This document shows, piece after piece, positions 1 to 32,231 of a DNA stretch of 32,231 bases (positions are counted from its first letter, which is position 1; the number at the start of each line of letters is the position of its first letter). The stretch is from an uncultured marine group I thaumarchaeote (GTDB lineage: Archaea > Thermoproteota > Nitrososphaeria > Nitrososphaerales > Nitrosopumilaceae), in assembly GCA_902514095.1 (NCBI GenBank), contig CABXPS010000010.1, forward strand, positions 1 through 32,231, given 5' to 3'. The notes beneath the pieces were generated by a model. It saw only the letters and a program-made list of their open reading frames with translations. It did no database searches and was not told the origin of the DNA. The position numbers were made by a program, and so were the translations under genes.

Positions 1-771
1 ACAATTCTCTGCTGTAAATTTGTAAACTGCAATAACTAATGCTTCTAATACATCCATCACATCATTGTAATCCATAAATGCTGCTTCAATATCTATACTG
101 GTAAATTCAGTTAGGTGTCTTCCTGTATGTGAATTTTCTGCTCTGTAAAAATTTGAAATTTCAAATACTCTTTCTAAACCAATTGTCATCTGTTCTTTGT
201 ATAATTGGGGACTTTGTGCAAGATATGCTGTTTTTCCAAAATAATCTAATGAAAATAAATCTGCGCCCCCCTCACTTGCACTTCCTATAATTTTTGGTGT
301 TGTAATTTCAATAAATTTTTTTTCTACTAATGTTTTACGTAATGCTTGTAATACATAATGTTTTAATTTAAAAATTGAAGCTGTTTTTTGATTTCTCATA
401 TCTAAGGCACGGTGATTTAATCTTGTATCAATATTACTTTCCACTCTTCCAATTGGGTCAACTGGTAACGGGTGAATAGCTTTTGCTAACACTTCTATTT
501 CTTCAGCCTTTACTTCAAATGAAAAATCCCTAGCTTTAGTTTCTTGAACTATCCCTTTGATGATAACTACACTTTGACGATTTATCTCTCCTAGATTATC
601 ATTTAATTCTCCTTTTACAATTATTTGGGAAATTCCTGAAATATCCCTAAGTGTGATAAATGACATTTTTCCTAATTTTCTAAGATCCTCAATCCATCCT
701 CCTAATACTACTTGTTTTCCAATCAATTCTTCATTTAATTCTGAAATATCGTGAGTTTTTACAAAAGCCAT
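1..771 (-). CDS. aspS: Aspartyl-tRNA synthetase, N-terminal part (runs off the window)
   Basis: Class II aminoacyl-tRNA synthetase that charges tRNA with aspartate in the cytoplasm. About 257 codons are visible, starting at the ATG complementary to 769-771; the C-terminal catalytic part, with motif 3, lies beyond base 1. Residues 1-100 look like the OB-fold anticodon-binding domain (GGWIEDLRKLGKMSFITLRD region). The catalytic domain begins with the class II motif 1 region (FIEITTPKII), followed by SPQLYKEQM and motif 2 (FYRAENSHTGRHLTEF). These are archaeal/eukaryotic-type AspRS features. The start lies 5 nt after the stop of the zinc-ribbon/KH gene, so the two are probably cotranscribed. Whether the enzyme is discriminating or also makes Asp-tRNA(Asn) cannot be settled from this fragment. 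Confidence 0.95.
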   Translation of the reverse strand, partial: MAFVKTHDISELNEELIGKQVVLGGWIEDLRKLGKMSFITLRDISGISQIIVKGELNDNLGEINRQSVVIIKGIVQETKARDFSFEVKAEEIEVLAKAIHPLPVDPIGRVESNIDTRLNHRALDMRNQKTASIFKLKHYVLQALRKTLVEKKFIEITTPKIIGSASEGGADLFSLDYFGKTAYLAQSPQLYKEQMTIGLERVFEISNFYRAENSHTGRHLTEFTSIDIEAAFMDYNDVMDVLEALVIAVYKFTAENC

Positions 772-776
772 ATCAA

Positions 777-1283
777 TTATTTATCCTCGAATACTATTTC
801 AATGTCAAGGTTTCGGATGTTTTTCACAATTTCCGTGATTTTTTTGATATCAATTGGAAATTTTGAAGTCCATTTACCTGAAATTATTGCTTTAGTTTTT
901 TGAACTCCTTCTGACCAAACCACATTAATTGTCAAAATCTTTATTGGAAAAAATAAATCTTCAATAAATTTTTTATCTGTTTGATCTGCCTCAACTAACC
1001 AAATTTTCTGTTTAAAATTATCTTGTAGTAATCTGTAAAGTGTTCTACTTTGTCTGATAACCATTATGTCGTTTTTTGCTAATGATAAAATGAAATTTTC
1101 TTCAAATTCATTGCATGAATAAAGTGAAAAATTCTCTATTTCCTTGGTTGTTTTTGCAATTTTTGCTAGTGTTAATGATGCATCTACATCTGCTTTGGTT
1201 AATACTCCTGAATCTACCTTTCCCTCACATTGAGGACACAATACAGCATTTTTTGCATCAAAGGCACAAATTGGAAATATCAT
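777..1283 (-). CDS. Zinc-ribbon/KH-type (NusA-like) RNA-binding protein
   Basis: 168 aa, ATG start. The N-terminus MIFPICAFDAKNAVLCPQC holds three cysteines, including a CPQC knuckle, followed by GKVDSG; this matches my memory of a crenarchaeal/thaumarchaeal family annotated as NusA-like or KH-domain transcription elongation factor. The C-terminal half (WLVEADQTDKKFIEDLFFP, then alternating beta strands to the end) would hold the KH-like fold. There is no obvious GxxG loop, so the RNA-binding role is inferred from the family. It lies directly upstream of aspS, an informational gene. It shares an 82-bp divergent intergenic region with the ABC ATPase gene. Family naming is from recall; the exact molecular role is unknown to me. 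Confidence 0.6.
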   Translation of the reverse strand: MIFPICAFDAKNAVLCPQCEGKVDSGVLTKADVDASLTLAKIAKTTKEIENFSLYSCNEFEENFILSLAKNDIMVIRQSRTLYRLLQDNFKQKIWLVEADQTDKKFIEDLFFPIKILTINVVWSEGVQKTKAIISGKWTSKFPIDIKKITEIVKNIRNLDIEIVFEDK

Positions 1284-1365
1284 TTAAATCGACTTTTTGT
1301 TTCTAATAATGTTGTTTATATCCCTTAGTGCAAAACAGAAATTCTAGTTTGGACTTAAGAAAGAC

Positions 1366-2304
1366 ATGACATTTCTATCAATCAAAGGATTATTTTCTAG
1401 ATATGCCTCATCACAAGGACCAGTTTATGCTGTTGATGATGTTGATTTTGATTTAGATTTTGGAGAATCTATTGGAATTGCAGGTGAAAGTGCTTGTGGA
1501 AAAAGTACATTGGGATTATCATTGATTAGAATGTTGTCTGGTGGCAGTAGTTTTGGAGAAATTATGTTTGATGATGCTTCTATTTTGGATCTTTCTGAAT
1601 CTGATTTTGATAGCAACTTTCGTTGGAAAAAAATTTCCATGATTTTTCAGGGTGCTATGAATTCATTGGATCCTGTTTTTACTATTGAGCAGCAATTTGT
1701 TGAAATTCTAAAACAACATAAATTTAATGGAAATCCTGATGAACTAATCTTAGATTCTATTCATTCTGTCAATTTAGATAAGGATGTTTTAAAAAAATAT
1801 CCTCATGAATTGAGTGGTGGAATGAAACAAAGAGTAATTATTGCAATGGCCTTAATTTTAAAACCTAAATTTGTGATTGCAGATGAGCCTACCACGGCAT
1901 TAGATGTTTTAATTCAAGCACAAATTATCAATTTATTAAAAAAATTAAAAAAAGATGGTATGTCTTTTATGCTAATCACTCATGATTTAGCAGTTTTATC
2001 TGAAATAGCAGATAAAATTGGAATTATGTATGGTGGACAAATGGTTGAATTTGGTTCTTCTCAAGAAATTTATAAAAATCCAAAACATCCTTACACTCAA
2101 GGACTTTTGGAATCTATTCCCACTCTAAAAGGTGGTACTCCTAAATATATTTCTGGAACTCCTCCAAGTTTACTTGATACTCCATCTGAATGTAGGTTCA
2201 TCGATCGATGCCCGTTAGCTATTGAAAAATGTAAAAAACTTCCACCCAAATTTAAAACTGATACTGGATATGTTAGATGCTGGCTTTATGAAGATGAAAA
2301 ATAA
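1366..2304 (+). CDS. Oligopeptide/dipeptide ABC transporter ATP-binding protein (OppD/DppD type)
   Basis: 312-aa ATPase of a peptide/nickel-type importer, acting on the cytoplasmic face of the membrane. Walker A is GESACGKST (residues 40-48); the second variable pair is A-C where G-S is usual, but the GxxxxGKS pattern is intact. The Q-loop is MIFQGAMNSLDP, the signature is LSGGMKQR (149-156), Walker B ends in ADEPTTALD, and the H-loop is THD. The C-terminal oligo_HPY extension is present, with the FIDRCPLAIEKC cysteines typical of OppD/DppD. No permease, OppF or binding protein is adjacent: the upstream gene is divergent and the downstream one convergent, its stop directly abutting this one. 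Partners must be encoded elsewhere. Substrate cannot be read from sequence. Confidence 0.92.
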   Translation: MTFLSIKGLFSRYASSQGPVYAVDDVDFDLDFGESIGIAGESACGKSTLGLSLIRMLSGGSSFGEIMFDDASILDLSESDFDSNFRWKKISMIFQGAMNSLDPVFTIEQQFVEILKQHKFNGNPDELILDSIHSVNLDKDVLKKYPHELSGGMKQRVIIAMALILKPKFVIADEPTTALDVLIQAQIINLLKKLKKDGMSFMLITHDLAVLSEIADKIGIMYGGQMVEFGSSQEIYKNPKHPYTQGLLESIPTLKGGTPKYISGTPPSLLDTPSECRFIDRCPLAIEKCKKLPPKFKTDTGYVRCWLYEDEK

Positions 2305-2583
2305 TTATTTTGAATTTAGATATTCCGAATCAATTTTTTCTAGATATGCATTTTGAATTAAGATAGTTTCTCTTTCTATTATATTTCTACAACTTATTTT
2401 TGCATATTTTATTAAATCTACATTTTGATGATCATTTTCAAATGTATTTATTTTTTCTAATATGGTTTGTTCATATTTCATCACACTGTGAAGTTCTTTA
2501 CTTATATCGTCTATTTTCATTTGTTTATAATTTTTAGGCTTTCTTGAATTAATTTCATCAATTAATTTTTTAATATTTTCCAT
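2305..2583 (-). CDS. Conserved-looking hypothetical protein (92 aa)
   Basis: I do not recognise this protein. It is 92 aa, highly charged, and predicted almost entirely helical (IKKLIDEINSRKPKNYKQ, then a KIDDISKELHSVMKYEQT helix), with two cysteines too few to suggest a metal site. ATG start. Its stop codon abuts the stop of the convergent ABC ATPase gene, with no base between them. It follows the small zinc-finger gene by 26 nt on the same strand, so the three minus-strand genes between 3093 and 2305 probably form one transcript. Normal AT-rich composition and tight packing support it as real. Confidence 0.6.
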   Translation of the reverse strand: MENIKKLIDEINSRKPKNYKQMKIDDISKELHSVMKYEQTILEKINTFENDHQNVDLIKYAKISCRNIIERETILIQNAYLEKIDSEYLNSK

Positions 2584-2609
2584 ATTTTACAATTTTTTCT
2601 TTCAATACT

Positions 2610-2738
2610 TTAATTTTGATTTTCTTTTTTATGTTCTAAAATATGTTTTAATCCATCTGTCATACTAAGTGAATCTAAATTTATTTCACAATAAGGGCAT
2701 TTCAAGATATTTCTAATTTTATGAATGTTTTTTGACAA
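2610..2738 (-). CDS. Very small zinc-finger protein (42 aa, TTG start)
   Basis: An open frame upstream of the 92-aa gene reads LSKNIHKIRNILKCPYCEIN and then DSLSMTDGLKHILEHKK. The CPYC pair followed by H-x3-H spacing (HILEH) makes a C2H2-like zinc site, and the 42-aa length is like other thaumarchaeal mini zinc fingers. The only start outside the finger is TTG (complement of 2736-2738). This places the first 20 nt inside the end of the DUF6659-like gene, an overlap typical of translational coupling. No SD sequence is evident. The protein could be a nucleic-acid-binding or protein-interaction module; function unknown. The zinc site supports it more strongly than the start does. Confidence 0.5.
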   Translation of the reverse strand: MSKNIHKIRNILKCPYCEINLDSLSMTDGLKHILEHKKENQN

Positions 2739-3093
2739 CTGGTAGGCATGAATCTATGATTCTTAGCATTTCAGATCTAATAGCTTTTTTATCTATTGAG
2801 ACCCATACTCTTGCTTTCTTTATTGCAAATGATATTGTTTGTACTTTCTTTCGTTCTTCCCAGACAAATTCTACTTCCCCCAAATTTTTATCAAAAAACC
2901 CCTCTAGATCTGAATTCATAGCAATATGTGAAAATTGATACTGTGTATTTTTTTCATCTAGTAGTGGTGTTAAATCTGGTCTTCTTATGTATGCCAATAA
3001 CTCCCCTCTTTCGCCTATAACCCCTACAAATCTGATAAATGGGCTGATAGAACCTATATCTTTACAAATTATTTTAAATTTCTTTTCTGTCAT
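2719..3093 (-). CDS. DUF6659-like thaumarchaeal protein
   Basis: 124 aa, ATG start. The order 'KIICKDIGSISPFIRFVGVI', 'GERGELLAYIRRPDLTPLL', a helical HIAMNSDL segment, and a C-terminal EERKKVQTISFAIKKARVWVS is what I recall for the thaumarchaeal DUF6659 family ('IRFAGVI..G.LI..' pattern). That family is abundant in Nitrosopumilus and possibly has a PAS- or roadblock-like sensory fold. There is no catalytic motif and no membrane segment. It heads a probable three-gene minus-strand transcript with the mini zinc finger and the 92-aa protein. Biological role unknown; family assignment is from recall. Confidence 0.6.
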   Translation of the reverse strand: MTEKKFKIICKDIGSISPFIRFVGVIGERGELLAYIRRPDLTPLLDEKNTQYQFSHIAMNSDLEGFFDKNLGEVEFVWEERKKVQTISFAIKKARVWVSIDKKAIRSEMLRIIDSCLPVVKKHS

Positions 3094-3169
3094 GTGTTTT
3101 GTTCGATTTTGATTGTATTTTAATCCTGTCGTTAACTATCATTTATTTTTAATTTAATTTATTATTTTT

Positions 3170-3670
3170 TTAAAATATTGTTCCTAATCCTATTACTACA
3201 ATAATTGTTTTAATTATTTTACCTGATATCATAAAAATTGAAAATTTTTTAAATTCCATTTTTTTAACTCCTGCTGAAATTAAAATCAGATCTCCAATTA
3301 TTGGAATCCATGCTGCAAAAAATATTGCACTCCATCCAAATTTATCTAATAATCTATTATGTTTTTTTTCATGTTTTTCTATGTCTGATTTTTTCTTCAT
3401 TTTTTTAACTAATTTGTTTCCTCCCAATCCTATGAAGTAATTTAAAATTCCGCCTATTATAGATCCTATAATTAATACAATTGCCACAAGAAAAATATTT
3501 TCACCTCCTATCAATAACGCTGACGTTAAAATTTCTGTTGGTAATGGTATTGCTGTAGCTGCTAATAACGAATTTAAAAATAGACCAATTATTCCGTACT
3601 CCTGAAATATGTTATTAGCTAGAATTTCTTGCATCTGTTGATAATATTCAATAAATAATTCATAACTCAT
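3170..3670 (-). CDS. DedA/VTT-family membrane protein (166 aa)
   Basis: Integral membrane protein with four or more hydrophobic segments: about residues 22-45 (EYGIIGLFLNSLLAATAIPLP), 48-80 (IIGSIIGGILNYFIG), 110-130 and 145-166. The FLNSLLAATAIPLPTEIL segment, the G-rich loop before a basic stretch (KLVKKMKKKSDIEKHEKKH), and FGWSAIFFAAWIPIIGDLI are the hallmarks of the DedA/SNARE-associated (VTT) family. Family members act as lipid scramblases or small-molecule/ion transporters; the substrate here is unknown. At 166 aa it is short for DedA and closer to the YqaA-like branch. It is divergently paired with a second VTT protein. Confidence 0.85.
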   Translation of the reverse strand: MSYELFIEYYQQMQEILANNIFQEYGIIGLFLNSLLAATAIPLPTEILTSALLIGGENIFLVAIVLIIGSIIGGILNYFIGLGGNKLVKKMKKKSDIEKHEKKHNRLLDKFGWSAIFFAAWIPIIGDLILISAGVKKMEFKKFSIFMISGKIIKTIIVVIGLGTIF

Positions 3671-3756
3671 GAATACTCATTTTTACTATGTTTATTATTC
3701 ACTTTGATTCAAAATTGTTAGTTTTGATTAAATATTGCATAAAATTCATTTGATTA

Positions 3757-4425
3757 ATGGAGTTAACTGATATTTTCCCATTTGCTCCAGATGATGGTTA
3801 TCTTATTCTGATTTTAGTTAATTTTATTGGCTCTCTTGTCCCTTTTGTGCCTCTGCCTGGATTTTTGTTACTTGCCACGATGTCCGTTGGTTCTGAATAT
3901 GATTTACATTTACTAGCAATTCTATCAGCTGTTAGTGCTACAGTTGCAAAACAAATTATATTTTTTGTAAGTTTTAGTGGCCGTAAAATTATGAATAGTA
4001 AAACTAGAACAAGAATGAGGCCTTTTGAGAGATTAGTTAAAAAATATGGTGCTGCTGCTGCATTTTTTGCTGCTGCAACACCAATGCCTGATGATATTAT
4101 TTTCATACCTTTAGGACTTGCAAAATATAATCCAAAACGATTTTTTGCTGCAACCCTTGCTGGAAAACTTGTTCTTAGTTACATCATTGTCTTTATTTCT
4201 CATTATGTTGGATTGTCATTCATTGAACCCTTTTTAGAAAATGTTGATGATGCTACTCCTGTTTATATTGGATTTCTAATTTTTGCTGCAGCAATGACTG
4301 GTGTAATTATTTTAGTTTTGAAATTAGATTGGCAGAGAATAATGGTTAAATTTGCTCCTTGGACATTGGATGAAAATTCTGATGATGATGTTGATGATGA
4401 TAGTGAAAAAAATATTGAAAAATAA
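3757..4425 (+). CDS. DedA/VTT-family membrane protein (222 aa)
   Basis: Second VTT-domain protein, not a recent duplicate of its divergent neighbour. Hydrophobic segments lie at about residues 12-45 (ILVNFIGSLVPFVPLPGFLL), 50-75, 98-118, 128-150 and 168-190. The basic loop TRTRMRPFERLVKKYG precedes AAAAFFAAATPMPDDIIFIP, the counterpart of the F-x-P-x-x-x-D re-entrant motif of the family. The C-terminus is a cytosolic acidic tail rich in Asp (DENSDDDVDDDSEKN). ATG start, 86 bp from the divergent partner. It ends 2 nt before the convergent glycosylase gene. Likely a lipid- or ion-handling membrane protein; substrate unknown. Confidence 0.85.
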   Translation: MELTDIFPFAPDDGYLILILVNFIGSLVPFVPLPGFLLLATMSVGSEYDLHLLAILSAVSATVAKQIIFFVSFSGRKIMNSKTRTRMRPFERLVKKYGAAAAFFAAATPMPDDIIFIPLGLAKYNPKRFFAATLAGKLVLSYIIVFISHYVGLSFIEPFLENVDDATPVYIGFLIFAAAMTGVIILVLKLDWQRIMVKFAPWTLDENSDDDVDDDSEKNIEK

Positions 4426-4427
4426 TT

Positions 4428-4979
4428 TTATATCTGAAAATTCCAAAGCATTTCTTTTCCATCTTTTATTCCTATTCTAGTTGATTTTTTTATTTTTTTT
4501 ATTTCTAAACCTTCTTCAATGTATAACTCTATTTTTTTTGTTAAATCTATCCCGTAATGTTCTTTTGTAATTTCTAATGCTTGTGTTAGTTTTCCAGGAC
4601 CATTTGTTAAATTTTTTAAATTTTCAATATTTCTGTTTTCTTGCATTTTCTTAATCCCTTTTTCTGGAACAATTCCTCGAATCAATACTGCTCCTGCAGA
4701 TGTTTTCATTTTTTTGGCTACTACATTGAAACAATAGTGCATACCGTATGTAAAATAGACATATGCTATTCCCACTTCTCCAAACATTACCTTGTTTCTA
4801 TCTGTAATGTTTCTAAATGCATGACTAGCAGGATCATCTTTGTGCCTATATGCTTCTGTTTCAATGATGGTTCCTGACATTTCATAATTGCCTATTTTTC
4901 TAGTTAATTTTTTCCCTAGTAGTTCTTTTGCTACAATCACTGTGTCTCTTTGATAGAATTTTTTAGGAAGTGTACTCAA
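4428..4979 (-). CDS. 3-methyladenine DNA glycosylase (AAG/MPG family)
   Basis: 183-aa base-excision-repair glycosylase of the AAG family, which flips alkylated or deaminated purines out of DNA and hydrolyses the N-glycosidic bond. The family sequence is clear: FYQRDTVIVAKELLGKKL at the start, the catalytic Glu in IIETEAY (E42), DDPASHAF, RN, and the damaged-base pocket region YVYFTYGMHYCFNVV, then AGAVLIRGI. Length is near that of bacterial AAG proteins (about 190-200 aa). The ATG lies inside the end of the upstream uracil-DNA glycosylase gene (17-nt overlap), so translation is probably coupled. Together the two cover alkylation and deamination damage. Confidence 0.93.
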   Translation of the reverse strand: MSTLPKKFYQRDTVIVAKELLGKKLTRKIGNYEMSGTIIETEAYRHKDDPASHAFRNITDRNKVMFGEVGIAYVYFTYGMHYCFNVVAKKMKTSAGAVLIRGIVPEKGIKKMQENRNIENLKNLTNGPGKLTQALEITKEHYGIDLTKKIELYIEEGLEIKKIKKSTRIGIKDGKEMLWNFQI

Positions 4980-5556
4980 TATTTATTTTAATTTCTTTCT
5001 TATCTTTTATCTCTTCTATTAATTTAAACAACTTTTTCATATCTTTTTTTAATACATTAATTAATTTTTGATTATAAATTGTAGCAGCTGGATGAATTGT
5101 TAAAAAATATAATTGATTATTTTTTCTAACAATTTTTCCTCTAAATTTTATAATTTCTTTTCCATTCAATAATGAATTGAATGCTGTATTACCTAAAATA
5201 CAAATTATTTTTGGTTTAATGATTTCTATTTCTTTTTTAAGATAATTCTTACATGTATCTCTTTCAGTTATTGTTGGAACTCTATTTTTTGGTGGTCTAC
5301 ATTTTACAATATTTGTTATGTATACGTCATCTCGAGTAATTCCTGCATTCTCAAGTGCAATTGATAATTTTTTCCCTGCAATTCCTATGAATGGCTCTCC
5401 TTTCATATCTTCATTTTTTCCAGGTGCTTCTCCTACAAAAATTACATCTGATTTGAAATTTCCTTTACCTGGAACTGAATTATTTCTTGTTTTACTGAGT
5501 TCACATTTTGTACACTGTGTTATCTGTTTCTTAATTTTTTGTAATTTTTTTTCCAT
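4963..5556 (-). CDS. Uracil-DNA glycosylase, family 4 (Fe-S type)
   Basis: 197-aa family-4 UDG, which removes uracil arising from cytosine deamination. Four cysteines are in place for the [4Fe-4S] cluster: C15 and C18 (CTKC), C86 (KCRPPKNR) and C102. The uracil-pocket motif is GEAPGKNED (43-50) with the E-P-F-x-G-x-A-G-K-K-L continuation, and the C-terminal HPAA motif is LTIHPAA (H155). The ATG is one base after the stop of tldD, and the 3' end overlaps the AAG glycosylase gene. The tail after residue 165 is Lys/Glu-rich (KKLFKLIEEIKDKKEIK) and probably flexible. Identity is secure from these motifs. Confidence 0.95.
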   Translation of the reverse strand: MEKKLQKIKKQITQCTKCELSKTRNNSVPGKGNFKSDVIFVGEAPGKNEDMKGEPFIGIAGKKLSIALENAGITRDDVYITNIVKCRPPKNRVPTITERDTCKNYLKKEIEIIKPKIICILGNTAFNSLLNGKEIIKFRGKIVRKNNQLYFLTIHPAATIYNQKLINVLKKDMKKLFKLIEEIKDKKEIKINIEYTS

Positions 5557-5557
5557 A

Positions 5558-6973
5558 CTAATTTACACTTTTCACCGTTGCTGTACCTCTGATTGTAGGG
5601 CCTCCATTACCCATAATCATTGATTGCATTGGATCTCCTTTACCGCAATTAGTTATTGGTCTTACTGTAAAATCATTTCCACATGCATCAATTGAATTAA
5701 AAAACTCTGGTGCTGTTCCCATTACAATTACATCTCTTTGTAAATCTGTTATTTCCCCATTTTCAATTTTTTGTGCATATTGACAAGATATGCTCCAGTT
5801 GTACCTTTTCATATCAATTGATGGAATTTTCATATTTGAAATATAGTATCCATTTTTTACGTCTTTAATTATTTCTTCAACTTTTTGATTTCCGTTACCA
5901 ATACAAGTACATGCCATGCGTATTAGAGGCATATATCGATAATTTGTTGCTCTCATGTTACCCGTAGGACGTGTGTTGAATATTTTTGATGTTTCTCTAT
6001 TTTGCATGTGGTTTTTTAAAACTCCTTTTTCTACAAGGTTTGTTTTTTCGGTTTTAACTCCTTCATCATCGAAGTAATACCATCCTAGACTTTCTTTGAT
6101 TGTGGGATCATCAAAAACATTTAGATTTTCTGAACCAATTTTTTCACCTATTTTTCCTTTCCACCAAGCTCCTCCTGCCCATGCCATTTCTTTTCCTAGT
6201 ACTCTATCTGCTTCTGATGGGTGTCCAAGAATTTCATGTGTAAGAAGTGAAACAAAATCTGGATTCATTACCACTGTTGTTTCTTCTTCCTTTACTGGTT
6301 TTGCACAAATTAATTCAGATGCTTTTTTTGCAATCTCTTTTGCACTTTGTTGGGCTTTGTTTGTAATTAATTCTAATCCTCCTCTTCCCCCTTCTGTAAT
6401 GTTCACTGATTGTGTTATGCCTGATTCATGTGATGTTGCAACCATTTCTATTACTACATCTGTAAAATTTTGTAAAATTTCTGAACCTTCTGTGTTAGTA
6501 AAATATTTTGAATTAATTGTATAGTATGGATTTGTAACTGATTTTATAATTTTTGATGTACCATTGATTATTTTATTGCATTCTAATCCTATTTTTGTTA
6601 ATTCCTCTATTTCTGGTTTTTTTAAAACTGGAAAATCAATTTGTTTTTTATTAATTGGATTATTATGTAAATTAATTTTATTTTTTTTATTTGAAATTGT
6701 ATTCTCTGCATTTTTTATTGAATTATCTAAGATATTTTTTATTTCTTCAAATGAATTTGGATTGGTTATTGAACAAAAACTCCATGAACCATTTTTGATT
6801 AATCTGACTCCTATTCCTCTGTCTTCATTATTTCTAATGTGTTCGATTTCTCCATTTTCTATCAATATTGATTTTTTTACTTGTTGCTCTGCTCTTGCAT
6901 CACAATATTGAACTCCTGCATTCTCTGCATATTTTATTATTTTATCTGCAAGATCTTGTAATTTTTGTTCCAT
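5558..6973 (-). CDS. tldD: TldD/PmbA-family metalloprotease, TldD subunit
   Basis: 471-aa protease subunit of the TldD-TldE (PmbA) type. The zinc-site helix HEILGH (H246, E247, H251) marks it as the catalytic TldD rather than the PmbA partner, which lacks this motif. The flanking GHPSEADR, the FDDEGVKTEKT segment (YYFDDEG), MRATNYRYMPLIRM and the C-terminal TAPEFF and NCGKGDPMQ segments match the family. Known members process small peptides or unfolded polypeptides in the central cavity of a heterodimer. No pmbA gene is adjacent here; it must lie elsewhere or be absent. The gene heads the tldD-UDG-AAG transcript and follows a 46-codon gene by 37 nt. Confidence 0.95.
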   Translation of the reverse strand: MEQKLQDLADKIIKYAENAGVQYCDARAEQQVKKSILIENGEIEHIRNNEDRGIGVRLIKNGSWSFCSITNPNSFEEIKNILDNSIKNAENTISNKKNKINLHNNPINKKQIDFPVLKKPEIEELTKIGLECNKIINGTSKIIKSVTNPYYTINSKYFTNTEGSEILQNFTDVVIEMVATSHESGITQSVNITEGGRGGLELITNKAQQSAKEIAKKASELICAKPVKEEETTVVMNPDFVSLLTHEILGHPSEADRVLGKEMAWAGGAWWKGKIGEKIGSENLNVFDDPTIKESLGWYYFDDEGVKTEKTNLVEKGVLKNHMQNRETSKIFNTRPTGNMRATNYRYMPLIRMACTCIGNGNQKVEEIIKDVKNGYYISNMKIPSIDMKRYNWSISCQYAQKIENGEITDLQRDVIVMGTAPEFFNSIDACGNDFTVRPITNCGKGDPMQSMIMGNGGPTIRGTATVKSVN

Positions 6974-7010
6974 ATCTTAGAAATTATGGTGAGTTCTAAA
7001 TCTTGTACTA

Positions 7011-7151
7011 TTAATGACTGGATATTGCAGGCATGGTGAAATAATACTCGTCTTCAAACTCATAGTCTACGGTGCTCTTTTTTCTTAAAAATTCAAAATA
7101 TCGGGTACAATTTTCATAAAATTCCTTATTTTTTGTATTTCCATGATTCAT
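7011..7151 (-). CDS. Small hypothetical protein (46 aa)
   Basis: Open frame from ATG (complement of 7149-7151) to TAA. It begins MNHGNTKNKEFYENCTRYFE and continues with an acidic, aromatic-rich stretch (VDYEFEDEYYFT). I do not recognise it. The composition is protein-like (balanced charge, aromatic positions) and the frame fills an otherwise empty 300-base gap. It lies 37 nt before tldD on the same strand, so it may be the first gene of that operon. The single cysteine makes a metal site unlikely. No SD was seen. Confidence 0.45.
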   Translation of the reverse strand: MNHGNTKNKEFYENCTRYFEFLRKKSTVDYEFEDEYYFTMPAISSH

Positions 7152-7243
7152 GATTTAACTCTCTATTTTACAATTTTTTAATGATAGTGAGTCATTTTGA
7201 TCCTTGATGTTTGTTTTCTTTAACTAGATTCTATTGAATATTT

Positions 7244-7250
7244 TTTATAT
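7244..7250 (+). promoter_or_regulatory. TATA box for the PIN-ATPase gene (leaderless)
   Basis: An AT-rich element (TTTATAT) is centred about 25 nt upstream of the ATG at 7271, the distance expected from TATA centre to transcription start in archaea. The mRNA would therefore start at or next to the start codon. The surrounding bases form a short inverted repeat (GAATAT, 5-nt gap, ATATTC). Confidence 0.5.
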
Positions 7251-7270
7251 TCAGACATTGATTACATTTT

Positions 7271-9088
7271 ATGAATACTCTTGTTGCTGATACTAGTGTA
7301 ATTATCAATGGAAATCTTTCTGAACAAATTAAATCTGGTTCTATTAGAGATTCTGAAATTATAATTCCTCAAGCAGTGTTTGATGAACTTCAATCTCAAG
7401 CTTCAAATCATAAGGAACAAGGATTTGTTGGATTAGAACAAATTCAAAAATTAAATAAATTATCTGAAGATTTTGGTTTAAAAATTATTTTAAAGGGCTC
7501 TCATCCTGATATTGCTGATATTAAATTTGCCGCAAGTGGAAGAATTGATGCATTAATTATTGATATTGCAAAACAAAACGATGCTGTCCTTTATACTTCT
7601 GATAAAGTTCAACATTTAGTTGCAGAGGCTGAAGATGTAAAAACTGTTTTCTTACAGCCTAAAATTGTTCAAGAAGAACTTGAATTTCTGAAATTTTTTG
7701 ATAATACTACAATGAGCATTCACTTGAAAGAAAATCAATACCCTCTTGCAAAAAGAGGAAAACCTGGTGAATTTCTGCTTACAAAAATTGGTGAGGATAT
7801 TCTCTCTAAAGATTATTTGAAAATGATTTCTTCTCAAATATTATCTGCTACAAATATTTCTGATTCTAGTACTATTGAAATTTCTAAAACTGGGGCATCT
7901 GTTATTCAGCACAATGATTATCGTATAGCAATTACTTATCCTCCCTTTTCTGAATCATATGAAATAACAATTGTACATCCAACTGTAAAATTGTCTCTTG
8001 ATGATTATACTATTTCTGAAGCATTAATGAAACGTTTGACTGACAGGGCTGAAGGAATTCTAATCTCTGGGGCTCCTGGTTCTGGAAAAAGTACGTTGGC
8101 TTCTGGCTTGGCAAATTTCTATCATGATCAGGATAAAATTGTTAAAACATTTGAATCTCCACGTGATTTACAAGTTGATGCAGGAATTACCCAATATAGT
8201 AAATTAGATGGAAGTTTTGATAACACTGCTGATATTCTATTACTAGTTCGTCCTGATTATACTATTTTTGATGAAGTGAGACGAAGAGAAGATTTTACAA
8301 CTTTTTCTGATTTGAGATTAACTGGTGTTGGGATGGTTGGAGTAATTCATGCTAATTCTCCTTTGGATGCAATTCAACGTTTTATTGGTAAAATTGAACT
8401 TGGAATAATTCCTAATGTTTTGGATACTGTGGTGTTTGTTCATAATGGTGATATTGAGAAAGTTTATGATTTAGAATTGAAGGTAAAAGTTCCTACTGGG
8501 ATGACTGAATCTGATTTGGCTAGACCTGTAATTGAGATAAGAAATTTTGAGAATAATGTTTTAGAGCATGAAATTTACACATTTGGAGAAGAAAATGTCA
8601 TTGTACCTGTAGTAAAACGTGAAAAAATTGGTATTGAAAAATTGGCTGAAGATAAAATCAAAGATTATTTTCAAAGATATGATTCTGGTGCAGAAGTTGA
8701 AATTTTATCTGAAAATCGTGTTAAAGTCACTGTACATGAAGATTGTGTTGCATCCATTATTGGCAGGGGTGGAACTAACATTAATGAAATTGAAAAATTT
8801 CTTAAAGTTCACATTGACATTGTTGCTAAAGATTCTGAATCCTTATCATCAACTTCTAATGAAATCCCTTTTAATTTCTCTGAATCTAAAACTGCATTAC
8901 TTTTGACTGTAAGTAGAGAATACACTTCTATGCATGCTGATATTTACACAAATGATAAATTTTTTGCATCTGTACGTATTGGTAAAAAAGGACAAATAAA
9001 AATTCCAAAACGTTCAGACATTGGAAGAAATTTGTTAAACTCTACTAGTTCTCAAGATGATATTCAATTATTTCTTAAAGATTTTTAA
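7271..9088 (+). CDS. PIN-domain / PilT-like ATPase / KH-domain protein
   Basis: 605-aa three-part archaeal protein (COG1855 type, by recall). Residues 1-125 are a PIN nuclease domain with the acidic residues in VADTSV (D7), DEL (E39), RIDALIIDIA (D93/D98) and YTSD (D111). Residues 240-410 are a secretion/PilT-like ATPase with Walker A GAPGSGKST (267-275), Walker B TIFDE (D334, E335) and VIHANSPLDAIQRF. Residues 480-520 are a KH domain with the GxxG loop in IIGRGGTNINEIE (496-508). The combination suggests an ATP-driven RNA-processing or RNA-decay enzyme; the substrate is unknown. It is not a VapC toxin: the PIN domain is fused and no antitoxin gene precedes it. The 3' end overlaps the convergent DtxR-type gene by 14 nt. 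Confidence 0.92.
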   Translation: MNTLVADTSVIINGNLSEQIKSGSIRDSEIIIPQAVFDELQSQASNHKEQGFVGLEQIQKLNKLSEDFGLKIILKGSHPDIADIKFAASGRIDALIIDIAKQNDAVLYTSDKVQHLVAEAEDVKTVFLQPKIVQEELEFLKFFDNTTMSIHLKENQYPLAKRGKPGEFLLTKIGEDILSKDYLKMISSQILSATNISDSSTIEISKTGASVIQHNDYRIAITYPPFSESYEITIVHPTVKLSLDDYTISEALMKRLTDRAEGILISGAPGSGKSTLASGLANFYHDQDKIVKTFESPRDLQVDAGITQYSKLDGSFDNTADILLLVRPDYTIFDEVRRREDFTTFSDLRLTGVGMVGVIHANSPLDAIQRFIGKIELGIIPNVLDTVVFVHNGDIEKVYDLELKVKVPTGMTESDLARPVIEIRNFENNVLEHEIYTFGEENVIVPVVKREKIGIEKLAEDKIKDYFQRYDSGAEVEILSENRVKVTVHEDCVASIIGRGGTNINEIEKFLKVHIDIVAKDSESLSSTSNEIPFNFSESKTALLLTVSREYTSMHADIYTNDKFFASVRIGKKGQIKIPKRSDIGRNLLNSTSSQDDIQLFLKDF

Positions 9089-9539
9089 AATTATCTATAA
9101 CCTTTGGATTTGCTTTTAGAAACGTAATGAATTTTCTTAACTGTTTTATTGTTTTAGGATTAAGATGATGTTCTATTCCTTCTGTATCTTGGTTTGCCGT
9201 ATCATATCCTACTCCTAAAATCTCAAAAAATTCTAATAAAATTCCATGATTTTGTCGAATCCCTTCTGCAATTTGTATTCCTTTTTTTGTTAGATTGATT
9301 CCATGGTATTTTTCATATTCTAAAAATTTACCTTCATCTAATCTTTGTAACATCTTAGTGACACTTGGAGCACTTACATTCATGTATCTTGAAATGTCTA
9401 GTGTCGTGGCATATCCTTTAAGTTCTACTAATTCTGCAATGATCTCTAAGTAATCTTCCATTCTGGAACTCGAACGTGTTTTTTCTACCTCATGTGCTGC
9501 CTTGATTGATTCTAATCTTTTTGATTTTTTTGGGTTCAT
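9075..9539 (-). CDS. DtxR/MntR-family metal-dependent transcriptional regulator
   Basis: 154-aa regulator. Residues 25-90 are a winged helix (MEDYLEIIAELVELKGYATT, then SAPSVTKMLQRLDEGKFLEY, a typical DtxR recognition helix and wing) followed by LTKKG. Residues 95-154 form the dimerisation and metal domain with EGIEHHLNPKTI, equivalent to the E-x-x-EH metal-ligand helix. There is no C-terminal SH3/FeoA domain, so it is MntR-like in length. It has a basic N-terminal extension of about 25 residues (MNPKKSKRLESIKAAHEVEK). It probably senses Mn(II) or Fe(II); the target is unknown. The 134-bp divergent region upstream is shared with the gene at 9674 and could hold an operator. Confidence 0.9.
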   Translation of the reverse strand: MNPKKSKRLESIKAAHEVEKTRSSSRMEDYLEIIAELVELKGYATTLDISRYMNVSAPSVTKMLQRLDEGKFLEYEKYHGINLTKKGIQIAEGIRQNHGILLEFFEILGVGYDTANQDTEGIEHHLNPKTIKQLRKFITFLKANPKVIDNFKNL

Positions 9540-9673
9540 GTATTCTTTGTATGTACATTAAATCTCCTATAATTGAGTGTCTGTTAGGCTCATCTTAGCT
9601 ACTCTTTGTTGACTTGAGGGTGACCATTGTTGATCTTTGAATCTTAACTATTTTTTTTCTAATTTATGTTATA

Positions 9674-10024
9674 ATGACAGATCCCCTAAAGGCACGACTC
9701 GCAAAATTACAAAAATTCTCTGATTCTGCTAAACGTAGAGCCAATCTTTACTCTGATATTGCAAAAATGGATGGTTCTCCTGCTGCTAGATCTTTAGGTG
9801 CACTTCAAAAAGCACCTGCACCAGGTAAAAAATTACAAAAAATTGGATTTTTGATGTTATGGATACCTGAACCTACTGGTGTTACATGTGCAATTGGAGG
9901 TCCTATGATAGTTGCAGGTAGATATTTGGATAAAAAATACAATAGTAGTACATTGCACGATATTGGTCATCAAACTACGAATACTATTTCTTCAATTAGT
10001 GATTTTAGAAATTCTGTAACTTAA
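9674..10024 (+). CDS. Hypothetical membrane-associated protein (116 aa)
   Basis: I do not recognise this protein. The N-terminal 50 residues are basic and helical (DPLKARLAKLQKFSDSAKRR). About residues 57-85 hold one hydrophobic, Gly-rich segment (GFLMLWIPEPTGVTCAIGG) likely to be membrane-inserted. The C-terminus is polar. ATG start, preceded by an AT-rich stretch. It is divergent from the DtxR-type regulator and is followed by three more exported or membrane proteins on the same strand, which suggests an envelope role. It may be a regulatory target of the neighbouring metal sensor, but that is only inferred from position. Confidence 0.6.
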   Translation: MTDPLKARLAKLQKFSDSAKRRANLYSDIAKMDGSPAARSLGALQKAPAPGKKLQKIGFLMLWIPEPTGVTCAIGGPMIVAGRYLDKKYNSSTLHDIGHQTTNTISSISDFRNSVT

Positions 10025-10062
10025 CGTATTCATTTTTTAAAAGGACTTTTTTAAACAAATTT

Positions 10063-10557
10063 ATGACTACTAGGGCTCAGGCATTAATTCCTATTTTTAT
10101 TGCTGCTGTAATTATTGGTTCTGTTGGATTGCTTACTTTGCCAAGTGACATTAAATTAGAACAAGTTGAATTTCCTAGAGGAATAATTAAAGTTGATGGT
10201 ATCCCTCTTGAAATACAAATTGCTGATACTGACTCAAGTCGTGTTCGTGGACTGATGTTTCAAGATCAATTACCATTAGATCAAGGAATGCTTTTTGTAT
10301 TTCCAGAACAGGGTTTGTATTCTTTATGGATGCTAAATATGCAATTTGAATTAGATATGATTTGGTTTGATAATGCTGGTAATGTAGTCCATATTAAAAC
10401 AAATGTTCCTCCATGTGTAATACCAGTTGAAATTGCTGCCGGATGTCCAAGTTTTGTACCTGATGGTGAGGCAACATATATTCTTGAAGTTACATCTGGA
10501 TTTGTTGAACAAAATAATATTACAAAAGATTCTATTTTAGAGATAATCTCTATCTAA
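10063..10557 (+). CDS. DUF192-family exported protein
   Basis: 164 aa. Residues 5-27 are a hydrophobic N-terminal anchor or signal (LIPIFIAAVIIGSVGLL). The remainder is a DUF192 domain: DGIPLEIQIADTDSSRVRGL, then MFQDQLPLDQGMLFVFPEQG, then LWMLNMQFELDMIWFDNAGN, and IKTNVPPC. The family forms a small beta-barrel found in the cell envelope of bacteria and archaea; its function is not established. C-terminal ATYILEVTSGFVE is the usual family ending. The gene follows the 116-aa gene by 38 nt on the same strand and precedes another exported protein by 41 nt. Confidence 0.88.
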   Translation: MTTRAQALIPIFIAAVIIGSVGLLTLPSDIKLEQVEFPRGIIKVDGIPLEIQIADTDSSRVRGLMFQDQLPLDQGMLFVFPEQGLYSLWMLNMQFELDMIWFDNAGNVVHIKTNVPPCVIPVEIAAGCPSFVPDGEATYILEVTSGFVEQNNITKDSILEIISI

Positions 10558-10598
10558 AATTGCAAAACCTTATCTTGTAATCTATTTATAAATTATTT

Positions 10599-11228
10599 GT
10601 GAATAAAAAAATCCTCCTTCCAATTATTGTTATAATGATATCTGCTATTGTTATTTTTTTAATTCCTGAAAATTCCTCTATGCCTTCTTCGGATAATCTC
10701 TATCAATCTGGGTTTACTTTTTATGATGTTGAAAAAATAAAAGAATCTTTATCTGAAAAAAATATTTTCATGTCTATTCCTACTCCTATCACAGATCATA
10801 CTATTGAAAATTACTGCGCAATTCGTGATGATATTTTGTCTACCATTAACTATTGTACCACCACTGCTATTCAAGGTCCAGATGGAAAATCTCTTGGAAA
10901 TATCAGTATGGGTGGAACCCCTGATAATCCAATAATGGCCCTTGCATTAGTTGAATCATCCCCATTTTTAGATTCAAAATTCAATGAAGTTGAAATTGTT
11001 TTTAAAATTATGATTGAAACTTTGGTTTGTGATTGTTGGGATGAAAAACAACCTGGAGGTTTTGAATCTGTTAACGCCTGGCTAGAGACTGCTAAAATAA
11101 AATTTGCTGAATCTTCTCAAACTATTCCTCTAAAATCAACAATTACTGGACTGGGTGACGAAACTTTAATCCTTGAGATTAAGTCTACAAGTGATTCATA
11201 CTCATGGACTTTAATTGTTCTAAAGTAG
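10599..11228 (+). CDS. Hypothetical exported protein (209 aa, GTG start)
   Basis: I do not recognise this protein. Residues 4-23 are a single N-terminal hydrophobic segment (ILLPIIVIMISAIVIFLIP), followed by a Ser-rich linker and a soluble extracytoplasmic domain. Four cysteines lie in two clusters, YCAIRDDILSTINYC and VCDCW, spaced for disulphides outside the cell. The start is GTG at 10599: there is no nearby ATG, and an AT-rich TATTTATAAA lies just upstream. It sits between DUF192 and TauE/SafE genes. Export is inferred from the N-terminus; no enzymatic motif is evident. Confidence 0.6.
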   Translation: MNKKILLPIIVIMISAIVIFLIPENSSMPSSDNLYQSGFTFYDVEKIKESLSEKNIFMSIPTPITDHTIENYCAIRDDILSTINYCTTTAIQGPDGKSLGNISMGGTPDNPIMALALVESSPFLDSKFNEVEIVFKIMIETLVCDCWDEKQPGGFESVNAWLETAKIKFAESSQTIPLKSTITGLGDETLILEIKSTSDSYSWTLIVLK

Positions 11229-11268
11229 TCTAATTATACATGATAGAATTATTTGATTGGAGATTACA

Positions 11269-12042
11269 ATGATTGATCAATTATGGTTGATTCCTTTGGG
11301 ATTTGTAGCTGGCATATTAGGTTCTATGCTTGGTCTTGGTGGTGGGATTATTATTGTTCCAGTTTTAACATTTTTGGGTTTTCCTCCAACTGTTGCAGCA
11401 AGTAATAGTCTTTTTGCAGCATTCAGTAACTCTGTTGCATCTACGATTTCTTATTCCAAACAAAAAAGAATTGAATACTCTTTGGGGTTAAAACTTGGAT
11501 TACTTGCAATTCCTGGTACCATTTTGGGTGCAATAATTTCTACTGATGTTGCTCCAGATATTTTTAAAATTTTGTTTGGGTTTGTTTTGATTGCATCTTC
11601 TGTTTACATATTTTTAAGAAAAGAGATTGAATCTAGACAAAAAACAATTTCAAAACAATTAATTATTTTTATAATTGGATCTAGCTTTTTTGCAGGAATC
11701 ATTTCTTCATTTTTTGGAATTGGAGGTGGGATTATTTTTGTACCTTTGATGGTTGTTGGAATGGGAATGTCTATGAAGAGAGCTGCACCTACTTCACAAT
11801 TAATTTTATTATTTGCATCATTATCTGGTATAATAGTTCATAGTATTTTGGGACATCCTGATTTTCTTCAATCTGGATTTTTAGCAATTGGTTCTTTTTT
11901 TGGTGGATTAGTTGGTGCAAAATTATCTTTAAGTGTAAAAGAAAGAAATTTGAAAATTCTTATCTCTGTTGTACTTTTAATTACAGCTGTAAAACTATTT
12001 TTTGATTCTTTAACTAATGGCTCTTTTTCTTTTATTTTTTAG
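11269..12042 (+). CDS. TauE/SafE-family sulfite/anion exporter
   Basis: 257-aa polytopic membrane protein with seven or eight hydrophobic segments. The two halves each carry the family's Gly-rich signature: SMLGLGGGIIIVPVLTFLG near residue 18 and FFGIGGGIIFVPLMVVGMG near residue 148, an internal repeat typical of TauE/SafE. Members move sulfite, sulfoacetate or related organic anions, or other small anions; substrate not predictable. A longer reading from TTG at 11257 is possible. I chose the ATG at 11269 because GGAG at 11259-11262 sits six bases upstream as a good Shine-Dalgarno sequence. The first transmembrane segment starts at once after MIDQLWLIPLGF. Confidence 0.9.
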   Translation: MIDQLWLIPLGFVAGILGSMLGLGGGIIIVPVLTFLGFPPTVAASNSLFAAFSNSVASTISYSKQKRIEYSLGLKLGLLAIPGTILGAIISTDVAPDIFKILFGFVLIASSVYIFLRKEIESRQKTISKQLIIFIIGSSFFAGIISSFFGIGGGIIFVPLMVVGMGMSMKRAAPTSQLILLFASLSGIIVHSILGHPDFLQSGFLAIGSFFGGLVGAKLSLSVKERNLKILISVVLLITAVKLFFDSLTNGSFSFIF

Positions 12043-12094
12043 CCTCAAAAAATTAATTGTATTTTTATACTAATTTTTTGAAATATATTGTTCG

Positions 12095-12140
12095 TTAGAT
12101 CTTTTGATCTAATGGCTGAGGAGACTAGTTGGCTCCTTAG
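12095..12140. other. Two tandem hairpins, terminator-like, between convergent genes
   Basis: Between the TauE stop (12042) and the double-SDR stop (12199) lie two adjacent stems. One is TTAGATC-tttt-GATCTAA (12095-12112), a perfect 7-bp stem. The other is CTGAGGAG and CTCCTTAG (12116-12123 with 12133-12140), 8 bp with one G-U and a 9-nt loop. The plus strand continues TTTTATCTTCT. An AT-rich TATA-like stretch lies at 12061-12071, about 27 nt before the first stem. It may be a bidirectional terminator for the converging genes or a short non-coding RNA; sequence alone does not decide. Confidence 0.45.
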
Positions 12141-12198
12141 TTTTATCTTCTAATTTACTGTGTGAATTCTTTTTTTAACATTGGAAATATTTTCATCC

Positions 12199-13965
12199 TT
12201 ATCTTGTTTCATCAACACAGAATACTACTTCTGCAGATGAAAGTGCATTTTCTGTAACTAGAAAATTAAATGCTTCTGCTATTTTTTCATTATTTGGCTC
12301 TGAACCTGTAACTGAACCTGGGAAAACTGTAAACATTCTGATTTTTGATTTTAAGACATCGCTTAGTTCTTGATTAACTGTTACAGTAAATGGTCTTAGT
12401 GCTCCTCTGAAAACCTCCACTTGTGCTCTTTGAGTTCCTGTGACTTTACGTCCTATTGGTAAATCTGGTCCTATGATCATGATTGCTCCTTTGGTATCTT
12501 TGTATAATCTTGGGTCTTTGTCTCCTCCTGGAACAAAGTGTTCTAGTGCTCTTTGAGCAACTGTTGCTGGAGTTGAAATGAATTTTTCAGTTAATTCTTC
12601 CCATGCTGATCTAGTTAATTCAGTTAATTTTTCAATTTCTGGAAGTTTTCCAGTAACATGAATTACTCCTAAAATTTCTCCTAGATTTGTTTTGGCAGTA
12701 TTTAGCCATCTTTGAACTTCTTCCGGATTTGTAATATCTACAATATGTGAATGGAATTTACTGCTGATGGATTCTTGAACTTCTTTTGGAGTTGATTGTG
12801 AAATGAAGCATGCCACTTTTCCTCCATTTTTCTCAACATGCTGTGCTAAAAATTCTACTCTTTCAGCATCTGTTTTATCCGTACCGTCAACTGTGAAAAC
12901 TACTGATTTACCTGAAAAGTCTGGTTGATGAACTCCTGGAACTGTTGTTCCAATATGTGGTTTTACTGGATAAAATACTCTGTCTCCTGGAATTACTTTA
13001 CCATTAAGGATTTTTGCAATTTCATCATCACATAAGTTTAGAACTGATTCTGCTACTTGTGTTTGAGCTAAAAATTCTTTGTTTGCAATCATATGTGATG
13101 TATTATTTTGAACTTTTTCAGCTATTGTTTGAATTTTAGTAAGTAGATTTGTAAATGTCTCTGTTAATTTTGCAACATCTTTTCCATTTGCTAATTTCTC
13201 AGCACTTTTTGCAATTCCTTCTTTATCTATTCCATCTGCAAGGATACATTCTAACAAATCATCTTTTGCTTCTTCAACTTCTACTGGAGTTAAGTACTCA
13301 AATCCACTAACTCTCATAAATTCGGCTGCAGCTTTTGGATACACTGTTTTGTAAATTCTATCTGAATGTACTGGTCCTGGATTTGTTGCAATTGAAATAA
13401 TTCCTTTATCTGTTAATTCCCATGACATTAGTTCTGCTAATCTATTTTTTGCTCCTTGAGATGCAGTGTATGGACTTCTAAATCTGTAAGGTCTTTGTTC
13501 AAGTGGTCTTTCTTCGGTAAAGAATGTTGAAATTGTGATAATCTTTCCACCTTCTTTCATTACTTTTAGTGCTTGAACTGAGCCCCAAAATGTACCTGTA
13601 AGGTGAATTCCTATTGTACTTTTAAAATCTTTTAATGGAGAATTTGGAAAACATGTTACTGGACCTGAAACCCCTGCATTATTAATTATGTAATCTACAT
13701 TGACATTGTCATTTTTTATTGCATCAAACATTTCATTCATTGCTGATTCGTCTGCAACATCTACACCTGCAAAAATTTTAACTGATGCGCCACTATTTTT
13801 TTCTGAAATTATTTGTTCAAGATCTTTTGATGCTTCCTCTAAAGGCTCTTTTCTTCTACCTAGAATAATTACACTTGCACCATTTTCAACAAATTTGGTT
13901 GCTATGGCCTTGCCAATTCCTGTTCCACTACCTGTAATTAATGCAGTTTTACCTTGGAATTTCAA
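12199..13965 (-). CDS. Double-SDR oxidoreductase, similar in layout to half of bifunctional malonyl-CoA reductase
   Basis: 588 aa. Residues 1-260 are a short-chain dehydrogenase/reductase: NAD(P)-binding TGSGTGIGKAIA, NNAGVSG, catalytic Ser in TISTFFTEER, the active-site Tyr in SPYTASQGAK, then TNPGPVHSDRI. The residue four after Tyr is Gln, not the usual Lys. From about residue 350, SGKSVVFTVDGTDKTDAERV opens a second Rossmann-like domain without a glycine nucleotide motif. By recall, this order (SDR, helical linker with GDRVFYP, degenerate SDR) and the long Ser-Tyr spacing (S-x-x-F-x-x-E, then PYxxRxxY) match the C-terminal half of Chloroflexus malonyl-CoA reductase. Candidate role: malonyl-CoA or malonate-semialdehyde reduction in the HP/HB cycle. 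Start is TTG (complement of 13963-13965); no ATG fits. Confidence 0.65.
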   Translation of the reverse strand: MKFQGKTALITGSGTGIGKAIATKFVENGASVIILGRRKEPLEEASKDLEQIISEKNSGASVKIFAGVDVADESAMNEMFDAIKNDNVNVDYIINNAGVSGPVTCFPNSPLKDFKSTIGIHLTGTFWGSVQALKVMKEGGKIITISTFFTEERPLEQRPYRFRSPYTASQGAKNRLAELMSWELTDKGIISIATNPGPVHSDRIYKTVYPKAAAEFMRVSGFEYLTPVEVEEAKDDLLECILADGIDKEGIAKSAEKLANGKDVAKLTETFTNLLTKIQTIAEKVQNNTSHMIANKEFLAQTQVAESVLNLCDDEIAKILNGKVIPGDRVFYPVKPHIGTTVPGVHQPDFSGKSVVFTVDGTDKTDAERVEFLAQHVEKNGGKVACFISQSTPKEVQESISSKFHSHIVDITNPEEVQRWLNTAKTNLGEILGVIHVTGKLPEIEKLTELTRSAWEELTEKFISTPATVAQRALEHFVPGGDKDPRLYKDTKGAIMIIGPDLPIGRKVTGTQRAQVEVFRGALRPFTVTVNQELSDVLKSKIRMFTVFPGSVTGSEPNNEKIAEAFNFLVTENALSSAEVVFCVDETR

Positions 13966-14060
13966 GTTAAAAAAATAAAAACATTTTGCATATTTATTTG
14001 GATTGATCTCTGGGGATTTTTTCTTGATATCTTTATTTGTGGGATATTCTGAGATATTTT

Positions 14061-14297
14061 ATGCATGATACAGAATCTGATACTTTCATTTATCAAACAT
14101 GGCCTGAAAAATTTAGTGCTATGTTAAAAGAGATCGGTATAGATTCTGATTCTAAAGAAATTGGTACTGATGCTGTTGAAACTGATGATTACTATAGTAG
14201 ATATTTTGCTCAAACTCCTAGAATGGTTACTAACAAAGGTTGTATTGATATTAAAAATTCTAACATTGACGTCGTACAAATAATTCAAAAAGGATAA
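14061..14297 (+). CDS. Hypothetical acidic protein (78 aa)
   Basis: I do not recognise this protein. It begins MHDTESDTFIYQTWPEKF and continues acidic (GIDSDSKEIGTDAVETDDYY), with a C-terminal KGCIDIKNSNIDVVQIIQKG. No membrane segment or metal site. A longer reading from TTG at 14037 is possible; I chose the ATG at 14061, since the extra eight residues (WDILRYF before the Met) show no clear start signal. The next gene begins 2 nt after the stop, so the two are a translationally coupled pair, divergent from the double-SDR gene. Partners of an unknown complex is a reasonable guess. Confidence 0.6.
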   Translation: MHDTESDTFIYQTWPEKFSAMLKEIGIDSDSKEIGTDAVETDDYYSRYFAQTPRMVTNKGCIDIKNSNIDVVQIIQKG

Positions 14298-14299
14298 TC

Positions 14300-14677
14300 A
14301 TGCAAGATCCAAATCCACTTCCATGGGGTGCACAAGATAGATATCAAGCACATTTCATTGTTAGAAAGAATGTTGGTTCCTCAGCAAAAAATTATACTGC
14401 AAAAACATCTTTAGTCACTCAAGGTCATTTTGGTTCAAAAGTAGTTACTAAAGTTGAATGGAATGGATATGGTGATTTAACTACTAAATTAAACTCTGAT
14501 AATGAACTTAATGAAATGATTACAAAACAATCCATTAAGGATGCAACCATCTATGTTGAACCTACTGATACTGCTGTTAGAATACGTGGTAAATGGGATA
14601 ATCATATTGCATTTGGAATTACGCAGGAACTTTTTGAAATTTATGATAGAATTGCTGGTCACATAAAATCTGTTTAA
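14300..14677 (+). CDS. Hypothetical protein (125 aa)
   Basis: I do not recognise this protein. MQDPNPLPWGAQDRYQAHFI opens a soluble, beta-rich sequence with several aromatic positions (VEWNGYGDL, KWDNHIAFGITQELFEIYDR). No cysteines, no membrane segment and no known catalytic motif. ATG start 2 nt after the 78-aa gene. The 3' end overlaps the convergent tRNA endonuclease gene by 4 nt. The tight pairing with the acidic 78-aa gene suggests that the two proteins work together. Confidence 0.65.
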   Translation: MQDPNPLPWGAQDRYQAHFIVRKNVGSSAKNYTAKTSLVTQGHFGSKVVTKVEWNGYGDLTTKLNSDNELNEMITKQSIKDATIYVEPTDTAVRIRGKWDNHIAFGITQELFEIYDRIAGHIKSV

Positions 14678-15210
14678 GCTTTCCACCAATCTAATGCAAG
14701 AAAATCTACTTTATCTTTTCCTTTTGGAATTGCTAAAATGAATTGTTTTCTTACTGTTGTTGCAAGTCTTCCTGCAAGAACAATTCCTGTTGAAGTTATT
14801 GATTCATTTCTATTGTACACTTGAATTAAAAATGGTGCATGATCAATACCTGGTCCTTTTTCGTATACTGCAAAATCGCATCCAAATTTAATTCCTGGAT
14901 TAATTATGTATCCTTTATCTCGAAAATTTTTGTAAACAATGTATTTTTTCCCAAATTCATGAATTTCTTTTTTACAAATTTCTGTCATTTGTTTAACATT
15001 TATTTTTTGTTTTAATTTTGTAATGCTAATTTTTTTATTTTCTAATAAATATAACCCTTCAATTAAATCTAAAATTAATGGTGCATCTATTTCTTCAATT
15101 ACTGGTTTTGGAATTCCAATTGGTTTTCCATAATATCCCTGACTGAAAAGTTTTCGTGAATCTTCGATATCCCACACGATTATCCTATTTTCAATTAATT
15201 CACTTTTCAT
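14674..15210 (-). CDS. endA: tRNA-splicing endonuclease (tRNA-intron lyase)
   Basis: 178-aa archaeal splicing endonuclease, which cuts the bulge-helix-bulge motif of precursor tRNAs and other RNAs. The C-terminal catalytic domain shows the full triad in context: Tyr116 (FGCDFAVYEKGPG), His124 (DHAPFLIQVY) and Lys155 (ATTVRKQFILA). The N-terminal domain (VWDIEDSRKLFSQGYYGKP, then APLILDLIEGLYLLE) is the usual dimerisation and fold domain. The length fits the homotetrameric single-domain class, unless a second subunit is encoded elsewhere. It could also act on pre-rRNA ends such as the 16S processing stem at 30.3/31.9 kb, as known for archaea. Monocistronic by layout. Confidence 0.95.
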   Translation of the reverse strand: MKSELIENRIIVWDIEDSRKLFSQGYYGKPIGIPKPVIEEIDAPLILDLIEGLYLLENKKISITKLKQKINVKQMTEICKKEIHEFGKKYIVYKNFRDKGYIINPGIKFGCDFAVYEKGPGIDHAPFLIQVYNRNESITSTGIVLAGRLATTVRKQFILAIPKGKDKVDFLALDWWKA

Positions 15211-15302
15211 ATTTTAATAAAATACTCTATGTATATGAATTCTATAGTGTAGACCCATAGTTATTGATATTGAAAATAAATTAGAAATTAAAATTGTTTT
15301 TA

Positions 15303-15956
15303 CTATAGGCTTAATGCTAGCAGGATGAATGAATCTGAAACTCTCTGACATTTATCTGACATTTCTTCAATACCTTCTATCACATCTTTGATTAACAACA
15401 ATTCTTTCGGATCTTTTACTTCGTTTAGAAGTTTTATTGTTGCTTCTCTATATTTGATATCTATTTCTCTTTCTATGGTTTGTGTTTCTTGAGCCAATTC
15501 AATTGCATTGGCTGTATTTGTATTGAGACTTCTAATAATTTCATTTAGTTTGTAGACTTCATCCACTACTAATGAGATTAGTTCTGAAATATCTTTGTCA
15601 AGTTTTGAACTTTTTAGCGTAGTAATCTTTACATTTGAAAGTTTGAATGCAATGCCTGTAATGTAACCAGCTATTTCATCCATTGTGTAAGCTGTGTTTA
15701 GGAGATTTTCTCTATTCATGATTAATCCTCCTACATCTGCAACTTCCCGTGTAATTTTTCTTCTAAGATTTTCTACTTCTTCTTCTATAGTTGAGATTTG
15801 TTCTAACGTATTTTTGATTGCTTTCTTATCTTTTTTCATTAAAGAATCAGTTAGTGTTCCAAGTTCTCTAGATGCGTTTAGAATTCTATTGATCTCATCT
15901 TGTAAAACTGCTATTGCCTTTCTTTTTGCTTGAACTTCGAGTTCTCCACTATACAT
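15303..15956 (-). CDS. DUF47/PhoU-like protein
   Basis: 217 aa, all-helical. The pattern of long amphipathic helices with acidic metal-cluster positions (EEEVENLRRKITREVADVGG, then ENLLNTAYTMDEIAGYITGI, and TQTIEREIDIKYREATIKLL) fits the DUF47 branch of the PhoU superfamily (TIGR00153-like). These proteins often partner with phosphate or other inorganic-anion transporters and can bind iron clusters. No Pit-type permease is adjacent, so the link to phosphate is only by family. ATG start. It lies between endA and DNA ligase on the same strand but with gaps of 66-92 nt, so probably independent. Confidence 0.82.
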   Translation of the reverse strand: MYSGELEVQAKRKAIAVLQDEINRILNASRELGTLTDSLMKKDKKAIKNTLEQISTIEEEVENLRRKITREVADVGGLIMNRENLLNTAYTMDEIAGYITGIAFKLSNVKITTLKSSKLDKDISELISLVVDEVYKLNEIIRSLNTNTANAIELAQETQTIEREIDIKYREATIKLLNEVKDPKELLLIKDVIEGIEEMSDKCQRVSDSFILLALSL

Positions 15957-16022
15957 AACATAGAGTAAGAAACTTCGTGGTAATTTAAATCCTCTATGGT
16001 TTTTGATATTTTTCGAGCCTTA

Positions 16023-17789
16023 TTACATCAAATTTTTATCATGTGCTGATTTATTTTGTGCTTTGTACAGTGAAATTACTTCTTCATCTGTTGATGCATC
16101 TTCTGCAGTTTTTTCCATTCTTATTTTTCCTGTAAATTTTGGAAATCTTAATGCTAATCCTGCATTTTTTCTTATTTCATCTCGTGCCACCTTGTGAATT
16201 GGGCTAAGTGTAATTTCAGATGCTACAATTTCTATCACTAATTCTGGTTCAAACCAAACATCTGCTTCCATTTCACTAATGATACGTGGATTTTTTTTAA
16301 TTGTAGTTTTTGGATTTAAAATTTGATATAATTGATCTAAACTTTCATCTGTAAACCCTGTGCCCACTTTACAAATACTGGGAAATGTATCCGTATTTTC
16401 ATCATATGTTGAAAGTAATAATGTTCCATAACTTCCTGTTCTTCTCCCTTTACCAAAAAATCCTCCAATAACTACAAGATCTAAACTGTCTCCTAATTCA
16501 TTTCTATATTCTCTTTTTAATTTTAACCAGTGACTTCCTCTTGACCCTGCTTGATATGGTTTATCTAACATTTTTAACATTAACCCCTCACTTCCTGCAT
16601 TTATGCTGTTTTCAAAAAATTCTTGAATTTCATTTTCATTTTTTGCTATTGTCATTGGAATATATTTTGCAAATTCATTTTCTTTAACTATATTTTCTAA
16701 TTTTTTTCTTCTTTCACTATAGTTTAATTCTGTACAATTTTTTCCATTACAATATAATACATCAAAAAAATTCACTGTAATTGGATATTCTGTAACTGCT
16801 TTTTCAATTTTATATTTTCTTCTTCTATGCATTAATTCTTGAAATGGTAAAAAATCTCCTGTATTTTCATTAATTGCAACTATTTCTGCTTCTAGTATTG
16901 CATTTTCTGCTTGAATTATTTTTGGAATTTTTTCAATAATGTCTGGATAGTAATTTGAAATTTTTTCTAAACTTCTAGAAAATAATTCTATTTTTTCCCC
17001 TTCTACATGAATTTGAACTCTTTCTCCATCTAATTTGTATTCAATTGCAAATTCATTTCCTATTTTTTCGATTACTTCTTTTTCACTCTTAACTCTATCT
17101 GCAAGCATTGGACGGATTGGATTGAATAAATTTATTTTAAATTTTTCAATTCCTTGTATTCCTTCTATTGCTATTATTTCTGCAACTTTTCCTAAATCAC
17201 TTGATACATTATATGCATGTTGTAGTAATTTTCTATTTTCTTTATCGCCTGAATATGCAATTGCTAATGCATCCATAACTGTATTTTCTGCAATGCCTAA
17301 TCTTAGAGTTCCAAGTAAAATTTTTAAAATAAAACTTGCTTCTAATGGATTTGCATCGTTTAGTAAACTCGATATATATTTAATTTTCATGTCTTGTGAT
17401 TTTGACCCTCCTAATTTTGCAATTTTAAATAATGTTTCATATACTCTTTCTACTGTAATATTTTCCACCAAAAATGTTGTTTGTGTTTTTTGTTCTAGAA
17501 TTATTTCTGCTGCGTGTCCTAGATCCCCTCCTTTGTTGTATTCCTCTTCAATTTTTTTAATTGTTATTCCTGATGATTTTGAAATTGCCCTTATTGCTAA
17601 TTTTTCTGCAACCCCTAACTCAATACCTTCAAAATCTGGTCTTATTTTTCCTTGAATTAAGTATACTATCTTTGAAATTACCTCATGTGGTGTTTTTTCA
17701 AATAACTCTACTAGAAATTGAGTCAACTCTAATCTTTTTCTAGTTGATTCCATTTTTTCAAAAGATTCTGCTAAAATAGAATACTCCAT
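16023..17789 (-). CDS. lig: ATP-dependent DNA ligase (archaeal replicative type)
   Basis: 588-aa DNA ligase that joins Okazaki fragments and repair nicks. The N-terminal DNA-binding domain (1-220, e.g. ASFILKILLGTLRLGIAENT) is followed by the nucleotidyltransferase domain with motif I EYKLDGERVQIH (adenylated Lys252), LFSRSLEKIS (motif III region), AEIVAI (motif IIIa/IV region), GSEGLMLKM, and WLKLKREY (motif V). The OB-fold domain runs to the C-terminus (RFPKFTGKIRMEK). Length and order match archaeal Lig proteins (about 560-610 aa). Normal ATG start. It is the same strand as the next small membrane gene upstream, with a 37-nt gap. Confidence 0.96.
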   Translation of the reverse strand: MEYSILAESFEKMESTRKRLELTQFLVELFEKTPHEVISKIVYLIQGKIRPDFEGIELGVAEKLAIRAISKSSGITIKKIEEEYNKGGDLGHAAEIILEQKTQTTFLVENITVERVYETLFKIAKLGGSKSQDMKIKYISSLLNDANPLEASFILKILLGTLRLGIAENTVMDALAIAYSGDKENRKLLQHAYNVSSDLGKVAEIIAIEGIQGIEKFKINLFNPIRPMLADRVKSEKEVIEKIGNEFAIEYKLDGERVQIHVEGEKIELFSRSLEKISNYYPDIIEKIPKIIQAENAILEAEIVAINENTGDFLPFQELMHRRRKYKIEKAVTEYPITVNFFDVLYCNGKNCTELNYSERRKKLENIVKENEFAKYIPMTIAKNENEIQEFFENSINAGSEGLMLKMLDKPYQAGSRGSHWLKLKREYRNELGDSLDLVVIGGFFGKGRRTGSYGTLLLSTYDENTDTFPSICKVGTGFTDESLDQLYQILNPKTTIKKNPRIISEMEADVWFEPELVIEIVASEITLSPIHKVARDEIRKNAGLALRFPKFTGKIRMEKTAEDASTDEEVISLYKAQNKSAHDKNLM

Positions 17790-17826
17790 AATCTGGTTCT
17801 AACTATTCCTGAATAAAAGTTTGAAT

Positions 17827-18237
17827 CTAGATGTATCTGTAAATTGTTGGTTTATCTGAATCTTTGATATCTGATACTAGTGCAAAATTATGCAGTGGAT
17901 ATTCTTTTTTGTACTGTTTCATGAAACTCCATGCTACATCATGTGTTTTAAAATCTGTTCTAATTCCGTCAATTGTACTTTTTTTACCAAATACATCTAA
18001 TGGAACAATTCTATAGTTTTTGGGTCGATTGTGTGGTCTGGCTTTGAGGAACCATGTAAATGCAAAAATTACCACTGTGGCTAGAATTACATAATCTCCA
18101 GCTATTTTAAAAAATGTTATAATTATTCCTGGTATGGTTTGCCCAAATAATACTACTAGAAAACTTGAAAATGAAACTATTGCTATCACTGTAGAAATAT
18201 ACGTCTTCCAATCAAAGATTTTTTGAAAGGTATTCAT
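17827..18237 (-). CDS. Hypothetical membrane protein (136 aa)
   Basis: I do not recognise this protein. Two hydrophobic segments lie at about residues 12-35 (YISTVIAIVSFSSFLVVLFG) and 42-65 (FFKIAGDYVILATVVIFAFT). A basic turn (KARPHNRPKNYRI) and a soluble C-terminal domain of about 65 residues follow, with a VPLDVFGKKSTIDGIRT stretch and a WSFMKQYKKEYPLHNFALVS end. The topology suggests a small membrane-anchored cytosolic domain. ATG start. It lies between FBP aldolase/phosphatase and DNA ligase on the same strand; spacing of 37-65 nt allows a shared transcript but does not prove it. Confidence 0.65.
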   Translation of the reverse strand: MNTFQKIFDWKTYISTVIAIVSFSSFLVVLFGQTIPGIIITFFKIAGDYVILATVVIFAFTWFLKARPHNRPKNYRIVPLDVFGKKSTIDGIRTDFKTHDVAWSFMKQYKKEYPLHNFALVSDIKDSDKPTIYRYI

Positions 18238-18302
18238 ATCTTGTAGATACTGTGTTCTTTTTTGATTTAACTATTTCGTAAAATTATAAAAATATGAGAT
18301 CA

Positions 18303-19439
18303 CTAATCTGGATCTTCATAATTTTCTTTTCTATCTGTATTGGATTTATCATCTTCCATTGGTTTCATTTTTGTTTCAAGAATGTCCATTCTTGCTCTAT
18401 ATCCTTCAGCATATTCTAATTCTGATGGAACTAATGTGGCTGGATGAATGAATCCTTGACTTCTAATTGCCATTGCTTTCTTTGTTGCAATTTCTCTAAT
18501 GTAATCCCAATCAGGTGTTGAGAATCCATCAAACGGTCCTGTAAATTTACCATTATGCATACTAAAAACTAGTGCTTCTACAATTGGAATGCAGAAATTA
18601 ATTGATGCTGCTGAATTTAATTTAACTGGCATTAATGGCATGTTGTGGCTTCCTCTGGTATTGCCTGCAACATAATGTGGATTGTTAAACATGCTTCCCA
18701 CTTCTTCAGTTGCTGGAAAATTCTTTTGTGTTCTAACTAAACAAATTGGATCATCTTTTCCGACATATGTTCCTGCAATGTTGTGTAATCTGTCAGTTGA
18801 TGCATCTAAAATTGGTTCACCGTCTCTGGTGTATACTGAATCAACAACATATCTTCCTGGGTACATTAATGCTGCTTCAATTGTTGGTTTGTCTTCCCAT
18901 AATTGTAATTCTGCAATTTGTGCTTTTTCTACATCCATGATGTTGAATTTTACTCCACTTGCAAGACTTTTGTTTACAATTAATGCGGTATTGCTTAGTG
19001 TGTCTACAAACATTCTGTATATTGGATAATTGAATGCACCTGGTTCTGTTTTATCTGCTGCAAAAACAGTAAATGCTTCATTAGGTCTTTCTTCGAATTC
19101 CAATTCTGCAACTCCTGGACCCATTCCTTTAACATTTCCTGAAAAAGAATCTCTGAGTAAATCTTGACCTGCACCGTACAATCCTTCTTTTTTGGCAACC
19201 TCTGTTCCTGCCATGAAAGCATCCCATGCTAATTTGTGGATTTTTTCATTATCTACGCCATGTGTATGGGACATGACGATATGTGTGTCATCTCCACAAT
19301 ATCCTATGTAATGGTCAATGAGTAAATCTCCCGAATTTTCAACGGTATCTCTAATTGCTTTGATTAGGCCGTCACTTGGTTTTGTATGTCCTCCGATTCC
19401 CCCGACATCTGCTTTGATAACTGAAACTGTAATTTTCAT
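18303..19439 (-). CDS. fbp: Bifunctional fructose-1,6-bisphosphate aldolase/phosphatase
   Basis: 378-aa archaeal type V FBPase, which condenses triose phosphates and dephosphorylates the product to fructose 6-phosphate, committing carbon to gluconeogenesis. The N-terminus VIKADVGGIGGHTKPSD is the family signature, with metal ligands around GDDTHIVMSHTHG. The mobile-loop pair Tyr225 and Lys228 (AGTYVGKDDP) matches the Tyr and Schiff-base Lys known in the bifunctional enzyme, so both activities are expected. It ends in a polar tail (DDKSNTDRKENYEDPD). ATG start. In an autotroph using the HP/HB cycle this enzyme takes the fixed carbon on to sugars. Confidence 0.95.
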   Translation of the reverse strand: MKITVSVIKADVGGIGGHTKPSDGLIKAIRDTVENSGDLLIDHYIGYCGDDTHIVMSHTHGVDNEKIHKLAWDAFMAGTEVAKKEGLYGAGQDLLRDSFSGNVKGMGPGVAELEFEERPNEAFTVFAADKTEPGAFNYPIYRMFVDTLSNTALIVNKSLASGVKFNIMDVEKAQIAELQLWEDKPTIEAALMYPGRYVVDSVYTRDGEPILDASTDRLHNIAGTYVGKDDPICLVRTQKNFPATEEVGSMFNNPHYVAGNTRGSHNMPLMPVKLNSAASINFCIPIVEALVFSMHNGKFTGPFDGFSTPDWDYIREIATKKAMAIRSQGFIHPATLVPSELEYAEGYRARMDILETKMKPMEDDKSNTDRKENYEDPD

Positions 19440-19540
19440 ATATCTATTTTTTTCTTCTTTGATTTATGTGCTTTTAGTGAAGTCTTAAGATCACAAATTT
19501 ATTTTAAAAAATGTTTTTTTGTTAAAAAAATTCATTACAG

Positions 19541-19548
19541 TAATATAT
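19541..19548 (+). promoter_or_regulatory. TATA box for the EF-1alpha operon
   Basis: TAATATAT is centred about 25 nt before the ATG at 19570, the usual archaeal distance from TATA to the transcription start. This predicts a leaderless or nearly leaderless mRNA; no SD precedes the ATG. An earlier in-frame TTG at 19519 is upstream of this box and would not be transcribed from it. Confidence 0.5.
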
Positions 19549-19569
19549 GCCCTCGACATCGAATTCGAT

Positions 19570-20868
19570 ATGGCAGATAAACCACACTTAAACATGATTG
19601 TAACAGGTCATATTGATAACGGAAAATCCACAACTATGGGTCATTTCTTAATGGATCTAGGAGTTGTAGATGAAAGAACCATTGCAGCACACGGAGCCGA
19701 ATCCGAGAAGACCGGAAAAGGTGATACTTTCAAGTATGCATGGGTTATGGATAATATTAAAGATGAAAGAGAAAGAGGAATTACAATAGACTTAGCATTC
19801 CAAAAATTTGAGTCTAACAAATACTTCTTTACTTTAATTGATGCTCCTGGTCACAGGGACTTCATTAAAAATATGATTACTGGTGCTTCTGAAGCAGATG
19901 CCGCAATCTTAGTACTTTCAGCAAAAGAAGGTGAAACTGATACTGCAACTGCAGCAGGTGGTCAAGCAAGAGAACACGCATTTTTGCTCAAAACACTAGG
20001 TGTAAAACAAATTATTGTTGCAATTAACAAAATGGATGCAGTTGAATACAAAGAAGATGCCTTCAACGCAGCAAAAGAGAAAGGTGAAAAATTAGTAAAA
20101 TCTGTTGGTTACAAACTAGATGAAGTACCAATCATTCCAGTTTCTGGATGGAAAGGTGATAACTTGGTTAAGAAAACTGAGAACATGCCATGGTACTCTG
20201 GTAAAACACTACTTGAAGCATTTGATGACTTTAAAGTAGAAGAAAAACCAATTGGTAAACCATTAAGAACTCCAATTCAAGACGTTTATACAATTACTGG
20301 TGTAGGAACTGTACCTGTCGGTAGAGTTGAAACTGGTGTCATGAAAGCAGGACAAAAAATTATTGTAATGCCTTCTGGTGCACTTGGTGAAATCAAATCA
20401 ATTGAAACTCACCATACAGAAATGCCATCTGCAGAAGCAGGTGATAACATTGGTTTCAATCTAAGAGGTATTGAAAAGAAAGATATCAAGAGAGGAGATG
20501 TTCTTGGTACTCCTGATGCCCCACCAAATGTAGCAAAAGAATTCAAAGCCCAAATTATTGTTATACACCATCCAACAGCAATTGCACCTGGTTATACTCC
20601 AGTTATGCACGCACACACAACACAAGTTGCAGCAACTGTTACTGAGTTCCTACAAAAGATTAACCCAGCAACTGGTGCAGTTGAGGAAGAAAATCCAAAA
20701 TTCCTTAAAGTTGGGGATGCAGCAATTGTTAAGATTAGACCAGTTAGACCAACTTGTATCGAAACCTTCGAAGAATTCCCAGAGATGGGAAGATTCGCAC
20801 TTAGAGATATGGGTGCAACAATCGCAGCAGGTATTGTTAAGGAAATTACTGAAGAGTACAAACCATAG
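19570..20868 (+). CDS. tuf: Translation elongation factor EF-1alpha (aEF1A)
   Basis: 432-aa GTPase that delivers aminoacyl-tRNA to the ribosome. G1 is GHIDNGKST (13-21), where position 5 is Asn rather than the more usual His; the others are conventional: DERERGITIDLAF, DAPGHRDFIKNMITGAS, NKMD, and the archaeal beta-barrel domains ending ATIAAGIVKEITEEYKP. I placed the start at ATG 19570 (ADKPHLNMIVTGHIDNGKS); the TTG-led reading from 19519 adds 17 residues with no family counterpart and lies before the TATA box. Codons here favour A- or C-ending forms, unlike the T-rich neighbours, as expected for a very highly expressed gene. It leads a cluster with S10 and Rpo12. Confidence 0.97.
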   Translation: MADKPHLNMIVTGHIDNGKSTTMGHFLMDLGVVDERTIAAHGAESEKTGKGDTFKYAWVMDNIKDERERGITIDLAFQKFESNKYFFTLIDAPGHRDFIKNMITGASEADAAILVLSAKEGETDTATAAGGQAREHAFLLKTLGVKQIIVAINKMDAVEYKEDAFNAAKEKGEKLVKSVGYKLDEVPIIPVSGWKGDNLVKKTENMPWYSGKTLLEAFDDFKVEEKPIGKPLRTPIQDVYTITGVGTVPVGRVETGVMKAGQKIIVMPSGALGEIKSIETHHTEMPSAEAGDNIGFNLRGIEKKDIKRGDVLGTPDAPPNVAKEFKAQIIVIHHPTAIAPGYTPVMHAHTTQVAATVTEFLQKINPATGAVEEENPKFLKVGDAAIVKIRPVRPTCIETFEEFPEMGRFALRDMGATIAAGIVKEITEEYKP

Positions 20869-20877
20869 GCGTTTTTT

Positions 20878-21186
20878 ATGACACAAACTGCCCGTGTTAA
20901 ACTCACCTCCATAAGTCTACCTAAATTAGACACTGTTTGTGATGAAATAATGGGTATTGGTAAAAAAACTGGTGTTAAAGTAAAAGGTCCTACTCCACTT
21001 CCTGTAAAAAGATTACATGTTGCTACAAGAAAATCTCCTTGTGGCAGTGGTACTGAAACTTATGAAAAATGGGAAATGAGAATGCATAGAAGAATTATTA
21101 ATATTAATGCCGATGATAAAGCAATTAGACAATTGATGAGACTAAAAATTCCTGATGATGTCTATATTGAATTATCTCTGATATGA
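20878..21186 (+). CDS. rpsJ: 30S ribosomal protein S10
   Basis: 102-aa small-subunit protein. ARVKLTSISLPKLDTVCDEI, then KGPTPLPVKRLHVATRKSPCG, then KWEMRMHRRIININADDKAI and RLKIPDDVYIELSLI (approximate) are the universal S10 pattern, including the P-L-P loop. ATG start 9 nt after the EF-1alpha stop. The EF-1alpha/S10 order is conserved in Archaea. Probably cotranscribed with EF-1alpha; the shared promoter is the TATA box before that gene. Confidence 0.97.
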   Translation: MTQTARVKLTSISLPKLDTVCDEIMGIGKKTGVKVKGPTPLPVKRLHVATRKSPCGSGTETYEKWEMRMHRRIININADDKAIRQLMRLKIPDDVYIELSLI

Positions 21187-21225
21187 TTTGGTATCCTTAA
21201 ATTATAGAAATTATTGATGATAAAC

Positions 21226-21420
21226 ATGGCTGAAGAAATTACTGAAGAAATAGAAGAAACTCCTACTGAAACATTTGATGTAAATTATGCTTGCTTAAGA
21301 TGTGGAACAAGTGTTTCAAACACTGAATTATCTCGTTTACCTGAGATCAAATGTATTTGTGGATTCAGAGTATTTACTAAAGTTAGACCACCAGTAGTTA
21401 AAACTGTAAAAGCAATTTAA
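21226..21420 (+). CDS. rpoP: RNA polymerase subunit Rpo12 (RpoP)
   Basis: 64-aa zinc-binding polymerase subunit. ACLRCGTSVSNTELSRLPEI and KCICGFRVFTKVRPP give a CxxC...CxC-type zinc site, and the RVFTKVRPP end, then VKTVKAI, matches archaeal Rpo12. An acidic N-terminal extension (about 20 residues) precedes the ribbon. Starts at TTG 21214 and ATG 21217 are possible; I chose ATG 21226 because MAEEITEEIEE is the natural family start. It follows S10 by 39 nt and is part of the translation/transcription cluster. Confidence 0.9.
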   Translation: MAEEITEEIEETPTETFDVNYACLRCGTSVSNTELSRLPEIKCICGFRVFTKVRPPVVKTVKAI

Positions 21421-21618
21421 TTATCTGTCTTTTTTGTAACTATGCTCTCTTTGTAAATGAGTTCTCATATCTTCCATATTTGAGAATTTTTTCTTACATT
21501 CTTTGCAATCATACTGTAAATCTTTCCCATGAATTATTTGTTCATGATTCATTAATTCTTCTTGTTTTGAAAATTTTTTATCACATTTATCACATTGATA
21601 TTTTTTAAAAAAATTCAC
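21421..21618 (-). CDS. Two-finger C2H2 zinc-finger protein
   Basis: 65 aa. Finger 1 is YQCDKCDKKFSKQEELMNHE with the second His in QIIHG. Finger 2 is YDCKECKKKFSNMEDMRTHL with the second His in REHS. Both have C-x2-C-x12-H-x4-5-H spacing, very close to eukaryotic C2H2 fingers. The linker is short (GKDLQ). ATG start; it follows the CxxC-repeat gene with a 2-nt gap and ends against the stop of Rpo12. Likely a DNA- or RNA-binding protein; the target is unknown. Confidence 0.85.
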   Translation of the reverse strand: MNFFKKYQCDKCDKKFSKQEELMNHEQIIHGKDLQYDCKECKKKFSNMEDMRTHLQREHSYKKDR

Positions 21619-21620
21619 AT

Positions 21621-22031
21621 TTAGCCAAACTCTGCTTTCTTTTCATCCCAACATTTTCTACATAATTGACCTTCAATTTTCCAATGTCCTTTTGGATTAT
21701 GTCTAATTAAACCCATTTTTGTTTCACATAATGCACAAAAATTTTTCTTTTGATCATGATCTTTTTCTTTTTCATCGAAACATTTTTTGCATAATAATCC
21801 TTCCATGTCCCATTGCCATCTAGGTTCCCACAAATCTGTAATTTTTTGTGTAACTCCACATTTAACACATGGTTGTCTTACTTGACCTTCATAGTATTCT
21901 TTTGATTTATCAAAATGGCAATCTCCACAAAGTGAACCTTTGATATTCCATTCTTTTTTTGGTTTATGTCTGTGTGTTAATTCTTTATTGCAAATTGTAC
22001 AATTTGTTGCTTTTTTACTAAATAATCCCAT
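21621..22031 (-). CDS. Triple CxxC-repeat zinc protein
   Basis: 136 aa from the MGLFSKK start. It contains three similar units of about 40 residues, each with two CxxC-type pairs: CTICNKELTHRHKPKKEW with LCGDCHFDK; CVKCGVTQKITD with LCKKCFDEK; CALCETKMGLIRH with LCRKCWDEK. Each also has a Trp-Lys-Ile/Asp-Met-(E/K)-G bridge (WNIKGSLC, WDMEGLLC, WKIEGQLC). Each unit should bind one zinc as a treble-clef-like knuckle. An upstream ATG (22040) adds MID; I prefer 22031 because a TATA box centre near 22055-22061 puts transcription start about there. Function unknown. It forms a pair with the two-finger gene (2-nt gap). Confidence 0.75.
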   Translation of the reverse strand: MGLFSKKATNCTICNKELTHRHKPKKEWNIKGSLCGDCHFDKSKEYYEGQVRQPCVKCGVTQKITDLWEPRWQWDMEGLLCKKCFDEKEKDHDQKKNFCALCETKMGLIRHNPKGHWKIEGQLCRKCWDEKKAEFG

Positions 22032-22039
22032 ATCTATCA

Positions 22040-22081
22040 TTTACTTGAAAAATATTTAATTATTAAATGTAAACAAGTAAA
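22040..22081. repeat. Nested palindrome, candidate operator
   Basis: An outer perfect inverted repeat TTTACTTG (22040-22047) and CAAGTAAA (22074-22081) encloses an inner one, ATTTAAT-T-ATTAAAT (22054-22068). Both are centred within half a base of 22061. The inner palindrome overlaps the likely TATA box of the triple CxxC gene. This geometry suits a dimeric or tetrameric repressor. A small ribbon-helix-helix gene lies 69 bp away. Confidence 0.55.
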
Positions 22082-22149
22082 CCTCCTGTTGCTAACCTGA
22101 TCTATGATTATGTTGAAAAATAAAAATAAATTAAAATCAGAAAAACTGT

Positions 22150-22272
22150 CTATTTAGAAAGTAATTTTTCAAGAGCTTGACTTGCATTAAGCATGCCATT
22201 TTTCTTGGCAAATTCTTCAATCATTTTGTATTGTTTTTCACTAAAACATACTGGCATTGAACGTGTTTTCAT
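22150..22272 (-). CDS. Mini ribbon-helix-helix (RHH) DNA-binding protein (40 aa)
   Basis: Open frame ATG to TAG: MKTRSMPVCFSEKQYKMIEE, then FAKKNGMLNASQALEKLLSK. The beta strand (TRSMPVCFS), helix A (EKQYKMIEEFAKKNG) and a S/A-x-x-x-A-L helix B (NASQALEKLLSK) are the minimal RHH fold of CopG/Arc-type regulators. At 40 residues it is at the lower limit of the family. It lies on the same strand as the two zinc-finger genes downstream, 118 nt ahead of the nearest, with the nested palindrome between. Likely an autoregulator or a regulator of its neighbours; not an antitoxin as far as visible, since no toxin gene adjoins. Confidence 0.7.
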   Translation of the reverse strand: MKTRSMPVCFSEKQYKMIEEFAKKNGMLNASQALEKLLSK

Positions 22273-22346
22273 ATTGGTGATTTGAATATTTCACTAATAT
22301 CCTTTTCTCTGGGAACATATTTCAAACCGTTTCTCTTAGATCTACT

Positions 22347-22856
22347 GTGGTAAAGAAACGACAGATCTTAGTAATTGGAAATAATACTACTGGATGTACA
22401 CCAAAACATGAAAAAATTGCATATGAAATTGGAAAAGAAATTGCAAAATCTGGTTCATTACTAATTACTGGTGGATTAGGTGGAGTGATGAATGCATGTT
22501 GTCATGGTGCAAAAGACGCTAATGGTCTAACTATGGGGATAATTCCTCAAGATGATCCCAAATTCGCGAATGATTATTGTGATATTGTGATTCCTTCTGG
22601 AATGGGATTTACTCGTGATTTTCTTAATGCATTATCTGCAGATGGTGTAATTATTGTAGGTGGAGGTTCTGGAACTTTATCTGAGGTATGCGCTGCTTAT
22701 ATGAGTAAAAAACCAATGGTTGCAATTCGAGGTTTTGATAGTGCTATTACTCCGTACATTGATGATTATGTTGATCATCGAAAAAATGTGAAAATTATAG
22801 GTGCTGATACTTCTAAAGAAGCTGTTGATAAAATTTTAGAACTAATTACTGCATAG
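22347..22856 (+). CDS. LOG/SLOG-fold nucleotide-binding protein (TIGR00725-like)
   Basis: 169 aa, GTG start. ILVIGNNTTGCTPKHEKIAY begins a Rossmann-like fold; LLITGGLGGVMNACCHGAKD and IVGGGSGTLSEVCAAY (GGxGT-type phosphate loop) are the signature of the SLOG/LOG superfamily, in the branch usually called TIGR00725 or molybdenum-cofactor-carrier-like. The cytokinin-activating LOG catalytic motif PGGxGTxxE is changed here to GGGSGTLSE. It keeps the Glu but not the Pro, so activity on nucleotides is uncertain. The 3' end overlaps the convergent 3-hydroxyacyl-CoA dehydrogenase gene by 11 nt. Confidence 0.85.
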   Translation: MVKKRQILVIGNNTTGCTPKHEKIAYEIGKEIAKSGSLLITGGLGGVMNACCHGAKDANGLTMGIIPQDDPKFANDYCDIVIPSGMGFTRDFLNALSADGVIIVGGGSGTLSEVCAAYMSKKPMVAIRGFDSAITPYIDDYVDHRKNVKIIGADTSKEAVDKILELITA

Positions 22857-23985
22857 AAATTAGTAATGGATCTGGTTTGTAAAACTCTCCATATTTTTCT
22901 GTAAGTTTATTTAATTCATCTACAATGTTTTTAATTCCGATTTCTTTTGCAGTTTCAAATAGTGGTTTTTTTAACCCTAATCCTAATTGAGCTGCTTTTT
23001 CTATCTCCCCTATATCACTTGCACCGTTTGTAATTAACCAAGCTGCATTGTTTACAATATTAGCTACTAACTGAATTGGGTTGAATTTTTGTGCTAATTC
23101 TTCTGATAAATTCACTCTTTCATATTTGTCATCAGAATATTTGTAATATCCTTCTCCTGATTTTTGCCCTAACTTCTTTTCGTCAAACATTTTTTCTACT
23201 GTTGGATGTGGATTGATTACTTTTTTATCTCGTAAGTGCATTTCTACAGTTGCTTTGTGAATTACATCCATACCTGTGAAATCTGCTAATTCAAAAATTC
23301 CCATTGGAAAACCTAGCTTGAATTTCACTGCAGAATCAATTTCTTCAAGTGTTGCATTAGTTCTATCTTGAGCAAAACATGCTTCGTGAACCATTGGAAT
23401 GAATAATCTATTAATGATAAACCCTGGAACATCTTTTCTACACAATACTGCTTGTTTGTTAACTGATTTTACATATTCTTGAGTTAAATCTGTAATTTCT
23501 TGTGATGTTTTTTCTCCTGGAATTACTTCTACTAATTTCATTAATTGTGGTGGATTAAAAAAATGAATTCCTATAAATTTTTCAGGGCGAGATGTTGTGT
23601 TTGCTATTTCAGTAATTGGTAATGTACTTGTATTTGATGCAAATATTACTTCTGGTCCTGCTACTTTATCTAGGTCTGCATAAACTAATTTTTTTAGATC
23701 CATAATTTCTGGAACTACTTCAATTACTAACTCTGCATTTTTTACTGCTTCATTCAAATCAACAATTGGTGTAATTCTTGAAAATATTGACTCTCCTTCT
23801 TCTTTTGAAATTTTTTCTTTTGAAACTAGTTTATCTAAACTCCATTTTATTTTCTCCATTGCCTTATCTAAAAATTCTTGTTTGATATCTCGTAGAACTA
23901 CATTATATCCTGCAGTTGCTGACACTTGAGCAATTCCGTGACCCATAACTCCAGAACCTAGTACTGTGATATTTTTCACTGCCAT
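22846..23985 (-). CDS. 3-hydroxyacyl-CoA dehydrogenase (3-hydroxybutyryl-CoA dehydrogenase type)
   Basis: 379-aa NAD-dependent enzyme. The N-terminal Rossmann domain has VLGSGVMGHGIAQ (8-20). The active-site residues are in ASNTS (Ser117/Asn118), GIHFFNPPQLMKLVEVI (His141, Glu153), and DVPGFIINR. The C-terminal helical domain has GFPMGIFELADFTGMDV, and a second, shorter 3HCDH-like region fills residues 300-379 (NIVNNAAWLITNGASDIGEI). In ammonia-oxidising archaea, such a protein oxidises (S)-3-hydroxybutyryl-CoA to acetoacetyl-CoA in the HP/HB carbon-fixation cycle. There is no fused enoyl-CoA hydratase domain, unlike the crenarchaeal bifunctional enzyme. ATG start. Confidence 0.93.
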   Translation of the reverse strand: MAVKNITVLGSGVMGHGIAQVSATAGYNVVLRDIKQEFLDKAMEKIKWSLDKLVSKEKISKEEGESIFSRITPIVDLNEAVKNAELVIEVVPEIMDLKKLVYADLDKVAGPEVIFASNTSTLPITEIANTTSRPEKFIGIHFFNPPQLMKLVEVIPGEKTSQEITDLTQEYVKSVNKQAVLCRKDVPGFIINRLFIPMVHEACFAQDRTNATLEEIDSAVKFKLGFPMGIFELADFTGMDVIHKATVEMHLRDKKVINPHPTVEKMFDEKKLGQKSGEGYYKYSDDKYERVNLSEELAQKFNPIQLVANIVNNAAWLITNGASDIGEIEKAAQLGLGLKKPLFETAKEIGIKNIVDELNKLTEKYGEFYKPDPLLISMQ

Positions 23986-24040
23986 AAATTGACAAAAATT
24001 CAGTATCCTTTATAATGTATTTCTCCATCTTTGTGATAAT

Positions 24041-24208
24041 ATGGGCTTGTTTAATCGTAACAAATCTAATGAAAGTAAAACAAAATGTGATGTTTGTGGA
24101 ACTGAGTTACATGATCCTGAGCGATTAAAAAAGCATATGAAAAAAGCACATGGTAACGTACCTGCCAAAAAATTAGATCCAAATGGTGGGGACGGCGGTA
24201 CATGGTAA
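24041..24208 (+). CDS. Single C2H2 zinc-finger protein (55 aa)
   Basis: ATG to TAA: MGLFNRNKSNESKTKCDVCG, then TELHDPERLKKHMKKAHG and a Gly/Asp-rich tail GNVPAKKLDPNGGDGGTW. The spacing C-x2-C-x12-H-x4-H gives one classic zinc finger. An AT-rich TTTATAAT lies about 29 nt upstream of the ATG, consistent with a leaderless mRNA. The stop overlaps the next start (ATGGTAA), so translation of the membrane protein is coupled to this gene. The C-terminal tail could be flexible. Function unknown. Confidence 0.8.
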   Translation: MGLFNRNKSNESKTKCDVCGTELHDPERLKKHMKKAHGNVPAKKLDPNGGDGGTW

Positions 24209-24489
24209 AATTGAAGTTAAACTCTAGTCAACAACAAGGATTAGTTTTTGGTGGTGCGTTTTTGGTTGCTGGAATTGTTCTATCTACTATGGTTTTTCCC
24301 TTCTGGCATTTGATTCGTGAGGATGTTTTTGAAGATGTCGTTATTTTGAATAATGACGATGGTACTTGTTATGTGGAAACTATTGATTCTGTTCCTAAAA
24401 TTATTGAAAATTGTGAATTAAGTGCTGGAGATGAGGTTACAATAAAATTTGGAAAGGATTTGGCATGGGCTACTATTGTTACTCCTTGA
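24202..24489 (+). CDS. Small membrane protein (95 aa)
   Basis: I do not recognise this protein. Residues 10-34 form one transmembrane helix (QGLVFGGAFLVAGIVLSTMV). The rest is a small beta-rich domain with a Cys pair (DGTCYVETID, IIENCELSAGDEVTIKF) that could form a disulphide if it lies outside the cell. ATG start, overlapping the end of the zinc-finger gene. The close coupling suggests a shared function, for instance signalling from the membrane to a zinc-finger regulator, but nothing in the sequence proves it. Confidence 0.65.
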   Translation: MVKLKLNSSQQQGLVFGGAFLVAGIVLSTMVFPFWHLIREDVFEDVVILNNDDGTCYVETIDSVPKIIENCELSAGDEVTIKFGKDLAWATIVTP

Positions 24490-24526
24490 TAGATACTTTG
24501 ATATTTAAAAAATTAATTTTATAATT

Positions 24527-24934
24527 ATGGATTGCATTTTTTGTAAAATTGTCTTAAAACAAATCCCTGTAAAAATTCTCAATGAATCATCTCATTCTAT
24601 TTGTTTTTTGGATGCATTTCCTCTTGCAAAAGGACATGCATTAGTAATCCCAAAAAATCATCATAAAAAAATTCAAGATATGACTAGTGATGAAAACTCT
24701 GATTTATTTTCTCTAGTTCACACTATGATGTCCAAAATTGATTCTATTACTGGTTCAACTTTACTTGCAATACATAATGGTGACGATGCAGGTCAAGAAA
24801 TACCCCATGTTCATGTACATCTAATTCCAAGATCTAAATCTGATTCAGCAGGACCCGTTCATAGTATGTTTAACACATCTTTAGAATTATCTGATTCTGA
24901 AATTGAAAAATATTATAATTTGTTAAAAATTTAG
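24527..24934 (+). CDS. HIT-family nucleotide hydrolase
   Basis: 135 aa. The histidine triad HVHVHLIPR (H94, H96, H98) is intact. CIFCKI at residues 3-8 and LAKGHALVIPKNHH give the CxxC zinc site and the conserved H45 of HINT-like HIT proteins. Such enzymes hydrolyse nucleotide phosphoramidates or dinucleoside polyphosphates. A TATA-like ATATTTAAAA lies 22 nt upstream of the ATG. The 3' end overlaps the convergent J-domain/ferredoxin gene by 4 nt. Confidence 0.95.
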   Translation: MDCIFCKIVLKQIPVKILNESSHSICFLDAFPLAKGHALVIPKNHHKKIQDMTSDENSDLFSLVHTMMSKIDSITGSTLLAIHNGDDAGQEIPHVHVHLIPRSKSDSAGPVHSMFNTSLELSDSEIEKYYNLLKI

Positions 24935-25599
24935 TATGGAAATAATTTTTCTTTTGTTCTAATATTTTCTACATTAATTGCTTTTGTTGGACATGTTTCA
25001 GCTGCATTCATAATTTTGTTTACTCCTGCACCTTTTTGATTAATCACATTTGATTTTGGGTTTGTTTGACTTTGTTTATTTATTTCAAACACACCTGGTG
25101 CAATAATTTCACAACTGCAGCAACCAATACACAAAGACTTGTCTACATTAATTCGAAGATCTGGTTGTTTAGTTGGTTCTCTTGCTTTTTCATATTCTCC
25201 ATTTTTGCCATCTGTTCGTATTCGTGCATTGTAATCTTCCCAAAACTTTTTTTCATATTCTTTCCAAAAAGTTGGGTCTCCTTCTTCAAATTCACGCGTA
25301 TATTTACCCCAATCTTGTTCTGGAATTCCATCATCATTTGGTGCTCCCCATTGTGGTTTTGGTTTGACTTTTTGATTCCCTGAATTTTGTTTTGTCTGTT
25401 CATATATTGTATCATCCTTTTCATTCTTTTTTAAAAAATTATATGCTTCTGTAATTTTTTTGAATTTTCCATCATCATTTTCTTCTTTATTTTTATCTGG
25501 ATGTAATTCTAGTGCCATCTTTCTATAGGATATCTTAATTTCTTCTTGTGATGAATTTTGATTAACATTTAATGTCAATAATGCTTCTCGTTTATTCAT
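24931..25599 (-). CDS. J-domain/ferredoxin fusion protein
   Basis: 222 aa, ATG start. Residues 4-60 are a J domain with the HPD motif (H33-P34-D35) in ELHPDKNKEE, which activates the ATPase of an Hsp70 (DnaK). Residues 60-148 are a polar linker rich in Trp/Phe/Tyr (WGAPNDDGIPEQDWGKYTRE). Residues 148-210 are a ferredoxin domain: RINVDKSLCIGCCSCEIIAP with C157, C160, C163 (and an extra C161), then AETCPTKAI with C203. That arrangement binds a single [4Fe-4S] cluster. A chaperone co-factor fused to a redox centre suggests delivery of Hsp70 to Fe-S clients, or redox control of it. The domain order is unusual; see findings. Confidence 0.9.
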   Translation of the reverse strand: MNKREALLTLNVNQNSSQEEIKISYRKMALELHPDKNKEENDDGKFKKITEAYNFLKKNEKDDTIYEQTKQNSGNQKVKPKPQWGAPNDDGIPEQDWGKYTREFEEGDPTFWKEYEKKFWEDYNARIRTDGKNGEYEKAREPTKQPDLRINVDKSLCIGCCSCEIIAPGVFEINKQSQTNPKSNVINQKGAGVNKIMNAAETCPTKAINVENIRTKEKLFPY

Positions 25600-25650
25600 A
25601 TTATTTCTAATTCATCATATGTTAAAAATAATTACTAATATTTTGTTATC

Positions 25651-26013
25651 CTATTCTAAAATTTTATCATCTTCTGCTTTCCATGCTGGTTCCACAATGC
25701 ATAAAAAACGTAAATATTTTGATCCAATATTTTCAATAAATTGTTTTGAATTTGGAGGAACATATGCTGAGTCATCTTTTTTTAATCTAAATACTTCATC
25801 ATCGATTTTTAATTTTCCTTCACCTTCTAAAATATAGTAAATTTCAGATGATTTAATTTTGTGAAGTTTGGTTTTCCCTCCAATTTCTAATGAAAATTGT
25901 GCAATACTATAGTTAATTCCATTTAATGTGTTATGAGGATGAAAATATTGCTTTATTTTTGCTCCTTCGTCTCCGTCTATAAATTCAATTTTTGAATTTT
26001 CTTTTATTGACAT
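25651..26013 (-). CDS. Cupin-domain protein with degraded metal site
   Basis: 120 aa. The cupin barrel is clear (FSLEIGGKTKLHKIKSSEIY, then YILEGEGKLKIDDEVFRLKK, DDSAYVPPNSKQFIENIG). Of the usual metal ligands only the first His and the Glu remain: motif 1 reads HKIKSSE (H-x-K), and motif 2 reads PPNSKQFIEN, with Gln at the His position. It is thus probably not a metal-dependent enzyme but a ligand-binding protein or a pseudo-enzyme. It lies 5 nt after the second cupin gene, so the two are cotranscribed. ATG start; ligand unknown. Confidence 0.82.
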   Translation of the reverse strand: MSIKENSKIEFIDGDEGAKIKQYFHPHNTLNGINYSIAQFSLEIGGKTKLHKIKSSEIYYILEGEGKLKIDDEVFRLKKDDSAYVPPNSKQFIENIGSKYLRFLCIVEPAWKAEDDKILE

Positions 26014-26018
26014 TATTT

Positions 26019-26474
26019 TTAAACGATTTTTGTAACTTTGTTTTTAAAATTTGATTCGTACCACGTGGTTTTGTATGTTGAATTCTTTTTAGGTAATATG
26101 TTGATTGCAATATGTGAAAATTCTTTCTTTTTGTCAATGGATCCATGTGTATGGAGTGTTTTTGCTGGAATGTGAACAATGTCGCCTTGATTAAGATTGA
26201 TTCTTTGAGTTCGTTTGATTTTGAATTCTGATTTATTGATACCATATTTTTTAAAAATTTCTAAACTACCTTTTCCATTTACTGCCATCAATACTTGATT
26301 TCCATTATGAAAATGAAGTTTTGTTTTAGAACCTTTTTCAAAATGAACATGATAGATATCTTGATCTTTTGATTTAATTTTTTCTGAAAGTACTTTCATC
26401 CATGTTTTACCTGTAAACCATTCTGGATTGACTTCCCTCTTGTCGGTTGAACCCTTTATGTTTGATTTATTCAT
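26019..26474 (-). CDS. Cupin-domain protein with metal-site residues
   Basis: 151 aa. HVHFEKGSKTKLHFHNGNQV gives the His-x-His pair, with Gln where the family has Glu, and NLNQGDIVHIPAKTLHTHGS gives the second motif's His. The HHQH set can hold a metal. The first 40 residues (TDKREVNPEWFTGKTWMKVL) resemble the lead region of small quercetinase-like or carboxymuconolactone-type cupins. The C-terminus is basic (NFKNKVTKIV). ATG start; the first gene of a two-cupin operon. Substrate unknown. Confidence 0.82.
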   Translation of the reverse strand: MNKSNIKGSTDKREVNPEWFTGKTWMKVLSEKIKSKDQDIYHVHFEKGSKTKLHFHNGNQVLMAVNGKGSLEIFKKYGINKSEFKIKRTQRINLNQGDIVHIPAKTLHTHGSIDKKKEFSHIAINILPKKNSTYKTTWYESNFKNKVTKIV

Positions 26475-26596
26475 TATAATTTTTACAAAATAACCTCTTT
26501 TTCTTTGTTTGGAATTTTTTCTATTTCTATTTTTTGTGTTGATATTCTAAAAATCAGAATTGGTTTAATACGACTACTTGTATATTTTGTATAGTT

Positions 26597-27301
26597 TTGA
26601 AAAAGAATCGTGATAAGAAAACAGTAGTTTTAAGAAAAAAAATTGATGAAACTGAAGTTTTAAAAATCCTTGACGATAAAAAAACTTCTTTGTTTAAATC
26701 TCTATTTTCACGCCCAAAAAAAAGTGACATTCACATTCATTCTGTGAAATTATCCTATGAATGTATTTTAATGATATCTGGTAAATATGTGGCTAATTAT
26801 TTTAGAAAAGCAACTCACTCTATTTCTGTTGACTCTAATGTATCTGCAGTAGTTTTAGGTGATGATATTTTTTCAGTACGTACTAAATCTAATTTTAAAA
26901 AAGCAATTGTAGGAAAACGTGGTAAGAATAAGGTTGATTTAAAATTAGAAGAACATGTTTTTGTTGAAAATGAGGATGAATTAACATTTGATCATCATGG
27001 CAAGGAGATTAAATTTCCTTTTAAATTAAATTCTAAAACAACTGAAAATTATCCTAATCGAATATTGGAAAAGAACTTATCCAATGTAAAAAACTCTGAA
27101 CTCACACATGATGATGCGATCAAAAAATTACAATCTTTTTTAAAAAAACCTTTGGAATCTGAGGTAAGACAACTTGAAGAAGAATTTGTATTACGTGAAA
27201 TTAGTGAGGTATATGTCCCAATCTATGAATCAAGACTGATTGGACCCAAAAAGAAAATCGCTATTATTAGAATAGATGCAGTGCGTAACAAAATTCTATA
27301 G
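26597..27301 (+). CDS. Hypothetical basic protein (234 aa, TTG start)
   Basis: I do not recognise this protein. The first 45 residues are strongly basic and polar (KKNRDKKTVVLRKKIDETEV, then FKSLFSRPKKSDIHIHSVKL). Predicted beta strands follow (YECILMISGKYVANYFRKAT and VSAVVLGDDIFSV). The C-terminal 60 residues mix an acidic helix (ESEVRQLEEEFVLREI) with VYVPIYESRLIGPKKKIAII, a strand pair that looks like a small PepSY-like or SH3-like module. There is no membrane segment and no cysteine pair. The only start in reach is TTG. The 3' end overlaps the convergent TPR gene by 6 nt. Confidence 0.6.
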   Translation: MKKNRDKKTVVLRKKIDETEVLKILDDKKTSLFKSLFSRPKKSDIHIHSVKLSYECILMISGKYVANYFRKATHSISVDSNVSAVVLGDDIFSVRTKSNFKKAIVGKRGKNKVDLKLEEHVFVENEDELTFDHHGKEIKFPFKLNSKTTENYPNRILEKNLSNVKNSELTHDDAIKKLQSFLKKPLESEVRQLEEEFVLREISEVYVPIYESRLIGPKKKIAIIRIDAVRNKIL

Positions 27302-28117
27302 TTTTACTAACGCTCTAAATTTATCATTATTGTGTAATACTGTAAAAATTGGTTCTTCTTTCGCCCATTTACGAATTATTTTTGGGTTTCTTGAAATTGC
27401 TTGCTTTAGTAAATCTAATGCTTCTGGATAATTTTTTAATCCAGCTTTACTTCTAGATTTTGCATAAATTACATTTACATTATCTTTGTATTTTTTTAGA
27501 ATTTCATCAAATACATCTAGTGCCTTTTCATGTTTTCCTAATTCTGCTAATTGTACTCCTTTTTGAAAAAATGCATCTTGATTATTTGGATATTTTTTAC
27601 AAACATTTTGAAAACAATTGAGTGCTTCTTCATGTCTTTTCATTTTTCCTAAAACAATTCCTCTGTAGACCATTGCATTTGGTTTTCTTGAATCCACTGA
27701 AATTGCTTTTTCCAATACTGTTAGTGCTAATTCATGTTCTTGAAGTTTATCTAATAACACTCCTTTGTTGAAATATGATGCTGCATATTTTGGATCCGCT
27801 ACAATTGCTTCATCATAACATTCAGAGGCTGCTTGAATATTTCCATTTTCTGCCATTGCAATACCTTTATTGTTTAGTGCTTGTGCGTCATTTGGATTAA
27901 TCTCTAATAATTTATCAAAACAAGTAATTGCATCACTATATTTTCTCATTTGGTTTAATGCTAATCCTTTGTTAAATAATGCAGATGCATCAGTTACATC
28001 TTGTTTTAGAATTTTATTAAATAATGAAACTGCTGCTTTTGGTTGATTTCTTTCCATCATGGACATTGCATTATGTCTGATATCTTCTGGATTTTCTTTT
28101 GATCCAAATAATCCCAT
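27296..28117 (-). CDS. Tetratricopeptide (TPR) repeat protein
   Basis: 273 aa made of about seven 34-residue TPR units. Examples are ASALFNKGLALNQMRKYSDA, AQALNNKGIAMAENGNIQAA and AASYFNKGVLLDKLQEHELA, each with the W/L-G-Y-A-F-A-P consensus positions (P at position 32, as in INPNDAQ, VADPKYA). The N-terminus is MGLFGSKENPEDI, a motif shared with two other proteins of this window. No signal peptide or membrane segment. TPR proteins act as scaffolds for protein complexes; the partner is unknown. ATG start. Confidence 0.93.
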   Translation of the reverse strand: MGLFGSKENPEDIRHNAMSMMERNQPKAAVSLFNKILKQDVTDASALFNKGLALNQMRKYSDAITCFDKLLEINPNDAQALNNKGIAMAENGNIQAASECYDEAIVADPKYAASYFNKGVLLDKLQEHELALTVLEKAISVDSRKPNAMVYRGIVLGKMKRHEEALNCFQNVCKKYPNNQDAFFQKGVQLAELGKHEKALDVFDEILKKYKDNVNVIYAKSRSKAGLKNYPEALDLLKQAISRNPKIIRKWAKEEPIFTVLHNNDKFRALVKL

Positions 28118-28154
28118 ATTCTACTGAAAAAACTATTGCTAATGAAAGTTTATC

Positions 28155-28274
28155 TTAATTCAGTGATTTGAATTTTTTAATTGCCTCTTTTGCCATATCT
28201 TCTTGCTCTTTTGCAGTCGTCTCTGTTGGATCATCTGTTGCATAGGCTTCTTTTTCCTCTTTTTTCTTTTCCAT
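28155..28274 (-). CDS. Small highly charged protein (39 aa)
   Basis: ATG to TAA: MEKKKEEKEAYATDDPTETT and AKEQEDMAKEAIKKFKSLN. Almost all charged or helix-forming residues, likely disordered or a single helix. It lies on the same strand as the TPR gene and ends upstream of it, 37 nt before that start. It fills most of the gap between the TPR gene and the next plus-strand gene. Function unknown. The low complexity makes a chance frame possible. Confidence 0.45.
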   Translation of the reverse strand: MEKKKEEKEAYATDDPTETTAKEQEDMAKEAIKKFKSLN

Positions 28275-28332
28275 ATGTTTTCTAAATTGTTATTTTATAA
28301 AAATTTGAATATTTTTTTAAGATACCCTTAAT

Positions 28333-28710
28333 TTGATTTATTTATTATCTCTATCATTGTCTAAATTTAAACTCAATTTTTTTGCTGATAAAGTGTTTGT
28401 ACATCATTGGCCTAAAAATTCTCCACCTTGGCCTGATTCTTTTCAAGAAAAATTAGATGTTTCATTAAATAAAAATTCTGCTCAAAAAAAAATTATTGTA
28501 AATTCTAATTCGATAAATATCGAAAATTTTGAATTTACCTGTTTAAAAAAAATTGGAATTTCTGTACCTTTTTTTAAAAAAGAATGTAGACTGATTTTTG
28601 AAGCACAATTTGAGAAATCTTTTACACATGTTCATATTACAATTAAATCTAATAATTTTATAGAACTTTTTAATGAATTAATTTCTTGGAAAAAGAAATT
28701 TTCTGAATGA
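28333..28710 (+). CDS. Hypothetical protein (125 aa, TTG start)
   Basis: I do not recognise this protein. Start TTG 28333 (or TTG 28357); no ATG occurs in the first 125 codons. The sequence is rich in Lys, Phe and Asn: VFVHHWPKNSPPWPDSFQEK, then NSNSINIENFEFTCLKKIGI, and FEKSFTHVHITIKSNNFIEL. Two His pairs (HH, HVH) and three cysteines are present but have no recognisable arrangement. It ends 9 nt before the convergent aminotransferase stop. Codon use is like its neighbours, which supports it being coding. Confidence 0.5.
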   Translation: MIYLLSLSLSKFKLNFFADKVFVHHWPKNSPPWPDSFQEKLDVSLNKNSAQKKIIVNSNSINIENFEFTCLKKIGISVPFFKKECRLIFEAQFEKSFTHVHITIKSNNFIELFNELISWKKKFSE

Positions 28711-28719
28711 TTTAGTATT

Positions 28720-30009
28720 TTAGAAATTTTTTGAAGCTTGAATCATCTTTTTAATGTCTTCTTTAGAATGACTAATTGATATTGCTCCTAATTTACCTGG
28801 TAAGAAAAATATACCATCTTGAGAAATCATCTTAAAATGATATTTTTCTAACATTTTTGAATCACATTTTGCAACATCTGTTGAATTTGTTATTTCTGTA
28901 ATGCCATTTTTAATAAAATGCGTCATAAATAAAGAGCCTTTACCTGTAACTACTACTTTTCCATCAAACACTTTTTCTAATTCTTTTCTAGCATAATCTC
29001 CTAATGAATTAATTTTTTGATATGTTGATTTTTTTGTTTTTAAATAATTTAGAGTTGCATATCCTGAAGTCATTGATATTGGATTAGCTGAAAATGTGCC
29101 TCCTCCAATGTATGAACGTTCAGATTTTTTCTTACCTGTTGTATCTGCATATTCCATAATTTCTTTTTTACCGCACAATATTCCTATTGCCATTCCTCCT
29201 CCAGCTATTTTTCCTAAGGTTACAATATCTGGGTCTAATTTCATTGTTGGATACAAACAACCATATCTAAATCTAAAACCTGTAACAATTTCATCTAAAA
29301 TAAATAATGATTTATTTCTATGAACAAATTCTTGTATTCCTTTTAGATAATCTTTTGTTGCAGGTATGCATCCACCTCCACCTAACACTGGTTCGATGAT
29401 AACTCCTGCCAGATTTTTTGAATATTTTTTTAATATTTTTAATGAATTCTCTAAATCATTATATGGAATTGAAACAATTTTTTCATCATTAACTACTCCA
29501 CTACTTTCTGATTCTTTAAATGGCCAGTTAACACTTTTTAGTAAATCAGATGTATATCCATGCCACCCTCCATCTATCTTTGCAATAATTTTTTTACCTG
29601 TAACTGAACGTGCTAATCTAACTGCATACATTGTGGCTTCAGTACCCGATGTTACATATCTAATTTTTTCTGCAACTGGTACTGCTTTTGAAATTAATTC
29701 TGATAATTTTATTGTCTGTTCATTTACTGTACCATACATCCAACTTTTTTCAATTTGTTTTTTAATTGATTCTTTAACATTTTTTTGACCATGTCCTAAT
29801 ATCAATGACCAATGACCCATCCAATAATCGGTATACTTGTTATTGTCAACATCACTCAAATTTTTTCCTACAGATGATTTTACTACAAATGGATATGGAT
29901 TGAAATATCGTATGTTGTGTGAAACTCCATTGATATGAAGTTTTAATGACTTTGAAAATATTTTTGCAGATGTTGGTGTTTTTTGTCTATATTTTTTTAT
30001 GTAGTCCAA
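28720..30009 (-). CDS. Class III aminotransferase, GSAM (HemL)-like
   Basis: 429-aa PLP enzyme related to glutamate-1-semialdehyde 2,1-aminomutase. PLP-site features are complete: [14 protein letters not shown] (phosphate cup), [22 protein letters not shown] (D239), and the Schiff-base Lys267 in [14 protein letters not shown]. The N-terminus ([20 protein letters not shown]) does not show the usual GSAM opening PGGVNSPVRAF, although the GxWHG and EIVTGFR segments are GSAM-like. It may be a paralogue acting on another amino sugar or semialdehyde rather than the haem-pathway HemL. ATG start. It lies 150 bp upstream of the rRNA promoter region, transcribed away from it. Confidence 0.85.
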
Positions 30010-30162
30010 AACTAAATTATCAAAAATTTACTATCATTTTAATCAACATTTGGACTATTATTGGTGGTATTTTTAGATCTATTTTATTTGAGCCCATTTT
30101 TGGTAAAAATTCCTTGTAATTTTTACAATTTTTGAAGCGATCTCTTGTAATTTCACGCATGG

Positions 30163-30169
30163 TTTATAT
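30163..30169 (+). promoter_or_regulatory. rrn: TATA box of the rRNA operon
   Basis: TTTATAT, with a preceding purine-rich CGCATGG that could be the BRE. It places transcription start near 30190-30194, about 200 nt before mature 16S. The GC content rises at once downstream. No other good TATA candidate lies between the aminotransferase start (30009) and the 16S. From 30010 to 30160 I see only AT-rich sequence and no gene. Confidence 0.6.
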
Positions 30170-30194
30170 GGATTCTGCCATCTTCGACTTCTGC

Positions 30195-30274
30195 ATACGT
30201 AAAGCAATAGGCGGCGCTCGTGATGAAGTATGGCAATATGCCACTTTGTGATTCATGGGCCTCCATTTACGCAT
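30195..30274 (+). ncRNA. Structured leader of the rRNA transcript
   Basis: The segment folds into an outer stem ATACGTAAA (30195-30203) with TTTACGCAT (30266-30274), 8 of 9 pairs. Then comes AGGC (30209-30212) with GCCT (30259-30262). An inner hairpin at 30226-30246 has the stem TGGCA-ATA-TGCCA and closing AAG/CTT pairs. The outer stem starts close to the predicted transcription start. It may be a regulatory or processing leader, or become a stable small RNA after processing. Confidence 0.45.
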
Positions 30275-30312
30275 ACAAAAATGAGGATTTGATTGAAAGA
30301 TCATTTCTGAGA

Positions 30313-30334
30313 TGTGAACATTATGTGCATCCGT
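30313..30334 (+). repeat. 5' arm of the pre-16S processing stem
   Basis: 22-nt sequence starting TGTGAACATTATG and ending ATCCGT, reverse-complementary to 31881-31902 on the far side of the 16S gene, with one G-U pair. The two arms bring the ends of pre-16S together for endonuclease cleavage. The arms lie 59 nt before and 14 nt after the mature 16S ends. A hairpin AAGTAC-aaat-GTACTT (30349-30364) lies between this arm and the 16S start. Confidence 0.8.
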
Positions 30335-30393
30335 CAATTCCAATTTACAAGTACAAATGTACTTCAATAATCAAGACCAAAAGAAAAATTCAG

Positions 30394-31866
<1,473 letters not shown>

Positions 31867-31880
31867 GACATGGAAAGTGT

Positions 31881-31902
31881 ACGGATGTACATAATGTTCA
31901 CA
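31881..31902 (+). repeat. 3' arm of the pre-16S processing stem
   Basis: ACGGAT...GTTCACA, the reverse complement of the 30313-30334 arm except for one position that pairs as G-U. It starts 14 nt after the 16S end. Confidence 0.8.
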
Positions 31903-31918
31903 TTGAATCATCGATGCA

Positions 31919-31940
31919 ATGCATCACGAAAGTGATGTAT
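31919..31940 (+). other. Spacer hairpin with GAAA tetraloop
   Basis: ATGCATCAC-GAAA-GTGATGTAT forms a 9-bp stem (one G-U) closed by a stable GNRA tetraloop between 16S and 23S. The rest of the 16S-23S spacer (31867-32012) contains no tRNA gene. It probably helps folding or processing of the precursor. Confidence 0.6.
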
Positions 31941-32012
31941 GAAGGATGTAGTGGGTCGTTTACCGGCGACTTGCAATGATCGTCGTGCATAGTCGTGTAA
32001 TATGTGGCTGAA

Positions 32013-32231
32013 TACACCGTTATAAAGACGGTAATAGGTGGATTGCTAGGCTTGAGAAGAGATGAAGGACGTGGCAAGCTGCGATAAGCTCGGGGTAGGC
32101 GCACGCATCCTATGATCCCGAGATGTCCGAATGAGAATCTTACACATTTGTGTATTCCAGTACACTGGTATTGGAAGTCGAACCGTGGGAATTGAAGCAT
32201 CTTAGTACCACGAGGAAAAGAAATCAATAGA
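32013..32231 (+). rRNA. rrl: 23S ribosomal RNA, 5' end (continues past the window)
   Basis: The 5' region of large-subunit rRNA. TAGGTGGATTGCTAGGCTTG matches the universal GGTGGATGCC element. GATGAAGGACGTGGCAAGCT and GCGATAAGCTCGGGG match the E. coli GATGAAGGACGTG...GCGATAAGC region. GAACCGTGGGAATTGAAGCA and ACCACGAGGAAAAGAAATCA match the segment near E. coli nt 200-240. The 5' end is estimated from the E. coli offset to GGTGGAT and may be off by about 10 nt. Only about 220 of some 3,000 nt are in the window. Confidence 0.93.

Follow-up and report, generated by a model that had tools for sequence, protein, structure and literature searches.

Which protein reduces malonyl-CoA in the thaumarchaeal HP/HB cycle is the question raised by one gene in the window, as we call the whole 32,231-nucleotide stretch analysed here. 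The activity has been found in extracts, and passages in two papers call the gene unidentified (PMC6038301, PMC6964070). A preliminary description of this DNA took the malonyl-CoA/malonate-semialdehyde step to be unassigned. For the semialdehyde this does not hold in mesophiles: Nmar_1110 is given as a characterized malonate-semialdehyde reductase of N. maritimus in part of PMC5797428, and a corresponding title is cited in PMC8287830 and PMC7845616. The same part of PMC5797428 reports that Nitrosocaldus has no homologue of the bifunctional Chloroflexus malonyl-CoA reductase (MCR), which counts against an MCR-like reading, and none of Nmar_1110; SDRs are named there as possible substitutes, and SDRs about 30% identical to bifunctional MCR as possible semialdehyde-reductase candidates.

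We propose that the SDR protein encoded here is a thaumarchaeal HP/HB acyl-CoA reductase, which would convert malonyl-CoA to malonate semialdehyde with NADPH and possibly also reduce succinyl-CoA, and we put the probability of this at about one half. The gene, its family, its phyletic spread, the predicted fold and the conserved residues are directly supported by the data below, and they make the gene a strong, directly testable candidate for the malonyl-CoA reductase.

Gene and domain organisation

The open reading frame of 588 aa has a TTG start. The starts of orthologues coincide with it, and some of them are ATG. The features of the gene are listed here; MCR residue numbers were counted from sequence fragments of MCR.

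12199..13965, minus strand: whole gene, encoding an MCR-half-like double-SDR protein of 588 aa (from ORF, family and model; stop codon 12199-12201)
13330..13965, minus strand: first SDR domain, cofactor-binding and catalytic, approximately residues 1-212 (Pfam adh_short at 6-202; HMMER match to MCR SDR1 and SDR3)
13912..13935, minus strand: TGxGxGIG nucleotide-binding motif, residues 11-18 (its six named residues show no variation across the 33-member alignment A2)
13525..13527, minus strand: T147, aligned with the catalytic Thr165 (SDR1) and Ser731 (SDR3) of MCR (alignment; roles from PMC10470521)
13456..13488, minus strand: Y160-x2-R163-x2-Y166-x3-Q170, the YxxRxxY motif that binds malonate in MCR, but with Gln where the catalytic Lys would be (alignments; role from PMC10470521)
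13351..13377, minus strand: GPVHSDRIY, residues 197-205, with R203 aligned to Arg215 (SDR1) and Arg785 (SDR3) of Roseiflexus MCR (alignments; PMC10470521)
12997..13329, minus strand: helical insert, approximately residues 213-323, where MCR has its extra domain/lid (model secondary structure; end-to-end structural alignment)
12202..12933, minus strand: second, degenerate SDR domain, approximately residues 345-588, without a glycine-rich or YxxxK motif (model and profiles)
12388..12408, minus strand: R520-G-A-L-R524-P-F patch of the degenerate domain, invariant or near-invariant in family alignments A2 and A3

Pfam identifies residues 6-202 as a classical SDR (adh_short, 137.9 bits); its matches on the protein are SDR families, with none to PF01118, the semialdehyde dehydrogenase fold. 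The SDR superfamily fold with its TGxxxGxG motif is thus present according to Pfam, model and motif. The second half is an SDR fold in the predicted model, and scores as related to SDRs in 29 of the 33 family members (E up to 0.1); the double-SDR gene of the preliminary description is real. Between the two halves the model has a helical insert of about 110 residues. The protein therefore has the architecture of half an MCR molecule, that is, a catalytic SDR, an insert and a degenerate SDR. The R520 to F patch is a possible counterpart of the CoA-binding Arg1164 of MCR. Bifunctional MCR has four tandem SDR domains in two pairs and two active sites in approximately 1200 aa (1219-1229 aa), whereas the window protein has a single pair. 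It is MCR-like, yet no full member of the bifunctional MCR family.

Structural comparison

A Foldseek search with the predicted model placed MCR at all of ranks 1-24 (E 1.1e-20 to 2.2e-16), with the next double SDR at 3.2e-15 and the first single SDR at 2.8e-10. VIA likewise gave MCR at ranks 1-23, the best having a Z of 23.6, an rmsd of 3.6 and 498 of the 588 residues aligned, while the next row had a Z of 19.9 and covered one domain only. The order of parts claimed in the preliminary description is thus borne out, and no unrelated SDR, which it had named as the best match expected if its proposal were wrong, came out first.

The best overall match is the C-terminal half of bifunctional MCR (SDR3-ED-SDR4; Chloroflexus, Roseiflexus, Porphyrobacter), with the same succession of catalytic SDR, insert and degenerate SDR in one chain. 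The N-terminal half (SDR1-SDR2), of similar length, is tied with it in Z (22.9; differences under 1 were treated as ties), but over a smaller aligned length of 458-473 residues. The peroxisomal multifunctional enzyme type 2 (2et6) is also a tandem SDR pair and comes third by whole-chain profile score; its structural score is lower (Foldseek rank 25). Identity to MCR over the aligned fold is 17-20%. The mean pLDDT of the model is 73.8, falling below 50 at residues 150-169 and 197-214, the active-site loops, which counts against the MCR-like reading.

Active-site residues

The long motif stretch between Ser and Tyr noted in the preliminary description exists, as STFFTEE...PYRFRSPY, and most of its motif residues are invariant or nearly so in the 33 members. 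The catalytic hydroxyl residue needs correcting: alignment with MCR puts it at T147 and not at S146. Residues 141-220 are among the most conserved, with block means of 0.78-0.89 compared with 0.28 for the lowest blocks.

Two patterns set the family and MCR apart from other SDRs. They were counted in 14 of the 33 rows of A2, which were also those used in the MCR/SDR alignments, column counts and trees. For comparison, 40 stretches were hand-picked from the best other matches listed in the phylum search. A match was obtained for 43 of 45 comparison loci, and without L232 and L004 there were 41 for the counts and trees (39 of the 40 fetched stretches and two SDRs from the window's own genome); the pattern count was extended by ten plasmid SDRs (nine bacterial, one haloarchaeal) and two PDB SDR fragments. 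YxxRxxY, searched as YxxRxxYxxx[KQ], occurs in 14/14 family rows, 4/4 MCR domains and 0/53 other SDRs. The GPxx[SG][DE]R[IL]-type pattern gives the same figures, with 0/53 properly 0/51 because two PDB fragments end at or before it. Both patterns are shared with the C-terminal half of MCR. Column counts are less clear-cut: Arg at aligned column 203 alone is found in 3/41 other SDRs as well, which counts against the MCR-like reading, and Tyr at column 160 scores 0/4 for MCR because the alignment shifts by one residue there, the pattern count being 4/4.

One point against an MCR-like enzyme is the residue four positions after the tyrosine. It is Lys in 41/41 comparison SDRs and Gln in 33/33 family members, so that the classical YxxxK active site is replaced by YxxxQ throughout the family. 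Of the catalytic Ser/Thr-Tyr-Lys triad, T147 and Y166 are there and Lys is Q170; MCR SDR3 has Ser and Lys where the window protein has Thr and Gln. In Roseiflexus MCR, Lys753Ala abolishes activity (PMC10470521). The first domain is therefore not the textbook active SDR that the preliminary description took it for, and its MCR-like reading stands for the substrate-binding residues, which are conserved, but not for the essential lysine. Membership of the SDR superfamily is unaffected, because the superfamily is defined by fold. K173 and Q170 are both invariant in the 33-member alignment.

Sequence scores and tree

Sequence profiles do not by themselves favour MCR over common SDRs. The best MCR domain scores 77.6 bits per domain and 4iuy 81.0; a second profile gives 89.2 for the best single-half MCR row and 92.3 for 4iuy. 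Single-domain scores thus tie with 4iuy and glucose dehydrogenase. The whole-chain rank of MCR was set aside as sole evidence of kinship, because it arises in part from the summing of two SDR domains. With a profile of the second half only, MCR SDR2 and SDR4 are absent from the best 60 of 170 rows. In a tree from all columns the catalytic domain groups with MCR SDR1/SDR3 (support 100/99), where long branches meet; the grouping vanishes once the active-site columns 144-207 are removed. A plasmid search for a full bacterial MCR gene returned only SDR-annotated and related genes among the matches listed.

Distribution and genomic neighbourhood

The SDR family occurs in 270 of 400 genomes of the class, all within four families (f1, f2, f3 and f5). 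Archaeal AmoA (PF12942) was found only in these same families among 45 genomes tried, and the SDR family is present in 10/13 AmoA-positive and 0/32 AmoA-negative genomes. The AMO family PF02461 had been tried as the test for archaeal AmoA and was replaced, matching 1/400 genomes. In the class sample, therefore, the gene is present across ammonia-oxidizing archaea and absent from relatives that do not oxidize ammonia; widespread absence from autotrophic Thaumarchaeota, which the preliminary description had held would speak against it, was not seen. Among the matches listed for 250 genomes of the phylum, 39 are full-length, all in f1-f3, and the others cover only approximately positions 1-206 (E 1.9e-28 or weaker). 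The 18 listed f1 genomes without an SDR match are all less than 90% complete apart from G149 and G145, in which AmoA is missing too; at least three further genomes of ammonia-oxidizer families have no match (G263, G353, G360). Locus-tag searches for the N. maritimus orthologue returned only Nmar_1042, of an unannotated family, and Nmar_1039, and fixed no tag.

Fructose-bisphosphate aldolase/phosphatase (18303-19439) and 3-hydroxyacyl-CoA dehydrogenase (22846-23985) are encoded in the window as first described, separated from the SDR gene by other genes. Comparing the window's ORFs with twelve neighbourhoods (ten fetched ones, L066 and L074) and scanning 20 flanking proteins revealed no known cycle enzyme next to the SDR gene, many flanking ORFs being unannotated, and operon evidence was dropped as support. 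The flanks vary: much of Nitrosopumilaceae has genes for sulfite exporter TauE, tRNA endonuclease and DNA ligase there, and one f2 genome a gene resembling nitrite/sulfite reductase. A MaoC-like acyl-CoA-fold gene begins 2-14 nt past the last SDR codon (stop counted) in 61 of 72 relatives. The window has at this place a short ORF that may be a remnant of it:

12155..12196, minus strand: 13-codon remnant-like ORF where most Nitrosopumilaceae relatives have a MaoC-like hotdog gene

Proposed function and alternatives

For the candidate enzyme we infer ligand contacts, substrate, cofactor choice, chemistry and direction as follows. The first SDR domain would bind NADPH via TGxGxGIG and R37-R38. 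Y160, R163 and Y166, together with R203 of the lid helix, would hold the malonyl carboxylate, and hydride would attack the thioester carbonyl between T147 and Y166. Closing the pocket and holding CoA would fall to the helical insert and the degenerate second SDR, the part played in MCR by the extra domain and SDR4. Q170 would lie at the nicotinamide ribose in place of the usual Lys, whose role may pass in part to the invariant K173, a helical turn beyond.

The malonyl-/succinyl-CoA reductase of Sulfolobales, which catalyses the same proposed HP/HB step, is a relative of Asd and its fold is unrelated to that of SDRs. Asd might reduce malonyl-CoA and GabD succinyl-CoA, leaving the SDR some other acyl-CoA or carboxylate substrate. 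In N. viennensis Asd and GabD rise with the cycle under carbon limitation and are named candidates, while a window-type SDR goes unmentioned in the main text of that paper (PMC12542715); the assignment of the two to particular steps is ours and is not given in that main text. We consider this unlikely. Each of 14 ammonia-oxidizer genomes has two PF01118 copies above the cut-off, as do three other genomes, so no dedicated extra Asd copy is seen. Aldehyde dehydrogenases (PF00171) fit less well because 8 of 47 ammonia-oxidizer genomes, though carrying the SDR gene and HpaB_N, have no match to them; these 47, like most of the genomes searched for PF00465, were chosen as SDR-family-positive, and HpaB_N is an imperfect cycle marker that also matches controls, E. 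coli and B. subtilis among them.

The protein could alternatively act on free malonate (or succinate) semialdehyde, forming 3-hydroxypropionate from the former like the N-terminal half of MCR, whose SDR1 it resembles in T147, S201 with the SDRIY-like lid start, and the STxF stretch, and whose structures match nearly as well. A stronger Fe-ADH copy (PF00465), presumed to be of the Nmar_1110 type, is present in 33/33 f1/f3 genomes and in 0/5 f2 and 0/1 f5 genomes, and the report on Nitrosocaldus cited above points the same way. We nevertheless think this improbable, since mesophiles would then hold two such reductases, Nmar_1110 being characterized already in the part of PMC5797428 concerned; the SDR1 mechanism depends on Thr-Tyr-Lys (PMC10470521), of which the family lacks the Lys; and the insert looks longer than that of the N-terminal half, judged by the model against the domain limits of PMC10470521. 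A dead or regulatory SDR that only senses NADPH and an acyl-CoA, perhaps in concert with the neighbouring hotdog protein, would also fit, since all aligned members lack the catalytic Lys. Conservation is, however, among the highest in the protein at the glycine-rich motif and the active-site stretch, which suggests turnover and makes such a role very unlikely. Tyr166-x6-Lys173 is spaced as in FabI-type enoyl reductases, and with Q170 and K173 invariant an enoyl-CoA (acryloyl-CoA) reductase may be considered. This is the least probable reading: the closest structures are MCR, with a single FabL at Foldseek rank 48, an Arg-rich carboxylate site would serve no purpose for acryloyl-CoA, and in N. 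maritimus the reduction of that substrate is attributed to an Adh4 equivalent (PMC12542715).

Reduction of malonyl-CoA by the SDR protein remains our preferred reading. Its widest form, in which one half-MCR SDR with Tyr-x3-Gln and a Lys at Tyr+7 performs both the malonyl-CoA and the succinyl-CoA reductions in all ammonia-oxidizing archaea, is offered tentatively and is rather doubtful.

Significance

The candidate is a group-wide gene whose predicted fold and substrate-binding residues are the right ones, and the protein can be expressed and assayed. If the proposal is true, an important step of the thaumarchaeal cycle would be completed and the cycle would gain a marker gene, and an SDR acyl-CoA reductase would be functioning without the standard catalytic lysine. 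If one SDR serves both CoA esters, this would explain how the cycle runs in genomes with no detected member of the aldehyde dehydrogenase family. Malonyl-CoA reductase would then have arisen a third time, in addition to the Asd type of Sulfolobales and the bifunctional type of bacteria, or the enzyme would be an archaeal offshoot of that bifunctional type.

Domain organisation and predicted fold

12199–13965, minus strand: double-SDR open reading frame, 588 aa, TTG start.

The source assembly is 873 kb in length and 71% complete, and the nearest named relatives of the window are marine group I or Nitrosopumilus-type records, with 93–95% identity. Pfam identifies one classical SDR at residues 6–202. 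When the second halves of 33 orthologues were scanned alone, 29 matched SDR families (E up to 0.1). The AlphaFold2 model (42 sequences; mean pLDDT 73.8, pTM 0.71) has an SDR, then helices at approximately residues 202–320, and a further Rossmann domain beginning near residue 350. The layout in the preliminary description, SDR, helical linker and second Rossmann domain, is therefore right.

That layout had been likened to one half of the bacterial bifunctional malonyl-CoA reductase (MCR), and structural comparison of the model bears this out. Using Foldseek against the PDB, the first 24 chains are malonyl-CoA reductase (from E 1.1e-20 for C-terminal and from 5.4e-19 for N-terminal halves), followed by peroxisomal MFE-2, a double SDR (3.2e-15), and then by single SDRs (from 2.8e-10). 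In a second comparison, VIA, restricted to candidates supplied by Foldseek, MCR occupies ranks 1–23 (best Z 23.6, rmsd 3.6, 498/588 residues), with model residues 1 to 573–588 spanned, and the first non-MCR row (Z 19.9) covers one domain. The N and C halves of MCR are tied in VIA (Z within 1), and therefore the fold alone gives no verdict on which half is resembled. The modelled active-site loops 150–169 and 197–214 have pLDDT < 50, and a fold shared between a predicted model and MCR is no proof of the same function.

Active site

In Roseiflexus MCR, the motif YxxRxxY, common to SDR1 and SDR3, holds the malonyl or semialdehyde carboxylate, with a strong contribution from Arg215 in helix α-10 of SDR1; SDR3 Arg785 is counted among the CoA-binding essentials in the Porphyrobacter enzyme. 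The Roseiflexus triads are Thr165-Tyr178-Lys182 and Ser731-Tyr749-Lys753, and Lys753Ala abolishes activity (passages of PMC10470521). The double-SDR residues aligned with these sites, with MCR numbers counted from printed sequence fragments, are T147, Y160/R163/Y166 and R203. All are invariant in 33 orthologue rows, which are 44–85% identical to the window protein. The patterns Y..R..Y...[KQ] and G[PA][IV].[SG][DE]R[IL] each occur in 14/14 rows of the SDR family (the orthologues), in 4/4 MCR domains and in 0/53 other SDRs, two PDB fragments among the 53 being too short for the latter pattern; in an earlier set of 41 comparison SDRs, neither was found (0/41). Taking the aligned column only, Arg is present at 163 in 0/41 other SDRs and at 203 in 3/41.

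Position 170 is Gln in 33/33 SDR-family rows; all 41 comparison SDRs have Lys there, as do the four MCR domains. Because Lys753Ala kills the Roseiflexus enzyme, this Gln is the main mechanistic objection to a malonyl-CoA reductase. K173 (Tyr+7) is invariant in the family and may stand in for the missing catalytic Lys, an idea helped by its resemblance to the Tyr/Lys spacing of FabI.

Relationship to MCR

In a tree of first SDR domains, the family joins MCR SDR1/SDR3 against 41 archaeal SDRs (support 100/99), with a long-branch warning for both MCR pairs. In quick trees with 10 plasmid-borne and 2 PDB SDRs added, the family–MCR group has SH-aLRT 96 on the full column set, 93 or 84 when one of the MCR pairs is omitted, and dissolves once columns 144–207 are removed. 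By single-domain scores, MCR is no closer to the double-SDR protein than glucose dehydrogenase or 4iuy. Judged from architecture and active-site sequence, shared ancestry with MCR is likely, yet it is not independently shown by the trees, since the grouping depends on columns 144–207; a binding site made similar by convergence is possible. Bifunctional MCR has a four-domain form and the catalytic Lys, both absent here, and the protein is therefore an MCR-like member of the SDR superfamily, not of the bifunctional MCR family.

Distribution

The SDR family occurs in 270/400 genomes of the class (E 1e-20 or better), all in the ammonia-oxidizer families f1, f2, f3 and f5, and in 172/220 genomes at least 90% complete. 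Archaeal AmoA (PF12942) was detected in 13 of 45 chosen genomes, all from these four families. The SDR is present in 10 of the 13, with no match in G207, G263 and G360, all fragmented, and in 0/32 AmoA-negative genomes. The phyletic profile thus agrees with the proposed role in ammonia oxidizers. Relatives such as families f4, f10 and f12 carry HpaB_N, the domain of 4-hydroxybutyryl-CoA dehydratase, with no AmoA or SDR detected where tried.

Among the matches listed from a profile search over 250 phylum genomes, 39 are full-length, all in f1–f3; the remainder have E 1.9e-28 or weaker, extend over positions up to ~206, and lie mostly in open frames of a few hundred aa. One SDR match (G044:C1:576097-576675) is inside an open frame given as 13,569 aa, which could reflect either masked sequence or a giant gene.

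Neighbouring genes

L066, 9773–10222, and the same place in 61/72 loci: MaoC-like hotdog gene (predicted model), immediately following the SDR in Nitrosopumilaceae.
Window 12155–12196, minus strand: 13-codon ORF immediately past the SDR stop codon, with comparable short stretches behind the SDR at loci L020 and L043.

The flanks of the SDR were compared in 12 neighbourhoods, and no known gene of the HP/HB cycle could be recognised in any of them; many of the ORFs there are unannotated. In 61 of the 72 genome_contigs loci with enough downstream sequence, a gene of ~150 aa starts 2–14 nt (mostly 5) past the last SDR codon, stop codon counted. Five copies gave no Pfam match at 0.001. The model (pLDDT 82.9) has a MaoC-like hotdog fold (1q6w, E 1.3e-7, Z 15.6), with F30-S31, N35, G51-R52-A53 and E61-F62-T63-R64 invariant and no obvious Asp-His hydratase motif. 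Since this fold handles acyl-CoA esters, its predicted presence weakly favours the view that the SDR acts on a CoA ester and not on a free aldehyde. The evidence is weak because the window's assembly gave no match for the gene, 11/72 loci lack it after the SDR, and 24/43 genomes tried have it, with no match in those of f2 and f5 or in several from f3 and f1; in G070 and G109 it lies elsewhere, with internal stops. The 13-codon ORF resembles what would remain of a hotdog gene whose middle was deleted and whose ends were joined.

Window 14037–14677 (plus strand) holds two small genes with no Pfam match, which also adjoin the SDR in L172 (f3), L174 (f5), L177 and L180 (f1). The second is also in L066 and L074, and neither is in L171, L173, L175, L176, L178 or L179. 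Window 24931–25599 (minus strand) encodes an unusual fusion of 222 aa, in which a J domain at the N-terminus is joined to one 4Fe-4S ferredoxin domain at the C-terminus (Pfam).

Candidate reductases of the cycle

Asd and GabD are named, unproven candidates, and both rise under carbon limitation (PMC12542715); the term malonyl-CoA does not appear in its main text, and the assignment of Asd to the malonyl-CoA step and GabD to the succinyl-CoA step is our reading. The same source has the N. maritimus Adh4 equivalent reducing acryloyl-CoA. PF00171 is present in 39 of 47 ammonia-oxidizer genomes searched, and gave no match in G089, G103, G066, G046, G124, G178, G147 and G167; four of these are single contigs. 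As all eight carry the SDR and HpaB_N, an enzyme of the aldehyde dehydrogenase family cannot serve all ammonia oxidizers as CoA-ester reductase, barring a copy overlooked by the family search or missing from the assemblies. Each of 14 ammonia oxidizers has two copies of PF01118 above cut-off, as do three other genomes. No dedicated extra Asd copy, such as Sulfolobales carry, is therefore seen in the ammonia oxidizers; a dual-function Asd is possible.

A stronger copy of the iron alcohol dehydrogenase PF00465, mostly ~320 aa, is present in 33/33 f1 and f3 genomes and absent from all 5 f2 and 1 f5 genomes. G112 (f5) and G080 (f2) have no PF00465 match at E 0.001, which would leave glycerol-1-phosphate dehydrogenase unexplained there unless it is too divergent for the model. 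The f2/f5 absence is in line with passages of PMC5797428, in which neither an Nmar_1110 homologue nor one of the bifunctional Caur_2614 was found in Ca. Nitrosocaldus cavascurensis, and SDRs ~30% identical to Caur_2614 were proposed as possible candidates. Those passages anticipate the general idea, with an SDR as semialdehyde reductase, and do not single out the double-SDR protein.

In 2018 the malonyl-CoA, acryloyl-CoA, succinyl-CoA and succinic semialdehyde reductases were described as awaiting identification, their activities having been demonstrated in extracts (PMC6038301); in 2020 the N. maritimus malonyl-CoA reductase was not recognisable by homology (PMC6964070); and in 2026 passages on a second 3HP/4HB variant list no malonyl-CoA reductase marker for it (PMC12894919). 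A literature search, largely of titles and abstract openings, found no published identification of a thaumarchaeal malonyl-CoA reductase. The double-SDR protein is a genuine, conserved candidate for an acyl-CoA reductase resembling half of MCR, and we put at about one in two the probability that it is the malonyl-CoA reductase of thaumarchaeal CO2 fixation, perhaps acting also on succinyl-CoA.
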